Shown here: positions 1 through 64,000 of the stretch, one piece after another
Layout: each line of letters starts with the position of its first letter
Numbering within the stretch: the first letter of the stretch is position 1
Assembly: GCA_902801885.1 (NCBI GenBank)
Contig: CADCJX010000001.1
Coordinates: 67,961 to 131,960 of the forward strand
Reading direction: 5' to 3'
DNA: 64,000 bases
Source of the DNA: an uncultured Bacteroidia bacterium
GTDB taxonomy: Bacteria > Bacteroidota > Bacteroidia > Bacteroidales > UBA932
The notes under the pieces: model-generated
The model's database searches: none
The model's input: the letters and a program-made list of their open reading frames with translations, nothing else
What the model was told of the DNA's origin: nothing
Program-made: the position numbers and the translations under genes

Positions 1-1573
1 AAGAAGCCGTTATTGTAGCTGTTCCGACTGAGCCATTAAGAGAAACATTACCTGTTGACTCATCAACACTTCCAATATTATCACCTTCAATAGAAAATAC
101 AATTCCTTCAACCGATGGGTTTGAACTAACAATTAGACCAGAAAAGTCATTATAATTAGATGTCGTTTTCTCGACTCTATCTTCTTCAAATGAGAGAATG
201 ACAGGTGTACGAGTATCAGGAGTTCCTTTTTTGAATATATATACCGGCTGTTGTCCAGAACTATATGCAGCATAAACATTACTATTAGAGTTAAATCTAA
301 TAATATTATGTGATGTTTTACCATTATTAGTAATAACAGCCTCATTATCATTAAACGCCAAGGTCCAATAAGAATACTTGTCTAATTCAGCGATACCTCT
401 AAGATAATTAGATGAAGTCGTACTTGTTGCATTAAGATATGTATCGGTTTCCTTATTCTTGAATGTATAAGAATCTGCATTACCCCCTACAATATATATA
501 CCCATAGAAGATGTTGAGTTAATATACTCTTCATCAATTATTTTCCCATCAACAGCAGGAATATTGTTACCAGATGCATAAGTTCCCATTACTTTAACAT
601 CACCTTTTGTACCGGAAACAAAGATTACTTCATCACCTACAGCTAAGGAAGATGCTAGTACGAATGCATCACTCGTGAAAGAGTTATTGTAATTAAAATT
701 AATAGTCTTAATAGAACCTGCGGAGAAAACTACTTGGTCAGTAACTGTTTTAGTTTTAGAAAAGGTATTAACTTTTATAGTCAATTTATCTCCAGAATCT
801 AATGAGAAAGGTTTAACACCTATGTAAAAAATAGCAGATTCACCATCCGCAAGCTCGGCGCCATTATTAACCTTTAAGGTACTAACATTATAGACATAAC
901 TATCACCCGATGCAGTATATTGAATACTATTTATATCAGCAAAATTAATAAAGTATGTACCAACTATGTCAGTTTCTGTTTCAACAGAGACTGAAGTAAC
1001 TGTAAGTCCTGCTCCTGAATTATTAGTAACATTGATAGCTAAAACAGAAGTAAGATTTCGCATTGAAACAGAAGGTGTTAAAGAAGCATCCACGTTTGAT
1101 ACTTTACCAGCCAAAGGAAAATTCTTGCCACATAAATGAGACTTACTATCATTATCTGTCTGGTACTCAGTAGTATTACCTACATTTAAATAACCGGATG
1201 AGATACTCTTAGGAGTGACAATATTCTTATTGTAAGGGAAAATCATGTACCAATCATAGTCTAATTCCTCATCAAGTTCTCCATTTAATACACCTGTAAA
1301 ATGTCCCTTGTCTGCATCATCACAAACAAATTTTCCATCATTAACGAAATTCTCTGTTCCAGCAACTGCATGAAAAACAGAGATAGTATCATTCAATTGC
1401 CACTTAGTTGCCAAACCATCGTTAATTGTTTTTGTCTCAACCGGATTAGCAAATAATTCGAAAGAATTCGAACCATCATTATCTGGTTCTATAACCTCTG
1501 TTTCAATTTTGTTACATGAAGCAAATGAAAACGCAAGAGTAAGCGATATAAATAATGCCAAATACTTTTTCAT
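1..1573 (-). CDS. Fimbrillin-like surface lipoprotein, 3' end outside window
   Basis: An open frame runs from an ATG at 1573 off the left edge, about 524 codons without a stop. It begins with a lipoprotein signal (MKKYLALFISLTLAFSFASC, Cys at about residue 20). After it comes a stretch typical of fimbrillin-like Bacteroidales lipoproteins (ETKT...TKWQLNDTISVF) and then many Ser/Thr/Asn-rich beta-strand-like segments. The last visible part (SSNPSVEG...VDESTGNVSLNGSVGTA) resembles a bacterial Ig-like fold. Family knowledge suggests an outer-membrane-anchored adhesin or pilus-type protein. The gene is distinctly AT-rich compared with everything to its right. It lies 13 bp downstream of a 44-residue peptide gene on the same strand, so the two are probably co-transcribed. 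The exact family is uncertain; membership of a surface lipoprotein class is fairly safe. Confidence 0.75.
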   Translation of the reverse strand, partial: MKKYLALFISLTLAFSFASCNKIETEVIEPDNDGSNSFELFANPVETKTINDGLATKWQLNDTISVFHAVAGTENFVNDGKFVCDDADKGHFTGVLNGELDEELDYDWYMIFPYNKNIVTPKSISSGYLNVGNTTEYQTDNDSKSHLCGKNFPLAGKVSNVDASLTPSVSMRNLTSVLAINVTNNSGAGLTVTSVSVETETDIVGTYFINFADINSIQYTASGDSYVYNVSTLKVNNGAELADGESAIFYIGVKPFSLDSGDKLTIKVNTFSKTKTVTDQVVFSAGSIKTINFNYNNSFTSDAFVLASSLAVGDEVIFVSGTKGDVKVMGTYASGNNIPAVDGKIIDEEYINSTSSMGIYIVGGNADSYTFKNKETDTYLNATSTTSSNYLRGIAELDKYSYWTLAFNDNEAVITNNGKTSHNIIRFNSNSNVYAAYSSGQQPVYIFKKGTPDTRTPVILSFEEDRVEKTTSNYNDFSGLIVSSNPSVEGIVFSIEGDNIGSVDESTGNVSLNGSVGTATITAS

Positions 1574-1586
1574 AATACAAACAATT

Positions 1587-1721
1587 TTACATATCGATTG
1601 AATCACTATCCTCTTGCCAGGACTCTATCTTTGTATCACTAGCAGCCTGCATAACATTTGCATCGAGTTTTAATTCGATCAGTTCCGCGTCGGGAACTTC
1701 GTACATTAGTTTCTTTTTCAT
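1587..1721 (-). CDS. 44-residue peptide upstream of lipoprotein gene
   Basis: A short frame starts at ATG 1721 and stops with TAA at 1587-1589. It encodes 44 residues that begin MKKKLMYEVPDAELIELKL and end in an acidic tail with QEDSDSIDM. There is no signal peptide and no Cys. The pattern (Lys-rich start, short P-D/E-x-E-x-I/V-x-L block, then a hydrophilic tail) resembles small ORFs that often precede Bacteroidales surface lipoprotein genes. Their function is not established. It sits 13 bp before the fimbrillin-like lipoprotein. I infer a real gene from position, start context and composition. A leader peptide, a small regulator or a RiPP-type precursor are all possible. Confidence 0.55.
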   Translation of the reverse strand: MKKKLMYEVPDAELIELKLDANVMQAASDTKIESWQEDSDSIDM

Positions 1722-2100
1722 ACTACAAATTTTGAATTTTATGATTAATAAATATTGCCTAAAAATGCGGTTAATTTTTCAAAGCCAAAGTCTTGCAATT
1801 TTATGAATTTTTCGGGTGATTTCCAAATCTTTAAGTTACACTTAAAGGACAGAAAATGAAGGTTCTGCAAGTGGCTAATCAAAATGATTCAAATTAAGGG
1901 GCTCCAATGTGGATTTTGCATTCGGATGATCATGGAAAAAAGTTATCAACAATGATCTGAACAACGGGCCGACCAGACATAATAAAAAACACCGTGCCGG
2001 TCTACCTTGACAGCACGGATTCGTTATTACAGGTGCGGTTACGAGGTAAAAAAGCCCTAGAACGCACGGATATGTGAGTCTAATTGTTTGATTGCTCATT
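1722..2100. other. AT-rich intergenic stretch
   Basis: About 380 bases separate the start of the 44-residue peptide gene from the stop of the Rpn-family gene. The left half is very AT-rich and should hold the promoter of the peptide/lipoprotein pair; I see no full TAnnTTTG match at a sensible distance. The right half holds a terminator-like hairpin at 1984-2018. The open frames across it lack coding character and overlap the neighbouring gene. Confidence 0.5.
1984..2018 (-). terminator. Probable intrinsic terminator after the Rpn-family gene
   Basis: Read on the minus strand, CCGTGCTG and CGGCACGG form a stem around an ~11-nt loop, followed by TGTTTTTTATT. A stem plus U-tract about 80 bp after the minus-strand stop at 2101 fits an intrinsic terminator. 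Confidence 0.55.
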
Positions 2101-3078
2101 TTATTCCATAAGGCTACGGATCTTTGCATCTGATAGGCCAGTGCATAATCTAATGGTTTCATATGGAATGTTCGAATCAATCATCTTTCGTGCAATCTCC
2201 TCAGACTTGAGCTCTGCACCTTCTGCGCGACCTTCCTGGCGGCCTTGTCTTTGGCCTCTTTTGAGCCCTTCTGCAAGGCCTTCCTCACGGGCGTAATCCT
2301 GCTGGGCAATTATGTCAATCTTTGTTGTCATGGCTCTATCGTATTGTCTTCGTTGTTCTTGTGTCATTCCGGCCAGCTCGCTGGCCTTGTAAAGCATCCG
2401 TTGAAACTCATCATCGAACCCTGCTGGAGCAGCGCCAAGCTCGTGCATATATTTCAACGAATATGCCATCTTCTGAAGCGGTGTCATGCACTTCGCAAAG
2501 TCCCTCTTCCTCAGGCCTAACCGCCCTAGTTCCAGGAAGATGAAGTGCAGCGCCTCTGTCATCAGTTCTCCATCATGGTCGTTTCGGATCGAGTACCGGC
2601 TGATCATCCCTTCTTCCAACGCCTCATTGCTCTCATGCGAAAGGCTGAAGTTCAACAAACTGATGACATAGATCGTATGCAACCCGTAATTCATCTTATC
2701 TTGCTTCCTCCCCATCGCTTTCACAGCCTCGTCATTTCCTACCGCCAGTTTAGCAGCTTCTTTCAGCCTCTTATCCATCTGTGCCCGGATCGGATACGTC
2801 GCGTAGACCAGCATCCGTTCCTTGAACGTGGCCTGGCCGGAGAACTGCATCTCCACGATGAACTGTTCCCCTTCTTCCGAAGTACAGAACAGGTCAAAGG
2901 TCGTGTTCTTGTCCGAGAGCACCAGCCCATGATTCTCCTTGTCAAGGTTGGTCAGTTCCCGGATCTTCTTCCCGGGAAGCAGCATCTCGATAAACTTGAT
3001 CACCAGCGGCTCGTTTCCCGGCGCCCCGACGACAATCTTGAAAGTCTCGTCGTGGAGCAGGTTGGCAAATCTACACAT
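2101..3078 (-). CDS. Rpn-family PD-(D/E)XK nuclease / putative transposase
   Basis: The 325-residue product has the usual layout of the Rpn (recombination-promoting nuclease) family: an N-terminal block (FANLLHDETFKIVVG) close to the family's 'DxxFKxxFG' start, then the nuclease core with D62 (TTFDLFC) and E76-M-Q78 (FIVEMQF) as the likely PD-(D/E)XK catalytic residues, then a helical C-terminal half. A charged Gly/Arg/Glu-rich stretch near residue 270 (GLKRGQRQGRQEGRAEG) is also typical. Rpn proteins are DNA endonucleases linked to RecA-independent recombination and possibly phage defence. It is not part of an obvious operon, and a terminator-like hairpin follows it. GC is higher than in the AT-rich block to its left. 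Confidence 0.88.
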   Translation of the reverse strand: MCRFANLLHDETFKIVVGAPGNEPLVIKFIEMLLPGKKIRELTNLDKENHGLVLSDKNTTFDLFCTSEEGEQFIVEMQFSGQATFKERMLVYATYPIRAQMDKRLKEAAKLAVGNDEAVKAMGRKQDKMNYGLHTIYVISLLNFSLSHESNEALEEGMISRYSIRNDHDGELMTEALHFIFLELGRLGLRKRDFAKCMTPLQKMAYSLKYMHELGAAPAGFDDEFQRMLYKASELAGMTQEQRRQYDRAMTTKIDIIAQQDYAREEGLAEGLKRGQRQGRQEGRAEGAELKSEEIARKMIDSNIPYETIRLCTGLSDAKIRSLME

Positions 3079-3151
3079 AGCAAAAGTCTAAGGTTAAGGA
3101 TAAGGTCAAGTCAATCCCGCCTTACCGCTGGCAAGATTACCAAATCTTCCG

Positions 3152-3190
3152 GAAACCACCAAGGGGCGACCGGACCTAGGAGGGGGTTTC
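3152..3190. repeat. Imperfect inverted repeat between Rpn and carbonic anhydrase genes
   Basis: GAAACCACC at 3152-3160 and GGGGGTTTC at 3182-3190 pair at 8 of 9 positions around a GC-rich loop. It could end transcription from the carbonic anhydrase gene, but on that strand no U-tract follows, so it may just be an intergenic repeat remnant. Confidence 0.35.
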
Positions 3191-3206
3191 TTTTGAAAAT
3201 TTCTGT

Positions 3207-3749
3207 TTATTTAACTTCCGTCAGTCCACCGGTGACGGAATCGATGATGAAACCACGTACGGTAACGTCCTTCGGGACAAGGGGATGAGCAGTGATTGCA
3301 GTCACGGTACGACGGACAGAAGCCTTCGTGTCATGAAAGCCTTCAAGCCATTCCTCAATGTCACAGCCGGCCTCATCGAAAGCCTTTAAAGCCTCAGGGG
3401 AGACTCCCCTTCCGAGCATCAGCGGCTTGAATTCTTCAAAGCTCATGTGACAGGCACCGCAGTTGGAATGGTGCACGACCATAACCTCTTCGACACCAAG
3501 TTCATATATTCCTACCAATAAGGAACGAATGGCCGAATCCGTCGAAGACAGGATCAAACCTCCGGCATTGCGGATGATCTTAGCATCTCCGTTCCTGAGG
3601 CCCATAGCCTTGGGCAGCAGCTCGGTCAGGCGGGTGTCCATGCAAGTCAGCACCGCCAGCTTCTTTGAAGGATATTTGTCTGTAATGAACGGCTCGTAGC
3701 CCTTTGCCGCCACGAACTCCCGGTTGTACTGAAGGATGTCGTCTATCAT
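3207..3749 (-). CDS. Beta-class carbonic anhydrase
   Basis: It catalyses reversible hydration of CO2 to bicarbonate in the cytoplasm. The 180-residue product, counted from MIDD, carries the beta-class zinc site: C36 in CMDTR (with the D38/R40 dyad) and H94-x-x-C97 in VVHHSNCGAC. The RNAGG segment after the first motif is also family-typical. The start at 3749 is preferred over a longer GTG start at 3767, because that codon overlaps a -7 promoter element (TATCTTTG, 3767-3774). The gene stands alone, with unrelated neighbours. The short length suits the compact beta-CA forms common in anaerobes. Confidence 0.92.
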   Translation of the reverse strand: MIDDILQYNREFVAAKGYEPFITDKYPSKKLAVLTCMDTRLTELLPKAMGLRNGDAKIIRNAGGLILSSTDSAIRSLLVGIYELGVEEVMVVHHSNCGACHMSFEEFKPLMLGRGVSPEALKAFDEAGCDIEEWLEGFHDTKASVRRTVTAITAHPLVPKDVTVRGFIIDSVTGGLTEVK

Positions 3750-3766
3750 AAAAACATGGTTATACA

Positions 3767-3774
3767 CAAAGATA
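3767..3774 (-). promoter_or_regulatory. -7 promoter element of carbonic anhydrase gene
   Basis: TATCTTTG on the minus strand matches the Bacteroidetes consensus TAnnTTTG and lies 18 bp before the ATG at 3749. I could not find a convincing -33 element. Confidence 0.6.
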
Positions 3775-3830
3775 CATATTATCAGGAATAATAGCTATCT
3801 TGGCACAATAAGACTTAAACTTCATAAACT

Positions 3831-4760
3831 ATGGTAGACTATTATTCAAGACCAGAGGCCCTATTCATGCAGGCTCAATCATTCTTCCACCTTCACACCA
3901 CACCCATCGAGGACGACATCGTCATCCGCTCCGAAAAGGAATATTCACTCGTCAACAACATGATAGCGATCGCGGCTGTCAGGAATGACTGTAAGATTCT
4001 TGCTTATGCCATCATGTCCAATCACTTACACTTTATCCTCGAAGGATTGAGAGAAGATTGCCTGGCCTTTTTCGAAGACATCAAGACACAGATGATGCAT
4101 TATTTCGTGCGCCATGGCCGAGGAATGGTAATCAAGAGGATCCAACCCGGCATGACCACGATTCAGACTCTTAAACAATTGCTCAACGAAATAGCTTACG
4201 TCATCCGTAACCCCTTCGTGGTACGTGAAGATGTAAATCCCCTCGCCTATCGCTGGTGTTCCGGATTCTTGTATTTCAATCCTTTGCTGGATAAAGGTGG
4301 AATCCCGGCATCAAGATTAAAGGGACGCGCATTGAGAGAGTTCACGTGCTCGAGAATCCTCACCGGACTCGATTCCAAACTGCTCATCAAGGACGGCGTC
4401 GCCAACCCGGTATCATTCGTGGATTATGAGCGTACGATGGAGTTCTTCGACTGTGCCAGGAAATTCATCATGCAGGTATTTAAAAACGTAGAAGGGCAAG
4501 TCGAGACAGCTATCAGGCTTGGGGAATTGCCACTTTTGAATGATGAGGAGTTGCTATCGCTTACCTTCAAATTATGCAGGAGTTTGTTCCGGACGCAGAC
4601 GCCCAAAGAACTGTCCCTCGAGAACAAGAAGCGGCTCGCCTTGAAACTAAAAAATGAATATGGTGCCTCGAATGGGCAGGTTGCGAGATGCTCTAACCTG
4701 GCACCAGCAATTGTAAACGAGATGTTCCCATTGGCCGCCAAAACAAAATATATCCATTAA
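3831..4760 (+). CDS. REP-associated tyrosine transposase (Y1 HUH family, RAYT)
   Basis: The 309-residue protein has the single-strand transposase signature of the IS200/RAYT superfamily: the metal-binding HUH pair H65-L-H67 in MSNHLHFIL, and the nucleophile candidate Y123 in the family-typical YVIRNPF. A long C-terminal extension follows. RAYTs are domesticated relatives of IS200 transposases that process REP palindromes. In line with that, a regular array of short inverted repeats starts 30 bp after the stop codon (4791-4927). There is no accessory TnpB and no classical IS end. It sits between the carbonic anhydrase gene and the 3' end of the ABC exporter operon. Function is assigned by family; activity is not known. 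Confidence 0.88.
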   Translation: MVDYYSRPEALFMQAQSFFHLHTTPIEDDIVIRSEKEYSLVNNMIAIAAVRNDCKILAYAIMSNHLHFILEGLREDCLAFFEDIKTQMMHYFVRHGRGMVIKRIQPGMTTIQTLKQLLNEIAYVIRNPFVVREDVNPLAYRWCSGFLYFNPLLDKGGIPASRLKGRALREFTCSRILTGLDSKLLIKDGVANPVSFVDYERTMEFFDCARKFIMQVFKNVEGQVETAIRLGELPLLNDEELLSLTFKLCRSLFRTQTPKELSLENKKRLALKLKNEYGASNGQVARCSNLAPAIVNEMFPLAAKTKYIH

Positions 4761-4769
4761 TATTCAAAA

Positions 4770-4948
4770 GGCACACACATCTGCCCAAAGGTGCTCTCAA
4801 GCCATTAGTACAGGGTGAAAAGCACAGGATGCAATCTAACGGTGCTTTCAGCGGCCCAAAACAGGTCTGAAAGCACAAATAGGTATCTTTGGGTGCTTTT
4901 GGGCACAAAATAGCGAGTAAACAGCACAGAAAGACATCCGCCCGTGCC
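4770..4948. repeat. REP-like array: 35-nt stem units at a 51-bp period
   Basis: Three units start with GTGCT and end with AGCAC, at 4791-4825, 4842-4876 and 4893-4927, each exactly 35 nt. Exactly 16 nt separate them, giving a 51-bp period. The middle unit has perfect 10-bp arms (GTGCTTTCAG / CTGAAAGCAC). Half-sites at the predicted positions continue on both sides: GGCAC at 4770-4774 and GTGCC at 4944-4948. Apart from the arms the units share little sequence. The array fills the gap between the transposase stop and the ABC exporter stop, where a RAYT's REP targets would be expected. Confidence 0.8.
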
Positions 4949-6625
4949 TTACAGGTTCACGACGTCGTCGGCGATGCGTGTGGCGGCGGGACGGTGGGAG
5001 ATGAAGACGATGGTCTTCTCTCCGGCAAGGCTGGTGTGGATGTTGTCGAGAAGGCGTTCCTCGGTCTCGACATCGAGGGCTGAAGTGGCCTCGTCAAGGA
5101 TCATTATTCCTCCGCGATGCAAAAGGGCCCTGGCGATGGCAATCCTCTGGCACTGCCCCTCGGAAAGGCCTGTGCCGCTCTCACCGCAGACAGTGTCGAG
5201 GCCGTCGGGGAGATCAAGCACAAACTCGGCGGCAGCCAATTTGAGAGCTTCGACAATCTGCTCATCTGTTGCTTCAGAATTGACCAGTAGCATGTTCTCC
5301 CTGATGGTTCCACTGAGCAGGCTGTTGCCCTGGGGAACATAGGTGAAGTTGCATCGGGTGTCCACATCAGCGACATGTGACTTGCCGTTCCGGGAATATA
5401 AATTGACAGTTCCTCCAGAAGGACGGAGAAGTCCTAGCATCAGGCGAGTGAGGGTGCTCTTCCCCACTCCTGTAGGCCCCGCAATAACAGTAAGGGTACC
5501 TGGTGCGAAATCGTGGGAGAAATGCTCGAGGACGAGACGAGAAGCAGGTCCTCCGTTGCGGCCGGCAGATTCTTCGCTGCGCTCAGGATGACAGTAAGCG
5601 AACGAGACGTCGGAGACACGGATTCCAGGAGCACCTTCGAACAGGACGTCTCCATGATAGCGCTCGACCTGAAGGTCTTCAAGTTCCTGAAGTCTCTCTA
5701 TGGATGTCAGGGCCTTGATGAAAGCGGGGACCTGGGTGCCAAGGCTGGCAATCGGCCGCTGGACCTGGCCCACCAGCTGCAGGAAGGCGGTCATCATACC
5801 GTAGGTCACGGCCCCGGACTTGATGCCGAAGATTCCCCAAAGGAAGGCCGCTGTGTAACCACCCATGAAACCAATGTTCATGAATCCCCTGGCTACGGCA
5901 TTGTAGTTAAGCCTGGTGATTGTGTTCTTCTTGATAAGGTCCTGAAGGTTTGAAAGACGAGAGACCACGTTGCCTACTCCGAAAAGGGTCAGGACCAGGA
6001 CCCTGTTCTGAAGGTTTTCCTGTTCGAGCTGCTGAACCTCGCTGTCAAGGGAACGGATGGTTGAAGTCAGCTCCCGGATCTTCTTGAAATACATCTTCGA
6101 ACCGATCACGGCAGCTGCCATCAGGATAATAAGGACCCAGAGGAGCGATGGCGCCATCGTCAGGAGGTAGACTGAAGCGGCAAGCAGCTGGAAGATAGTG
6201 ATGATCACATCGGGGAAACTCCCGCAGATCAGGTCGGTCAGTACCCTGATGTCCTCCTCGAGGCGGTTGATCGTGTCACCGGAGCGGAAGGCCTCACGAC
6301 CGTTCCAGCGGGAATTGAGCACATGGGCGAACATCCCTAGCCTCAGCTGGTTGCGGGTCTTGATGGTATTGTATGAACCCCAGTAATTGGCTGCAAGCCC
6401 GCAGATGATCTGTGTAAGGATGATGCCGATCATCATCCACACGTGAGGCCCGAGTTCAGCGTCGATGACTCCGGTAGCAATGTCGACCAGACGCTTGCTG
6501 ATCCACACGAACGAGAGGGAGGCGGCAATGCGTACCCCTCCTATCAGGACGGTGACAAGGTCCCTTCCCAGCACAGGCTTGGTCATCCGCCAGAGCCCCT
6601 TCATGCATGTCTTGAAATCCTTCAT
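4949..6625 (-). CDS. ABC transporter with fused membrane and ATPase domains (peptide-exporter type)
   Basis: The 558-residue protein is a half-size exporter. Residues ~1-310 form a six-helix membrane domain, and the rest is an ATPase with Walker A (GPTGVGKS, 383-390), the LSEGQ signature and Walker B plus D-loop (MILDEATSALD). There is no N-terminal C39 peptidase domain, so any leader removal must be done by another protein; the S26-type peptidase in the same operon is a candidate. It is the last gene of the operon, 18 bp after the PqqD-like gene. Odd feature: residues ~345-360 (starting CHPERSEESAGRNGG) are an in-frame insertion of a known intergenic repeat just before Walker A. Lipid or drug export is the alternative reading. 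Confidence 0.85.
   Translation of the reverse strand: MKDFKTCMKGLWRMTKPVLGRDLVTVLIGGVRIAASLSFVWISKRLVDIATGVIDAELGPHVWMMIGIILTQIICGLAANYWGSYNTIKTRNQLRLGMFAHVLNSRWNGREAFRSGDTINRLEEDIRVLTDLICGSFPDVIITIFQLLAASVYLLTMAPSLLWVLIILMAAAVIGSKMYFKKIRELTSTIRSLDSEVQQLEQENLQNRVLVLTLFGVGNVVSRLSNLQDLIKKNTITRLNYNAVARGFMNIGFMGGYTAAFLWGIFGIKSGAVTYGMMTAFLQLVGQVQRPIASLGTQVPAFIKALTSIERLQELEDLQVERYHGDVLFEGAPGIRVSDVSFAYCHPERSEESAGRNGGPASRLVLEHFSHDFAPGTLTVIAGPTGVGKSTLTRLMLGLLRPSGGTVNLYSRNGKSHVADVDTRCNFTYVPQGNSLLSGTIRENMLLVNSEATDEQIVEALKLAAAEFVLDLPDGLDTVCGESGTGLSEGQCQRIAIARALLHRGGIMILDEATSALDVETEERLLDNIHTSLAGEKTIVFISHRPAATRIADDVVNL
5568..5592 (-). repeat. 'HPERSEE' repeat inserted in frame in the ABC exporter gene
   Basis: On the minus strand this 25-bp stretch begins GTCATCCTGAGCGC and ends GAAGAATC. 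It is the core of a palindrome-prone repeat that appears in many unrelated bacterial genomes and yields the peptide HPERSEES when translated. Here it lies in frame in the N-terminal part of the ATPase domain, between a beta-strand (RVSDVSFAY) and the next core segment (LVLEHFSHDF). Confidence 0.7.
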
Positions 6626-6643
6626 CGCCCCCGGTCAGAAAAA

Positions 6644-6913
6644 CTATTCAGAAACTATCCCGGCCTCGATCCACTTGGCTGCAAGGGCCGCGGCGTCAGC
6701 AGCTGCCTGCTCCTCGGTCACCTCATACTTGTCAGTCAGGAGCTTTGTCAGGTCATCAACCGTAAAATCCTTGCCCTCGACACTCTCCCAGAGATAAGCG
6801 GCGGTAGGATTCAGGGAAACCATCTTGTTGAAGTTGATCTGGGCGATTCCTTCGCCGATCACTATGTACTCCCCTACGAGGGGCCTAAGGACGAAACCTT
6901 CGATAATCCTCAT
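6644..6913 (-). CDS. PqqD-like peptide-binding protein (RiPP recognition element type)
   Basis: An 89-residue protein of the PqqD family. PqqD-like domains bind the leader of a ribosomal peptide and present it to modifying enzymes. The sequence shows the usual three-strand start (MRIIEGFVLRPLVGEYIVIG), the 'NxxAAxLW' helix motif (LNPTAAYLWESVEG) and two C-terminal helices with the 'L...KYEVTEEQA..D' pattern. Its ATG overlaps the stop of the upstream peptidase gene by 4 bp (ATGA), so the two are translationally coupled. The ABC exporter follows after 18 bp. No precursor peptide gene is next to it. Confidence 0.82.
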   Translation of the reverse strand: MRIIEGFVLRPLVGEYIVIGEGIAQINFNKMVSLNPTAAYLWESVEGKDFTVDDLTKLLTDKYEVTEEQAAADAAALAAKWIEAGIVSE

Positions 6914-7425
6914 AATATCACTCGTTTATAAAATGCCAAAATAATTCTTCTCAGTGGACGGATGACTCGCCAGAACCTTCCTTTCCCTGGCTTCACCACC
7001 TTGCCGTTTTCCTTATGGATCTCGGTAACTATTCCGATCACATCATTCAAGGTGCAGTGCTCCTTGCCCTTGATGTTGCCGTCCCCCATCATCGTAATCC
7101 GATCTCCGTCCAGTGCGAAGACCCTGTGCATGATATACTTCGGTCCGATCTGAACAAGGATTATGTCCCCGACTTCCAAGGGCCTTGACAACGATGCCAG
7201 GACCACTGAGTCACGTCCGTTCTTTATGAACGGCAGCATGCTGTCTCCCTTGGGGGTGAACAGGACTTCCCTGCCCTCGTCAAGCAACATCCGCACCGCC
7301 ATGAAATAGTTGTCATCGCCTATGGTCCGCTTGTCTGCACCCGCCCTGGGATCAGATGGTCTCGGCAGGAATAGATGGACGACATGACGCATCATCCGAA
7401 GTATCCACTCGGCGAACTTACGCAT
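6910..7425 (-). CDS. S24/S26-type signal peptidase (S26B-like, Ser/His)
   Basis: I place the start at ATG 7425 (MRKFAEWILRMM, 171 residues), which overlaps the stop of the kinase-like gene by 8 bp; a longer frame to 7539 lies entirely inside that gene. The protein holds S62 in the G-D-S-M-x-P box (KGDSMLPFI), and H100 in IMHRVFALDGD, followed by MMGDGN. This is the Ser/His(/Asp) arrangement of SEC11/archaeal-type signal peptidases rather than the Ser/Lys type. A hydrophobic N-terminal helix and a second hydrophobic stretch at the C-terminus could hold it at the membrane. Together with PqqD-like and ABC partners, leader cleavage of an exported peptide is the likely job. Confidence 0.78.
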   Translation of the reverse strand: MRKFAEWILRMMRHVVHLFLPRPSDPRAGADKRTIGDDNYFMAVRMLLDEGREVLFTPKGDSMLPFIKNGRDSVVLASLSRPLEVGDIILVQIGPKYIMHRVFALDGDRITMMGDGNIKGKEHCTLNDVIGIVTEIHKENGKVVKPGKGRFWRVIRPLRRIILAFYKRVIL

Positions 7426-8296
7426 TTCCAAGGACCTCTTTGGAACAGACAATGGCTGCTTCGTCATCCGGGAGGCAGTCGAGAACATAGCACGGTACTG
7501 TCTGGACGACCGAAGAGAGGGTCGAATAGAGTCCGTCACCGATCCTCTTTATGGCCCTGAGACCTGAGGAAGATGAAGAGACCGAGGCGAATGCCTCAGG
7601 GATGGACATCCTGTGGATCGCATCGTAGGGGGCACGGTTGATCCTGACAAAAGCGCCGGCGGGATAGTCCTCATTTCGGTAACATGGAGTCTTGCCGCTC
7701 CAGGGGCTGCCGTAGACCCTGGCCTGCCCGTCCACGACCCTGACAATAGGATTGTCGTCGTTCAGCAGATGTGTTCCGGGAATATTCTTCAGCCAGAGAC
7801 GGCTGTGGGTGCTCTTGCCGGTACCGCTCTTGCCAAGGAAAAGGAAGCCTTTCCCGTCCTTGACCGTCACGGATGCGTGCATCTCGAGGGTGTCCAGACT
7901 CGCAGTGCGGAATGCATACATGAGCATCAGGGCATTATTGACGCAGAAACGTTTGTCCTTCTCTACCATAAGGCAGCCTGAAGTGAAATCTGTGTCAACC
8001 CTCAACCATCCGCACACAGGGACATTGCCGAAAGGAGCCATCTCGAAGAGATAACCGTCTTCCATGGTGTAGATGTCGATCCTTTGCTCGCCATCCTCAG
8101 GATTGGATATGTAGAGTTCCTTCTTCCCCTCTGTCTGCACGCTTTGCACAAGTTCGAGAGAAAACACAGGATCGGAACCTGTCCCGCATACGAAAGGCTC
8201 GTAATTGCCTAGGGCGTTCCAAAGCACTTCCTCTGCATCCATCTTCAGCGTGAACACGTGTCCCGCCACCTTGTATGACTTTTCCTTAGTCTGCAT
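7418..8296 (-). CDS. HPr-kinase-like protein (peptide kinase candidate)
   Basis: Counted from ATG 8296 (MQTKEKSYKVAG) this is a 292-residue protein with a P-loop GKSGTGKST at 155-163, preceded by FLFL, and an acidic LNDDNP at 178-183. These match the HPr kinase/phosphorylase-like fold. It lacks the N-terminal regulatory domain of true HprK. Related stand-alone kinases in lasso-peptide clusters (PadeK type) phosphorylate the precursor's C-terminal Ser. A longer start (TTG 8317) is rejected because it overlaps a promoter -7 element. It is the first gene of the operon HprK-like, S26 peptidase, PqqD-like, ABC. The substrate is unknown. Confidence 0.75.
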   Translation of the reverse strand: MQTKEKSYKVAGHVFTLKMDAEEVLWNALGNYEPFVCGTGSDPVFSLELVQSVQTEGKKELYISNPEDGEQRIDIYTMEDGYLFEMAPFGNVPVCGWLRVDTDFTSGCLMVEKDKRFCVNNALMLMYAFRTASLDTLEMHASVTVKDGKGFLFLGKSGTGKSTHSRLWLKNIPGTHLLNDDNPIVRVVDGQARVYGSPWSGKTPCYRNEDYPAGAFVRINRAPYDAIHRMSIPEAFASVSSSSSGLRAIKRIGDGLYSTLSSVVQTVPCYVLDCLPDDEAAIVCSKEVLGNA

Positions 8297-8314
8297 ATCT
8301 ATATTAATATTCTG

Positions 8315-8322
8315 CAAATATA
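8315..8322 (-). promoter_or_regulatory. -7 promoter element of the peptide-export operon
   Basis: TATATTTG on the minus strand, 18 bp before the ATG at 8296, matches TAnnTTTG exactly. It sits in a 64-bp divergent gap shared with the TPR regulator gene, so the two may be co-regulated. Confidence 0.6.
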
Positions 8323-8360
8323 TAAAAAAGTTGTACCTTTACCTTGACTGATAACCGCCC

Positions 8361-9890
8361 ATGAAAAAATACATTTCCATATTCATAGTCTTTTTTCTGT
8401 CTCTTCTTCCGATGATTGCGAAGGAAGATGGATGGACTGTCCGCGAACACCTGGACAAGGCAGGAGACAACCTCGCAAAGGACCCGGCCAAGGCCATCTA
8501 CCATGCCGGCCAGGCCCTGACCGAGGCCACTTCGGCCAAGGAGCCCGCCTTAATCGCTGAAGCCCAGTACCTTATCGCCAACGCCTACATCAACATGGGC
8601 GATTACGTAACCAGCTATGAATATCTCCTTGAGGCTGAAAGGAACTGTCCTCCGCAGGACAGGTCATTGAAGGCGGACATCTATCTCAGCATAAGCTATT
8701 CCTACCAGAAAATCAAGGACTTCGACCATGCCTTCAGGTACCTGGAGATGGCCCAGTCAATCTACGAGCAGATGAAGGACACTGCTTCGATCGCGAGGTG
8801 CAACAACAATAAGGGCCTGATCTACATCGCCATACCGGACAACAACATGGCTGGAAAGTTTTTCAATGAATCCCTTAGGTTGAACCGGGCCATAGGCAAC
8901 AAGACAGGGATAGCCCAGAACCTCAACAACATGTCTTTTATCGATGCAGATCCCGCCACCACCATCGAGCAGCTCAAGGAGGCGGTTGCGATCAACGAAT
9001 CCCTTGGCAGGACATGGGTCCTCGGAGAGAACTACAACAATCTCGGCTACCAGTACAGGAGGTTCGGGGACTACAGCAGCGCGTTGGAGGCGCTTTCAAA
9101 GGCCAAGGTCTATGCCGACATGACCAATGCCCTGGAACTGACGATGGACAACCTCCGCTACAGGTCAGAAGTCTATGCCGCAATGGGAGACTATTCCCGA
9201 GCATACTCTGACCTAAAGTCCCTTCTTGACCAGATCGAGAGCCAGAACATGACCGGAGGGCTGAAAAACATCGAGGTGAACCTGATGGAGAAGAACATCA
9301 AGACCATCCGGAAGGAAAAGGAGCAGAGTGAAAGGGAATTCCATCTGAGAAGGAAGATAGCAGTCGCCATAATAGCAATCCTGGCGGCAATCTGCATCGT
9401 CGTCGCCGTGTCCTACAGGGTTTTCCGAAAGGCCAACCACAGGCAGAAAGAATTGATGCAAAAGGAACTGGACCTCAACAGGAAAGAACTGGAGAACTTT
9501 GCAATCTTCGTCCGCAGCCGAAATGAGATCCTCTCAGGCATCCAGGGGAAGATAAAGGAAGCTTACGGCATGGAATCCGACCAGGCTACCAGGCATCTCA
9601 AGAAACTCAATTCGTCAATTTCCCAGTTCAACAGGACAAACGACGAAGCCAACAAGATGATCGACGACATCAACTCCGGATTCATTTCTAAGCTTGCTTC
9701 CATCTACCCAGACCTTTCCAATTCGGAAAAGAGACTGGCCTCGCTCCTGAGGATCGGAATGTCCTCAAAAGAGATCTCACTCATGATGTCCATGGAGCCG
9801 AAGTCCGTCGACATGGCCAGGTACCGTCTCCGCAAGAAGCTCAACCTTCAGGCCAGCGACAATCTGAGCGAATTCCTGGGGAAAATCTGA
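8361..9890 (+). CDS. Membrane-bound TPR protein with C-terminal LuxR-like HTH
   Basis: 509 residues: an N-terminal signal/anchor (MKKYISIFIVFFLSLLPMIA), tetratricopeptide repeats to about residue 300, a membrane helix at ~331-352 (KIAVAIIAILAAICIVVAVS), a coiled coil, and a C-terminal helix-turn-helix (NSEKRLASLLRIGMSSKEIS, then SVDMARYRLRKKL). This is the common Bacteroidetes plan in which periplasmic TPRs sense a signal and a cytosolic LuxR-like domain acts on DNA or a partner. It lies 200 bp upstream of the SusC gene in the same direction and is divergent from the peptide-export operon, so it may control either. No operon partner overlaps it. Confidence 0.85.
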   Translation: MKKYISIFIVFFLSLLPMIAKEDGWTVREHLDKAGDNLAKDPAKAIYHAGQALTEATSAKEPALIAEAQYLIANAYINMGDYVTSYEYLLEAERNCPPQDRSLKADIYLSISYSYQKIKDFDHAFRYLEMAQSIYEQMKDTASIARCNNNKGLIYIAIPDNNMAGKFFNESLRLNRAIGNKTGIAQNLNNMSFIDADPATTIEQLKEAVAINESLGRTWVLGENYNNLGYQYRRFGDYSSALEALSKAKVYADMTNALELTMDNLRYRSEVYAAMGDYSRAYSDLKSLLDQIESQNMTGGLKNIEVNLMEKNIKTIRKEKEQSEREFHLRRKIAVAIIAILAAICIVVAVSYRVFRKANHRQKELMQKELDLNRKELENFAIFVRSRNEILSGIQGKIKEAYGMESDQATRHLKKLNSSISQFNRTNDEANKMIDDINSGFISKLASIYPDLSNSEKRLASLLRIGMSSKEISLMMSMEPKSVDMARYRLRKKLNLQASDNLSEFLGKI

Positions 9891-9892
9891 TC

Positions 9893-9990
9893 CGTAGAGA
9901 TAATCCTTTTCTCAACTAGTTGATTTTCAATAGCTCTACATTACGCAATGTAGAGATTAAACGTCCATGTTACCCCCCTTTTGTAGAGAT
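9893..9990 (+). promoter_or_regulatory. Repeated GTAGAGAT sites and hairpin upstream of the SusC gene
   Basis: Three direct copies of GTAGAGAT lie at 9894-9901, 9950-9957 and 9983-9990. The middle copy is part of a perfect inverted repeat, CTCTACATT-ACGC-AATGTAGAG (9934-9955). This 200-bp gap between the regulator and susC-like genes is the natural place for operators of the utilisation locus. Confidence 0.5.
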
Positions 9991-10090
9991 GGGAGGGATA
10001 TCCTTTTCTTGACCGCCACTCTGGGCCCTGGTATTTTTGCCCTCGAAAGCCCGGAGGTCGGGCCACCACTTAATTATCAACTCACGATTC

Positions 10091-13000
10091 ATGAAAAGGA
10101 TTCTGTTAACCATCATCCTGGCATTGGGAGCCACCATCGCAGGGGCGCAGGAACTTATCAATGTCAAGGGACAAATCAAGGACGAGAGCGGTTCCGGAGC
10201 CGTAGGGGCCTACGTTCTCGTCAAGGGTACGGGTCAAGGTACCAGCACGGACCTTGACGGCAACTATTCCATCAATGTGACAAGGGGCGATGTCCTTGTC
10301 ATCTCCCTGATCGGCTACAAGACCATTGAAGTAAAGGCTGAAGGGCCGACTCTCAACCTGACTCTCGAGCCTGATGCCGAGATGCTCGAAGAAGTCGTGG
10401 CCATCGGCTATGGAAGCCAGAAAAGGCAGGATGTCTCCGGAGCAGTAGCATCTGTCAATTCCAAGAAACTGGAAAAGATCGCCACAGAAGATGCTTCAAC
10501 AGCACTTCAGGGCATGGCCCCGGGTCTTTCCGTCAATTTCGCTTCAGGAGCACCCGGATCTGAACCTGTGATGATGGTCCGCGGTGTGACCTCCTGGGGA
10601 TCAGACAACTCTCCTCTCGTGATCATCGACGGAGTCCCGGGGTCGATGTCCTATCTCAATCCTGAAGACATAAAGTCGGTCTCGGTCCTAAAGGATGCAG
10701 CCACACAGGCGATCTATGGAGCAAGGGCCGCAGCCGGGGTCATCCTGGTCGAGACCAAGAGGGGCGAGAAGGCTACCGAACCAAGGATCACGATGTCCGC
10801 CTACTACGGTATCGACGACCTCCCTAAGCGCATGGAGATGTGTAATGCAGCGGAGTTCGTACAGGTCAGGCAGTGGGCGCTTGAAAACGCCGGAGAACCT
10901 CAGGAGAGGTGGCCGGCTTACATCTCTGCATTCAAGTCCGATCCGAGCCGTTTTGCCGACACTGACTGGCAGAAGGAATACTACCAGGTGGGCCTGTCCC
11001 AGAAATACGACGTAGGCTATGTCGCAGGCAACAGCAACATGAATGTCGCTTTTTCGGGCTACTATTCAGAGATCAAAGGCATTGCTGTCGCCACAAGTTC
11101 CGACAAATACGGATTCCGCCTGAACTCGGATGTCAGAAGGGGCCGTTGGAAGATAGGTGAATCAGTCAATTTCGGGCATGAGGATATCATCCCTGTAGAA
11201 AGTTCCGGGTTCGACACCATGTACCAGGTAACCAACATCGAACCGCTGGTGTTCGTCTACGATGAGAACAACGATGGCGGATTCGGAGGAGCCGTGGCAG
11301 GGATGGGCATGTCTGATGCCGGCAACCCTGTTGCATTCAACAAATTGATTGACACCAAGAACCACTACGACGGGCTGTCCGCTTCCGGTTACATCTCATA
11401 TTCGCCAATCGACGGACTTGTCTTCAAGTTCCAGGGAAGCGACAACCTCAATTTTTCGCATTCAAAGGCGTTCACACCAACTTACCAGATCGGAGCCCTC
11501 AAACCAAACCCCGACGCTACGCTTAGTGAATCCCGCAGCATGAGCAACCGCTACCTTATGGAATTGACTTCGAATTTCGACAGATCCTTCGGGGGACTTC
11601 ACAATGTTTCTGCCCTTCTCGGAGTGTCGCAGGAGAATTACTCGTTCAACGACCTGAGCGCCTTCGCCAAGAAATTCGAGAACAACCTGATGACCTATCT
11701 CGAGCACGGTCAGAAAGATTTCGCGGTTGGCGGCGGCCACAGCCGCTACGGACTCCGTTCGGCGTTCGGCCGACTGGGCTACAATTACGGCAACAGGTAC
11801 ATCGCCATGTTCTCGGCACGTTATGACGGTTCCTCCAGGTTTGCAGAAGGCAACAAATGGGGCTTTTTCCCATCAGTATCACTGGCTTGGAACATTGCCA
11901 ACGAAAGGTTCTGGGAGCCATTGTCCAGCACAGTTTCGACTTTCAAGTTCCGTCTCAGCTATGGCGCACTTGGAAACCAGGGCATAGGGAACTATCAGTA
12001 CATACCAACTCTAAGCTCCGCTACGAACAGCCTGAACTATCCATTCGCCGGTCTCAATGACATAAGCCTTGGCTATGCGATCACTTCCCTGCCCTCCCTC
12101 AATATCAAATGGGAGTCCACCTACACCTCCAACATCGGAATAGACCTCGGTTTCCTGGGAGGCAAACTCCAGATGTCGGCAGATGCCTATCTTAAGGACA
12201 CCAGGGACATGCTTTCGACAAAGGAGATCAGCAGCAGTACAGGTTTCTCGGCAATGATCGTAAACGACGGACAACTCAAGACAAGCGGTTTCGAGTACCA
12301 GGTCGAGTACCATGGCAATTCAGGAAGGGATTTCCAATATGACCTGGACCTGAACCTCTCGCACTACCGTAGCAAGCTGGTCTCGATGTCCAATCCGGAC
12401 TATCTCTATGAATATGGTCCTGCGAGGACCTACGTGGGAGCAGAGATCGGTGAGTTCTGGGTCTTCCAGACCGACGGGCTCTTCCGCAGCCAGGCCGAAG
12501 TGGACGAGTTCAACAAGACTCATGGCCACCCCGACGAGTCTGGGGCATGGATTCCCTTGCAGCCAAGCGCAAGGCCTGGAGACATAAGGTTCGTGGACCA
12601 GAACGGTGACGGTCAGTTGGACAATGACGACAAAGTCCTGGTCGGTACGGGCAATCCGAAGCTCATCCTCGGATTCAACGCTTATCTCCGCTACAAGGCT
12701 TTCGATCTCAGTGCCCAGTTCTATGGCAATATGGGTGCGAAGAGATACAACTACACAAAGTACCAGCTCCAGAGGATGGACCAGGTCTTCAACTATGGCA
12801 AGGACGCCTTGGATTCTTGGAGGCCGGACAATCCCGACACTGACATCCCCAGGGCTGTCATAGGCGACCCGAACGGTAACAACAGGATTTCAGACCGTTT
12901 CGTTGAAAATGGTGACTTCCTGAGGCTGAATAACTTGCAGATAGGCTTCAACCTTCCGGACAGGGCTTGTAAGAAACTCGGACTCGGAAGCCTCAGGATC

Positions 13001-13147
13001 TATGTCGGTGGCAGAAGGCTGTTTACCCTTACCAAATACACCGGCTACGACGTAACCACCGGAGCTTCCAATGGCACCATGGGTGTCGACTATGGTGGCT
13101 ACCCTCTCTACAGGACCTACATGGCAGGTATCAAATTCGGATTCTAA
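10091..13147 (+). CDS. SusC/RagA-family TonB-dependent outer-membrane transporter
   Basis: The start is set at ATG 10091 (MKRILLTIILALGATIAGAQ, a signal peptide); the frame is open further upstream but without coding character. The 1018-residue product has a carboxypeptidase-D-like N-terminal domain (INVKGQIKDESG... to ~105), a TonB plug (VAIGYGSQKRQDVSGAV, LVIIDGVPG, VLKDAATQAIYGARAAAGVI) and a long beta-barrel ending in an aromatic residue (KFGF). It imports glycan fragments together with the SusD-like lipoprotein encoded 16 bp downstream. It starts the utilisation operon that continues to the GH63-like gene. Confidence 0.95.
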   Translation: MKRILLTIILALGATIAGAQELINVKGQIKDESGSGAVGAYVLVKGTGQGTSTDLDGNYSINVTRGDVLVISLIGYKTIEVKAEGPTLNLTLEPDAEMLEEVVAIGYGSQKRQDVSGAVASVNSKKLEKIATEDASTALQGMAPGLSVNFASGAPGSEPVMMVRGVTSWGSDNSPLVIIDGVPGSMSYLNPEDIKSVSVLKDAATQAIYGARAAAGVILVETKRGEKATEPRITMSAYYGIDDLPKRMEMCNAAEFVQVRQWALENAGEPQERWPAYISAFKSDPSRFADTDWQKEYYQVGLSQKYDVGYVAGNSNMNVAFSGYYSEIKGIAVATSSDKYGFRLNSDVRRGRWKIGESVNFGHEDIIPVESSGFDTMYQVTNIEPLVFVYDENNDGGFGGAVAGMGMSDAGNPVAFNKLIDTKNHYDGLSASGYISYSPIDGLVFKFQGSDNLNFSHSKAFTPTYQIGALKPNPDATLSESRSMSNRYLMELTSNFDRSFGGLHNVSALLGVSQENYSFNDLSAFAKKFENNLMTYLEHGQKDFAVGGGHSRYGLRSAFGRLGYNYGNRYIAMFSARYDGSSRFAEGNKWGFFPSVSLAWNIANERFWEPLSSTVSTFKFRLSYGALGNQGIGNYQYIPTLSSATNSLNYPFAGLNDISLGYAITSLPSLNIKWESTYTSNIGIDLGFLGGKLQMSADAYLKDTRDMLSTKEISSSTGFSAMIVNDGQLKTSGFEYQVEYHGNSGRDFQYDLDLNLSHYRSKLVSMSNPDYLYEYGPARTYVGAEIGEFWVFQTDGLFRSQAEVDEFNKTHGHPDESGAWIPLQPSARPGDIRFVDQNGDGQLDNDDKVLVGTGNPKLILGFNAYLRYKAFDLSAQFYGNMGAKRYNYTKYQLQRMDQVFNYGKDALDSWRPDNPDTDIPRAVIGDPNGNNRISDRFVENGDFLRLNNLQIGFNLPDRACKKLGLGSLRIYVGGRRLFTLTKYTGYDVTTGASNGTMGVDYGGYPLYRTYMAGIKFGF

Positions 13148-13163
13148 CATAAAAAGGACAGAT

Positions 13164-14678
13164 ATGAAAAGAATATACAAGGCGGTCTTGCTGGCAGCAG
13201 CGTTCGCTGCCGCATCATGCAGCGGATTCCTCGATGAAAAGAGCAATCCGAATTACCTGACCCCGGACTCGTTCTGGCATTCCGAGGCAGACATAAACAA
13301 GGGTTTGACTGCGGCATACGCAGCCCTCCAGCCGGCCCGTTACTGGGCAGCCACAGTGGACAGGTTCATGGTCACGGACAACATCCGAAGCGACGAAGTC
13401 GTCTACAGACCAGATGTAGCAGAGTGGATCCAGATAGCCACCTTCACCAACGACTTGACCAACTATGTCACCGATGACGAGTGGAACAATCTCTACAGCG
13501 GCATCAACTACTGCAACCAGTGTGTTTCCAATATTCCCGGAATAGAAGGTCTTGACCAGGGACTCCTCGCCAGGTCGCTTGCAGAGGCCCGTTTTCTCAG
13601 GGCTTATTACTACTTCCGGCTGCTGAGGAATTTCGGAGAAAGGATTCCTCTATTTACCAAGCAGATAGAAGGATCCGAAGAAGAATACTTCCCTCCACAG
13701 AGTGCACCTGGAGTCATTAAGAGTTTCATCGAAAGCGAACTTTCTGAAATCCAGAATGACCTGCCGGAAGAATGGGATCAGGCCAACGCCGGCAGGGCTA
13801 CTAAATATGCCGCCCAGGGAATACTTGCCCAGTACTACATGTTCACAGGCCAGCTCCCGAAGGCAGAAACCGAGCTTTTGAAGATCATCTCATCAGGACG
13901 GTTCGGTTTGCTGGATAACTATGCCCATCTCTTCGACGGACTCCATAAGAATTCCAAGGAATCGATTTTCGAGATCCAGTTCTGCGGCAACCGCGAGGGA
14001 GGCAAAAGGGAGCACAACCAGCTCGCTGAACACCTGTCCCCGGGAGACCTGGACGGCGGTTATGAGGAGGCCTATCCCTCCCCGTGGATTTTCGAAACCC
14101 TGAAGAAAGACATTACCGAGGACGGCAGCTACAGCCAGAGGGTCTATGCAACGATCCTGTTCAACGATCCCGGGACAAGATATTTCCTGCTGCCGGAAGG
14201 AGCGGAATGGACTGACTACCTGCCAGCTGAGTCGATCTATTGGCACAAATTCAACACTTGGGATCCTTCCTTGAGTTCAGACTGGTACTACAGCGCATTC
14301 AACATTCCTGTCCTGCGCTATGCTGACATCCTGCTCATGTATGCTGAATGCCTCAACAACGATGGTAAGAGCGACGAGGCGATAGAGTACATCAATATGG
14401 TCAGGGCAAGGGCGCAAGTACCTCCGCTGCAGGTAGGCATGAGCAAGGAACAAGTCCTGAAACATCTCCAGGATATTGAACGCCCCTGTGAGCTGGCGTT
14501 CGAAGGAGTCCGATGGTATGACCTCATCAGATGGGGAATCGTGGGAGATGCCCTAAAAGAACACGGAAAGCTTCATGTCGAGAATTTCATCCCGTCGAAG
14601 CACACCCTATACCCTATTCCGCATAAGGAATTCCTTCTTAACCCGGATTGGGAACAGAACCCCAACTTTGCCAAATAG
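13164..14678 (+). CDS. SusD/RagB-family nutrient-binding lipoprotein
   Basis: The 504-residue protein starts at ATG 13164 with a lipoprotein signal (MKRIYKAVLLAAAFAAASCS). It shows the SusD pattern: FLDEKSNPNYLTPDSFW near the N-terminus, TPR-like helices (ARFLRAYYYFRLLRNFGERIPLF), and the C-terminal RYADILLMYAECLN and LAFEGVRWYDLIRWG blocks. It sits on the cell surface and caps the SusC-like barrel. It follows susC directly and precedes the LysO-like pair by 7 bp, so it is in one operon with them. Confidence 0.95.
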   Translation: MKRIYKAVLLAAAFAAASCSGFLDEKSNPNYLTPDSFWHSEADINKGLTAAYAALQPARYWAATVDRFMVTDNIRSDEVVYRPDVAEWIQIATFTNDLTNYVTDDEWNNLYSGINYCNQCVSNIPGIEGLDQGLLARSLAEARFLRAYYYFRLLRNFGERIPLFTKQIEGSEEEYFPPQSAPGVIKSFIESELSEIQNDLPEEWDQANAGRATKYAAQGILAQYYMFTGQLPKAETELLKIISSGRFGLLDNYAHLFDGLHKNSKESIFEIQFCGNREGGKREHNQLAEHLSPGDLDGGYEEAYPSPWIFETLKKDITEDGSYSQRVYATILFNDPGTRYFLLPEGAEWTDYLPAESIYWHKFNTWDPSLSSDWYYSAFNIPVLRYADILLMYAECLNNDGKSDEAIEYINMVRARAQVPPLQVGMSKEQVLKHLQDIERPCELAFEGVRWYDLIRWGIVGDALKEHGKLHVENFIPSKHTLYPIPHKEFLLNPDWEQNPNFAK

Positions 14679-14685
14679 AAAGAGA

Positions 14686-14958
14686 ATGTTGAAGATAGCC
14701 GTCGTACTGCTCTCGGGGATTACTTTCGGGGCCCTGCTTCGTAAGCATCCAGTAAATATCCTTCCCAAAATCATCATGGTGCTCGTGTGGGTCCTCTTGT
14801 TTTCAATAGGAGTTGAAGTGGGTTCTGACACAAGGATAATCGGGCACCTCCATGATCTTGGGCTGGAAGCTCTCGTCCTGACACTTGCAGGATTGGCCGG
14901 GAGCATGGGGACGGCCTTTGCTCTTTGGAAATACGCTAACCGCAGGACTGGCAGATGA
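14686..14958 (+). CDS. LysO-like exporter, N-terminal subunit
   Basis: A 90-residue membrane protein (MLKIAVVLLSGITFGALLRK...) with three predicted helices, matching the N-terminal part of the LysO (YbjE, DUF340) lysine exporter family. The C-terminal part is the next gene, which overlaps it by 4 bp (ATGA). The split into two coupled genes with clean start and stop codons looks natural rather than a frameshift. I take the ATG at 14686 because it directly precedes the first hydrophobic helix. Its place inside a glycan utilisation operon is unusual. Confidence 0.75.
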   Translation: MLKIAVVLLSGITFGALLRKHPVNILPKIIMVLVWVLLFSIGVEVGSDTRIIGHLHDLGLEALVLTLAGLAGSMGTAFALWKYANRRTGR

Positions 14959-15557
14959 AGAACAGCCTTGTTATCCTGCTGTTCTTCATAGCAGGAACAG
15001 CGGTCGGAATTTACGGTGTCATTCCGGAAGGGCTGATTGGAGGAGGTGTAAGCCACTGTGCCTTGTACGCACTGATGTTCTGCGTCGGTATCAGTCTCGG
15101 CAACGACACAACTGTGCTCAGGGATCTAAGATCGATGGACCCGAGGTTCCTTCTGCTGCCACTGATGACCATCATCGGGACATTGGCCGGCTGCGCCATC
15201 ATCTCGATCTGCCTTCCTTCCAGGTCCGTCTTTGACTGCCTTGCCGTAGGCTCCGGTTTCGGCTACTATTCCCTTTCCAGCATATTCATAAACGAGTACA
15301 AGGGAACCGAGCTTGGAACCGTAGCACTGCTGGCCAACATAATACGGGAGATCATTACCCTGCTGGCAGCTCCCTTGATGGCCAGATGGTTCGGCAAACT
15401 CGCACCTATCTCAGCCGGAGGAGCCACATCGATGGACACTACCCTGCCGATAATCGCCAGGAGTTGCGGAGATGACTTCGTGATCCTTTCAATCTTCCAC
15501 GGTTTCATGGTAGACTTCAGCGTCCCATTCCTGGTCACATTGTTTTGTAACTTATAG
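14955..15557 (+). CDS. LysO-like exporter, C-terminal subunit
   Basis: 200 residues, about six membrane helices, with family-typical segments GVSHCALYALMFCVGISLGND, GSGFGYYSLSSIF and ANIIREIITLL. In E. coli the single-chain LysO exports L-lysine; here the two halves would assemble. Translational coupling by ATGA to the upstream half supports a joint complex. The GH2 gene starts 7 bp further on. Whether the substrate is lysine in this setting is open. Confidence 0.82.
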   Translation: MKNSLVILLFFIAGTAVGIYGVIPEGLIGGGVSHCALYALMFCVGISLGNDTTVLRDLRSMDPRFLLLPLMTIIGTLAGCAIISICLPSRSVFDCLAVGSGFGYYSLSSIFINEYKGTELGTVALLANIIREIITLLAAPLMARWFGKLAPISAGGATSMDTTLPIIARSCGDDFVILSIFHGFMVDFSVPFLVTLFCNL

Positions 15558-20554
<4,997 letters not shown>

Positions 20555-20558
20555 AAAA

Positions 20559-20606
20559 GCTGCCGTTGTTGTAAATTTGTGTGTAATCAATCACAACGAC
20601 GGCAGC
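20559..20606 (+). promoter_or_regulatory. Inverted repeat enclosing the antiporter promoter
   Basis: Arms of 14 bp (20559-20572 and 20593-20606, 13 of 14 paired; GCTGCCGTTGTTGT on the left) flank a 20-bp loop. The loop contains an exact -7 element, TAAATTTG (20572-20579), about 30 bp before the antiporter ATG. It may be an operator around the promoter, or the end of the upstream operon's transcript. Confidence 0.5.
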
Positions 20607-20610
20607 ACCT

Positions 20611-22872
20611 ATGTCCGAAGAACTCAATCTTGTACGAGACCTCGCGGTGATTCTGATCTCCGCGGGAATATTCACGATAATCTCTAAAGCCCTCAAGCAA
20701 CCCCTCATCCTGGGGTACATCATAGCCGGTTTCCTGATCGGTCCCAACATCGATTTCTTCCCCGGCATTTCCAGCCAGGAAACCGTACACCAATGGTCTG
20801 AGATCGGCATTATTTTCCTAATGTTCGGTCTGGGTCTGGAATTCAGCTTCAAGAAGTTGATGAAAGTGGGCTCGAGCGCGATCGTAACTGCCCTCGTGAA
20901 GTTCGTAGGAGTTTTCATCCTTGGTTTCGTCACAGCGCAGGCGCTGAACTGGACAGTAATGGAAAGCGTCTTCCTCGGAGGCCTCCTGTCCATGTCATCC
21001 ACGATGGTCGTAATCAAGTCGTTCGACGACATGGGACTCAAGAATAAATCCTATGCGGGAATGGTGTTCGGCACCCTGGTCGTGGAAGACTTGATCGCCA
21101 TCCTGCTCATGGTCTTGCTTTCTACAATGGCAGTGTCACAGTCCTTTGCAGGTAAGGAATTGGTAATGAACATTGTCAAGCTTGTTTTCTTCCTCCTGCT
21201 TTGGTTCCTGGTCGGCATCTATGTGATTCCGACTCTCCTTCAGAAAGCAAAGAAGTACCTCAACAACGAGATCCTTCTGATAGTCAGCATCGGCCTTTGT
21301 TTCTCCATGGTCTCCCTGGCTACCGCCGTTGGCTTTTCTTCAGCCCTGGGAGCCTTCGTCATGGGGTCCATCCTTGCAGAAACGACTGAAAGCGAACACA
21401 TTGACCACATAGTAGAGCCTATCAAGAACCTTTTCGGAGCTATTTTCTTCGTGTCGGTGGGTATGATGCTCTCCCCTTCCGTGATAGTTGAGCACTGGGG
21501 CCTTATCCTGCTCATCACCGTCCTGGTGATTATCACCCACATCCTGTTCGCAGGAGCAGGAATCATACTCACCGGTAACGGACTTTACAATTCAGTCCAC
21601 ACTGGATTCAGTCTCGCACAGCTCGGTGAATTCGGATTCATCCTCGCCGGAGTCGGTTGCACCCTGGGCGTCATGAGGGGCTTCATCTATCCGGTCATAA
21701 TAGCCGTCTCCGTAATCACGACTTTCACAACTCCTTTCATGATGAAGCTCGCCGGCCCGACTTATGAGCTTCTCCAGAAGAAACTTCCGGCATCCTGGCT
21801 CGAGCGCCTTTCATCGTCTGCAAAAACATCCTCAAAGCACACTGCTGCAGAGGACAGCGAATGGAAGAAACTCCTGACCGCCTACTTCACAAGGATACTC
21901 CTCTACGGTGTCATCATCCTCGCAATATACATCGGATCAAGGCTCTATCTCGGGAATATCACTGAAAAGATCCTTCCTTCAGCCAGCCAGACAGTCCGGA
22001 ATATTGTCCAGGCGGCAGTGACCCTCCTTGCGATGTCTCCCTTCCTTTTCGGAATGGGTATCCACTCCGGATCCATCAGCAAGAGCGCACCTAAACTCCT
22101 GAAGGAGAAGCCAAGCAACATCTGGCCTATCACCGGCCTGGTGTTCGCCAGGTCATTCCTAGTGATTAGCATCATCCTGGGTGTTCTTTCGACCTATTTC
22201 CATCTGGCAGGATGGACTGTCCTCGCAATCATCCTGGCGGGAATAGCCTTCATCTTTTTTGCAAGGAAGTCCATGCACAAGTATTCCGGACTGGAGAAAC
22301 GATTCCTCCAGAATTATAACGAACGAGAGGAGAGCGAACGCAGGAGCAAACCTGTCAGTTCATCCGTTCGCCAGAAGCTTTCAACCTACGATGTACGTAC
22401 GGAGTCCATCAATATTGCCCAGGAATCCAGTTTCGCCGGCATGCAGCTCAAGGATCTTCCTCTGCGGGACAAATCCGGGGCGAACATCATAAAGATCCAG
22501 AGGGGGTCGATCAATATCACGATACCCTCAGGAGACGTAAAAATCTTCCCTGGAGACCGCCTGATTGCCGTTGGAACCACCGACCAGCTCGAGAAACTCA
22601 GGAATATGATTTCAGATTCAGTTGAGGACACTCCTTTGGAGAATTCAGATGACGGATTCCGTATCGAGCCCAAGGTCCTCACTGACGAATCCTTCCTCAC
22701 TGGAAAGACCTTGAGGAGCGCTGCCCTCAGGAAATATCAGTGCATGGTGATAAGCATGCTGCGCGGGGATGAATTCATAACCAATCCGGAGCCTGACCTG
22801 GTGTTCCAGGCCGGAGACACCGTCTGGATCGCTGGAAACATCGCCAACATCGAGGCCAGCTGGGCAGAGTAG
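20611..22872 (+). CDS. Monovalent cation:proton antiporter, CPA2 (KefB-like) with two RCK-C domains
   Basis: 753 residues. The first ~385 form the CPA2 membrane core (QPLILGYIIAGFLIGP, LMFGLGLEFSFKKL, SSTMVVIKSF, FSSALGAFVMGSILAET, AQLGEFGFILAGVG). A second hydrophobic block lies at ~430-550. Two TrkA-C/RCK-C domains follow (~590-670 and ~680-753), which usually bind nucleotide-type ligands and gate transport. It should exchange K+ or Na+ for H+ at the inner membrane. There is no TrkA-N (NAD-binding) domain between the core and the RCK-C pair, unlike KefB/C. The gene is monocistronic, with its promoter inside the inverted repeat just upstream. Confidence 0.9.
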   Translation: MSEELNLVRDLAVILISAGIFTIISKALKQPLILGYIIAGFLIGPNIDFFPGISSQETVHQWSEIGIIFLMFGLGLEFSFKKLMKVGSSAIVTALVKFVGVFILGFVTAQALNWTVMESVFLGGLLSMSSTMVVIKSFDDMGLKNKSYAGMVFGTLVVEDLIAILLMVLLSTMAVSQSFAGKELVMNIVKLVFFLLLWFLVGIYVIPTLLQKAKKYLNNEILLIVSIGLCFSMVSLATAVGFSSALGAFVMGSILAETTESEHIDHIVEPIKNLFGAIFFVSVGMMLSPSVIVEHWGLILLITVLVIITHILFAGAGIILTGNGLYNSVHTGFSLAQLGEFGFILAGVGCTLGVMRGFIYPVIIAVSVITTFTTPFMMKLAGPTYELLQKKLPASWLERLSSSAKTSSKHTAAEDSEWKKLLTAYFTRILLYGVIILAIYIGSRLYLGNITEKILPSASQTVRNIVQAAVTLLAMSPFLFGMGIHSGSISKSAPKLLKEKPSNIWPITGLVFARSFLVISIILGVLSTYFHLAGWTVLAIILAGIAFIFFARKSMHKYSGLEKRFLQNYNEREESERRSKPVSSSVRQKLSTYDVRTESINIAQESSFAGMQLKDLPLRDKSGANIIKIQRGSINITIPSGDVKIFPGDRLIAVGTTDQLEKLRNMISDSVEDTPLENSDDGFRIEPKVLTDESFLTGKTLRSAALRKYQCMVISMLRGDEFITNPEPDLVFQAGDTVWIAGNIANIEASWAE

Positions 22873-22881
22873 CGCTCGGGA

Positions 22882-23676
22882 TCAGAACTTCGAGTATTCC
22901 TTGGAAATATAGGGTTTCAGCTGATACCAGGGAACCTTTGCTTCAATCACTCCCTGGGCATAGCTTGCAATCACGTAAGGCTGATAGTACCAGGTTACTC
23001 CTTCTTCAGAAACCCCATAGAAACCATTCGGCACCATTCCGTCCTCTTCCATCATGCAATATGTTGAACTCGGATCGTCAGGAGAACCCCATTCCTTCTG
23101 GAGAGCCTCTCGGATAAGCCCGGCGACCGGTTCCTCATAACCTTCAGCAAAGAATTCTTCTTCTGGCACTTCCTCCCCTGTGCGAAGATTAATGACATGG
23201 GGAATCATGGACTGCATTCCGTGGGCCCCGCCAAGATAGTTCTCGGAATAGACTGTGTAAGTCTGGAGATCTCCGTAGGAATCGGAGAAACGCCCTGTCA
23301 TCAGGTATGACCAGTTATATGCCCAGTATGCATCGGAATCTTCGTCGAAGGTCATTCCTGCATCCTTCTTATAGTCATCGACCAGTGATGCAGCATAGTC
23401 CTCGGAAGCCGGGCGCAACTCATAGCCGTCATAAGAATCACCGAAACAGAACCTGACGACGAGGTTGTTAACTTTGGCGCACAGGGACTTGCCTCCCTCG
23501 ATACTTTCCAAGTACTCAATGCTCTGGATGACTGTCACTCCAGCAGAATCACTCTGCTCGAGTTTCTGCTCGACCTGGTTCTCGTAGGTACTTATGACTG
23601 TCTCGCTCCTCTTGCACGAAACGGTCGTAAAAGAGATAAGGAGCAGTGCTGCCGGAATAATGTGGAAGGTCTTCAT
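22882..23676 (-). CDS. DUF3298/DUF4163-type lipoprotein
   Basis: 264 residues with a lipoprotein signal (MKTFHIIPAALLLISFTTVSCK). The GGAHGMQSM segment and the ensuing VINLRTGEEVPEEEFF plus the C-terminal VPWYQLKPYI match DUF3298-containing proteins related to the RsiV family (lysozyme-binding anti-sigma extracellular domain). Here there is no membrane helix or sigma-binding part, so it is a free lipoprotein. It ends 10 bp from the stop of the convergent antiporter gene and starts divergently from the NhaC-type gene. No function is established. Confidence 0.75.
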   Translation of the reverse strand: MKTFHIIPAALLLISFTTVSCKRSETVISTYENQVEQKLEQSDSAGVTVIQSIEYLESIEGGKSLCAKVNNLVVRFCFGDSYDGYELRPASEDYAASLVDDYKKDAGMTFDEDSDAYWAYNWSYLMTGRFSDSYGDLQTYTVYSENYLGGAHGMQSMIPHVINLRTGEEVPEEEFFAEGYEEPVAGLIREALQKEWGSPDDPSSTYCMMEEDGMVPNGFYGVSEEGVTWYYQPYVIASYAQGVIEAKVPWYQLKPYISKEYSKF

Positions 23677-23722
23677 CGCGATTAATTGCAGTTCATTTAC
23701 AAATATATGAAAAATAAAGTCC

Positions 23723-23730
23723 TATATTTG
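23723..23730 (+). promoter_or_regulatory. -7 promoter element of the NhaC-type gene
   Basis: TATATTTG matches TAnnTTTG and lies 21 bp before the ATG at 23751. The in-frame TTG at 23739 would fall close to the expected transcription start, which supports the ATG. Confidence 0.55.
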
Positions 23731-23750
23731 CATGCGACTTGACAAAAACG

Positions 23751-25037
23751 ATGCCCGAGATTAATGAAAAAAAGAATGGCTGGCTGGCGCTCAGCCCGTT
23801 GGCGGTGTTCCTGCTGACTTACCTTGTGACTTCACTTGCCTGCGGTGACTTCTATAAGGTACCCGTCTCATCAGCATTCCTTCTGGCTTCCGTCTATGCT
23901 GTAATAATCACTCCGGGCAAGATATCAGACAGGATCGGTACTTTCTCGGCAGGAGCCGGCAACAAGAACGTGCTCTTGATGATCTGGATATTCATCATGG
24001 CAGGTGCTTTTGCTTCAACCGCCAAGTCTATCGGAAGCGTCGAAGCTACAGTCAACCTCACCTTGAGTATATTGCCAGGGAAGTTCATACTCGCGGGCCT
24101 TTTCCTTGCTGCATGCTTCATCTCCATGTCAATCGGAACCAGCGTAGGAACAATCGTCGCCCTTGCTCCGATCGCTTCGGGGATCGCTTCACAGTCAGAC
24201 ATTTCACTGCAGATCATCATTGCATTGATTGTCGGTGGCGCCTTTTTCGGAGACAACCTGTCATTCATCTCTGACACAACCATAGCTGCCACAACTACCC
24301 AGGGGTGCTCGATGTCCGACAAATTCAAGGCAAACATCTGGATTGCCGGGCCTGCTGCCATAATCGTCGCTGCAATATATGTCGCCATGGGACTGAACAT
24401 GGATGTCACCCCGGAAATCGGCGAGATCAGCATAATAAAGCTTATTCCTTATCTCAGCGTCATCGTAATGGCAATCTGCGGAGTCAATGTCCTGGCAGTG
24501 CTGGCCACGGGACTGGCACTGTGCGGAATCATAGGATTCGCCGACGGGCTTACCTGGACCGGTTTCCTCAGCAGCATCGGAGAAGGTATCGCAGGCATGG
24601 CGGACCTCATCATCGTGACCTTGCTGGCCGGAGGTATGCTCGAGCTGATCCGGCATAACGGAGGAATAGATTTCATTATCAAGGGACTGACCAAGGGCAT
24701 CAAAGGCAAGCGAGGTGCGGAATTCAGCATCGCCGGACTTGTAGGCATTTCAAATCTCTGCACAGCGAACAACACGATCGCTATCCTCTCTATAGGCAAC
24801 ATCGCTAAGGACATCACGTCCCGTTTCAACCTCGACCCAAGGAAGACCGCCTCAATCCTGGACACCTTTTCCTGCGCTGTGCAAGGACTTATCCCCTACG
24901 GAGCCCAGCTTCTCATGGCTTCAAGCTTCACCGGAATCCCCGCCGCAGAGATCATCCCCTTCCTTTTCTACCCGTTTGTGCTGCTGGGAGTCGCATGCTT
25001 TTCCATCATTTTCAGGCTACCTAAACGCTTCTCATGA
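23751..25037 (+). CDS. NhaC-family Na+/H+ antiporter
   Basis: About 428 residues and 10-12 membrane helices. The family signature FGDNLSFISDTTIAATTTQGC at mid-protein and the second polar helix with GISNLCTANNTIAILSIG identify the NhaC-type ion transporter superfamily. Members exchange Na+ for H+, or antiport organic substrates. I use ATG 23751 (MPEINEKKNGWLALSP) rather than the upstream TTG. A dicarboxylate-type symporter follows after 65 bp on the same strand, so sodium cycling between the two is plausible, though they have separate upstream AT-rich regions. Confidence 0.88.
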   Translation: MPEINEKKNGWLALSPLAVFLLTYLVTSLACGDFYKVPVSSAFLLASVYAVIITPGKISDRIGTFSAGAGNKNVLLMIWIFIMAGAFASTAKSIGSVEATVNLTLSILPGKFILAGLFLAACFISMSIGTSVGTIVALAPIASGIASQSDISLQIIIALIVGGAFFGDNLSFISDTTIAATTTQGCSMSDKFKANIWIAGPAAIIVAAIYVAMGLNMDVTPEIGEISIIKLIPYLSVIVMAICGVNVLAVLATGLALCGIIGFADGLTWTGFLSSIGEGIAGMADLIIVTLLAGGMLELIRHNGGIDFIIKGLTKGIKGKRGAEFSIAGLVGISNLCTANNTIAILSIGNIAKDITSRFNLDPRKTASILDTFSCAVQGLIPYGAQLLMASSFTGIPAAEIIPFLFYPFVLLGVACFSIIFRLPKRFS

Positions 25038-25102
25038 CAGTGCATATTCTATTATTGGCGATTTTTCGCCATATTTGTAGAAATTGATAACACTGCCAAA
25101 CC

Positions 25103-26263
25103 TTGAAAAAGAGTTTTCACCTGGGGCTACTTCCCAGAATCATCATCGCAATTGTACTGGGCATCGTTTTCGGCTTGTTCTTCCCGAAACCGGTAGTCCG
25201 GCTTTTCGTCACTTTCAACAGCATCTTCAGTAACTTCCTCCAGTTCCTGATTCCGCTCATAATCATCGGGCTGGTCACGCCGGCCATCTCAGACATCGGG
25301 AACGGGGCAGGCAGGCTGCTCCTGATCACCGTTGCCATAGCCTACTGCGACACAGTCTTCGCAGGCTTGCTCTCCTACGGGACAAGCGTCTCTGTCTTTC
25401 CAAAGCTGATAGGAGGGACAAGTACTTCTGCCATAGCTGAATTCGAGAATCTGGAACCTTATTTCACAATCCAGATTCCACCGATGGTGGATGTCATGGC
25501 ATCACTGGTTTTTGCCTTCACCCTCGGACTGGGAATGGCCTTTTTCGGGTCGCCTCACCTCAAGAAATTTGCCGAAGAGTTCAAGGAGATCGTTGTCAAA
25601 ACTATTGAAGTGGTCATCATTCCCCTGCTCCCCATCTACATTTTCGGCATATTCCTGAACATGACCCACACCGGGCAGGCCTTCGGGGTGATCAAGGTCT
25701 TCATCTCGATTATCGGAGTCATCTTCCTTCTCCACATCTTCCTCCTGGTCTTCCAGTACTGCCTGGCAGGAGGAATAGTGGGCAGGAACCCATTCAAGCT
25801 CCTTGGAAAGATGCTGCCCGCCTATTTTACAGCCTTGGGCACATCTTCTTCGGCAGCCACTATTCCGGTGACCCTGGAATGTACCAAGAAGAACGGAGTC
25901 AGCGATGAGATTGCAGGCTTTACCGTCCCTCTCTGCGCCACCATACATCTATCAGGAAGCTGTCTCAAGATAACTGCCTGCGCTGTGGCCCTCATGATGA
26001 TGCAGGGCATGGAGTTCGATTTCTGGATGTTCCTGGGATTCATCATGATGCTGGGAGTGATGATGGTCGCGGCACCTGGAGTCCCCGGAGGCGCCATTAT
26101 GGCAGCATTGGGTGTGCTCTCGACAATGCTCGGGTTCGGCGAACAGGAACAGGCGCTTATGATCGCCCTCTACATCACGATGGATAATTTCGGAACAGCA
26201 TGCAACGTCACGGGAGACGGAGCGATTGCCCTGGTCATAGACAAAATGTTCAGGCGCTCCTAA
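25103..26263 (+). CDS. Dicarboxylate/amino acid:cation symporter (DAACS family), TTG start
   Basis: The 386-residue protein belongs to the GltP/DctA family: eight membrane helices and re-entrant loops, with the Ser-rich TALGTSSSAATIP, the HLSGSCLKI region and the NMTHTG-like segment (NMTHTGQAFG). C-terminal substrate-site residues are in TMDNFGTACNVTGDG. It imports acidic amino acids or C4-dicarboxylates with Na+ or H+. The only start codon that keeps the first helix with its basic lead (KKSFHLGLLPRIIIAI) is TTG at 25103. It overlaps the stop of the convergent DUF1893 gene by 4 bp. Confidence 0.9.
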   Translation: MKKSFHLGLLPRIIIAIVLGIVFGLFFPKPVVRLFVTFNSIFSNFLQFLIPLIIIGLVTPAISDIGNGAGRLLLITVAIAYCDTVFAGLLSYGTSVSVFPKLIGGTSTSAIAEFENLEPYFTIQIPPMVDVMASLVFAFTLGLGMAFFGSPHLKKFAEEFKEIVVKTIEVVIIPLLPIYIFGIFLNMTHTGQAFGVIKVFISIIGVIFLLHIFLLVFQYCLAGGIVGRNPFKLLGKMLPAYFTALGTSSSAATIPVTLECTKKNGVSDEIAGFTVPLCATIHLSGSCLKITACAVALMMMQGMEFDFWMFLGFIMMLGVMMVAAPGVPGGAIMAALGVLSTMLGFGEQEQALMIALYITMDNFGTACNVTGDGAIALVIDKMFRRS

Positions 26264-26682
26264 GAATGTGCGGAACGCATCTGTGCAAAATGCTCCCGGA
26301 GAGAAGACACTACCTCTCCGGGAGTCTTTGCTGAAGAGACTATCTTCTCCAGAGGGCAGCGGTCGTCGCCCTCCGGTATTATTATCTGATCCACAAGAGT
26401 GCCGTATGAATATTCAATACCGCCTGCTTCAAGCATGGGTATCGCCAAGCGGCTGAGAGTCTCGGCATAGACCTTTACAACACCGCCAAAGGCCATCATC
26501 CCGGCAGATGCCTTGCCTACTACCTTGTCAGCTACAACAGCCCCTTTCAGGAAGTCAGGATCATGGTCAAGAAGATCCTCAAGGTCCCGTACTCCCTTCT
26601 TGAAAAAAGTCCTCAGTTCTCCCCTGCTGGACACCACGAGCGATGCTCCAGACTCATGGAGCGTTGAGATCAGGTCATTCAT
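26260..26682 (-). CDS. DUF1893 protein (deaminase-like fold)
   Basis: 140 residues from ATG 26682 (MNDLISTLHESGASLVV). The short domain matches DUF1893, a family in the cytidine-deaminase-like superfamily, with LKGAVVADKVVGKASAGMM in the helix that carries the zinc site in true deaminases, and CPLEKIV near the C-terminus. Only part of the deaminase motif is visible, so catalysis is uncertain. Its start overlaps the stop of the Fe-S aldo/keto reductase gene by 8 bp, so the pair is translationally coupled. I prefer this start to an open extension inside the upstream gene. Confidence 0.8.
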   Translation of the reverse strand: MNDLISTLHESGASLVVSSRGELRTFFKKGVRDLEDLLDHDPDFLKGAVVADKVVGKASAGMMAFGGVVKVYAETLSRLAIPMLEAGGIEYSYGTLVDQIIIPEGDDRCPLEKIVSSAKTPGEVVSSLREHFAQMRSAHS

Positions 26683-27787
26683 ATTCTTTGGACACCAGCT
26701 TGAGATTGCTGATGATAGGCAGATGCTGGGGGCAATGTTCCTCGCACTGACCGCATTCGATGCAATCGGAAGGCTTGCCACGGTACTCTGACAGCCGGTT
26801 GAAATAGAAGCGGCTGTTGGAAGCCGAAGTCTTACCGAACTGTTTCAAGGAATTGTAGATGGCGAAATATTCAGGAATAGCGATGTTCATCGGACAGCCG
26901 TCGGTGCAATAATGGCAGGCCGTACATGGAATTGCGATGGATTTCGTAATGATTCCGGCAGCCCGTGCCATGATCACCTGTTCTTCCGCATCCAGAGGTT
27001 TGAAATCCTGCATGAAGCCGGTATTGTCTTCGACCTGAGAGAGCTCGCTCATGCCGCTCAGAACCATCATCACGTTCGGAAGGGATGCGGCGAAACGGAT
27101 CGCCCAGGATGCAGGAGAAGCATCGGGAGAATGCTCCTTGAATATGGATTCGACCTCAGGAGGGACACTTGCAAGCGAACCACCTTTGACCGGCTCCATG
27201 ACGATCACCTTCCGGTCATATTTCTCGCACAGTTCATAGCACTTACCTGATTCGATGGAAGGAGAATCCCAATCGACATAGTTGATCTGAAGTTGGACAT
27301 GCGCCATCTCGGGATGTTCCTTGAGGATTCGCTCCAGGGTCGGTGAATCGTCATGGAAAGAGAAACCTATATTCCTGATCCTTCCCTCCTTCTGCTTCCG
27401 GAGGATGAAATCCCAACCGTTCGTACGGTCAAGGACATCGACATAACCCTTGTTCAGCGTGTGAAACCAGTAGTAATCGAAATAATCCACGCCCGTCCTT
27501 TGCAACTGGACATTAAAAAGCCTCTCATAGTCAGCCTCCTGCCGGACTTCCCACATAGGCATCTTGTCAGTTATTGTAAAACGGTCACGTGGATACCTCT
27601 CAACAACTGCCTGGCGGAAAGCCGCCTCACTTTTGCTCTGATGGTAGGTGTACGCCGTGTCGAAATAATTGAATCCCCTATCCATGAAGACATCGACCAT
27701 CTTCTTGAAATGGTCGATGTCTATCGATTTAGGGTTGCGCGGATCCACAAGAGGGAGCCGCATGAGTCCGAATCCGAGTTTCTTCAT
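26675..27787 (-). CDS. Aldo/keto reductase with C-terminal 4Fe-4S domain
   Basis: 370 residues. The N-terminal TIM barrel shows aldo/keto reductase features (NYFDTAYTYHQSKSE with the catalytic Asp-Tyr pair, YFDYYWFHTLNKG with the conserved His, GFSFHDD). The C-terminal quarter holds Cys clusters CTACHYCTDGCPMNI and CIECGQCEEHCPQHL, which would ligate Fe-S clusters. Such fusions are common in anaerobes; the substrate is unknown. It is the upstream partner of DUF1893, and the DUF4890 gene lies 3 bp upstream of its start on the same strand, so all three may be one operon. Confidence 0.9.
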   Translation of the reverse strand: MKKLGFGLMRLPLVDPRNPKSIDIDHFKKMVDVFMDRGFNYFDTAYTYHQSKSEAAFRQAVVERYPRDRFTITDKMPMWEVRQEADYERLFNVQLQRTGVDYFDYYWFHTLNKGYVDVLDRTNGWDFILRKQKEGRIRNIGFSFHDDSPTLERILKEHPEMAHVQLQINYVDWDSPSIESGKCYELCEKYDRKVIVMEPVKGGSLASVPPEVESIFKEHSPDASPASWAIRFAASLPNVMMVLSGMSELSQVEDNTGFMQDFKPLDAEEQVIMARAAGIITKSIAIPCTACHYCTDGCPMNIAIPEYFAIYNSLKQFGKTSASNSRFYFNRLSEYRGKPSDCIECGQCEEHCPQHLPIISNLKLVSKEYE

Positions 27788-27790
27788 TCC

Positions 27791-28384
27791 TTAAAATTCT
27801 TCGCCTCCACCGAAGTTTCCTCCGCCGCCAAAGTTACCTCCGCCGCCGAAGTTGCCACCCTGGCCGAAACCTCCACGTCCGCCGGGACGGCCTTGACCAC
27901 CGGGGCCGCCAGGGCCACGTCCTTCAGGGCGCCTGTTCCTGAACTCCTGCCAGGTCTTGAACTGATCATCTGTGAGGATGCCTTTGAGTTCAGCCTCATA
28001 AGCCTCCTGGGAAGCCTGTATTTCTTTCATCCTGGCATCGCGATCGTTGTTTTCGCCTTCGGCTTTCTTGGCCTTCTTTGCTTTTTTGGCCTTCTTTCCT
28101 CTGGCGTTTTCATCGGTCGTGTTCTGCTCATCCCTTGTATCTCTGGACGGCCTGCCCATGCCAGGACCTCCGGGACCACCCATCATTGCGTTAGGGTATT
28201 TCTGGTTCAGTTCAAGAAGCTTGACGGTCTGGGTCTCGTCAAGTCCCAGTTGCTGGGCCATGCGCTCAGTGCGCATCTTGACCATGGTAGCCTCATCAGG
28301 CCTTTGGAAACCTTGACGGTTCCCCTGGGCGAAGGCCATAACAGTCAGCAAAAGAGCTGTAGTAATTAAAAGTGTCTTTTTCAT
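27791..28384 (-). CDS. Secreted DUF4890-type protein with Gly-rich tail
   Basis: 197 residues with a signal peptide (MKKTLLITTALLLTVMAFAQ). A helical region (RTERMAQQLGLDETQTVKLLELNQKY ... and LKGILTDDQFKTWQEF) resembles DUF4890, a Bacteroidetes family related in layout to Spy/CpxP-type periplasmic proteins. Between the helices lies a Lys/Ala run (KKAKKAKKAKKAEG). The C-terminus is Gly-rich, with three copies of GGGNFG encoded by a short tandem repeat near 27800-27860. Only 3 bp separate it from the aldo/keto reductase gene. The function is unknown; a periplasmic stress or chaperone role is a guess from the fold. Confidence 0.8.
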   Translation of the reverse strand: MKKTLLITTALLLTVMAFAQGNRQGFQRPDEATMVKMRTERMAQQLGLDETQTVKLLELNQKYPNAMMGGPGGPGMGRPSRDTRDEQNTTDENARGKKAKKAKKAKKAEGENNDRDARMKEIQASQEAYEAELKGILTDDQFKTWQEFRNRRPEGRGPGGPGGQGRPGGRGGFGQGGNFGGGGNFGGGGNFGGGEEF

Positions 28385-28499
28385 TTTTTATTTCTTTTTA
28401 TTGGTTCAACCGATTGTTTGACAGGCAACTACCACTAAAGTTTAATCCCACAGCCACTCAAGTCGACGAACCTCCAAAAACGATCGACGAAAGAATTGC

Positions 28500-29324
28500 C
28501 TATGAATATAATTTACCTATAATCCGGAGTACAAAGCTCTGGGGAAACCTTCTTATCGCCCAGACGAGGAGGCTGTAGATGAAAGTCGGCGTGACCTCCG
28601 CCTTCATCCTCCGCCTTCTTAGTTGCCTGAGGACAGCCCTTCCGATAACTTCAGGTTCCATACCTTCCTGCTCGTCCTTGGACATGGCCGCAATGCCACG
28701 GACCGTACGCTCATGGTACGGAGAACTTTCATCCTGGGCCTTTTGAACCACTTTCCTTGCCGCAGTAAAGCCGGTCCGTACATCTCCGGGCATGATCGAG
28801 CAGCATTGGATTCCGAAGGGCCTGGTCTCTATGGCCAATGCCTTGGTTAGATTCAGGACAGCTGCCTTGACTGCCGAATAGAAACCCTGGTAAGGGAGCG
28901 GGGCGACTGCCGCAACTGATGAGATGGTGATCACCCTTCCATGTTTCTGCTCCCTGAACACCGGAAGGCAGGCATCGATTGTCTTGACAACCCCGTAGAA
29001 TGTAGTCCTGAACTGAGTTTCTACTTCCTCGATGGAGGTTTCCTCGATTGGGCCCGCTATCCCGTTGCCGGCATTGCAGACGACTGCATCGAGTCTCCCC
29101 TGTTCTTCAATTATCCTCCCGACGACATCCTTGATTGCGTCCTCGTCATTTACATCCATCACCACCGGATGCATATTCCCCGGACCTGAAAAACCTTCCG
29201 GGGCTTTGCCGCTCCTGGAAGCTGCGTAGACCGTCATTCCGGCCTCGCACATCAACCGGGCAGCGGCAGCACCTATCCCGCTGCTGCCTCCCGTCAGGAG
29301 AACGACTCTCACTTCATCTTTCAT
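28500..29324 (-). CDS. Short-chain dehydrogenase/reductase
   Basis: 274 residues of the classical SDR type: the nucleotide-binding TGGSSGIG at 11-18, CNAGNG at ~83-88, the catalytic Ser (S135/S136 in ISSVAA) and Y149-S-A-V-K153. The C-terminal ~50 residues extend the usual core and end in a hydrophobic, basic stretch (FIYSLLVWAIRRFPQSFVL) that may touch the membrane. It oxidises or reduces a hydroxyl/carbonyl with NAD(P); the substrate is unknown. It stands alone, with an AT-rich promoter region and a 15-bp palindrome (29352-29366) upstream. Confidence 0.9.
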   Translation of the reverse strand: MKDEVRVVLLTGGSSGIGAAAARLMCEAGMTVYAASRSGKAPEGFSGPGNMHPVVMDVNDEDAIKDVVGRIIEEQGRLDAVVCNAGNGIAGPIEETSIEEVETQFRTTFYGVVKTIDACLPVFREQKHGRVITISSVAAVAPLPYQGFYSAVKAAVLNLTKALAIETRPFGIQCCSIMPGDVRTGFTAARKVVQKAQDESSPYHERTVRGIAAMSKDEQEGMEPEVIGRAVLRQLRRRRMKAEVTPTFIYSLLVWAIRRFPQSFVLRIIGKLYS

Positions 29325-29351
29325 ACTCTAAATATAGTAATTTTTTCACTT

Positions 29352-29366
29352 TGCAACCCGGTTGCA
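29352..29366. promoter_or_regulatory. 15-bp palindrome upstream of the SDR gene
   Basis: TGCAACC-C-GGTTGCA is a perfect 7+1+7 palindrome, 27 bp before the SDR start and 176 bp before the P-type ATPase start. It could be a regulator binding site. Nothing else in the window lets me name the regulator. Confidence 0.4.
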
Positions 29367-29395
29367 CGCCTTTCTTCCGACATTTGCACCAGGCA

Positions 29396-29521
29396 GTGAA
29401 AGACATTCCGTCCCGAAACCACTGCCACCCTCGGCACGTTAAGAGGGGGGACCGGAGCGGAGCATAGCGAAGCGAACGGTGGGGTCGCGAAGCGACGGTT
29501 TCGGGATGGAATGTCTTTCAC
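29396..29521. repeat. 126-bp element with 25-bp terminal inverted repeats
   Basis: Arms at 29396-29420 (starting GTGAAAGACATTCCGTCCC) and 29497-29521 (ending GGAATGTCTTTCAC) pair at 24 of 25 positions. The interior is GC-rich, repeats GCGAAGCGA twice, and has its own small palindrome GTCGC-GAA-GCGAC (29484-29496). No gene is inside. It looks like a non-autonomous palindromic intergenic repeat (MITE or REP type) set between the divergent SDR and P-type ATPase genes. Confidence 0.8.
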
Positions 29522-29542
29522 GGATAGAAAAGAAGAAGGAAA

Positions 29543-31426
29543 ATGGAAAAGGAGAACAAAGAGAGACTGGTGAAGATAGTCGGCAGCACAGTGCTGCTGG
29601 TGGCGGCTATATTGATAAGCAAGACGGTAAACCTGAAATTGTGGCAGGAGCTTCTCCTGTTCCTTGTGCCATACCTTATTGCCGGAGGAGAAACCCTCAT
29701 GGAAGCAACAGAGAAACTGCTCCATGGCGAGCTTCTGGACGAAGACTTCCTGATGAGTATCGCCACCCTGGGGGCCTTAGCCATAGGTTTCATTCCTGGA
29801 GCGGAAAGCCAATTCCCCGAGGCTGTCTTCGTCATGCTGTTCTTCCAGGTCGGGGAATTCTTCGAAGAGATGGCCGAAGGAAGGAGCAGGGACTCGATCT
29901 CATCGCTTATGGACATCAGGCCAGACACCGCGAATGTCGAAAGGGACGGGACAGTAGTCTGCGTATCCCCTGAAGAGGTCAAGGTAGGAGAAACAATAGT
30001 AGTTAAACCCGGCGAGAGAGTTCCTATGGACGGGACTGTGCTGGAGGGCAGTTCAAGCCTCGACACAGTAGCACTCACCGGTGAAAGTGTCCCACGCGGA
30101 ATCACGGCAGGCGATGATATCCTCTCCGGCTGCGTCAACCTTTCAGGAGTAGTCCGTGCCAGGGTGACGAAGGAATTCGGAGAGTCGACAGCGTCAAAGA
30201 TCCTTGATCTGGTGGAGAACGCCTCTTCCAACAAATCCACCAGCGAGAACTTCATCACAAGGTTCGCAAGGGTGTACACGCCGATAGTGGTAGCTGCAGC
30301 CATAGTCCTGGCCTTCGTTCCGCCGATGGTATCGGGCGATTTTACGGGAACGATTGCAACATGGCTCTACCGTGCTCTCACTTTCTTGATCGTATCCTGC
30401 CCCTGTGCCCTTGTAGTGTCTATCCCCCTGGCCTTTTTCGGAGGGATTGGAGGGGCATCCAGGAAGGGCATACTCGTTAAAGGATCCAACTATCTCGAGG
30501 CACTTGCAAAACTCGATACGGTGGTCTTCGACAAGACAGGGACCCTCACCCAGGGTGTGTTCGAAGTGACTGCAATCCATCCTGAAAAGCTGGACGAAAA
30601 GGAACTCCTCCACCTGGCTGCCCATGTGGAAAGATATTCGACTCACCCCGTGGCAGTCTCACTCAGGAATGCCTACCCGGGTGAAGAGGACGGGTGCAAG
30701 GTGGATGCTGTAGAAGAAGTTGCCGGACATGGCGTCAAAGCCATGGTCAACGGCCATGAGGTCTGCGTAGGGAACAGCAGGATGATGGAAACCACCGGGG
30801 CCTCATGGAAGGATTGTGAAAAGAGCGGTACGATAGTCCATGTGAGCATTGACGGAGAATATGCCGGACACATAGTTGTCTCCGACAGGATCAAGGAAGA
30901 TGCCGCAGCTGCTGTCAAGGCGCTGAAGTCCAGCGGAGTAAGGAAAACCGTGATGCTCACCGGGGACAAGGAAGAAGTTGCAGCGGAAGTAGCCGCAAGT
31001 ACCGGTGTCGATGAATATAAGGCTGGTCTGCTACCTGACGGCAAGGTGGCTGAAGTAGAAAGATTGGTCTCCGCAGTTCCTGAAGGAAGAAAACTGGCAT
31101 TCACCGGAGACGGAATCAATGATGCACCTGTCCTTGCCAGGGCAGATGTAGGAATAGCCATGGGAGGCCTTGGCTCTGATGCGGCAATCGAAGCCGCAGA
31201 CGTGGTGCTCATGGATGACAAGCCCTCGAAACTTGCCGAGGGAATAAGGATAGCCAAAAAGACCCTCAGGATTGCAAAGGAGAACACTGCGTTCTCGATT
31301 GCCCTGAAGGTCCTTGTACTCTTGCTGGCTATTCCAGGACTTGCCACCATGTGGATGGCTGTGGTCGCGGATGTCGGGGTCCTCGTCCTGGCCGTGCTTA
31401 ATTCAGCAAGGACGCTTGAAGCCTAG
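29543..31426 (+). CDS. P1B-type heavy-metal ATPase (Zn/Cd/Co exporter type)
   Basis: 627 residues. Motifs: TGES in the actuator, the metal-binding SCPCALV in the sixth helix (~285), the phosphorylation site D330 in DKTGT, HP in the SEHP-equivalent (STHPVAVSL), and GDGINDAP in the hinge. CPC plus the overall sequence points to Zn2+/Cd2+/Co2+ export. It lacks the usual N-terminal HMA or Cys-rich metal domain, starting directly with a basic segment and the first helices. It is encoded next to a Fur-family repressor and a secreted nitroreductase (convergent, no bases between the two stop codons), which suggests metal-responsive control. Confidence 0.9.
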   Translation: MEKENKERLVKIVGSTVLLVAAILISKTVNLKLWQELLLFLVPYLIAGGETLMEATEKLLHGELLDEDFLMSIATLGALAIGFIPGAESQFPEAVFVMLFFQVGEFFEEMAEGRSRDSISSLMDIRPDTANVERDGTVVCVSPEEVKVGETIVVKPGERVPMDGTVLEGSSSLDTVALTGESVPRGITAGDDILSGCVNLSGVVRARVTKEFGESTASKILDLVENASSNKSTSENFITRFARVYTPIVVAAAIVLAFVPPMVSGDFTGTIATWLYRALTFLIVSCPCALVVSIPLAFFGGIGGASRKGILVKGSNYLEALAKLDTVVFDKTGTLTQGVFEVTAIHPEKLDEKELLHLAAHVERYSTHPVAVSLRNAYPGEEDGCKVDAVEEVAGHGVKAMVNGHEVCVGNSRMMETTGASWKDCEKSGTIVHVSIDGEYAGHIVVSDRIKEDAAAAVKALKSSGVRKTVMLTGDKEEVAAEVAASTGVDEYKAGLLPDGKVAEVERLVSAVPEGRKLAFTGDGINDAPVLARADVGIAMGGLGSDAAIEAADVVLMDDKPSKLAEGIRIAKKTLRIAKENTAFSIALKVLVLLLAIPGLATMWMAVVADVGVLVLAVLNSARTLEA

Positions 31427-32053
31427 TTATTTCTTGTAGCCAACGGGATGATTGATAAGGAGTTCCATGCCTTCTCCAAGGCCGAGCTCCTTTTTCAGCA
31501 CATCCTGGTTCATCATTGCCCTGGGGACTGTCGAAAGCCCGAGAGCCTCGCATGCCAGGCAGATGTTCTGGGACACATAGCCGCAGTCAATGGCGCCATA
31601 GGTGGCAGTCCTGGGATTCGGACGGTTGTAGCGGTTATGGTCGGCTACGAGTACGATGAACAAGGGGGCCTCACCTACCGTGCCCTGGCCGGCTGCCACA
31701 TCCTGACGAAGGTCCTTTCCACTGACCTTGACGAGGCTGTTGTCCTTGGCAATATATTCATAGGCACCTTCCTTGCGGCAGACATAGAGCCGGATGTCCT
31801 GGCTGTTGATAGCTGTCGGAGCTGTCAGTCTTCCGTCTTCGCGGTTGATGCCACAAGCTGCCCAGAGGAGGTCTGATAGCTTCTGCTCAGGTATTGCGTC
31901 AGTCTTGAACTGCCTGACAGAAGCCCTCTGCTGAAGAGCCTGGTAAAGAGTCATGCCTGCATCCTTCTTGGGTGCGGGAAGTTTGATGGTATTCTGTGCC
32001 GGGAGGCCGGCGCAAAGCAGCAATGCTGCGATCAAGAAAGCAAATTTCTTCAT
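31427..32053 (-). CDS. Exported nitroreductase/SagB-type flavoprotein
   Basis: 208 residues with a signal peptide (MKKFAFLIAALLLCAGLPAQ). It is a nitroreductase-fold protein: RASVRQF at the FMN-binding start, INSQDIRLYV, YGAIDCGYVSQNICLACEALGLSTV (the family's C-terminal FMN loop) and the final NHPVGY. Family members reduce nitro groups or oxidise azolines using FMN. Export is unusual for an FMN enzyme but common among Bacteroidales SagB/ThcOx-like members. The gene lies 19 bp downstream of the Fur-family gene on the same strand, so the two are probably co-transcribed. Confidence 0.85.
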   Translation of the reverse strand: MKKFAFLIAALLLCAGLPAQNTIKLPAPKKDAGMTLYQALQQRASVRQFKTDAIPEQKLSDLLWAACGINREDGRLTAPTAINSQDIRLYVCRKEGAYEYIAKDNSLVKVSGKDLRQDVAAGQGTVGEAPLFIVLVADHNRYNRPNPRTATYGAIDCGYVSQNICLACEALGLSTVPRAMMNQDVLKKELGLGEGMELLINHPVGYKK

Positions 32054-32072
32054 ATCTGATGGGGAATTTGGT

Positions 32073-32498
32073 TCAAACTGGATGATATCCGGAGCATTCG
32101 GGACAGATTCCTTTCAGAAGGTAGTTGGCCGTCCTGGCATCATAACCTTCCGGCAAGGACACAGGAGGGATATGGATGTTGTCGAGACAGAATGTACGAT
32201 GGCATTCCTCGCAGTAGAAATGCACATGGGTATCCTCGTCATGGGCAGCATCATGGCTGAGACAAAGCTCATACCTGGTACCTTCAACATCCTCGATCGA
32301 GTGGATGAGATGATGCTCCTTGAAAATGGAGAGGCAACGGAATATCCCGGACTTGTCTATCGATCCTATGCTGTCTTCCAACTCCATCATGCTGAGCGGA
32401 CGCTTGGCCTGGTCAAGAGCCTCAGCAACAAGCAGCCTGTTTGCAGTTGCCTTGATTCCGTGCTCCTCAAGGAGATGTTCAATTTCAATTTTCGACAT
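32073..32498 (-). CDS. Fur-family metalloregulator (Zur-like)
   Basis: 141 residues with a winged-helix DNA-binding half (GIKATANRLLVAEALDQ..., SGIFRCLSIFKEHHLIHSI) and a dimerisation half rich in metal ligands: HDAAHDEDTHVHFYCEECHRTFCL, and a second Cys pair in CPEC. The two C-x2-C pairs form the structural zinc site of Fur/Zur/PerR. The nearby P1B ATPase favours a zinc-sensing role, but iron or peroxide sensing cannot be ruled out from sequence alone. The promoter -7 element lies just upstream of the start. Confidence 0.88.
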   Translation of the reverse strand: MSKIEIEHLLEEHGIKATANRLLVAEALDQAKRPLSMMELEDSIGSIDKSGIFRCLSIFKEHHLIHSIEDVEGTRYELCLSHDAAHDEDTHVHFYCEECHRTFCLDNIHIPPVSLPEGYDARTANYLLKGICPECSGYHPV

Positions 32499-32503
32499 AC
32501 AAA

Positions 32504-32511
32504 CAAATATA
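32504..32511 (-). promoter_or_regulatory. -7 promoter element of the Fur-family gene
   Basis: TATATTTG on the minus strand, an exact TAnnTTTG match, lies only 5 bp before the ATG at 32498. The transcript is therefore predicted to be nearly leaderless. Confidence 0.5.
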
Positions 32512-32556
32512 GTAAAAAAACGTTTTTCGTAAAAGCCCTATAGACAGCATATTATA

Positions 32557-32589
32557 AAAAACGCATAGACAATTAATCTATGCGTTTTT
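32557..32589 (-). terminator. Intrinsic terminator of the codB operon
   Basis: Perfect 13-bp arms (AAAAACGCATAGA and its complement) surround a 7-nt loop. Read on the minus strand, a run of six U follows. It lies 43 bp after the codB-like stop at 32632. Confidence 0.85.
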
Positions 32590-32631
32590 GAGTAAATAAT
32601 TGACTATCTGCCTATTACAGAAAACAGTCTT

Positions 32632-33894
32632 TTACTGTTTCTTCTGGAGGGCCTGACCGATGAAGTAGCAGCAGGCTGCAACCGCCATACCGTTGATCGA
32701 AGGGATTCCCCACTTGACGAGGTTGGCAACCACGGCACCAAGGATCACGCCCAGGACTGCTGCCCAGTTGACCTCCCGCTTGGGAACACTGTCTTCCTGG
32801 TATTCCTTCCTATGAGCGAAATAGCTGCAGATCAGGATAATACCCACAGGGGGAAGGGTGCAGTTCAGGATGTTGAGCCAGTCGCAGAAGTTCCAGTAAA
32901 GCCACACAGCAGCGAGAGTGCCGATGACACCGCCTATGAGGACCATGGTCTTCTTGGACAGGCCGAAAATGTTCGACAGTCCGAGTCCGGAAGTGTAAAG
33001 GGCATTGTCATTGGTCGTCCAGATGTTGAGGCCGAGGACCAGGATGGCGATGTAGAACAGGTTGAGGTTGAGCATGACCTCGAAGATGTCGTTACCGCCG
33101 ACATAGATGCTGGAGACAGCGCCGAAGAAAAACATCAGGGAGTTGCCGATGAAGAAGGCAACAACTGTAACGATGAGGCCGATCTTCGGAGTCTTGGCGA
33201 ACCTTGCAAAGTTCGGTGTCGCCGTTCCTCCCGAGACGAAGCTTCCGATCACAAGTCCTGCCCCAGCGATGATTCCGAGGTCCTTGGTACCCTTGGCGAA
33301 CTGCTCCACGAGGGTAGCGTCACCACGCTGGATGGCCATGATCATGGCAACGGTGCCCAGGATAGCTACTGCAGGGACTGCTATGTAGCTGATGATCGTC
33401 AGGCTCTTGATTCCGAAATAGGCACTGGCCGTCATCAGGACACCTGCAATAAGGACAAGCAAGTAACCCTGCCAAGGCATGCTGTCAGGCGTTACTTCAA
33501 GGCCCATGATCTCCTTGGCGACAGGGATCGCAAACATTGCAAGACCCACTCCGAACCAACCGATCTGGGTAAAGCTGATCATCGCGCTGGGAAGGTAGCT
33601 GCCCTTCTCGCCGAAACTGCGGCGGGCCAGCATGTCGAGAGTAAGACCGCTCTCGGCTCCGATCCATCCCAAGGTTCCCGTGTAAGCTCCGAGAATAAGA
33701 CCTCCGAGTAGAAGAGCCCAGATAAAGCCGGAGAAATCCAGGCCGGCGGCCAGGTTCTGGCCGGCCCACATGGATGCTGAGAAGAAGGTGAAGCCAAGCA
33801 TCACCATGAACATGCTGAGGGTGCTCTTGCGCCCCGACGCGTCGACCCTGCTGTTGGTGTAGTCGACGTCGATCTTTTGGTTCTGTTTACTCAT
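32632..33894 (-). CDS. codB: Cytosine permease-like NCS1 transporter
   Basis: 420 residues from ATG 33894 (MSKQNQKIDVDY). Twelve membrane helices with NCS1 features: FFSASMWAGQNLAAGLDF in the first substrate helix, GYIGAESG-like GWIGAESGLTLDMLARRSFG, and WTTNDNALYTSGLGLSN. It resembles the E. coli cytosine permease CodB and should import cytosine or a related nucleobase with a cation. Its start overlaps the stop of the phosphoribosyltransferase gene by 8 bp, so import and salvage are coupled. No cytosine deaminase gene (codA) is present in the window. Confidence 0.85.
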   Translation of the reverse strand: MSKQNQKIDVDYTNSRVDASGRKSTLSMFMVMLGFTFFSASMWAGQNLAAGLDFSGFIWALLLGGLILGAYTGTLGWIGAESGLTLDMLARRSFGEKGSYLPSAMISFTQIGWFGVGLAMFAIPVAKEIMGLEVTPDSMPWQGYLLVLIAGVLMTASAYFGIKSLTIISYIAVPAVAILGTVAMIMAIQRGDATLVEQFAKGTKDLGIIAGAGLVIGSFVSGGTATPNFARFAKTPKIGLIVTVVAFFIGNSLMFFFGAVSSIYVGGNDIFEVMLNLNLFYIAILVLGLNIWTTNDNALYTSGLGLSNIFGLSKKTMVLIGGVIGTLAAVWLYWNFCDWLNILNCTLPPVGIILICSYFAHRKEYQEDSVPKREVNWAAVLGVILGAVVANLVKWGIPSINGMAVAACCYFIGQALQKKQ

Positions 33895-34960
33895 ATCCCT
33901 TAAGAGTTTGTTTGATTTGTTCAAGCCTTGTGGTCGCTATCTCGCGCAGAGTCAATGCCCGGGCTTTAGCGAGGAAGACCCTTTCGTCGCTGTAGAGTAC
34001 GCTTTGGTCGCCCAGCTCAGTGAAATGAGTCACCTTAAGCCAGTCTTCATAGGAGATGGGAGCCTTATAGCCAAGCCGCTCGTACGTGAGGTCCATGATG
34101 TCCACCCTGTCAGAAGCCTCGAGGACCTCCTCCCAATAAGCTACTACCTCCTTGTAGTGGTCCGGAATCTCGTACCTGCGGGCACCGCCGTCATAGATTA
34201 TGCATTTCTCGAAGAGGGAATAGGAATGAGCGACAACATATTCCCTGAACTCAGGACTGATGATGCCGTCACCCCAGTAGAAGTCGATGTCGGGAACTTG
34301 GAAGCCAAGTACTCCCCTGTCCTGGTAGACATTGAATATTCCTTCGTAGAAGAAGCAGACGAATCCTTCGAAACCTGGAGAGAAACTCCTTATCTTCGAA
34401 GTGAGATCCTCCATGAGGTCGATGGCGTTGGAGCCTCCTATAGTGAAGAAAATGATCCTCTTGAAACTGCCGCCATGGTCCCGGAACCATTCGATAACAT
34501 GGTCCATGCACATCTTCAGGGTCGCTCCAGATGCGATGATGTCTCCTACCATAAGCACGCAGTCCTTGCATGTGCGGACCTTCTGGTAACGGACGTCGAG
34601 CCCCTTTATCACGTCTTCCTCGATAATTCTCTCACAGGACAGGAAGTCCATGTTCGTGACCCTCAGGCCAGCCCTGAACGCACATTCTTCGATCGGATAG
34701 TTGAGTCCTCCGCGAAGGATGGTCAGAATGTTGACGTCTCCTGTCACACCGTTGTCAACCAGATACTGCATTCCCCTCATGGTAGCAGGTACCATGCTCT
34801 GGTACGATCCGAAACCAACCACCTCGGGAGAAGCCATCAGACGGCGCGTGCCATCGCCGCTGACAATCAGATAGTCATTGGAGATTCCTTCTGCCTTCAG
34901 CTTATAGACACCCTGATGTCCTGTCTTGGACAGAACCGCGTCATCAAGATTATGTTTCAT
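33887..34960 (-). CDS. Phosphoribosyltransferase-domain protein coupled to codB
   Basis: 357 residues. A type I phosphoribosyltransferase core is visible, with the PRPP loop CVLMVGDIIASGATLKM at ~145-160 and an upstream substrate segment (ILTILRGGLNYPIEECAFRAG). About 170 further residues follow that are not part of a usual PRT (WGDGIISPEFREYVVAHSY..., a helical end). It should convert a nucleobase plus PRPP to a nucleotide; the base is unknown. Translational overlap with a cytosine-permease-like gene points to pyrimidine or related base salvage. The start is ATG 34960, and an exact -7 element (TAACTTTG) lies 31 bp upstream. Confidence 0.75.
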   Translation of the reverse strand: MKHNLDDAVLSKTGHQGVYKLKAEGISNDYLIVSGDGTRRLMASPEVVGFGSYQSMVPATMRGMQYLVDNGVTGDVNILTILRGGLNYPIEECAFRAGLRVTNMDFLSCERIIEEDVIKGLDVRYQKVRTCKDCVLMVGDIIASGATLKMCMDHVIEWFRDHGGSFKRIIFFTIGGSNAIDLMEDLTSKIRSFSPGFEGFVCFFYEGIFNVYQDRGVLGFQVPDIDFYWGDGIISPEFREYVVAHSYSLFEKCIIYDGGARRYEIPDHYKEVVAYWEEVLEASDRVDIMDLTYERLGYKAPISYEDWLKVTHFTELGDQSVLYSDERVFLAKARALTLREIATTRLEQIKQTLKGYE

Positions 34961-34990
34961 TGGTAATTCCGATTAGTCTTAACCGGGATA

Positions 34991-34998
34991 CAAAGTTA
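34991..34998 (-). promoter_or_regulatory. -7 promoter element of the phosphoribosyltransferase-codB operon
   Basis: TAACTTTG on the minus strand matches TAnnTTTG exactly, 31 bp before the ATG at 34960. Confidence 0.55.
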
Positions 34999-35103
34999 AT
35001 GTTTTTTCCTTTTTGCACACGTTTTGCACCAAGAGGTTACCAACATAGTTATCAACCGATTTGTCTTTTTTTCGTATATTAGCGAACGGTTAACTGAAGA
35101 GAA

Positions 35104-36231
35104 ATGGCTATTACTATCAAGGAAGTAACTGACAAGCAAGGCCTTAAACAATTTGTACGTTTCCCGAACGAGCTCTATGCTGGCAACAGGTACTATGTTC
35201 CCCAGATAGAATCGATGGAAATCGACACCCTTTCTCCGGAAAAGAACAGGGCCTTTGAAGTCTGTGAGGGCAAATACTGGCTCGCCATCAACGACGAGGG
35301 CAAGGTCGTAGGCAGGGTTGCAGGAATCATCAACCACAAGTACAACAAGAAGGTAGGCAAACGTATCTGCAGGTTCGGATGGATTGATTTCATCGAATCA
35401 CAGGAAGTCGTAAGCGCCCTGATGGATCAGGTCGAGGAATATGCCAGGACGAAATGCATGGATGTCATCGAGGGCCCGGTGGGCTTCCTGGAATTCGACA
35501 TCTCAGGAGTGCTGGTTGAAGGTTTCGACCAGGTACCGACCGCCTACGGAAAGTACAACCACCCCTACTACGAACCCATGATCCTGAAAGAGGGTTATGT
35601 CAAGGAGACTGATTTCGTCGAATACAGGATCACAGTCCCAGACAATATCGAACGCTACACCAGATTTGCAAAAGCAGTTGGTGAGCGTTATAACCTTCGA
35701 GAAGGCAACTACTCTTCCAAAAGCGAACTCCTTCACAAGTACGCGGACGGGATTTTCGAGGTGATGAACTCCTGCTATTCCAAGCTCCACGGATTCTCAG
35801 AGCTATCCCCTGCCCAGTGCGAGGACCTGAAGGACCAGTTCTTCCCGAACCTGCGCCTGGACTATGTCTCTGTGATTGTGGACAAGAATGACAAGGTGGT
35901 GGGATTCGGCATCACACTTCCCTCCCTTTCGCTGGCTCTCCAGAAAGCGAAGGGCCACATGTTCCCCTTCGGTTTCATTCACATCCTCAAGGCTTTGAGG
36001 AAAAACGACACTATCGACGCCCTGCTGATAGCCATCCTCGAAGAATATCAAGACAAGGGAGTCAACGCCATGATAATCTCCAAGATCGGTGAAGGGATGC
36101 ACAAGAACGGAATAAAGTACGTCGAAAGCACCCGCGAGCTTGAAGAGAACCACAACGTCCAGAACCTCTGGGGAAGATTCGAACACCATCTCCACAAGAG
36201 GGCCAGGATTTACGTAAAAACAATTTCCTAA
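35104..36231 (+). CDS. GNAT-family acyltransferase
   Basis: 375 residues of a Bacteroidetes-rich GNAT subfamily (usually annotated only as N-acetyltransferase). Recognisable parts are the N-terminal FVRFPNELYAGNRYYVPQIE, the AINDEGKVVGRVAGIINHKYN beta-hairpin, FGWIDFIE, and a second GNAT-like half with DKNDKVVGFGITLPSLS. The double-GNAT layout and length differ from small-molecule acetyltransferases. It precedes a CDP-alcohol phosphotransferase (21 bp) and an acyltransferase on the same strand, so an N-acyl step in lipid synthesis is my inference. Ceramide-synthase-like or glycine-lipid-type chemistry are candidates, not established. Confidence 0.75.
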   Translation: MAITIKEVTDKQGLKQFVRFPNELYAGNRYYVPQIESMEIDTLSPEKNRAFEVCEGKYWLAINDEGKVVGRVAGIINHKYNKKVGKRICRFGWIDFIESQEVVSALMDQVEEYARTKCMDVIEGPVGFLEFDISGVLVEGFDQVPTAYGKYNHPYYEPMILKEGYVKETDFVEYRITVPDNIERYTRFAKAVGERYNLREGNYSSKSELLHKYADGIFEVMNSCYSKLHGFSELSPAQCEDLKDQFFPNLRLDYVSVIVDKNDKVVGFGITLPSLSLALQKAKGHMFPFGFIHILKALRKNDTIDALLIAILEEYQDKGVNAMIISKIGEGMHKNGIKYVESTRELEENHNVQNLWGRFEHHLHKRARIYVKTIS

Positions 36232-36252
36232 CTCTTAATTGGCCAATTATCT

Positions 36253-36957
36253 ATGGAAGACAAGAAAGCAGTCAGGATCCAGACTTCGATCCTGAACGGA
36301 GTAGAAAAGAAAGCCCTTGTGTGGCTTGCGAACAGACAACCCAAATGGGTTGTTTCCGACACCCTTACCATCATCGGTATCATAGGGTCGGTTATGATAG
36401 CTATAGGATTCATTCTAAGCAATCACGACATCAACTGGCTATGGCTCAGCATCGCCGGATTCATAGTCAACTGGTACGGAGACTCATTGGACGGGACAGT
36501 GGCCAGGGTCAGGGACACCCAGAGACCGATTTACGGCTACTATCTTGACCACACGGTGGATATCATCAATGAAGCGTTCATGTTCATAGGGATAGGAATA
36601 TCCTATCTCATGAGACTCGACATCGCTTTGATGATATTCATCCTGTATCTGTGCCTGACTCTTAATGTCAGCATCAATGCCCATCTCAAGAGTGAATTCA
36701 AGCTCACCTACGGGAAACTCGGGCCCACCGAGTTCAGGGTGATAGCTTGCCTGCTCATCCTGGCTGTCATCTACATTACGCCTATCAGGGAGTTTTACCT
36801 GACTCTCCACATTTTCGGAAGGAGCATAGGAATGACGAGCCTGGACATCGCAGGTCTGGTGATTCTAATTGTTCTGGCAGTAATCTACATCAACACGGTT
36901 ATCACCGATGCCAAGGGGTATTCCAAGATGGATCCCCTTCCTGGGAAGGAGGAGTGA
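36253..36957 (+). CDS. CDP-alcohol phosphatidyltransferase-family membrane enzyme
   Basis: 234 residues, about six helices. The catalytic CDP-OH-P motif is D77-S-L-D80-G81-T-V-A84-R85 ... G-Y-Y-L-D-H-T-V-D. The metal Asp residues are all present, but nine residues lie between A-R and the Gly, one more than the usual eight. The enzyme would transfer a phospho-alcohol from a CDP-linked donor to an acceptor alcohol in the membrane. It sits between the GNAT gene and the acyltransferase gene; the next gene starts 2 bp after its stop. The acceptor is unknown. Confidence 0.85.
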   Translation: MEDKKAVRIQTSILNGVEKKALVWLANRQPKWVVSDTLTIIGIIGSVMIAIGFILSNHDINWLWLSIAGFIVNWYGDSLDGTVARVRDTQRPIYGYYLDHTVDIINEAFMFIGIGISYLMRLDIALMIFILYLCLTLNVSINAHLKSEFKLTYGKLGPTEFRVIACLLILAVIYITPIREFYLTLHIFGRSIGMTSLDIAGLVILIVLAVIYINTVITDAKGYSKMDPLPGKEE

Positions 36958-36959
36958 CC

Positions 36960-37820
36960 ATGCCCCTTCTCCCGGTCAGCGAGTTCGAGAAGTTTTCCCC
37001 CGTGTTCAGGGGAAAGGTAGGGAATGCGTTTGCCGGTTTTCTGAGGAGAGTACTCTCAATCAAGACCTTGTCCGATCTGAATGACCGGATTGATGACAAG
37101 GAGGGATCTGCATTTGCAGGAGCTCTCCTGGATGAACTTGGACTCAATTACGACCTGGGTCATTCCGACAGGATCCTGAGCCTGCCGGAAGGTTCGTTCA
37201 TTACCATAAGCAACCACCCTTATGGAGGTCTTGACGGAATCATACTCGTAGACCTCATCGGCCACCTCAGGAATGACTTCAAGGTCATGGTCAACGAGTT
37301 TCTTAATCTGGTCGGAGGGCTTGCCCCTTCCTGGATTGCCGTCAACCCTAAAAATGAACTGCAAAAAGAAGTCACAGCCCGGAATATCCACGGAGTCAGG
37401 GAGGTTCTCGGACACCTTGCCGGAGGACATCCCGTCGGTTTCTTCCCATCCGGCGCCGTCTCCGACCTCAAGCTCCGCGAAATGAGAATCCGCGACAGGG
37501 AATGGCAGGAGCCAGTCATCAGACTGATACAGAAAGCAAGGGTCCCCATCGTTCCGATCCGCTTCTTCGACCACAATTCAATGTGGTTCTACTACTTGGG
37601 TCTCCTGGACTGGAGGATCCGTACCTTGCAGCTCCCTCATGAAATCGTCAACAAGAAGTACCGCAGGATCAGGATTGGAATCGGTGAAACGTTAAGTGTC
37701 GATGAGCAGCTCACCCACAAGGATGATTTCGGAAGTTGGCTAAGGGAAAAAGTCTATGGTATGCCTATGCCTGACAAGTTTGAAAAGTACAATGACTTCA
37801 AGGCAAGGAGCAGAGATTAA
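36960..37820 (+). CDS. PlsC-like lysolipid acyltransferase
   Basis: 286 residues from ATG 36960 (MPLLPVSEFEKFSP). The acceptor-site motif reads SNHPYGGLDG, with H86 and D92; this HPxGGLDG form is typical of OlsA/GlsA-like O-acyltransferases rather than the classic NHxxxxD of PlsC. GFFPSGAV matches the family's second block (FPEGxx). It probably acylates a lysolipid hydroxyl at the inner membrane. It follows the CDP-alcohol phosphotransferase by 2 bp and is the last gene before tRNA-Ala. A longer frame upstream lies inside the phosphotransferase gene and is not used. Confidence 0.82.
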   Translation: MPLLPVSEFEKFSPVFRGKVGNAFAGFLRRVLSIKTLSDLNDRIDDKEGSAFAGALLDELGLNYDLGHSDRILSLPEGSFITISNHPYGGLDGIILVDLIGHLRNDFKVMVNEFLNLVGGLAPSWIAVNPKNELQKEVTARNIHGVREVLGHLAGGHPVGFFPSGAVSDLKLREMRIRDREWQEPVIRLIQKARVPIVPIRFFDHNSMWFYYLGLLDWRIRTLQLPHEIVNKKYRRIRIGIGETLSVDEQLTHKDDFGSWLREKVYGMPMPDKFEKYNDFKARSRD

Positions 37821-37835
37821 TTTGAGAATTTTTCA

Positions 37836-37864
37836 TTGTTGTTGGGCTAAAAGTGTTATATTTG
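37836..37864 (+). promoter_or_regulatory. Promoter of tRNA-Ala
   Basis: TTG (37836-37838), 18 bp, then TATATTTG (37857-37864) fits the Bacteroidetes TTTG-N19-TAnnTTTG layout closely. The tRNA starts 12 bp further on. Confidence 0.65.
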
Positions 37865-37875
37865 CAGTCCACAAT

Positions 37876-37948
37876 GGGGTATTAGCTCAGCTGGTAGAGC
37901 GCCAGGTTCGCAATCTGGAGGTCAGGAGTTCGATCCTCCTATGCTCCA
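37876..37948 (+). tRNA. tRNA-Ala (anticodon CGC)
   Basis: A 73-nt cloverleaf: acceptor GGGGTAT/ATGCTCC (one G-T pair), D-arm GCTC...GAGC, anticodon stem CCAGG/TCTGG with loop TTCGCAA giving anticodon CGC, and T-arm with GTTCGATCC. The 3' CCA is not encoded; ACGGG follows. Confidence 0.93.
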
Positions 37949-37955
37949 CGGGTAG

Positions 37956-37987
37956 AGGATGTTGTCTGTGGCAGCATCCTTGTTTTT
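37956..37987 (+). terminator. Intrinsic terminator after tRNA-Ala
   Basis: AGGATGTTG and CAGCATCCT form a 9-bp stem (one G-U pair) around a 7-nt loop and are followed by TGTTTTT, eight bases after the tRNA. Confidence 0.75.
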
Positions 37988-37999
37988 AATCAGATAGCC

Positions 38000-38464
38000 A
38001 TGAAAAGAAGCTTAGTCCTTTGCCTGACAGTCATAGGAATGATGTCAGCCCTCGTGTCCTGCAAGAAGAACGGACCTGAAAATGTCGCTGCACTGGTCAA
38101 CCAGGACTATATCCCCGCCGGACTGGTCATCAGCTACAAGGCTGATGTAGACAAGGCTTCGGTTAATCCGGCATCCTATTCAGTAAAGGGACGCGAGATC
38201 GGATCAGTGTTCGTGTCGAAATCGAACCCTTTCAGCAAAGAGACTGCTGCTGACGGCAAGTCTTTCGTCGTAGTTCTCCTCAAGGAAGGAGACAACTCTT
38301 CAGACGATGGTAAGATCGACTTCAAGATGATCAAAACCGTTCCCGATATCGCTGTGAAGCAGGTCAGGGACATCAAGACCGTAAACGGAAAAACTCTCCC
38401 CTCATGGAAGGGAGAGTTCAAAGCTACAGAGTCTTATCCAGTTACTGGAGGCTTTACAAAGTAA
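38000..38464 (+). CDS. Small lipoprotein of unknown function
   Basis: 154 residues with a lipoprotein signal (MKRSLVLCLTVIGMMSALVSCKK). The rest is beta-rich and polar, with no domain that I recognise; the repeat-like SYKADVDKASVNPASYSVKG and a C-terminal VKQVRDIKTVNGKTLPSWKG stand out. Its N-terminal half reads like an Ig- or DUF4450-like fold, but that is a guess. Its stop overlaps the 3' end of the convergent GH2 gene by 11 bp. The upstream tRNA terminator separates it from tRNA-Ala. Confidence 0.7.
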   Translation: MKRSLVLCLTVIGMMSALVSCKKNGPENVAALVNQDYIPAGLVISYKADVDKASVNPASYSVKGREIGSVFVSKSNPFSKETAADGKSFVVVLLKEGDNSSDDGKIDFKMIKTVPDIAVKQVRDIKTVNGKTLPSWKGEFKATESYPVTGGFTK

Positions 38465-41400
38465 ATTTCCCTACGATACTCCTGTAGTCTCCGGTGTCTT
38501 TCCCTCCGGAGAAGTTACGCATGTAGCGATTGACGGAGAGGACCTTGCCTGATGGATCAAGGAGCTTGAGTTCCACGATAGCAGGGCCATCCGGAACATC
38601 TGAATAACCCATTACAAGGACGTTGCCCCCTTCCTTCAACTCGCTGACACTCTCCTCCTTGCGGAATGTCTCCTTGCCGTCCGGGTTTGTGAGGGTCATT
38701 GTGACTTTCAAGCCTGAAAGGTCTCCAATCCCGTAATTTACGACTTGGACAGCCTTGCTGACAGGATTGAGTTGGACATGGATCGGCTCACACGCCTTGC
38801 GTACACCTTCGAATGCAGCAGTCTTGTCGAACCAATAGTCATAGGTCTGCCATGCCAGGCTTGGCCAGCAGCTGTGGGACATCCAGATCAGAAGGCCCTT
38901 GCCCCCGGCGTTGTTGGCTTCGTACATCGCCCGGTAACCATCGTAGTTGATGAATTGTGCATAGTGGGCAAAGCTCTCTCCCGAAGAAAGGGCTTCTTCG
39001 CCGAATTTACGACCAACCATACCGACGAAGGCAGTGTCACCCTGGGCACCGGTCCTTGTGAAATCGTGCTGCCCCCAGACATCATCCGAAGGCCAGATGT
39101 GGTCGGCGGTCACAGTCTTGAGAAGGTTGGGATAATTCATGATTGCAGGCATTCCTCTCTCCGAATGGAATTTCAGAGCAGGGATCATGAAATAGGAATC
39201 AGGTTCGACCGCGCGGTAAGGTCCATGACCGGACACACCGTCTTCCGCGGAATTGGGGATATAAACTATGTCACCATGCAAGGTGGCGACGATATCCTTA
39301 AGCCTTGCATTGAGTGTTGCAGGAGGATAACCCTCGTTACGGCCGCAATATAGACCGATGGAAGGATGACGGCGGATCTTGGCGACAAAGTCCCTGGCAT
39401 TATCGGCGAACATATCCTCATCGTCAGGATCGGGGCCGTCAGCCGGATTGGCAAGCCAGAAATCCTGCCAGACAACTATTCCGTACTTGTCGCAGGCCTC
39501 GAAGAACTCCTCGTCTCCAGTCTGACCGACCCAGTTTCGGATCATGTTGAGATTCATCTCCTTATGGAGAGAGACAGCAGTGTCATACTCCTTCGCACCG
39601 TACCTTAGGTTGAACTCGCTGAAGCCCCAGTTACCTCCCTTGGGAAGGAAACGATGGCCGTTGATGAACATCTTGAAATCAGACATCGTGTCCTGGAATG
39701 TAAACTCACGGACACCTGCCAGATAGAAGAGATCATGACGGTTGTCCTGCACGTTCTGCCCGCGCCCGTCCGGAATGAACTTGTAGGTAGCAGGATGCAG
39801 GACCTGGCTGCCATAGCCGTTAGGCCACCAAAGGGCTATCCTCTGGTTCCTCAGCTGGGGATACTCGGCAGGGCTGAATGTCACAGTCCTCGTCTCCCCT
39901 GCCTTGAGAGATACTGGTTTCTTGAATTCGATGGATGCCAAAGTACCGGCCAGCACTCCGCTCACAGGACTGTCGGAGAGGTTCTTCACATCCACTGACA
40001 TAGTCATTGTGGCAAGGGTGTCATTCTTGGCCAGTTTGGTCTGCACCAAAGGATTGTCCAGCACCACGTCATCCACGAAATCAAGATGCACGTCATTCCA
40101 TATTCCCATGTCCCTACCACGTACTGTGGGAATCCAGTCCCATCCGACTGTGGCATGGAACGTAGGATTGTCAGCCCCGAGCTGTCCTCCGTTGAAATCA
40201 GGGCTCTCGGCATTCTTCTCCTTGACAGCCCCATAATGGGCAGGCTTTATGACATGCACTGCGATGCAGTTGTCCTTGCTGACTATGTCAGTCACATCGA
40301 AACTGGCCCTCGTGAAAGCGCCTGCAATGTCTCCGAGTCTCTTGCCATTCATGAAAACCTCCGCCTTCCAGTTAATGCCGTCAAAGGACAGGAGAGTCCT
40401 TCCGGACTTGGAATCGGAATCCTTGACGGAAGTCCTCCAGAGGTACCAGAAATCGCTGTTGAAGTAGGACTCTGAAATCTGGTTGTTATTGTCGCCGATG
40501 GCGGGATCAGGTACCGCTCCGGCAGCAATGTAACTGTACAACACGGTTCCCGGGACGACTGCAGGCATCCATCCGGAAGGATCATAACCGACAGAAGAAA
40601 TGGCCTCGCCAGAATCCTTTACCATGTCGGCCCTCTGAAGCCTCCACACAGGTTCTTCAGCAGTCACAGCATCATCTGCTGGGCCGAAGACTTCCACTTC
40701 GCTGATTGCAAAGTGTCCGCTCTCATCGGCACCTTCCATGTCGATGCGTACGAAACGTCCTGTTCCCTTCCCTGCTCTCATAGGCCTCCAGCGCTCTCCG
40801 TCATCCGACACCTTCAACTCGGTATTGGATGCTCCGTGCAGCCAATGGATGTCGACAGATGAGATCCTGCGGCTCTCTCCGAGGTCGATCTTCACCCACT
40901 GAGGTTCTCCGTCGGCACTCATCCAGGCGCTTGTGAAGGTCTCTGCAGGAAGGACATTGAAACCACGTGCTTCGGGGGAATCAAATGGGCCTGTGTCCGT
41001 GTTGTCACCAAAACCGTCGGCATGGGAAAAATCGACCGAGTTGACCTCCCAATAGAGGGCGCCATCCATGTTGAAATCAATCCTGAACTTATTGAAATCC
41101 ACGGCTCCGTCCAAAGGAATGACGAATCTCAGTGAGCGTGAAGGATACAAGGTTTCTTCCGACTGCTTGTTAGGGTCGGTCACCCTTACTGGCCACCTCG
41201 GCTCACCGGGAAGACCGTCTCCTTCGATGCTTCCGGCTGTCTTCATGGACTCGCCGCCGGAGAGGCAGTTTATCGACCAACCCTCAGCACCTTCCTTATA
41301 GACTACCGTTCCTACTATCCTCACGCAGGCAGCCGTAAATCTCTGGGCGCTCCACTCATATTCCAGGAAATTCTTCCCACCCTCCAGGGTGTTCTTTGAA

Positions 41401-41663
41401 TATGGTCCCGTGTCAAGGGTCCATTCTTTCTCCCTGCGCGGAAGCTCTCCGGCAGCAGTGGAAACCCTGAGCCAGGCCGGTTCGGATGTCACGATGCGTC
41501 CGTCAGTAAGCAACTGTGGGGCCAGATTGTAGTCATAGGATGAAGAAGCAGTGGCCGCCTTGAACTCCGCGATGTTGACGGTCCGGCCGCCTTGGCCGGA
41601 ACAACCGAAGAGAACGGCCAGGAACATAGTCCCTATCCAAGGGTAGAATCTCTTTGGAATCAT
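38454..41663 (-). CDS. GH2 exo-glycosidase lipoprotein with F5/8 type C domain (exo-glucosaminidase/mannosidase type)
   Basis: 1069 residues with a lipoprotein signal (GTMFLAVLFGCSG). After an N-terminal beta-sandwich (~30-220), a discoidin/F5/8-type-C carbohydrate-binding region (WMSADGEPQWVKIDLGESRR ... ISEVEVFG, ~230-325) precedes a GH2 core: sugar-binding domain (VVPGTVLYSYIAAGAVPDP, WYLWRTS), Ig-like domain and TIM barrel with the acid/base Glu in LYCGRNEG and the nucleophile Glu in FHSERGMP. The order and PDP...GDNN-type loop resemble CsxA-like exo-beta-glucosaminidases and beta-mannosidases. A -7 element lies at 41693-41700. It is divergent from a sulfatase gene. Confidence 0.87.
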   Translation of the reverse strand: MIPKRFYPWIGTMFLAVLFGCSGQGGRTVNIAEFKAATASSSYDYNLAPQLLTDGRIVTSEPAWLRVSTAAGELPRREKEWTLDTGPYSKNTLEGGKNFLEYEWSAQRFTAACVRIVGTVVYKEGAEGWSINCLSGGESMKTAGSIEGDGLPGEPRWPVRVTDPNKQSEETLYPSRSLRFVIPLDGAVDFNKFRIDFNMDGALYWEVNSVDFSHADGFGDNTDTGPFDSPEARGFNVLPAETFTSAWMSADGEPQWVKIDLGESRRISSVDIHWLHGASNTELKVSDDGERWRPMRAGKGTGRFVRIDMEGADESGHFAISEVEVFGPADDAVTAEEPVWRLQRADMVKDSGEAISSVGYDPSGWMPAVVPGTVLYSYIAAGAVPDPAIGDNNNQISESYFNSDFWYLWRTSVKDSDSKSGRTLLSFDGINWKAEVFMNGKRLGDIAGAFTRASFDVTDIVSKDNCIAVHVIKPAHYGAVKEKNAESPDFNGGQLGADNPTFHATVGWDWIPTVRGRDMGIWNDVHLDFVDDVVLDNPLVQTKLAKNDTLATMTMSVDVKNLSDSPVSGVLAGTLASIEFKKPVSLKAGETRTVTFSPAEYPQLRNQRIALWWPNGYGSQVLHPATYKFIPDGRGQNVQDNRHDLFYLAGVREFTFQDTMSDFKMFINGHRFLPKGGNWGFSEFNLRYGAKEYDTAVSLHKEMNLNMIRNWVGQTGDEEFFEACDKYGIVVWQDFWLANPADGPDPDDEDMFADNARDFVAKIRRHPSIGLYCGRNEGYPPATLNARLKDIVATLHGDIVYIPNSAEDGVSGHGPYRAVEPDSYFMIPALKFHSERGMPAIMNYPNLLKTVTADHIWPSDDVWGQHDFTRTGAQGDTAFVGMVGRKFGEEALSSGESFAHYAQFINYDGYRAMYEANNAGGKGLLIWMSHSCWPSLAWQTYDYWFDKTAAFEGVRKACEPIHVQLNPVSKAVQVVNYGIGDLSGLKVTMTLTNPDGKETFRKEESVSELKEGGNVLVMGYSDVPDGPAIVELKLLDPSGKVLSVNRYMRNFSGGKDTGDYRSIVGKFTL

Positions 41664-41692
41664 TTCATTAACGAGTAATAGTTGTAAATTCT

Positions 41693-41700
41693 CAAATTTA
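41693..41700 (-). promoter_or_regulatory. -7 promoter element of the GH2 lipoprotein gene
   Basis: TAAATTTG on the minus strand matches TAnnTTTG, 30 bp before the ATG at 41663. A 7-of-8 match for the divergent sulfatase gene (GATATTTG, 41713-41720) lies nearby. Confidence 0.55.
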
Positions 41701-41749
41701 ATGGAAAATTCCGATATTTGCGTAAAGTACCCTTAAGAATTAAGTTCCC

Positions 41750-43294
41750 ATGAACACCAGAAGATTGCTTTATGCCATAGGAGCCGCTGCAGTGTGCGGC
41801 TGCAGCGCTGACAAGACTGCTCCCCAGAAACCCAACATAGTTTTCCTGCTCTTTGACGACCTAGGTTATGGGGATCTGGGGTGCTACGGCCAGGAGATGA
41901 TAGAGACTCCGAATATCGACGCCCTCGCGTCACAGGGGATCCTGTTCACGGACATGTATTCAGCCGCTCCTCTTTCTGCTCCATCGAGATGCTCCATCCT
42001 GACTGGCAAGCACATGGGACACAACCAGATCAGGGGCAACCAGGAGCGCTATGTCCCGACTGATGACCGAGGCTGGAACGGATTGTTCGAAGATCCGACG
42101 ATGCAGGGCCAGCAGCCCATGCTCGCAGGTACTCCGACAATCGGTAAAATGATGCAGGAAGCAGGCTACAAGACGGCCATGGTAGGCAAATGGGGGCTTG
42201 GCTTCCCTGAGAGCGAGTCTACACCCAACAAGATGGGATTCGACTATTTCTACGGCTTCAACTGCCAGGCACTCGCCCACACCTACTATCCTTCCGAGCT
42301 GTGGGAGAATGACAAGGTTGTCAAGACCGGGAATGTCCAGGTCATGCAGGGAGAACCTCTCCCGGCCGGTCTCGACTCTCTAGCTGTTGAAAGTTACGCC
42401 CGTTACGGAGGACAGTTCTACAGTCCAGACCTGATGTACGACAAGCTCGAGAAGTTCATAACCGAGAACGCTTCCGGTCCTTTCTTCGCCATGTGGACCA
42501 CCACGGTACCCCACAGCGCCGTACAGGCCCCGCTTGACGAAGTCATGCATTACGTGGACAAGCTCGGGGACGAAGCTCCATGCACGAATCCCGGCATGTA
42601 TCTCCCCAACCGTTACCCTCATGCTACCTATGCGGCGATGGTCACCCACATCGACACCCAGGTCGGAAAACTTGTCGCCAAGCTTAAGGAACTCGGTGTG
42701 TGGGACAATACCATATTCATTGTCACTTCGGACAACGGTCCGGCGCACAACGGCAACTCCCCGATGGAATATTTCCAGAGTGGAGGTCCTTTCAGCTGCG
42801 CTGCAGGCTGGGGAAACAGTTCGCTTCATGAGGGTGGGATTCGTATGCCTTTCATCGTCTCCTGGGGAGACCGCATCAAGGCATCCACAACCGGCCATGT
42901 GGCATATTTCGCCGACCTGATGCCGACCTTTGCCGAACTGGCCGGGGTTCAGGCCCCTGAAAACGACGGTATCTCTTTCCTCCCTATCCTGAACGGAAAG
43001 CCTTCAAGGCAGGCCGAGCACGACTACCTCTACTGGGAATATCCCCAGTCGAACGGATGGGTCGCAGTCAGGATGGGAGATTGGAAAGGCCTGCTCAAAA
43101 AGGTCAACAAGGGGAATAACGAGATGGAACTCTACAACCTGAAAGACGATCCCCGGGAAACGACTGACCTGGCAGCCGATCATCCGGAGATCGTAAAAAG
43201 GATGTGGGAGATAGTCAGGGAGAATCACGAGGACTCTGTGATCGACATTCCCAAATACAAGCTCGAAATCAACTTCCCTTCGCTAGAAGACTAG
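41750..43294 (+). CDS. Serine-type arylsulfatase lipoprotein
   Basis: 514 residues. The N-terminus (MNTRRLLYAIGAAAVCGCS) is a lipoprotein signal. Metal-site Asp residues sit in VFLLFDDLGYGD, and the formylglycine motif is S76-A-P-S-R with CSILTGKHMG following, so the modified residue is Ser rather than Cys. S-type sulfatases are matured by the anaerobic radical-SAM enzyme anSME. Further conserved elements are VGKWGLG and SDNGPAH. It removes sulfate esters from glycans at the cell surface or periplasm. It is divergent from the GH2 exo-glycosidase, which suggests joint action on a sulfated glycan. Its 3' end overlaps the glpF stop by 12 bp. Confidence 0.92.
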   Translation: MNTRRLLYAIGAAAVCGCSADKTAPQKPNIVFLLFDDLGYGDLGCYGQEMIETPNIDALASQGILFTDMYSAAPLSAPSRCSILTGKHMGHNQIRGNQERYVPTDDRGWNGLFEDPTMQGQQPMLAGTPTIGKMMQEAGYKTAMVGKWGLGFPESESTPNKMGFDYFYGFNCQALAHTYYPSELWENDKVVKTGNVQVMQGEPLPAGLDSLAVESYARYGGQFYSPDLMYDKLEKFITENASGPFFAMWTTTVPHSAVQAPLDEVMHYVDKLGDEAPCTNPGMYLPNRYPHATYAAMVTHIDTQVGKLVAKLKELGVWDNTIFIVTSDNGPAHNGNSPMEYFQSGGPFSCAAGWGNSSLHEGGIRMPFIVSWGDRIKASTTGHVAYFADLMPTFAELAGVQAPENDGISFLPILNGKPSRQAEHDYLYWEYPQSNGWVAVRMGDWKGLLKKVNKGNNEMELYNLKDDPRETTDLAADHPEIVKRMWEIVRENHEDSVIDIPKYKLEINFPSLED

Positions 43295-44020
43295 GAGGAA
43301 TATTCCTGCAGCGAGTGCTCCACCCGCTATAGGACCAAGGATAGGGACCCAGCTGTAGTTCCAACCGCTTCCGCCCTTCCCCTTGATGGGAAGGATAGCA
43401 TGTGCAAGGCGGGGAGGAAAATCACGTGCGGGGTTGATGGCATAACCGGTGGTGCCACCAAGAGACATGCCTATCGCAATGATCAGGCAGGTTACAGGAA
43501 TGGCACCCAGGCTGCCCATACCCACCTCGGGAGTGTTGCCGGATGTGGAGAAGCAGAGGATGATGAACACCAGCACGAAGGTGCCGATTGTCTCACAGAA
43601 GAAATTCCTCCACTTGTTGGCAATGGCCGGGATGGTGCAGAAGGTGGAAAGCATAACCTCAGGCTGGTCTGCCGTAGCATCATAGTGATCCTTGAAGAAG
43701 AGATAGACCAGTACGGCTCCGCAGAAACCTCCAAGAAGCTGGGCAATGCAGTAAGGAAGGACTGCTGACCAAGCGAACTTGCCGGCCAGTGCCAGACCGA
43801 CGCTGACTGCAGGATTGAGATGGGCTCCTGAATATGGTCCGCTGATGAATACTCCCATCATGACTGCAAGACCCCAGGCTATGGCCACGACGACCCATCC
43901 GGCTCCCTTGGCCTTTGACTTTTCAAGACTGACATTGGCACAAACGCCGTCACCCATGAGGATTAGAACAAGAGTGCCCAGGAATTCGAAGACACACTTC
44001 TGAAAAAGGGTTATTTCCAT
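43283..44020 (-). CDS. glpF: Glycerol facilitator / aquaporin (MIP family)
   Basis: 245 residues and six membrane helices, with both NPA boxes: HLNPAVSVG in the first half and AINPARDFPPR in the second. The Asp after the second box (NPARD) is typical of glycerol-conducting aquaglyceroporins. It lets glycerol diffuse into the cytoplasm. It follows glpK by 20 bp on the same strand, forming a glpKF operon. The second box has FPPR where E. coli GlpF has FGPR. Confidence 0.92.
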   Translation of the reverse strand: MEITLFQKCVFEFLGTLVLILMGDGVCANVSLEKSKAKGAGWVVVAIAWGLAVMMGVFISGPYSGAHLNPAVSVGLALAGKFAWSAVLPYCIAQLLGGFCGAVLVYLFFKDHYDATADQPEVMLSTFCTIPAIANKWRNFFCETIGTFVLVFIILCFSTSGNTPEVGMGSLGAIPVTCLIIAIGMSLGGTTGYAINPARDFPPRLAHAILPIKGKGGSGWNYSWVPILGPIAGGALAAGIFLLVF

Positions 44021-44040
44021 GTTTTAATGTTTATTGTGTT

Positions 44041-45519
44041 TTACTTTGAAAGACATCTTGAGACGGCATCGCTCCAACCGGTCTTCTTTACAGCAACCTC
44101 TTCGATTGTAGCCTGAGGAGTGAATGTACGGTCGATCTGCCACTGGCTCTTAATTTCATCAAGGCCGCTCCAGAATCCAACTGCAAGGCCTGCCAGATAG
44201 CATGCTCCAAGAGCCGTAGTCTCTGTAACCTTGGGCCTGATCACGGAAGTGTCCAGGATATCGGACTGGAACTGCATCATGAGGTTGTCAGCTGAAGCGC
44301 CACCGTCGACCTTCAGTTCAGCGATGGGGACACCTACATCATTCTCCATTGCTTTTACGATGTCCATGGTCTGGAAGGCTATTCCCTCAAGAGTGGCACG
44401 GGCGATGTGGGCTGCGGTAGTACCGCGGGTGATGCCAATGATTCCTCCCTTGGCGTTGGGGTCCCAGTACGGGGCTCCGAGTCCGGTGAGAGCAGGGACG
44501 AAGTAGACTCCGCCACTGTCAGGTACCGTAGATGCCAGAGCCTCGATTTCAGAAGATGACTTGATGATGCCAAGGCCATCCCTGAGCCACTGCACTGCAG
44601 AACCACCTACGAATATGCTGCCTTCAAGGGCATAGTTGACGGTGTCGCCTATCTTCCATGCTACTGTAGTAAGAAGATTGTTCCTCGACACGACCGGAGC
44701 CTCTCCTGTGTTCATCAGAAGGAAGCAGCCGGTTCCATAGGTGTTCTTGACTGCTCCCGGATCCGTGCACATCTGGCCGAAGAGTGCAGACTGCTGGTCG
44801 CCTGCGATTCCTCCTATAGGCACGGGGACGTCGAATATCGTAGCATCTGCATAGACCTCACTGCTCGAGCAGACCTTAGGAAGCATGGACTCGGGAATAC
44901 CGAACAACTCCAGAAGTTCCTTGTCCCACTCAAGAGAGTGGATGTTGAAAAGCATGGTACGGGCAGCATTTGTAACGTCAGTGACATGGGTCTTCCCACC
45001 TGTGAGGTTCCAGACAAGCCATGAGTCGACGGTCCCGAAACGAAGTTCACCCTTCTCAGCCCTTTCCCTGGCCCCGGGGACATTCTCAAGGATCCAGCGG
45101 ACCTTGGTTGCACTGAAATATGCATCTATGATGAGTCCAGTCTTTGAACGTATCACGTCAGTCAACCCTTTGGCCTTAAGGCTGTCACAATACGGAGCGG
45201 TCCTGCGGTCCTGCCAGACTATCGCGTTGTGGACAGGGAGTCCGGTGGCAGCATCCCATACGATGGTGGTCTCACGCTGGTTCGTTATTCCTATCGCCGC
45301 AAGGTCAGCCCCGCATATTCCCATCTTCTTCAATGCCTCGACGGCGACTTCTTTTTCTGAAGACCAGATCTCCATCGGATCATGCTCGACAAGACCTGGA
45401 CTTGGGAAATACTGGGTGAATTCTTTCTGTGCTACGCTCATGATCGACCCGGCCTTGTCGAAAACTATGGCGCGGGAAGAACTGGTGCCCTGGTCAAGGG
45501 CCAAGATATAATTCTTCAT
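44041..45519 (-). CDS. glpK: Glycerol kinase
   Basis: 492 residues from ATG 45519 ([20 protein letters not shown]). It phosphorylates glycerol to glycerol-3-phosphate with ATP. The FGGY-kinase N-terminal phosphate loop DQGTSSSRA, the glycerol-contact NQRET and WQDRRTA segments, the [10 protein letters not shown] and [11 protein letters not shown] blocks, and the C-terminal ATP-site region ([18 protein letters not shown]) are all present at GlpK positions. It is the first gene of the glpKF operon, transcribed from a promoter that overlaps a nested palindrome (45522-45558). Confidence 0.95.
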
Positions 45520-45521
45520 AT

Positions 45522-45558
45522 TATTGATTAGCATTAGTGCCACTAATCAATAAAGATA
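45522..45558 (-). promoter_or_regulatory. Nested palindromic operator and -7 element of glpKF
   Basis: TATTGATTAG (45522-45531) pairs perfectly with CTAATCAATA (45543-45552). Inside it, ATTAGTG-C-CACTAAT (45533-45547) is a second perfect palindrome. A 7-of-8 match to the -7 element (TATCTTTA on the minus strand, 45551-45558) overlaps the outer arm. A repressor binding here would block the promoter. Confidence 0.65.
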
Positions 45559-45631
45559 GTCAATTTAAGTCGTTATCCAAAATCTTTTGAAATGATGCAA
45601 TCCGACAAGAAAGCATCTGAAGAAAAAACTG

Positions 45632-45716
45632 CGGTGAGTGAGGGATTCGAACCCCCGGTACGTTGCCGTACACCTGTTTTCGAGGCAGGCTCCTTCAACC
45701 ACTCGGACAACTCACC
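45632..45716 (-). tRNA. tRNA-Ser (anticodon CGA)
   Basis: An 85-nt class II tRNA: acceptor GGTGAGT/ACTCACC, D-arm CCGAGTGGTTGAAGG, anticodon loop CTCGAAA giving CGA, a long variable arm (TGTACGGCAACGTACC) and T-arm GGTTCGAATCC. The anticodon stem closing pair next to the loop appears as C-A rather than a Watson-Crick pair. No CCA is encoded. Confidence 0.92.
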
Positions 45717-45762
45717 GTATTCTATAAAGGGTATGACGGAAAGTATTTCTGCCATACCCTGG

Positions 45763-45835
45763 TCTGGATGACTGGACTTGAACCAGCGACCTCCTGGTCC
45801 CTAACCAGGTGCGCTACCAACTGCGCTACATCCAG
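45763..45835 (-). tRNA. tRNA-Pro (anticodon AGG)
   Basis: A 73-nt tRNA with C1-G72 as is usual for tRNA-Pro, D-arm GTAGCGCAGTTGGTAGCGC, a perfect anticodon stem CCTGG/CCAGG with loop TTAGGGA, and T-arm GGTTCAAGTCC. The loop gives anticodon AGG with U33 and G37. CCA follows the discriminator A in the DNA. The A at position 34 is unexpected for a bacterial proline tRNA. Confidence 0.88.
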
Positions 45836-45852
45836 ATTTAATCTTCTATCTG

Positions 45853-45927
45853 TAGGGACGATCGGGCTCGAACCGATGACCTCTTCAATGTGACTGAAGC
45901 GCTCTGAACCGACTGAGCTACGCCCCT
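45853..45927 (-). tRNA. tRNA-Val (anticodon CAC)
   Basis: A 75-nt tRNA: acceptor AGGGGCG/CGTCCCT (one G-T pair), D-arm GCTC...GAGC, anticodon stem CTTCA/TGAAG with loop GTCACAT giving CAC, and T-arm ATCGG TTCGAGC CCGAT. It is the third of three adjacent tRNAs on this strand. Confidence 0.9.
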
Positions 45928-46006
45928 GTGCATCCCAACGGGACTGCAAAGATAAATATTTTCTGGTTAATCCAATTACTTTTTTTGAGTTTTTTCAAAA
46001 AGGGGA

Positions 46007-46936
46007 TCAATCGTGGAGATTGTGTTTCCTAAGGTACTGGAGAAGATATTCAGGACGGTCAGTCTGGAAGACCTTGGCGCCCAATTCGATAAGCCTGCCG
46101 TATGCCTTCTCGGCCTCCTCAGGGCTCTGGAATGCCCTGTCATCATCATTGTAGCCGCAGAGCGAACCCCAGATTGAATTTATCCATACCTTGGAACCTG
46201 CATCCTGGATAGCCTTTGTGTAGGCGGCAACCTGAGGGATGTCCTGAGTGAAGCAAACTTCGAACATCGCCGGCATTTCTCCGCCGTCAAGATAGGTGTC
46301 AAGAGTAGGTGAAGAGCCATCCCTCACCACAGTAACGATGGGCATGTAGAAGATACCGGCATCCTTGCACTGCTGCATGGCCTTTGCCGTAGCTTGACGG
46401 GTTCCACCGGATTTGAATATGATCTGGTCTACGCAGCCCACCTTCTGTGCGACTTCCATCACCTGGTCGAAATAGTTCCAGCCATGGTCCACGTTGACGA
46501 GTATCCTGTCCTTGCAAACCATCAGGGCTTCTTCGAGGGTAGGAACCCTGAGCGAATCAGTGGTCACCCCATGTGCCCTCTTCAGTTTCAATGTCTTAAG
46601 CGAATCAAGAGTGAATGAAGAAACGGGGCCTTTTCCGTTGGTCATCCTGTTAACGGTAGCATCATGGCTGAGCACGAGGACGCTGTCTGACGTCATTGCG
46701 ACATCGAGTTCCATGATGTCCACGCCCATGCGTATGATCGATTCAATCGCAGGGATGGAGTTCTCAGGATAATTCCTCCAGTCTCCCCTATGCGAGGCCA
46801 CTAGGACTTTCTTTGAGGAAGGATCCTTCAGGATGGCCATTGCCTCGGCGGGATCGGAAGGCTTGACTTCCTTGTTGCAGCATGATGCCGTCAGGACGGC
46901 GGCCAACGCAAAGATGACAAATCTGATGTGCTTCAT
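46007..46936 (-). CDS. Glycerophosphodiester phosphodiesterase lipoprotein
   Basis: 309 residues. The N-terminus (FVIFALAAVLTASCCNKE) is a lipoprotein signal. The GDPD active site is visible: HRGDWRNYPENS with the first catalytic His, then the MELDVAMTSD metal site and LSHDATVNRMTNGKG with the second His. The enzyme hydrolyses glycerophosphodiesters to glycerol-3-phosphate and an alcohol in the periplasm or at the surface. It lies 10 bp after an HD-domain gene on the same strand and close to glpKF, which suits glycerol-phosphate use. Confidence 0.92.
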   Translation of the reverse strand: MKHIRFVIFALAAVLTASCCNKEVKPSDPAEAMAILKDPSSKKVLVASHRGDWRNYPENSIPAIESIIRMGVDIMELDVAMTSDSVLVLSHDATVNRMTNGKGPVSSFTLDSLKTLKLKRAHGVTTDSLRVPTLEEALMVCKDRILVNVDHGWNYFDQVMEVAQKVGCVDQIIFKSGGTRQATAKAMQQCKDAGIFYMPIVTVVRDGSSPTLDTYLDGGEMPAMFEVCFTQDIPQVAAYTKAIQDAGSKVWINSIWGSLCGYNDDDRAFQSPEEAEKAYGRLIELGAKVFQTDRPEYLLQYLRKHNLHD

Positions 46937-46946
46937 AATTCAATAG

Positions 46947-47585
46947 TTATTTGTTTTGAGTTTCTTCCTTGAATATTTCCTCGAAAACTGAACGGAGACG
47001 TTCTTCATCTGCAATGACTTGCCGCAATTCCTCCAGTCTCGCGGCATTGCGTGACTCTGGTATGAACAGCTTCAGATAGCCACCGTAGTAGTATTTCTCA
47101 TGCAGGTGACTGACGAAGCGGTTCCAATGCTCCTCCTTGCCGAGTTCAGGATAATGCTCCAGGCCGAACTGGACAGTCCTGCGCAGGATCTTCATGGGGA
47201 TGATATCCCTGTCAGCCTCGGCGATTATCCTGCCGTAGATGCTTCTTGGTTCGCTTCCGCTCGATGCCCTGTGGTCTTCTGCTGCCTGGGCTATGGTTTC
47301 GATCTGCTCCTGGGTAAACCACTCTCCAAGGCGAGGGTCTTCCCGGATTATCCTTCCGGAAGCAAGATGATGGACTTCCCTGCCCTCCACCAGGCCGGTG
47401 TCATGGAAAGCCGCTGCAGCATAGACCATGTCGGGATCCACGTCATAGTGCCCGGCCAATGAGAGCGCCTCCTCGATCACGCTTCGGGCGTGGTCTTCCT
47501 TGTGTGCCTTGTCGAAAGATGAATAACGAGGGATAATCTCTCTCGCGACATATTCTTTCAATCCAGGGTCCAATTTCATAACCAT
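46947..47585 (-). CDS. HD-domain phosphohydrolase
   Basis: 212 residues. The HD metal site reads H-K-E-D-H (AHKEDHARSV), then A-A-A-F-H-D-T-G and, downstream, AAEDHRASSG and AEADRD. Such enzymes hydrolyse nucleotide or other phosphate esters; the substrate is not deducible. The start could be ATG 47585 or ATG 47579, and the difference is two residues. It follows the inositol-monophosphatase gene by 3 bp and precedes the GDPD gene by 10 bp, so the three form one operon. Confidence 0.83.
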   Translation of the reverse strand: MVMKLDPGLKEYVAREIIPRYSSFDKAHKEDHARSVIEEALSLAGHYDVDPDMVYAAAAFHDTGLVEGREVHHLASGRIIREDPRLGEWFTQEQIETIAQAAEDHRASSGSEPRSIYGRIIAEADRDIIPMKILRRTVQFGLEHYPELGKEEHWNRFVSHLHEKYYYGGYLKLFIPESRNAARLEELRQVIADEERLRSVFEEIFKEETQNK

Positions 47586-47588
47586 TTA

Positions 47589-48371
47589 TCAATAAGGAAG
47601 TTCCCGGAGATAACGTTCGACAGTGGAGACAAGTTCGGCACAACTTGACTCCTTGTTGGCTCCAATGACCATCCCAGGCTTGAAAATATCCAGGGTCCTG
47701 CCTCCGAAGCCGCAGAGGGTTCCTCCGGCCTCGGACACGATCAGGCTGGCTGCGGCGAAATCCCATGGCTGAAGCCTCATCTCGAAATAAAGTTCAATGC
47801 TTCCGGCAGCCAGCATGCAAAGTTCGATGGCAGAGGAGCCATAACGCCTGAAGTCGTTGCTGCGCATGTAGACATCGTAGATAATATCAGAACATGTCTT
47901 GGCGAACTCCTTCCTGTAGGTGCTCATAGCCGTGCAGAATATTCCGTCTTCAAAGGCTCTCCCTGAGACATGCAAAGGATTGCCGTTACAGAATGCCCCG
48001 GTGCCCTTTTCGGCAGTGTAGAGTTCATTTCGCCACGGAGAATAAACGACTCCGGCGCAGACTTTCCCGTTCCTGGCAAGTGCAACACTGATGCAGCAGT
48101 CCTGGCCTCCCCTCGCGTAATTGGCGGTCCCGTCAATGGGATCTATTATCCAGATTAACTCATGACTTATGTCATCCAAATCCTCTTCTTCGCACAGGAA
48201 ACCGCAGCCTGGCACCAGGGCGCTAAGGCGCTCTACGAGGAAATGCTGTACTGCTAGGTCGGAACTTGTGACCAGGTTCGCGGAGGACCCTTTCTCCATC
48301 ACGTCGAACCCGGAACGTACCATCAGGGAAGCTGCTTCCCTTACGATCGGGACTATCTTTTCAGTAAACAT
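47589..48371 (-). CDS. Inositol monophosphatase-family phosphatase
   Basis: 260 residues. The family motifs are present: FLCEEEDL (GEE-type metal site), WIIDPIDGTANYARG (motif A) and WDFAAASLIVSEAGG (motif B). Mg2+-dependent members dephosphorylate inositol phosphates, sugar phosphates or 3'-phosphoadenosine phosphosulfate; the sequence does not separate these. It starts a minus-strand operon with the HD-domain and GDPD genes. The alpha/beta hydrolase gene upstream ends 18 bp before its start and may be part of the same transcript. Confidence 0.9.
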   Translation of the reverse strand: MFTEKIVPIVREAASLMVRSGFDVMEKGSSANLVTSSDLAVQHFLVERLSALVPGCGFLCEEEDLDDISHELIWIIDPIDGTANYARGGQDCCISVALARNGKVCAGVVYSPWRNELYTAEKGTGAFCNGNPLHVSGRAFEDGIFCTAMSTYRKEFAKTCSDIIYDVYMRSNDFRRYGSSAIELCMLAAGSIELYFEMRLQPWDFAAASLIVSEAGGTLCGFGGRTLDIFKPGMVIGANKESSCAELVSTVERYLRELPY

Positions 48372-48389
48372 GATACAAAGGTAACATTT

Positions 48390-49625
48390 TTAAAGCTTCC
48401 TTATCCACGCAGCAATGTCGGAAAGGACCTCTTCCGAGATCGTCTCCTCAATTAGCTTGTACTCCTCTGCCTGGCCTGTGGAACAGTGCTGGAAGAGATG
48501 GTTCAGGTCAGGATAGACCTTCACTTTGGTCTTCCTCGATGCATAATTCCCTTTCCTGCCACGTGGAAGGTTCTTCTCTATCGTGGGGACATTGACTGCC
48601 GCTTCGACCTGGGTGTCTTTCTCCCCATTGAGGATCAATGCCGGAACACGGATTTCACGGATGTCGACGAGAGGATCATAGTCAATGAAGAAATCGAGCC
48701 AGGGATTCTTCTGAGCCTTTATGCTCTCACGGATCTGCTCTTTCGTAGGTGTCATGGGGTACCCTGCCTTCCGGAGGGCATTGATGTTTTGCAGCAGCAG
48801 GATGCTGTCCCCCTGGACTCCGGGACCGGCCAGGCTTACCAGGAAATCCACCTGCTTCCTGGAAGCGAGCATGAAGGCTATTTCCCCTCCCTCGCTGTGA
48901 CCGATTACCCCGATTTTATTGAACTTCCTGGTGTCCTTAAGCATATTCAGACCGGCAATGGCATCTTCCATGAAATCTTCGGTAGTTGCATTCGCGGCAT
49001 CCCCCTTCGATGCTCCGGCACCACGGTCGTCGTAGCGGAGGGTTGCAATCCCACGCCTGGCCAGGTAATCTGCAATCACGAGGAAAGGCTTATGGCCGAA
49101 AAGTTCTTCATTCCGGTTCTGGAGACCGCTCCCGCTGACCATTATCGCAACCGGAACCTTCTTCCTGCCATTCCATCCTTCCGGGAAGGTCAAGGTCCCT
49201 GAAAGAGTTGCCTCCCCGTTGGTAAAAGTCACTTCTTCAGTCTTGTAGGGGAAAGGCCCGGCGGGAGTCTGTGGCCTTGAGAGGACTCTGTTACCTGGAA
49301 CGAGGTCCAAAGGCAGGGACAGCCCCCTTTGTGAGAATCGACCCTTGATCTTCCCATCGGAGAGTCGTCCATGGTACTTTGCGTCCATGTCCTTCTGGCT
49401 GACACTGACCGAATCGGCTGAGATGAATTCCACGTCGGCGGGAATGTCGAAGGCCCCCTGGTCGGGGCTGTCCATGGTACACTTCCCATCTTCGAAGTGG
49501 AAGACTATTGCAAGTTTCGTTGTACCAAGGTTCAACTCTCCGTTCCAGACACCGGAAATGCCTTGTGCGAACAGGCCTGCCGCAGAGAGGGCAAGAGCCG
49601 TGAATATGGTTAAAACTCTCTTCAT
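48390..49625 (-). CDS. Secreted alpha/beta hydrolase (serine esterase/peptidase-like)
   Basis: 411 residues with a signal peptide (MKRVLTIFTALALSAAGLFAQ). Residues ~20-130 form a beta-rich N-terminal domain common in secreted Bacteroidetes hydrolases. The alpha/beta core has the nucleophile elbow GHSEGG, an oxyanion-type VSGSGLQNR, YDDRGAGASKG and a late His in PDLNHLFQH. It would hydrolyse an ester or peptide bond in the periplasm; the substrate is unknown. It stands upstream of the IMPase-HD-GDPD operon. Confidence 0.87.
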   Translation of the reverse strand: MKRVLTIFTALALSAAGLFAQGISGVWNGELNLGTTKLAIVFHFEDGKCTMDSPDQGAFDIPADVEFISADSVSVSQKDMDAKYHGRLSDGKIKGRFSQRGLSLPLDLVPGNRVLSRPQTPAGPFPYKTEEVTFTNGEATLSGTLTFPEGWNGRKKVPVAIMVSGSGLQNRNEELFGHKPFLVIADYLARRGIATLRYDDRGAGASKGDAANATTEDFMEDAIAGLNMLKDTRKFNKIGVIGHSEGGEIAFMLASRKQVDFLVSLAGPGVQGDSILLLQNINALRKAGYPMTPTKEQIRESIKAQKNPWLDFFIDYDPLVDIREIRVPALILNGEKDTQVEAAVNVPTIEKNLPRGRKGNYASRKTKVKVYPDLNHLFQHCSTGQAEEYKLIEETISEEVLSDIAAWIRKL

Positions 49626-49685
49626 ACCATCATCATTTATTGGTATTCTAAAGATACGGCTTTTTATCTTTTCAAGCCAAATAAT

Positions 49686-49693
49686 TATTTTTG
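49686..49693 (+). promoter_or_regulatory. -7 promoter element of the FMN-binding protein gene
   Basis: TATTTTTG matches TAnnTTTG and ends only 4 bp before the ATG at 49698, which predicts a leaderless or nearly leaderless transcript. Confidence 0.5.
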
Positions 49694-49697
49694 CAGC

Positions 49698-50114
49698 ATG
49701 AAAACTAAACTAACAAATATTGCATTTGCAGCTGCTCTGTTACTAGTAGGGGCAATCCTCACAGCGCAGTCACCGGTCAAAGATCCGGCGAAGAGAATCC
49801 TGGGAGGAGGTCTTGTTTCAATCCTTACCGAGACACTCTGCGAAGACGTTGAGGGTTACATCGGCCCCACTCCTCTTGACATCAGGATCAAGAACGACAC
49901 GATAACAGACATCATAGCGCTTGACAACGAGGAGACTCCGGCCTACTTTGCTAAGGCTGCCAAGGTCCTGGAAAAATGGATAGGTCTCACCCCAAAAGAG
50001 GGGTTGGACCTCGAAGTGGATGCCATCACTGGAGCTACCTTCTCATCTGATGCTCTGATCGCCAATGTCAAGGCAGGGCTCAAGAAAGCGCTTGAGAAAC
50101 CCAAGGAAGATTGA
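49698..50114 (+). CDS. Secreted FMN-binding domain protein
   Basis: 138 residues with a signal peptide (MKTKLTNIAFAAALLLVGAI). The C-terminal part has the flavinylation-type motif D-A-I-T-G-A-T at ~108-114, as in FMN_bind domains of RnfG/NqrC-like proteins, where the Thr carries covalently bound FMN added by ApbE. The preceding AYFAKAAKVLEKWIGLTPKEG fits the domain. It is a single-domain member of unknown redox partner. Its stop overlaps the TTG start of the next gene by 4 bp (TTGA). Confidence 0.82.
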   Translation: MKTKLTNIAFAAALLLVGAILTAQSPVKDPAKRILGGGLVSILTETLCEDVEGYIGPTPLDIRIKNDTITDIIALDNEETPAYFAKAAKVLEKWIGLTPKEGLDLEVDAITGATFSSDALIANVKAGLKKALEKPKED

Positions 50115-51292
50115 GAGTTGCGGTCATAGGAGCGGGTGCTGCCGGATGCTTCTGCTCAATAGAGCTGAAGCGAAGGCTGCCAGAGGCCAGGGTAGATGTC
50201 CTTGAAAAAGGAAGCAGACCACTGGCCAAAGTCGCTGTTACCGGCGGCGGACGCTGCAACCTAACCAACTCTTTCGAAGGAATATCTTCCCTTGCTGAAG
50301 CCTATCCACGTGGCGATAAACTGATACGGAAGGTGTTCCGTTCCTTCAGCCCTGAAGACACGGTAAAATGGTTTGAGGACGAAGGTGTCGAACTTGTCCT
50401 TCAGGAAGACCATTGCTATTTCCCGGCTTCACAGGATGCCATGCAGATCGTAAGTCTGCTTCTTCAGAGAATGAGGCAGCTTGGTGTGAACGTCCTCACC
50501 GGAAGGAAAGTGGATAGCATCAGAGAATTGTTCGGGGAATATGATTCAGTCGTAGTGGCACCCGGAGGTTTACCGAAGCCGGAAGGCTACTCGATATTCG
50601 ATGGCCTCGACTTGGAAATAGTTCCGCCTGTACCGTCCCTGTTCACGTTCAATCTACCTGGAAGTCCGGTTCGTGAACTCATGGGGACCGTTGTGGAAGA
50701 TGCCGTAGCCTCACTTGCCGGTACCAAGTTCAGAGCAGAAGGTCCTCTGCTTATCACCCACTGGGGAATGAGCGGCCCGGCCATCCTGAAACTGTCTTCT
50801 TACGCAGCACGGCATCTCTCTGATTCTGGTTACAAGTCCACCCTTCTCGTAAACTGGCTTGGCGGGGCTGGAGAAGGAAACGCCAGGGACATCCTCAGGG
50901 CCATAGCAGAGAAGAATCCTCTCAAGCAGGTCGTCAACTTCCGTCCGGAGCCTGTCCCTTCCAGGCTATGGACTTACCTGGTCACAAAAAGCAAGATAAA
51001 AGAGGACTCCAGATGGGCGGAGATAGGTCCTAAAGGCATGAACCGCCTGGTGGACACCTTGCTCAACGACACTTATGAGGTGCGTGGCCAAAGCCGGTTC
51101 AAGGAAGAATTCGTGACCTGCGGAGGTGTTTCACTAAGGAATATCGACTACAACACTCTCGAATGCAAGAGCCGTCCCGGACTCTATTTCGCAGGGGAAG
51201 TCCTGGATGTCGATGCTATCACCGGAGGATTCAATCTACAGGCTGCATGGTCAATGGGTTACCGTGTAGCGCAATCCATATCAGAAAAATAG
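50111..51292 (+). CDS. BaiN/YhiN-family NAD(P)/FAD-dependent oxidoreductase, TTG start
   Basis: 393 residues of the HI0933/BaiN family. The dinucleotide-binding loop is GAGAAG at ~7-12 (VAVIGAGAAGCFCS), followed by the family-specific AKVAVTGGGRCNLTN. The C-terminal FAD region is GLYFAGEVLDVDAITGGFNLQAAWSMG. In gut bacteria BaiN-like proteins are linked to bile-acid dehydroxylation chemistry, but most homologues have unknown substrates. The start is TTG at 50111, since there is no ATG before VAVIGAG. It overlaps the FMN-binding protein stop, so the two flavoproteins are coupled. Confidence 0.88.
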   Translation: MRVAVIGAGAAGCFCSIELKRRLPEARVDVLEKGSRPLAKVAVTGGGRCNLTNSFEGISSLAEAYPRGDKLIRKVFRSFSPEDTVKWFEDEGVELVLQEDHCYFPASQDAMQIVSLLLQRMRQLGVNVLTGRKVDSIRELFGEYDSVVVAPGGLPKPEGYSIFDGLDLEIVPPVPSLFTFNLPGSPVRELMGTVVEDAVASLAGTKFRAEGPLLITHWGMSGPAILKLSSYAARHLSDSGYKSTLLVNWLGGAGEGNARDILRAIAEKNPLKQVVNFRPEPVPSRLWTYLVTKSKIKEDSRWAEIGPKGMNRLVDTLLNDTYEVRGQSRFKEEFVTCGGVSLRNIDYNTLECKSRPGLYFAGEVLDVDAITGGFNLQAAWSMGYRVAQSISEK

Positions 51293-51293
51293 T

Positions 51294-51301
51294 TATATTT
51301 G
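51294..51301 (+). promoter_or_regulatory. -7 promoter element of the MATE gene
   Basis: TATATTTG matches TAnnTTTG and lies 20 bp before the ATG at 51322, overlapping nothing else. Confidence 0.6.
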
Positions 51302-51321
51302 TAGGTTTCCCTTTGAAACCA

Positions 51322-52737
51322 ATGGCTGAAAGCAGAAAGGACATATTGCTGGCGATGATCCGTGGTGGCCGGCAAATGACCATCAGGCAGCAGATAATGC
51401 TGGCTGTTATGCTAAGTCTTCCTGCGATCCTGGCCCAGACCTCATCGATGCTGATGCAGTACATTGATGCCGGCATGGTCGGCCGCCTTGGAGCGAACCC
51501 TTCTGCATCCATAGGCCTCATCTCCACTAGTACATGGATCCTGGGAGGCTTTACGGCTGGTGCATGCTCCGGTTTTTCCGTACAAGTTGCCCACCTTTGC
51601 GGAGCGAAGGATTTCAAAGGTGCGAGGGCAGTCCTCAGGCAAGGGCTGACGTCGGTCCTGATCCTCAGTCTGATCCTGGCTACCATTGGGATAGCTCTCA
51701 GCGGTCCCCTTCCCAGGTGGCTTGGAGGCAGTCCGGAAATAGTCTCAGATGCATCGAAGTATTTCCTTATCTATTCAGCCTTCATCCCTGTAGGTGCAGC
51801 CGGATGGGCAGCCAGTGCAATGCTCCAGGCCAGCGGCAACATGAAGATCCCCAGTTTCATGTACACCGGGATGTGTATTCTGGACGTGATTTTCAATTAC
51901 ATATTCATATTCCTTTGCGATATGGGAGTTGCTGGTGCAGCTTTGGGAACAGGCCTCTCCGAATTGGTCACTTCGGCATTTTCAGTTTGGTACGTGCTCT
52001 TCAGGTCGAAGGAATTGAACATAAAAGGAGAGCCGGGGACTTTCATACCCAAGCGCAATACCATTGACAACGCATGGAGCATTACCGCTCCTATGTGGCT
52101 CCAGAACATAATCATGAGGGGGGCCTATGTAATGAGTACGATTATTGTAGCTCCTCTGGGGGCTATCGCCATAGCAGCTAATGCCTTTGCGATTACTGCG
52201 GAGAGTTTCTGCTACATGCCGTCATACGGAATCGAGGAAGCTTCAACGACATTGATCGGACAAAGCCTTGGTGCTGCGCGGAGAGACATTGCAAAGCGGT
52301 TCTCCAGGATTACAATGACGATGGGAGCCTTGATCCAGACCTTCCTTGCCGTGTTGATGTTCATATTCGCACCTCAACTTATGGGGCTTCTGAGCATAGA
52401 CCCGGATGTAGTTGCCCTGGGAGCAAAGGTCCTGAGGATCGAAGCATTCGCAGAAACCATGTACGCCCTCTCGATCGTAGGCTATGGATGCTGTGTCGGT
52501 GCCGGAGACACTCTGGTACCAAGCTTGATGAATTTCATCAGCATGTGGCTGGTGAGGATAGGACTGGCTTTCGTGCTGACTCCGAAATTCGGGCTTGTTG
52601 GTTACTGGATCGCCATGTGCGCGGAACTGAATGTCAGGGGCATCCTCTTCCTTTGGCGCCTGAGGGGTGAGAAATGGATGAAGCACAAGGTCACCGGAGA
52701 CCGGGAGGAAGGCGCATTGGAATACGTTGAAATATAA
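51322..52737 (+). CDS. MATE-family multidrug efflux transporter
   Basis: 471 residues from ATG 51322 (MAESRKDILLAMIRGGRQMT). Twelve membrane helices in two halves, with the family-typical LPAILAQTSSMLMQYIDAGMVGRLG in helix 1, SVQVAHLCGAKDFKGAR in the first half, and NAFAITAESFCYMPSYGIEEASTTLIGQSLGA in the second half. It exports drugs or metabolites using an Na+ or H+ gradient. An upstream extension to 51163 lies inside the BaiN-like gene and is rejected. The DUF3737 gene follows after 15 bp. Confidence 0.92.
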   Translation: MAESRKDILLAMIRGGRQMTIRQQIMLAVMLSLPAILAQTSSMLMQYIDAGMVGRLGANPSASIGLISTSTWILGGFTAGACSGFSVQVAHLCGAKDFKGARAVLRQGLTSVLILSLILATIGIALSGPLPRWLGGSPEIVSDASKYFLIYSAFIPVGAAGWAASAMLQASGNMKIPSFMYTGMCILDVIFNYIFIFLCDMGVAGAALGTGLSELVTSAFSVWYVLFRSKELNIKGEPGTFIPKRNTIDNAWSITAPMWLQNIIMRGAYVMSTIIVAPLGAIAIAANAFAITAESFCYMPSYGIEEASTTLIGQSLGAARRDIAKRFSRITMTMGALIQTFLAVLMFIFAPQLMGLLSIDPDVVALGAKVLRIEAFAETMYALSIVGYGCCVGAGDTLVPSLMNFISMWLVRIGLAFVLTPKFGLVGYWIAMCAELNVRGILFLWRLRGEKWMKHKVTGDREEGALEYVEI

Positions 52738-52752
52738 CAGAACTAACGATAA

Positions 52753-53595
52753 ATGGAAATAATTGTAAATCAGGAATTTGGCGGTGAACGTCCGTTGTAT
52801 TGCAAGAAAGACCTCTATCTCGAGAATGTAATCATCCACGCAGGTGAGTCAGGCCTTAAGGAGACGGCTGACATTACTGCCGTAAAGTGCCGCTTCGAAG
52901 GCAAGTATCCCCTTTGGGAATGCGACGGTTTCGTTGTCAGGGACAGCATACTCACCGTAGGAGCCCGTTCCGGACTCTGGTATTCCCGCAACGGAGAGCT
53001 TTACAATACTATCATCGATGCACCGAAGACCTTCCGCAGGATGGACGGCATCAAGATGAAAGACTGCTGGATTCCAGGAGGCACGGAAACTTTCTGGGAC
53101 TGCAGCAACATCGACGTCAGGGATTGTGTGATCGAAAGGGCCGACTACGTGTTCATGCACTGCGAGAACATCTTTCTTGAGAATGTCAAGCTCCAGGGCA
53201 ACTATGGCTTCCAGTACGCCAAGAATGTCGAGATCCACAACTGCGTGCTCAACTCCAAAGACTCATTCTGGGAGGCTGAAAACGTGACAGTGTACGATTC
53301 CGTAATCAACGGTGAATACCTTGCCTGGTATTCCAAGAACGTCAAGCTTGTCCGCTGCCACATAACCGAGACACAGCCCCTCTGTTACTGCGACGACCTG
53401 GTTCTAGAAGACTGCACCTTCGGGTCCGACAGCGACCTGGTCTTTGAGTATTCATCCGTCAATGCCACCGTCAAAGGGCACGTGGTTTCCATAAAGAATC
53501 CTCGTACCGGTCACATCCATGCGGGAAGCGTGGGCGAGATAATAATCGACGGGAACATCAAGGGACCCGGCGACTGCGTGATCACCACTGACTAG
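52753..53595 (+). CDS. DUF3737 beta-helix protein
   Basis: 280 residues matching DUF3737, a cytoplasmic right-handed beta-helix family. The sequence is a ladder of short coils with N/D-C-x-I/V repeats (VRDSILTVG, MKDCWIPGG, VRDCVIERA, LENVKLQGN, IHNCVLNSK). There is no signal peptide. Similar to pectate-lyase-like folds in shape, but no catalytic residues are evident, so the role is unknown. It is 15 bp after the MATE gene and likely shares its transcript. Confidence 0.8.
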   Translation: MEIIVNQEFGGERPLYCKKDLYLENVIIHAGESGLKETADITAVKCRFEGKYPLWECDGFVVRDSILTVGARSGLWYSRNGELYNTIIDAPKTFRRMDGIKMKDCWIPGGTETFWDCSNIDVRDCVIERADYVFMHCENIFLENVKLQGNYGFQYAKNVEIHNCVLNSKDSFWEAENVTVYDSVINGEYLAWYSKNVKLVRCHITETQPLCYCDDLVLEDCTFGSDSDLVFEYSSVNATVKGHVVSIKNPRTGHIHAGSVGEIIIDGNIKGPGDCVITTD

Positions 53596-53603
53596 CGTGG
53601 TTT

Positions 53604-53634
53604 TTTGTTTTATATTTCTAAATAAGTATCTTTG
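53604..53634 (+). promoter_or_regulatory. Promoter of cassette A (DUF6057 gene)
   Basis: TTTG at 53604-53607, exactly 19 bp, then TATCTTTG at 53627-53634 is a full match to the Bacteroidetes TTTG-N19-TAnnTTTG promoter, 29 bp before the ATG at 53664. It is the clearest promoter in the window. Confidence 0.8.
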
Positions 53635-53663
53635 TTTCAGGAATATAAAGGTCAAACAAAAGG

Positions 53664-55409
53664 ATGTCCGGGATTCGCAGGATCATATCAATCGGGATGA
53701 CGGTGCTCTTTGGCATCGCCATCTATTGTTTCTACTCTCTGAAATACCCCTACCACCTGCACTTCCAGGAACAGTACCAGCTCTTCGAGTTTACTTGGGC
53801 TTATTTCCTCAGGGTCTCCAGCGTCCCCGGAGGTCTGGCTGACTGGATCGGAAGATTCCTGACGCAATTCTGCTACTATGCTCCCGCCGGAGCAGCAGTT
53901 ATCGCCCTGCTGCTTTGCTCAGTCCAATTGCTGACTTTCGCTGCAGCCAGGAAGAAGAACCTGTCGACTTATGCCCTGAGTTTCCTCCCTGTCATTCCCC
54001 TGATAGCATTCTATTGCGATGAGAATGCGCTGTTAGGAGGGACAGTTGCTATCGCCATCTTGCTTGCGGCGAGTGCCCTGTGCAGGCAGATTCGTGACAG
54101 GAGGCTCCGGCTCATTATAGAAGCCGCACTTATTCCTGTACTGTACATGGCTTGTGGAAGCCTGACTGTTTTCTACGTCCTGATCACAATCCTTTCCGAA
54201 TGTATTGAAAACAAGGCCAAGGCACTTCCATTTGCCCTGATTTCGACAGTACTTGCTGTCGCCTGCCTATTAATAGCAGTACATATATTCCCATATGTCC
54301 TGGAACGCCTTGTACTGGGAGTCCACTACTACCGCTATCACAACATCCTTCCGGTAATGCTTTGGGTTGCCGGTCTATTCACTGCTGTGACGGCATGCCT
54401 GGGTTCATTGGAATTTTGGGACGGATTATCCAGGAAGCACATCCTTTCAGGATCGCTTATCTACTGTCTTCTTGTCCTACTTGGAACCGGCCTCACCATA
54501 AAGTCTGCCGACTGGGCCAAGGAAGAGTGGATGCACTATGATTTCATGGTCAGGATGGAGATGTGGAACCGTATAATGATGACAGCTGACAGGAAGAATC
54601 CTGACAAGCCAATGACAGTCTCCTGCCTCAATCTTGCCCTCTCCAAGACCGGCAGGATGAGCGACCACCAGTTCGACTATTTCCAGAACGGACCTGAAGG
54701 ACTCATTCCTGCATTCAAGGGGGACTTCACCAGCCCTGTACCCACCGGAGAGATTTACTGGCATCTCGGCATGGTCAACACCGCCCAGCACTACGCTTTC
54801 GAAGCCCAGGAGGCCATCCCGGATTTCCAGAAGAGTGCGCGTCTGTACAAACGCCTGGCCCAGACAAACATCGTCAACGGTGACTGGGGAGTTGCACGTA
54901 AATATCTCAAGTCCCTCCATAACACTCTTTTCTACCGCCGTTGGGCAGACGAGACTGTCGCCCTCCTCGACTCCGGAGAGATCTTCGAAAAGAGACCGGA
55001 GCTTGCAAGGGCCAGGGATCTCCGCCTAAAGGAACATGATTTCCTATTCAGCGAGACTGAAATGGACTCCATGCTGGGATTGCTCCGCGTTGAAAATCCT
55101 TCGAATGACATAGCATTGGATTACATGATGTCCTGGTGCCTTCTCAAGAAAGATCTAGGACGTTTCGTGGAGTTGATAGGTATGGTAACGGCTCCTACGA
55201 TGCCTAAATCCTACCAGGAAGCCCTGCTGCTGCGTTGGGTCCTCACCCATGACAGCTTCGAAGGCCTCCCCTCCTACCTCCTTCCTGTCCATGCCCAGCG
55301 CATCAGCAGGTTCATAAACGACCTTCAGGCAGGCAAGAAAGAAGATCAGATGCTCCGCGACTACGGTGACACTTACTGGTTCTACTACTATTTCAGATAC
55401 CGCAGCTGA
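53664..55409 (+). CDS. DUF6057-type polytopic membrane protein with helical-repeat C-terminal domain (cassette A)
   Basis: 581 residues. The N-terminal ~300 residues hold about eight membrane helices. The C-terminal ~280 residues are soluble and helical, with TPR-like pairs (GEIYWHLGMVNTAQHYAFEA, LYKRLAQTNIVNGDWGVARK, YLKSLHNTLFYRRWADE, DIALDYMMSWCLLKKDLGRF). The QTNIVNGDW...YL and SNDIALDYMMSW..LLKKDL segments recur in the two other copies at the right end (ETNLVTGDFEAASKYL; NKMALDYLLCYDLLTKDL). I assign it to DUF6057 by layout. No known function. It precedes the heme-motif propeller gene by about 16 bp, and is driven by a strong promoter. Confidence 0.75.
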   Translation: MSGIRRIISIGMTVLFGIAIYCFYSLKYPYHLHFQEQYQLFEFTWAYFLRVSSVPGGLADWIGRFLTQFCYYAPAGAAVIALLLCSVQLLTFAAARKKNLSTYALSFLPVIPLIAFYCDENALLGGTVAIAILLAASALCRQIRDRRLRLIIEAALIPVLYMACGSLTVFYVLITILSECIENKAKALPFALISTVLAVACLLIAVHIFPYVLERLVLGVHYYRYHNILPVMLWVAGLFTAVTACLGSLEFWDGLSRKHILSGSLIYCLLVLLGTGLTIKSADWAKEEWMHYDFMVRMEMWNRIMMTADRKNPDKPMTVSCLNLALSKTGRMSDHQFDYFQNGPEGLIPAFKGDFTSPVPTGEIYWHLGMVNTAQHYAFEAQEAIPDFQKSARLYKRLAQTNIVNGDWGVARKYLKSLHNTLFYRRWADETVALLDSGEIFEKRPELARARDLRLKEHDFLFSETEMDSMLGLLRVENPSNDIALDYMMSWCLLKKDLGRFVELIGMVTAPTMPKSYQEALLLRWVLTHDSFEGLPSYLLPVHAQRISRFINDLQAGKKEDQMLRDYGDTYWFYYYFRYRS

Positions 55410-55425
55410 CAAGATGACCCTCGAC

Positions 55426-56892
55426 ATGAAACGGACACTATCCCTGTTAATCACGGCAACCTTAGTACTGGCAGCCTGCAGCCCGAAAGCAAGGAATGCT
55501 TCTCAAGTTGCGGCCAGACCGGACATATATCCAGATTACATCGGGGTGACTATCCCCACCGGAATTTCACCGCTTGATTTCACGGTCAAAGGGACCGATG
55601 CCCTTGACGTCGTACTGAAGTCCCCTGACGGCAAGACACTCAGGTCAGGAGGAAAAGCCTCTACGAAGTTCCCCATAAAGAAATGGGCCAGGCTTCTCCA
55701 GAAAAGCATAGGTGACTCCGTCATGGTCTCCGTCTCCGCCAGGAAGAACGGGAAATGGGAATCTTACGAGCCATTCGGAATGTATGTCTCACCTGATCCC
55801 ATCGACTACGGACTTGACTACCGCCTCCTCGAACCCGGATATGAAATCTACAGCCACATGGGGATCTACGAGCGTGAGCTCTCGACTTTCAAGCAGAGAG
55901 CCATCATCGAGAACACACAGTTCGACGGCTGCGTCAACTGCCATTCCTTCAACCACAACGATCCTTCCGCCATGAGCCTGCACATCCGTGGAAAACATGG
56001 CGCCACCCTTCTCCAGTTCGACGGCAAACTGGCAGCGTACAACACAAAGACAGATTCCACCCTTGGCTTCTGCGTCTATCCCTACTGGCACCCTTCAGGG
56101 AACTATATTGCCTTCTCAACAAACAGCACCCGTCAGGGATTCCACGTCCAACCAGATAAGATAATCGAGGTGTTCGACCTGGATTCCGACATGCAGGTTT
56201 ATGACGTAAGGAATAACCAGATCATCACTGCACCGCAGATCAAGCGCGAGGGTATTTGGGAAAGTTTCCCGGCCTTCACTCCCGACGGACGCACCCTTTA
56301 TTTCACGGCAGCCAAAGCTATAGCAATCCCCGGCGAACTGACACAGTCCCATTACAACCTGATGAAAGTGAGTTTCGATCCGGAGACCGGAACCATAGGA
56401 AATGATGTCGAGCTGGTCATAGATGCCGCTTCAATGTCGAAAAGCGTCTGTTTCCCAAAGCCTTCCTACGACGGACGTTACCTGATGTACACACTATGTG
56501 ACTATGGGACGTTCTCCATCTGGCATCATGAATCGGATCTCTGGCTCCTGGACCTCCTGACTGGAGAGACCCGGCCGATTGATGAAGTAAACAGCGATGA
56601 CACGGACAGCTATCACAACTGGAGTTCCAATTCCCGTTGGTTCGTGTTTTCAAGCCGCAGGGACGACGGTCTTTTCACCCGTCCTTACATCGCCCACTTC
56701 GACGAAAACGGAGTGGCAGGAAAACCTTTCATGCTGCCTCAAAGAGATCCTGCAAACTATTACGAAGACCTCTTCCGATCCTTCAATGTTCCCGAGTTCG
56801 TAACCGGACCGGTCAAGATGAACAAGATACGCGCCCAGAAGGCAATCAATGCCCCTGAGCGCATCCAATTCGGTTTCCGCTGGTCGAAATAG
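55426..56892 (+). CDS. Heme c-motif (CVNCH) beta-propeller lipoprotein (cassette A)
   Basis: 488 residues from ATG 55426 (ATG 55414 is an alternative) with a lipoprotein signal (LSLLITATLVLAACS). Conserved opening YPDYIGVTIPTGISPLDF, then C169-V-N-C-H173, a c-type heme attachment motif, followed by LHIRGKHGATLL. From ~200 on it is a PD40/TolB-like propeller (AFTPDGRTLYFTAAKA, PSYDGRYLMYTLCDYG, LWLLDLLTGETRPIDE, WFVFSSRRDDGLFTRP). It is predicted to sit on the periplasmic face or cell surface. The third Cys-free propeller blades and single heme suggest binding or sensing rather than electron storage; that is inference. It is convergent with the GH5 gene, 3 bp apart. Confidence 0.8.
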   Translation: MKRTLSLLITATLVLAACSPKARNASQVAARPDIYPDYIGVTIPTGISPLDFTVKGTDALDVVLKSPDGKTLRSGGKASTKFPIKKWARLLQKSIGDSVMVSVSARKNGKWESYEPFGMYVSPDPIDYGLDYRLLEPGYEIYSHMGIYERELSTFKQRAIIENTQFDGCVNCHSFNHNDPSAMSLHIRGKHGATLLQFDGKLAAYNTKTDSTLGFCVYPYWHPSGNYIAFSTNSTRQGFHVQPDKIIEVFDLDSDMQVYDVRNNQIITAPQIKREGIWESFPAFTPDGRTLYFTAAKAIAIPGELTQSHYNLMKVSFDPETGTIGNDVELVIDAASMSKSVCFPKPSYDGRYLMYTLCDYGTFSIWHHESDLWLLDLLTGETRPIDEVNSDDTDSYHNWSSNSRWFVFSSRRDDGLFTRPYIAHFDENGVAGKPFMLPQRDPANYYEDLFRSFNVPEFVTGPVKMNKIRAQKAINAPERIQFGFRWSK

Positions 56893-56895
56893 TAT

Positions 56896-58680
56896 TTATT
56901 CCTGCACCTTTGGAGCTGAGTCATACACACTCTTGAGAGTGTAGGCAGGATCCTTTTCTGTCACGGCCTTCACCATCAAGTCCACAAGGGTCTTGGCATC
57001 ATCATCCACGAACTTCCCAGTGCCATGATTGATGTAACCATGCTTTTCAGAACCGACTCCGACAGCTCCGTTATCCCAGAGATACATCGGCAGGAGGTAA
57101 TCAGCCGCGGCCTTGCAGAAATACTCCATGTAATACTTCTGGTAAGGGAAGTCTTCCGCAGAATGACGTGAACACCCCATCTCTCCCAGATAGACGGGGA
57201 TACCCTTGTCCAGATAGGCAGCCTTCAGGTTGTCGAACACTGCCACCACGTTCTCCTCGTCAGCTGCACTCACGCGCTTGTCTGCATCAGCCGTGTGCCC
57301 CCACTGGCGGACCAGGGGATTTGCCAGGGTGTAATTGTAAGGATCATAATCATGGACAGCTACGATCAGGCGGTTGGCGTCGGTGTAATCCTCAGGAAGG
57401 ACCATTCCTGCGATTGTAAAGCCTGGATTAGCTGCATAACCGGGGATACCGAGCCAACGTGTGGCATTATTCCCTCCGGTACAGCGGACCGCATCCACGA
57501 ACACCTGGTTCCACTCGTTCAAGACCTTGTACTGGGCATTCGGATTGGAAACGAAGGCATCGCTCCATCCCCAGCCACCGTCCTGGATCTCGTTGAACGA
57601 TTCCATCACAAGCCATTCTCCCTTGTCCTTGAAGCGGTTTGCGATCTGGGTCCAGACGCAGAATATCTCGTCCTTGACCTTCTCGTGGGCAGACGCATTG
57701 TTATATACAGGCTTAATGTCCAGCCAGTAACTCTCGTCATGATGGGTATTCACTATGGCAACCAGGCCAGCCTTTTCAGCATATCCGACAATCTCCTCGA
57801 CTCTGGACAGCCATTTGTCATCAAGGCGGTAAGCAGGGGCTTCACCTATATGGCCAGCCCAGGTAACACAGATACGGACAGCCTTGAATCCTGCAGCCTT
57901 CAGGCCGTCAAAAGTGGACTGGGTACATTTGTCGTTGCCCCAGATCGTCTCTCCTGCCACTCCATTGCTGACAGCGTCCATCTGGTTGCCCATGTTCCAT
58001 CCTGGTGCCATTGCATTGAAAACAATCTCAGGATTAATCGCCGAGGTACTGGCTTTGGAGATTGCGAAGGCTTCCCTGGAGACTTTCACGGAAACGCTTT
58101 CTCCTCCGAAAGAGATCCTTACTGTTCCACTTCCCGCTTGATCGGTCCTGTTGGCAGCAGCGGATACGACCACGGTTGTCTTGTGGGATGAGTCGATCTT
58201 CCCGACACTGACCCCACACCATGCAGCATCCACAACCACCTCAGGTTGGGAGGATGAGGTAACTGTCAATGTTTCCTCTCCTCCGAAACGGTCGAAAGAA
58301 AGAGATGTCTTGTCAACTGAAAGCTTGACCTGTGGGATGTTCTGGGTCACCGGAATCATCAAGCTCTGCTTGTCACCTATCACACGGATGCTGGTGGTCC
58401 TGGCATCCGTCCCGGCGTTTTCCTTGACGGTTACGCTGTACTTGTAGGTATTGCCTGAAGATGCTCCTTGACTGATGCTCACCCAATTGTCGGAGCAACT
58501 CACTGTCGGCTGGATACCGCTGGTCAAGGTCAGGTCCTTGGTCCCTCCGGCAGAGTCGAACACCAGCTCCGACGGATTTGCGACCAAAGTCACCAACATG
58601 TCCTCAGCCGGTTCTTTTCCTCCGCATGCCACCATCATGCAAGCGGCAAGGACCGTAATCAACAGATTCATGGATTTCAT
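56896..58680 (-). CDS. BACON-domain GH5 endoglucanase lipoprotein
   Basis: 594 residues with a lipoprotein signal (LITVLAACMMVACGG). Two BACON-type beta domains (~30-115 and ~117-205, e.g. PSELVFDSAGGTKDLTLTSG and KTSLSFDRFGGEETLTVTSS) precede a GH5 TIM barrel: GWNMGNQMDAV, VRICVTWAGHIG, the acid/base Glu in ESFNEIQDGGWG, HDYDPYNYT and the nucleophile Glu in YLGEMGCSRH. The GWNMGN start suggests subfamily 4, whose members cut beta-1,4-glucans or xyloglucan. It starts 12 bp after the stop of cassette B's propeller gene and so ends the minus-strand operon. Confidence 0.88.
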   Translation of the reverse strand: MKSMNLLITVLAACMMVACGGKEPAEDMLVTLVANPSELVFDSAGGTKDLTLTSGIQPTVSCSDNWVSISQGASSGNTYKYSVTVKENAGTDARTTSIRVIGDKQSLMIPVTQNIPQVKLSVDKTSLSFDRFGGEETLTVTSSSQPEVVVDAAWCGVSVGKIDSSHKTTVVVSAAANRTDQAGSGTVRISFGGESVSVKVSREAFAISKASTSAINPEIVFNAMAPGWNMGNQMDAVSNGVAGETIWGNDKCTQSTFDGLKAAGFKAVRICVTWAGHIGEAPAYRLDDKWLSRVEEIVGYAEKAGLVAIVNTHHDESYWLDIKPVYNNASAHEKVKDEIFCVWTQIANRFKDKGEWLVMESFNEIQDGGWGWSDAFVSNPNAQYKVLNEWNQVFVDAVRCTGGNNATRWLGIPGYAANPGFTIAGMVLPEDYTDANRLIVAVHDYDPYNYTLANPLVRQWGHTADADKRVSAADEENVVAVFDNLKAAYLDKGIPVYLGEMGCSRHSAEDFPYQKYYMEYFCKAAADYLLPMYLWDNGAVGVGSEKHGYINHGTGKFVDDDAKTLVDLMVKAVTEKDPAYTLKSVYDSAPKVQE

Positions 58681-58692
58681 AAGCTATACTGA

Positions 58693-60150
58693 TCAATTAA
58701 AATCTTCAGCAGGTACCTCCTTCCAGACCCGGCCTATCTCCTCGGCATCGAATCCCACTGAGGAACTGCCCAGATCGGGAACATTGAAGGAGCGCAGCAT
58801 GTTGTCGTAGAAATGAGGATCACCCTGAGGAAGCAGGAATGGCTTGGTAACTGAACCATCCTCTGACACATGGCTGAACCAAGGCTTTCCGAACATCCCG
58901 TCTCCCCGCTTGGAGGCGAAGACAAACCACTTGGAAGTCGAAGACCAGCTATGGTAGGTGTCGGATCCATCTGCATTCACCTCATCGAGAGTGAATATAT
59001 TCCCAGTCTTCAGATCAAGCATCCTAAGGTCGCATTCCCTGTGGTTGATCGGAAAGGTTCCATAATCCGCAACCGTAAACAATAGCCAGCGTCCGTCAGG
59101 TGATGCCTTTGGATGACAGACCGAAAGACCATGCGCCGAAGCGCTCCAGACTGTGTCTGCCTGGGCCCCAAGTGTGCCTGTGGCAGCATCGAAGGGAACC
59201 CTTACCAATGAATACATGAGCTGGTTTATTTCAGCGGGGACGGGCCTGGCAGGAGCTGCACAATAATAAACCCATTTCCCGTCCGCTGAAAACACCGGAA
59301 AGGTCTCGAAGACGTCATCCCTTGCAGTGGCAGGAAAAGACATCATCTCGTTATTGTCAAAGTCTGCCACGCAGAGATCGGAAGCAGTGTCGAAGACCTC
59401 CATCCTGCGATTGGCGAAAGAATGCATGCCGGGAATGATTATGTTGGTGGAAAAGACTCCGAAACGTCCTGCAGGATGTATCTCTCCGTAAACTGTAGGA
59501 GAAATCATCGATGAATCCCGAAGCGAAAGCTTCCTGAGCGTCCCGTTCCTGTTCAGGATGGCTCCGCCTCCCTCCCCGCGGAGATAGAACATGCTGAGGT
59601 CTCCCCTGGCCTGCGAATGAATATGGCAGTTCATGCATTTGTTGGCAGTGTGTCTCCAGTCCGAAATGACCTTTGACTCAAAACTTTCAAGATGCCTTTC
59701 GACGATCTCAAGGTCATCCCAGACTTCGAATCCCGGTTCAATCAGGCGGTAGGTAAGGTAAGGATCGATAGGATCATCGCTTACGTGAATCTTCCAGCGT
59801 TTCTCCTCAACTGTCCCTGACTTCAAGGTCGAAACAACCTCTATTTCAGATCCTGAGGCTGAAGCGACCAGACGCTTCCACACCTTTTCCTTCCAGACGA
59901 CTTCCCTGCCCCTGAAGGTCACGGACTCCCCGCCTGAAGAGAAAACCGTAACAGCACGGGTAAGATCCGGATCAGTGTAATAGAAATTCAGCGGAGCTAT
60001 GTTACAAGGGATCGTCACCTCCTGGTAATCCGGGAACATGAATGAAGTACGGTCCGTATGGTCCCCTGCAGGGCGTACGTCCCTGGAATAGCAGCCGGTT
60101 ACCAGGAAAATGACCAAAACACAGGACGATATGACCTTGCTATTTCTCAT
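58693..60150 (-). CDS. Heme c-motif (CMNCH) beta-propeller lipoprotein (cassette B)
   Basis: 485 residues from ATG 60150 (MRNSKVISSCVLVIFLVTGC, lipoprotein signal); an upstream extension lies inside the neighbouring gene. It parallels the cassette A protein: FPDYQEVTIPCNIAPLNF opening, C172-M-N-C-H176, then a PD40/TolB-like propeller (VFSADGKWVYYCAAPA, ASPDGRWLLFTVADYGTFPI, MLDLKTGNIFTLDEVN, WFVFASKRGDGMFGKPW, FLLPQGDPHFYDN). Unlike the other two it has YLRGEGGGA after the heme motif instead of H-x-RGKHGA. It overlaps the upstream gene by 11 bp and precedes the GH5 gene by 12 bp. Confidence 0.8.
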   Translation of the reverse strand: MRNSKVISSCVLVIFLVTGCYSRDVRPAGDHTDRTSFMFPDYQEVTIPCNIAPLNFYYTDPDLTRAVTVFSSGGESVTFRGREVVWKEKVWKRLVASASGSEIEVVSTLKSGTVEEKRWKIHVSDDPIDPYLTYRLIEPGFEVWDDLEIVERHLESFESKVISDWRHTANKCMNCHIHSQARGDLSMFYLRGEGGGAILNRNGTLRKLSLRDSSMISPTVYGEIHPAGRFGVFSTNIIIPGMHSFANRRMEVFDTASDLCVADFDNNEMMSFPATARDDVFETFPVFSADGKWVYYCAAPARPVPAEINQLMYSLVRVPFDAATGTLGAQADTVWSASAHGLSVCHPKASPDGRWLLFTVADYGTFPINHRECDLRMLDLKTGNIFTLDEVNADGSDTYHSWSSTSKWFVFASKRGDGMFGKPWFSHVSEDGSVTKPFLLPQGDPHFYDNMLRSFNVPDLGSSSVGFDAEEIGRVWKEVPAEDFN

Positions 60151-61201
60151 TCTTGACGGCATAGTAGAAATAGTACCAATAAGTCTTTCCGAATTCATCG
60201 GTAAGATTGCGTCCCGATCCGTTGTCACGCTTGTAGATCGTGACGAAACGGTTGAACTTCTCCAGGGTCGCAGGAGAAATGTTGTAATGGATGAAATTCT
60301 CCTGGTCCATCCCTCCCTTTGATGCAAGGAAAATCAACATCGCTTCCTCATAAAGATGTGAGGCCGTCAGTGAGGGAACATAATCCGCGACGAATGCATC
60401 CAGGTCCTTTGTAAGCAAGTCGTAGCAGAGCAGATAATCCAAAGCCATCTTGTTGGAAGGGTTCGAATTGAGAAGCACCCTCAGTATGAGCTGGTTCTGA
60501 TCCATCCCGTGGACCAGGTCCGTACGGGGAAGGTATTTTCTCTTATTCTCGACGAAAGGCCTGAACTCCGGGCTCCATGATCCCGGAAGACGCTCCTCCG
60601 CCCATTTGCGGTCTGACGGTGAATTCAGGAGCATCCGCAGATACTTAGATGCAGCTTCGAAGTCCCCGGTCACAAGATTTGTCTCTGCAAGTCGGCGAAG
60701 GTATCTGGATCCTTTATGCTCAGGAGAGAAGAGCATGCCCAGCATCGCATCGCGTTCAGCCATCGTCATCTCACCAAGGGCGAACCATACGTCGCCTGCA
60801 CAACCGATCTGGAAAGGGGAAGACTTCTCTCCCACAGGAAGGAATAAGCCTGTCTCAAAAGGCTGGTAATACTCCATCAGCTTGTCGGCGAGCTGGTCAC
60901 GGTGGGCATTGGCAAGGTTGTAATAATAAGTAGCTATCCTCGACTTGATGTCGACTGAAGCCAACTCCGAGACTTTCGTCCAGTTCTCCAGCGAAGCCTC
61001 GACGGCCATTCCCATGACTCTCTCCGAGATCTTGTCCGGGTGGCCCCATGCCTTTCGGGCCTGAACGAGACTCACACCATTCTGGGCGGCATATTTCCGG
61101 AAATAAGGATATCGGATCAGGAAAGCGGCCTGGCTCGCGCCGGCAACGGCCAGGACCGCAGCCAGCGTGATAAATAGTGTGAGCCATCCTTTCCTTCCCA
61201 T
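60140..61201 (-). CDS. Single-helix membrane protein with DUF6057-like helical-repeat domain (cassette B)
   Basis: 353 residues. One N-terminal membrane helix (WLTLFITLAAVLAVAGASQA) precedes a soluble helical domain that parallels the C-terminal half of the cassette A DUF6057 protein: YRNLA-type LYRRLAET equivalents (RYLRRLAETNLVTGDFEAAS), KYLRMLLNSPSDRKWAEE, NPSNKMALDYLLCYDLLTKDLDAF and a C-terminal FGKTYWYYFYYAVK that matches YGDTYWFYYYFRY there. The polytopic part seen in cassette A is absent. It starts 6 bp after the DUF4369 gene and its stop overlaps the cassette B propeller start. Confidence 0.72.
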   Translation of the reverse strand: MGRKGWLTLFITLAAVLAVAGASQAAFLIRYPYFRKYAAQNGVSLVQARKAWGHPDKISERVMGMAVEASLENWTKVSELASVDIKSRIATYYYNLANAHRDQLADKLMEYYQPFETGLFLPVGEKSSPFQIGCAGDVWFALGEMTMAERDAMLGMLFSPEHKGSRYLRRLAETNLVTGDFEAASKYLRMLLNSPSDRKWAEERLPGSWSPEFRPFVENKRKYLPRTDLVHGMDQNQLILRVLLNSNPSNKMALDYLLCYDLLTKDLDAFVADYVPSLTASHLYEEAMLIFLASKGGMDQENFIHYNISPATLEKFNRFVTIYKRDNGSGRNLTDEFGKTYWYYFYYAVKNEK

Positions 61202-61207
61202 GGTTTA

Positions 61208-61744
61208 CTATTCAGAAACAGGATAAAGACCGAGCAAGAATTCACCGAGGATGCTTCCTTCTCCAAGAGAAAGCCCCATTGCCCGTGTACGTTCCTTGTA
61301 GGCTTCATGGACAGAGTCGGCCTGTTCCTTCATTCCGGCATCATATAGCGGACCGAATACCTTGTTCCTCTGAATGGTAAGGTCCTTCCAGACCTGGAGG
61401 CTGTCATTCTGAGGTGTCCCGCCTCCGCTGCTGTCCGGGCCGATTGTTACATATATATCCCCGGGTTCGGTGACTACAAGGAGATTCTGCCCCTTGTGAC
61501 GCTCGTATTTGCTCAGTCTCAGTTCACACATCCAATGCTCCCTTCCCTTGAAGAAAAACTCATGATTGTGGATGTGGACTGAATCGACAAATTCCGCAGT
61601 TTCGTGTCCGAGTGGTACGAGGAATATCTGGACGCCCTCGAGGTCGTTCGACGCCACCCTCCCATGGATCCTGTACTGGTCGCCGGAACAGGATGAGAGC
61701 AAAAGAGCCGCCAGGGCAGTTGAAATAATCAATAATCTATTCAT
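61208..61744 (-). CDS. Stand-alone DUF4369-type lipoprotein
   Basis: 178 residues with a lipoprotein signal (LLIISTALAALLLSSCSG). The YRIHGRVASNDLEGVQIFLVP opening, FVDSVHIHNHEFFFKG and VVTEPGDIYVTIG are hallmarks of DUF4369, a domain normally found N-terminal to a TlpA-like thioredoxin domain. Here the protein ends with no CxxC thioredoxin part. Its ATG shares one base with the stop of the cassette C propeller gene (TAATG), and the cassette B membrane gene follows after 6 bp. A role at the membrane in the same process as the propellers is likely, mechanism unknown. Confidence 0.78.
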   Translation of the reverse strand: MNRLLIISTALAALLLSSCSGDQYRIHGRVASNDLEGVQIFLVPLGHETAEFVDSVHIHNHEFFFKGREHWMCELRLSKYERHKGQNLLVVTEPGDIYVTIGPDSSGGGTPQNDSLQVWKDLTIQRNKVFGPLYDAGMKEQADSVHEAYKERTRAMGLSLGEGSILGEFLLGLYPVSE

Positions 61745-63192
61745 TATTTAACAGTTGCTTGAACGCGCCTATCGGAAAATACTTCCCGGTAAACACCGTG
61801 GGTTTTGAAACGCACCTTTGACTTGGTAAAATCTGGGGCGTTGTATGAATACATTACGCTATGGTAGAACTTGCGGGGATTGCGCTGCGGAAGCACGAAC
61901 GGCTTGGTACAGTGCCCCTCTTCATCAATTGAAGCAATATATGTCTGGACATAGAGACCGTCATCCCTCCTGCTGGAGAAGAGGAACCATCTGCTGTCAG
62001 AACTCCAGTTGTGGAAGCTCTCGGAGAGCGGACTGTTGACTTCGTCTATCGGGCGAGTCTCCCTTGTCTTAAGATCCATCAGCCAGAGGTCCGCCTCCTT
62101 GTGATCGATCGGGAAGACTCCGAAGTCGGCCAGGTTGTACATAAGCCAACGACCGTCGTAAGAAGGGCGGGGAAAACTGATGCTCTGTCCATGAAGGCTT
62201 GCCGGGATGACAGTCTCGATGTCTCCCAAAGTTCCGGTCTCAGGATCGAACGAGACACGCATCAGGTCGTAACGGATGCTGTCCACCTGCCTGGGAACAT
62301 CATAAGCCTTGGCTTTGCAGTAATAAAGGGTCTTTCCGTCTGGAGTAAAGGAAGGTGAAGACTCCAGGAAGTCCTTAGTGTTGAGGCGCGGGTCCACTAT
62401 CAGGGAGTGATCATTCATGTCCATGATGACCAGGTCAGAAACCATGTCGAAGACCTCGATCGGTTGCCTGTCTCCTGCCCAGAAACACTGCTTGACAGGA
62501 TTGATCGAACCGGCCAGCCAGCGGCCTTCAGGATGCCAGTAGCAGTAGGCCATGTTGCCCAGGGTGCTGTCTGTCTTCGTTGTCACCCATTCCCGGCGTC
62601 CATCTTGCTGGATCATGGTAGCTCCGTGCTTGCCACGGAGATGAAAAAGGAACTGCCTTGGATCAGTGGCATTGGCAGTGTGGCAGTTCATGCACTGGCC
62701 AGGTGTAAGTGTACTTTCTATGATAGGTTCCTCGTGGAAACTATGCAGATCCCTCTGATATAGGCCGATACGGCTGTAGGTAGTGTAACCGGGAGCGATC
62801 TTGCGATAGGTCACGCCGTAGTCATCCAGAGGCTGGGAACTGACATACATTATGAAATCCTGCCACTGGGTCCATCTTCCGCCCTTCTTTCCGAGGACGG
62901 TGAAAGTCAGGGTGCCGCCGGCATTCTGCTCCGTAAGAGCATGCCATTTGCGGACAGGGAAAGATGCCCAACGGCCCCTTGTCTTGAGAAGACCGCCGTT
63001 GCTTCCGGTCACCCGGACAAAGACGCGGTCATATTCTTCAGGAATATTGAAATCCATCGGCGCTATCCCTGCCGGGACAGTCACTCCTATGTAATCCGGA
63101 TAGATTTCGGGAAGCGTGTCAGACAATGACGTGCCACCCTTGCAGGAGTAAAGCAGCAGAGCAACTGCGACAAGTGAAATGAACTTTCTCAT
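61744..63192 (-). CDS. Heme c-motif (CMNCH) beta-propeller lipoprotein (cassette C)
   Basis: 482 residues from ATG 63192 (MRKFISLVAVALLLYSCKGG, lipoprotein signal). It has the same plan as the other two: YPDYIGVTVPAGIAPMDF, C167-M-N-C-H171, FHLRGKHGATMI, then the propeller (SFTPDGKTLYYCKAKA, PSYDGRWLMYNLADFGVFPI, LWLMDLKTRETRPIDEVN, WFLFSSRRDDGLYVQ, FVLPQRNPRKFYH). It overlaps the DUF6057-like gene upstream by 4 bp (ATGA) and the DUF4369 gene downstream by one base, so all are translationally coupled. Closest to the cassette A copy. Confidence 0.82.
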   Translation of the reverse strand: MRKFISLVAVALLLYSCKGGTSLSDTLPEIYPDYIGVTVPAGIAPMDFNIPEEYDRVFVRVTGSNGGLLKTRGRWASFPVRKWHALTEQNAGGTLTFTVLGKKGGRWTQWQDFIMYVSSQPLDDYGVTYRKIAPGYTTYSRIGLYQRDLHSFHEEPIIESTLTPGQCMNCHTANATDPRQFLFHLRGKHGATMIQQDGRREWVTTKTDSTLGNMAYCYWHPEGRWLAGSINPVKQCFWAGDRQPIEVFDMVSDLVIMDMNDHSLIVDPRLNTKDFLESSPSFTPDGKTLYYCKAKAYDVPRQVDSIRYDLMRVSFDPETGTLGDIETVIPASLHGQSISFPRPSYDGRWLMYNLADFGVFPIDHKEADLWLMDLKTRETRPIDEVNSPLSESFHNWSSDSRWFLFSSRRDDGLYVQTYIASIDEEGHCTKPFVLPQRNPRKFYHSVMYSYNAPDFTKSKVRFKTHGVYREVFSDRRVQATVK

Positions 63193-64000
63193 TCTGCGCC
63201 CTCCATCTGCTTGAGCCGCTGCCACACGGTATAATATTCAGCGGCCATGAAATTGTCTTTGTTCTGGTTGTAAAGGACGGCCATCATGATGTCCAGTCCC
63301 TGGTAACCTGTGATGAAATCATCCTTGAAACGGACCGACCTGACATAGGCGTAGACCGGATCGGAATTGACAGCAGCCTCATTCCTGATCATTTCCTTCC
63401 TGCGAAGGGCGTCTTTGCGGTAGAAAAGGCTGTGGGAAAGAAGGTCCAGGTACCTTTCTGCCGGTCCATACCAGCCGTTTACTATGTTGCAGTCAGCCAT
63501 GCGCGAGAGGAATCTCCCGCTCAACCGGCCGTTCTCGATGGACTCCATCGAATCAAAATAGTACTGAAGGGTGATGTTCGGCATGCCCATCATCCACAGG
63601 AGTTCAGCCGAAGTGAGATCCGAAACATTGTCACGAATGGACGGTTGGACAAGCCCCTGGGTCCCGCACTGGTAGAAATCAGTCAGACGGGATGAAAGCT
63701 GGCCGGTCATAAACAGGCTGAAATTCACCGAACATGCGCTTATAGGGTTGTGAGGCTGATAATGCTCAGCCCTTTTGACCACATCCTGATAACGTTCGTG
63801 GCGGATGAGGTCGTCGTAAGCCAAGACCTCGTAAGCGTCCCTGTCATAGGCAAGCCTCACTGAGCCGGCCGTTGCAATGGCCAGAACCACAAGGATGGCC
63901 CAGTCAACCGTCACCGGATGTTTTAGTTTCGCTCCCAGTCCACTGGCAAAGATGCATCCCAGGGTTACGAATGGAATGACGACCTGAAGGACTGGCAGCA
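63189..64000 (-). CDS. DUF6057-like membrane protein, 5' end outside window (cassette C)
   Basis: The frame is open to the right edge. The visible ~270 residues begin in a hydrophobic stretch (PVLQVVIPFVTLGCIFASGL, and WAILVVLAIATAGSVRLAY), then a soluble helical domain parallel to the other two copies (FLSRMADCNIVNGWYGPAER, YLDLLSHSLFYRK, FMAAEYYTVWQRLKQ). The residues CNIVNGWYGPAERYLDLLSHSLFYR align with TNIVNGDWGVARKYLKSLHNTLFYR of cassette A. It overlaps the propeller gene by 4 bp (ATGA). Probably a polytopic protein like the cassette A copy. Confidence 0.72.
   Translation of the reverse strand, partial: LPVLQVVIPFVTLGCIFASGLGAKLKHPVTVDWAILVVLAIATAGSVRLAYDRDAYEVLAYDDLIRHERYQDVVKRAEHYQPHNPISACSVNFSLFMTGQLSSRLTDFYQCGTQGLVQPSIRDNVSDLTSAELLWMMGMPNITLQYYFDSMESIENGRLSGRFLSRMADCNIVNGWYGPAERYLDLLSHSLFYRKDALRRKEMIRNEAAVNSDPVYAYVRSVRFKDDFITGYQGLDIMMAVLYNQNKDNFMAAEYYTVWQRLKQMEGAE

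Follow-up and report, generated by a model that had tools for sequence, protein, structure and literature searches.

Paired genes for a DUF6057 membrane protein and a heme-motif propeller lipoprotein in Bacteroidota, often within polysaccharide-utilisation operons

Some Bacteroidota encode a DUF6057 membrane protein and, directly downstream, a beta-propeller lipoprotein with a CxNCH motif, and we are highly confident that the two families form one functional unit. Here, we describe three such cassettes in a window of 64,000 nucleotides (the whole stretch of DNA analysed) from an uncultured Bacteroidia bacterium, along with their relatives in the same genome, in two genome surveys and in a sample of related loci. 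On the best-supported view, a membrane protein with a GT-C-like module and TPRs and a propeller lipoprotein with a heme motif form a complex in the periplasm that serves polysaccharide-utilisation operons. Searches of an open-access library returned no paper on the DUF6057-propeller pair among the titles listed.

Cassettes in the window

The genome containing the window comprises 2.46 Mb in 31 contigs. Its relatives were studied in the best 80 of 577 confirmed stretches, a sample biased to close relatives (hereafter the best 80 loci), among which the nearest named relatives of the window DNA are Bacteroidales. The three cassettes lie between positions 53664 and 64000 (Table 1). The initial annotation had described three pairs of a membrane or helical protein and a lipoprotein, and the Pfam scan agrees, with DUF6057 in all three partners, each above the curated PF19529 cut-off of 29.8 bits, and PD40 in all three lipoproteins. 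The C-x-N-C-H motif seen near residue 170 was recovered as CVNCH, CMNCH and CMNCH (residues 169-173 in lipoprotein 1), and the common propeller opening as PDYxxVT(I/V)P, kept in all three. That the three partners keep the same helical segments holds for the stretch common to all, but not for their full length, as copy 2 is without the N-terminal module and copy 3 is short.

Table 1. Genes of the cassette region and its surroundings, with the evidence for each.
Feature	Position	Strand	Evidence and remarks
DUF3737 protein gene	52753-53595		PF12541, E 6.6e-114; lies shortly before cassette 1 and seems to be separate from it
DUF6057 copy 1	53664..55409	+	581 aa, full length; PF19529 E 8.8e-171, 570 bits
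Propeller lipoprotein 1	55426..56892	+	488 aa; lipobox C18, N-terminal domain, CVNCH 169-173, TolB-like propeller; PD40 (Pfam)
GH5 enzyme, two BACON stretches	56896..58680	-	PF00150 E 3.5e-51, PF13004
Propeller lipoprotein 2 (CMNCH)	58693..60150	-	PD40 (Pfam), motif, alignment A1
DUF6057 copy 2	60140..61201	-	353 aa; PF19529 positions 237-569, E 3.4e-91, 307 bits
DUF4369 lipoprotein, between cassettes 2 and 3	61208..61744	-	PF14289 E 4.6e-06
Propeller lipoprotein 3 (CMNCH)	61744..63192	-	PD40 (Pfam), motif
DUF6057 copy 3, cut by window end	63189..64000	-	PF19529 E 1.4e-53, 183 bits (in-window part)
DUF6057 copy 3, full gene	L002:13150-14613	-	487 aa; stops at profile 478 of 569

With the start codons that we chose, on which these values depend, the genes of pair 1 are separated by 16 nt and those of pairs 2 and 3 overlap by 11 and 4 nt, respectively. 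The minus-strand operon has the order SusC-type, SusD, unnamed 483-aa lipoprotein, DUF6057, propeller, DUF4369 lipoprotein, DUF6057, propeller and, as its last gene, GH5-BACON; SusD was above the Pfam cut-off and the SusC-type gene was assigned by eye.

Pairing and co-inheritance

The genome holds seven DUF6057 genes above the Pfam cut-off, eight full-length propellers and a propeller remnant. All seven DUF6057 genes have a propeller directly downstream, so the pairing is more than chance, and one propeller is without a DUF6057 directly upstream. The remnant, a C-terminal part at G000:C4:102394-102711, is a sign of cassette turnover.

In an order-level survey of 119 genomes, DUF6057 was above the cut-off in 14, and a full-length propeller was found in exactly the same 14. 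Outside these, the best propeller match (111 bits, genome G065) is a TPR-fused relative, described below, and the others remained below 29 bits. A phylum-wide draw of 296 genomes gave both families in the same three, including the genome studied here. Both searches scored a subset of first-look candidates, up to 13 per genome in the propeller search of the 119 genomes and up to 5 per genome, with an E limit of 1e-12, in that of the 296. The initial annotation had the two families acting as one unit, a claim at odds with any tendency to occur mostly apart; in both surveys they occur together.

In the best 80 loci, 148 of 151 propellers (>450 bits) have a DUF6057 ORF ahead of them on the same strand, the gap having a median of -3 nt (longest-ORF starts, searched from -500 to +2000 nt). 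Of the three exceptions, two sit where a contig ends (L077, L079). Conversely, 4 of 155 DUF6057 ORFs are without a downstream propeller; five propeller pieces below 450 bits were left out of the counts. With a stricter range of -500 to +300 nt, there are 143 pairs in 79 of these loci. The correlation between the distance matrices of the two families is 0.92, whereas 300 within-locus partner swaps averaged 0.25 and never exceeded 0.49. Since linkage alone could yield correlated matrices, the result demonstrates joint inheritance but not contact. The same loci include cultured species, such as Marinilabilia salmonicolor and Gaoshiqia sediminis.

Operon context

Four of the five cassette sites in the genome are within ~8 kb of a SusD-family match (20 above cut-off), which is unlikely by chance, as an estimated ~13% of the genome lies within 8 kb of such a match. 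Contig C4 carries a run on one strand made up of a SusC-type gene, SusD, a DUF6057 that is short and bears a lipobox, a propeller and an enzyme of the pectinase type, whose best NCBIfam score (213.6 bits) is below the model cut-off of 500. Among the best 80 loci, a SusC or SusD relative is present in 57, and in the same gene run as the propeller in 44 of 103 runs, many of them cut by locus ends; the SusC and SusD models were built from 2 and 3 proteins of our genome, the SusC pair chosen by eye. The recurring order in these loci is SusC, SusD, an unknown lipoprotein or gene, DUF6057 and propeller, often followed by DUF4369, DUF6057 and propeller, and relatives of the DUF4369 lipoprotein occur in 30 of the 80.

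Genes just downstream of the propellers in the best 80 loci (set A5, 46 of 47 proteins, the other being too long) encode several glycoside hydrolase families, GH5 among them in 4 of 46. A further set of neighbour proteins, A6, comprised 44 of 50, six being already in A5. The suggestion that the copies beside the GH5 enzyme are specificity variants is loosely consistent with these hydrolases and with the pairwise co-divergence of the partners. The commonest downstream family is the RidA-type (Ribonuc_L-PSP) domain (7/46), an odd neighbour for a glycan operon, and a chorismatase-like N-terminal domain was found in 5 of the 46. On contig C14, a gene for a lipoprotein with DUF4369 and an AhpC/TSA thioredoxin-like domain (L021:5880-6893) lies directly upstream of a DUF6057-propeller pair, and its product might act as a thiol partner for CxNCH.

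The DUF6057 protein

DUF6057 copy 1 combines a GT-C-like membrane module (approximately residues 1-283) with a TPR-type helical arm, and its AlphaFold2 model has a mean pLDDT of 95.7. The GT-C fold is that of lipid-phosphate-sugar transferases, for example protein O-mannosyltransferases. In a VIA-align comparison of the predicted model, residues 1-286 match Pmt4/Pmt2 and residues ~292-444 match TPR proteins. Pmt4 and Pmt2 are the best solved-structure matches of the membrane module, at identities of 11% and 8%, and the Pfam scan of the intact partner matched no family besides DUF6057. The solved-structure sequence search returned no credible match to DUF6057, and a close relative of copy 1 was not found in the viral contigs searched.

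When the module was compared as a profile with 29 PMT_2 proteins of related genomes (an ORF was obtained from 29 of 30 loci), 282 columns aligned in order at a probability of 52.9%, with E36 of the first loop opposite the E of the GT-C 'DE' motif; the value was 20.4% in local mode, against 0.9% and 0.1% for the reversed-profile controls, and 35.5% with an alternative column rule. Twenty resampled sets gave a median of 33.3% (reversed median 0.1%, maximum 3.7%). Two small sub-groups of 8 and 7 sequences yielded no match, and ten single GT-C sequences scored 0.1-6.4% against the module profile, hardly above six single non-GT-C proteins (best 0.6%). Controls comprised the reversed profiles and these six proteins only; for polytopic control families, the largest cluster obtained from the loci was 3, and viral contigs yielded no relatives. 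From the structural and profile comparisons, we consider it probable that the N-terminal module has the predicted GT-C-like fold.

A D or E within the aligned first-loop residues 33-41 is present in all 140 module-bearing DUF6057 proteins (135 from the best 80 of 577 loci and 5 from our genome), with E36 itself in 124 and Q68 in 139 of them, and 88 of the 135 fit a stricter EQxQLF-like pattern. This loop would face the extracytoplasmic side. A divergent subgroup of 14 copies (L028, L029, L032, L036, L037, L045 and others), which lies outside alignment A4 (1 window and 78 of 80 non-redundant DUF6057 proteins, from 102 over 200 bits), has an HDRSEF-type instead of an EQxQLF first loop, and its loci also carry a second, main-type copy. 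One DUF6057 ORF, L037:8466-10010, contains a CAPCH of its own, probably by chance.

Some copies lack the module. Copy 2 consists of a single N-terminal hydrophobic helix and the TPR arm, and in the best 80 loci 10 DUF6057 ORFs start late in the profile, one of them (L030) being a split ORF at a contig end. Module-less proteins begin with either one helix or a lipobox; a script pattern flagged the lipobox in L027 and L033, and by inspection L035, L055, L098 and the contig C4 copy resemble lipoproteins as well. A frameshift behind the short copy 3 is unlikely, since the DUF6057 proteins of four near relatives (L024, L025, L026, L094) stop at nearly the same place, at 494-496 of the 582-position A4 profile.

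The propeller lipoprotein and its cellular location

All 151 propellers of the best 80 loci carry CxxCH, in 147 of them as CxNCH and in 4 with the N replaced by G or S. An alignment of 83 rows (A3; 3 from the window and 80 of the 151) shows C169, C172, H173 and R188 as invariant, H397, examined as a possible second axial ligand, kept in 81 and a lipobox Cys in 82; it contains no conserved Met ligand. Sequence searches against solved structures returned mainly TolB-like or other propeller stretches, and TolB is the closest solved fold among the 50 matches listed. Unlike TolB of Tol-Pal, the cassette propeller is a lipoprotein with CxNCH, and the window propellers reach 16.8, 16.0 and 17.5 bits with the NCBIfam TolB equivalog, whose cut-off is 343.

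An acidic stretch after the lipid Cys marks surface export in Bacteroidota. At least two acids at positions +2 to +7 were found in 19 of 122 propellers, compared with 46 of 48 SusD proteins of the same best 80 loci (Mann-Whitney p 2e-21 for the number of acids); the count covers 122 of 151 propellers, the script having recognised no lipobox in the other 29, and 48 of 50 SusD. The outer-surface placement put forward in the initial annotation is therefore not borne out, and the propellers, without a SusD-type acidic stretch, probably face the periplasm, where the TPR arm could be met. Module-less copies with a lipobox are presumably exported, which would have the arm work outside the cytoplasm, and its extracytoplasmic position appears very likely; the eight hydropathy segments of DUF6057 would alone place it inside, a count too unreliable to decide.

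The genome encodes a CcsA-family protein (PF01578), with an adjoining ResB-like gene recognised by eye, and has no NrfA match. In the 119 genomes, PF01578 is above the cut-off in 14 of 14 with the cassette versus 84 of 105 others (one-sided p 0.055), and among those without strong NrfA in 9 of 9 versus 37 of 57 (one-sided Fisher p 0.03). NrfA, present in 5 of the 14 cassette genomes, was rejected as the sole reason for the cytochrome assembly genes: besides our genome, eight further genomes with the cassette lack it, apart from a weak match in G102. This machinery may also serve clients other than the propeller, and a genome of the same genus (G008) has PF01578 and neither cassette gene. The co-occurrence permits heme on the propeller, and we lean towards a covalently bound heme c at CxNCH.

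Relation to known systems

TMTC proteins are O-mannosyltransferases of the GT-C type in which an N-terminal membrane module, with an acidic motif in its first extracytoplasmic loop, is followed by TPRs that are likewise extracytoplasmic (PMC7801869). DUF6057 resembles them in its probable GT-C-like module with a first-loop acid and in the TPRs that follow, which would lie on the same side of the membrane; the TMTC membrane module is longer (426-475 residues versus ~283). Unlike TMTC, DUF6057 is bacterial and encoded with a propeller lipoprotein. The alpha subunit of hydrazine synthase is a beta-propeller protein with a c-type heme (PMC12758564), a combination that the cassette propeller resembles through its motif. 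No window protein matched a hydrazine synthase family in Pfam at E<=1; the enzyme is also not among the 50 structure matches listed for the propeller, an absence that excludes nothing.

Four relatives in three genomes (L119, L138, L139, L141) have a propeller-type N-terminal region, CxNCH, a propeller and further sequence in one chain, with an N-terminal membrane helix by eye and, in the three scanned (L119, L138, L139), Pfam TPRs in the C-terminal part. They resemble the cassette in N-terminal region, motif, propeller and TPRs, but differ in the membrane helix and in being encoded by one gene, in genomes where DUF6057 is not above the cut-off. The fusion suggests that propeller and TPR arm belong together. 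No curated name for this wider family was found in the Pfam or NCBIfam scans.

Proposed mechanism and alternatives

We propose that the two products of the cassette form a single complex of inner membrane and periplasm, whose genes often lie inside an operon for polysaccharide utilisation. DUF6057 would contribute an inner-membrane GT-C-like module with its conserved first-loop acid and a periplasmic TPR arm, by which the propeller, a periplasm-facing, TolB-like lipoprotein whose CxNCH most likely bears covalent heme c, may be held. The module would then transfer a sugar from a lipid carrier, with a periplasmic glycan or an exported protein from the operon as acceptor; choosing the target or gating the reaction may fall to the heme-propeller partner. 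This reading as a whole, with its contact between the partners and its sugar transfer, is tentative, and that DUF6057 is an active transferase is likewise conceivable rather than likely.

The complex could instead be a scaffold: TPR arm and propeller would together act as a structural or chaperone assembly of the Tol type, putting together or placing periplasmic parts of the glycan-uptake apparatus, with the GT-C-like module left as an anchor or a degenerate relic. Module-less copies still keep a propeller partner, the solved fold closest to the propeller is TolB, and the distant relatives combine propeller and TPRs with the module missing. However, the near-complete conservation of the first-loop acid and Q68 in module-bearing copies exceeds the apparent needs of an anchor, and module-less copies share a locus or genome with a module-bearing one, except for L030, so that we regard a pure scaffold as rather unlikely. 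Another reading, suggested in the initial annotation for the outer surface but placed here in the periplasm, is a redox device: heme on the propeller would sense or relay electrons, with DUF6057 as the membrane partner. The CxxCH motif extends from the best 80 loci to four distant proteins, its Cys, Cys and His are never lost in 83 aligned propellers, cytochrome c assembly genes are present, and one cassette has the DUF4369-thioredoxin gene directly upstream. Yet there is no conserved redox partner alongside (a thioredoxin-domain relative of that gene occurs in 1 of the best 80 loci), Pfam shows DUF6057 alone in the intact partner, and a polysaccharide operon seems to offer no obvious electron route; such a device is improbable.

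A separate question is whether CxNCH is a heme-free thiol/disulfide or metal site, which is unlikely. The motif lies in a beta strand of the predicted apo model, its second x is N in more of the propellers than heme attachment would demand, and a conserved Met ligand is missing. Against this, the N varies in the four propellers with G or S whereas C, C and H never do, and PF01578 accompanies the cassette in all 14 cassette genomes of the order-level survey, including the nine without strong NrfA. Returning to the transferase reading, a further step would have the GT-C/TPR enzyme work only with its heme-bearing propeller, each pair dedicated to the particular polysaccharides of its operon, so that heme or redox state would control a link between glycan uptake and glycosylation of the envelope; this putative role is a speculative one, and we give it little credence.

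Biological meaning

Some gut and other Bacteroidota carry this two-gene unit, often inside polysaccharide operons. DUF6057, a family of unknown function, is thereby tied to a strict partner, to a fold that can be tested and to polysaccharide-utilisation operons. Under any reading, the two genes are nearly always paired and amenable to a clear genetic test. If the enzyme reading is true, gut Bacteroidota would possess complexes for sugar transfer that include a heme-motif subunit and match the diet.
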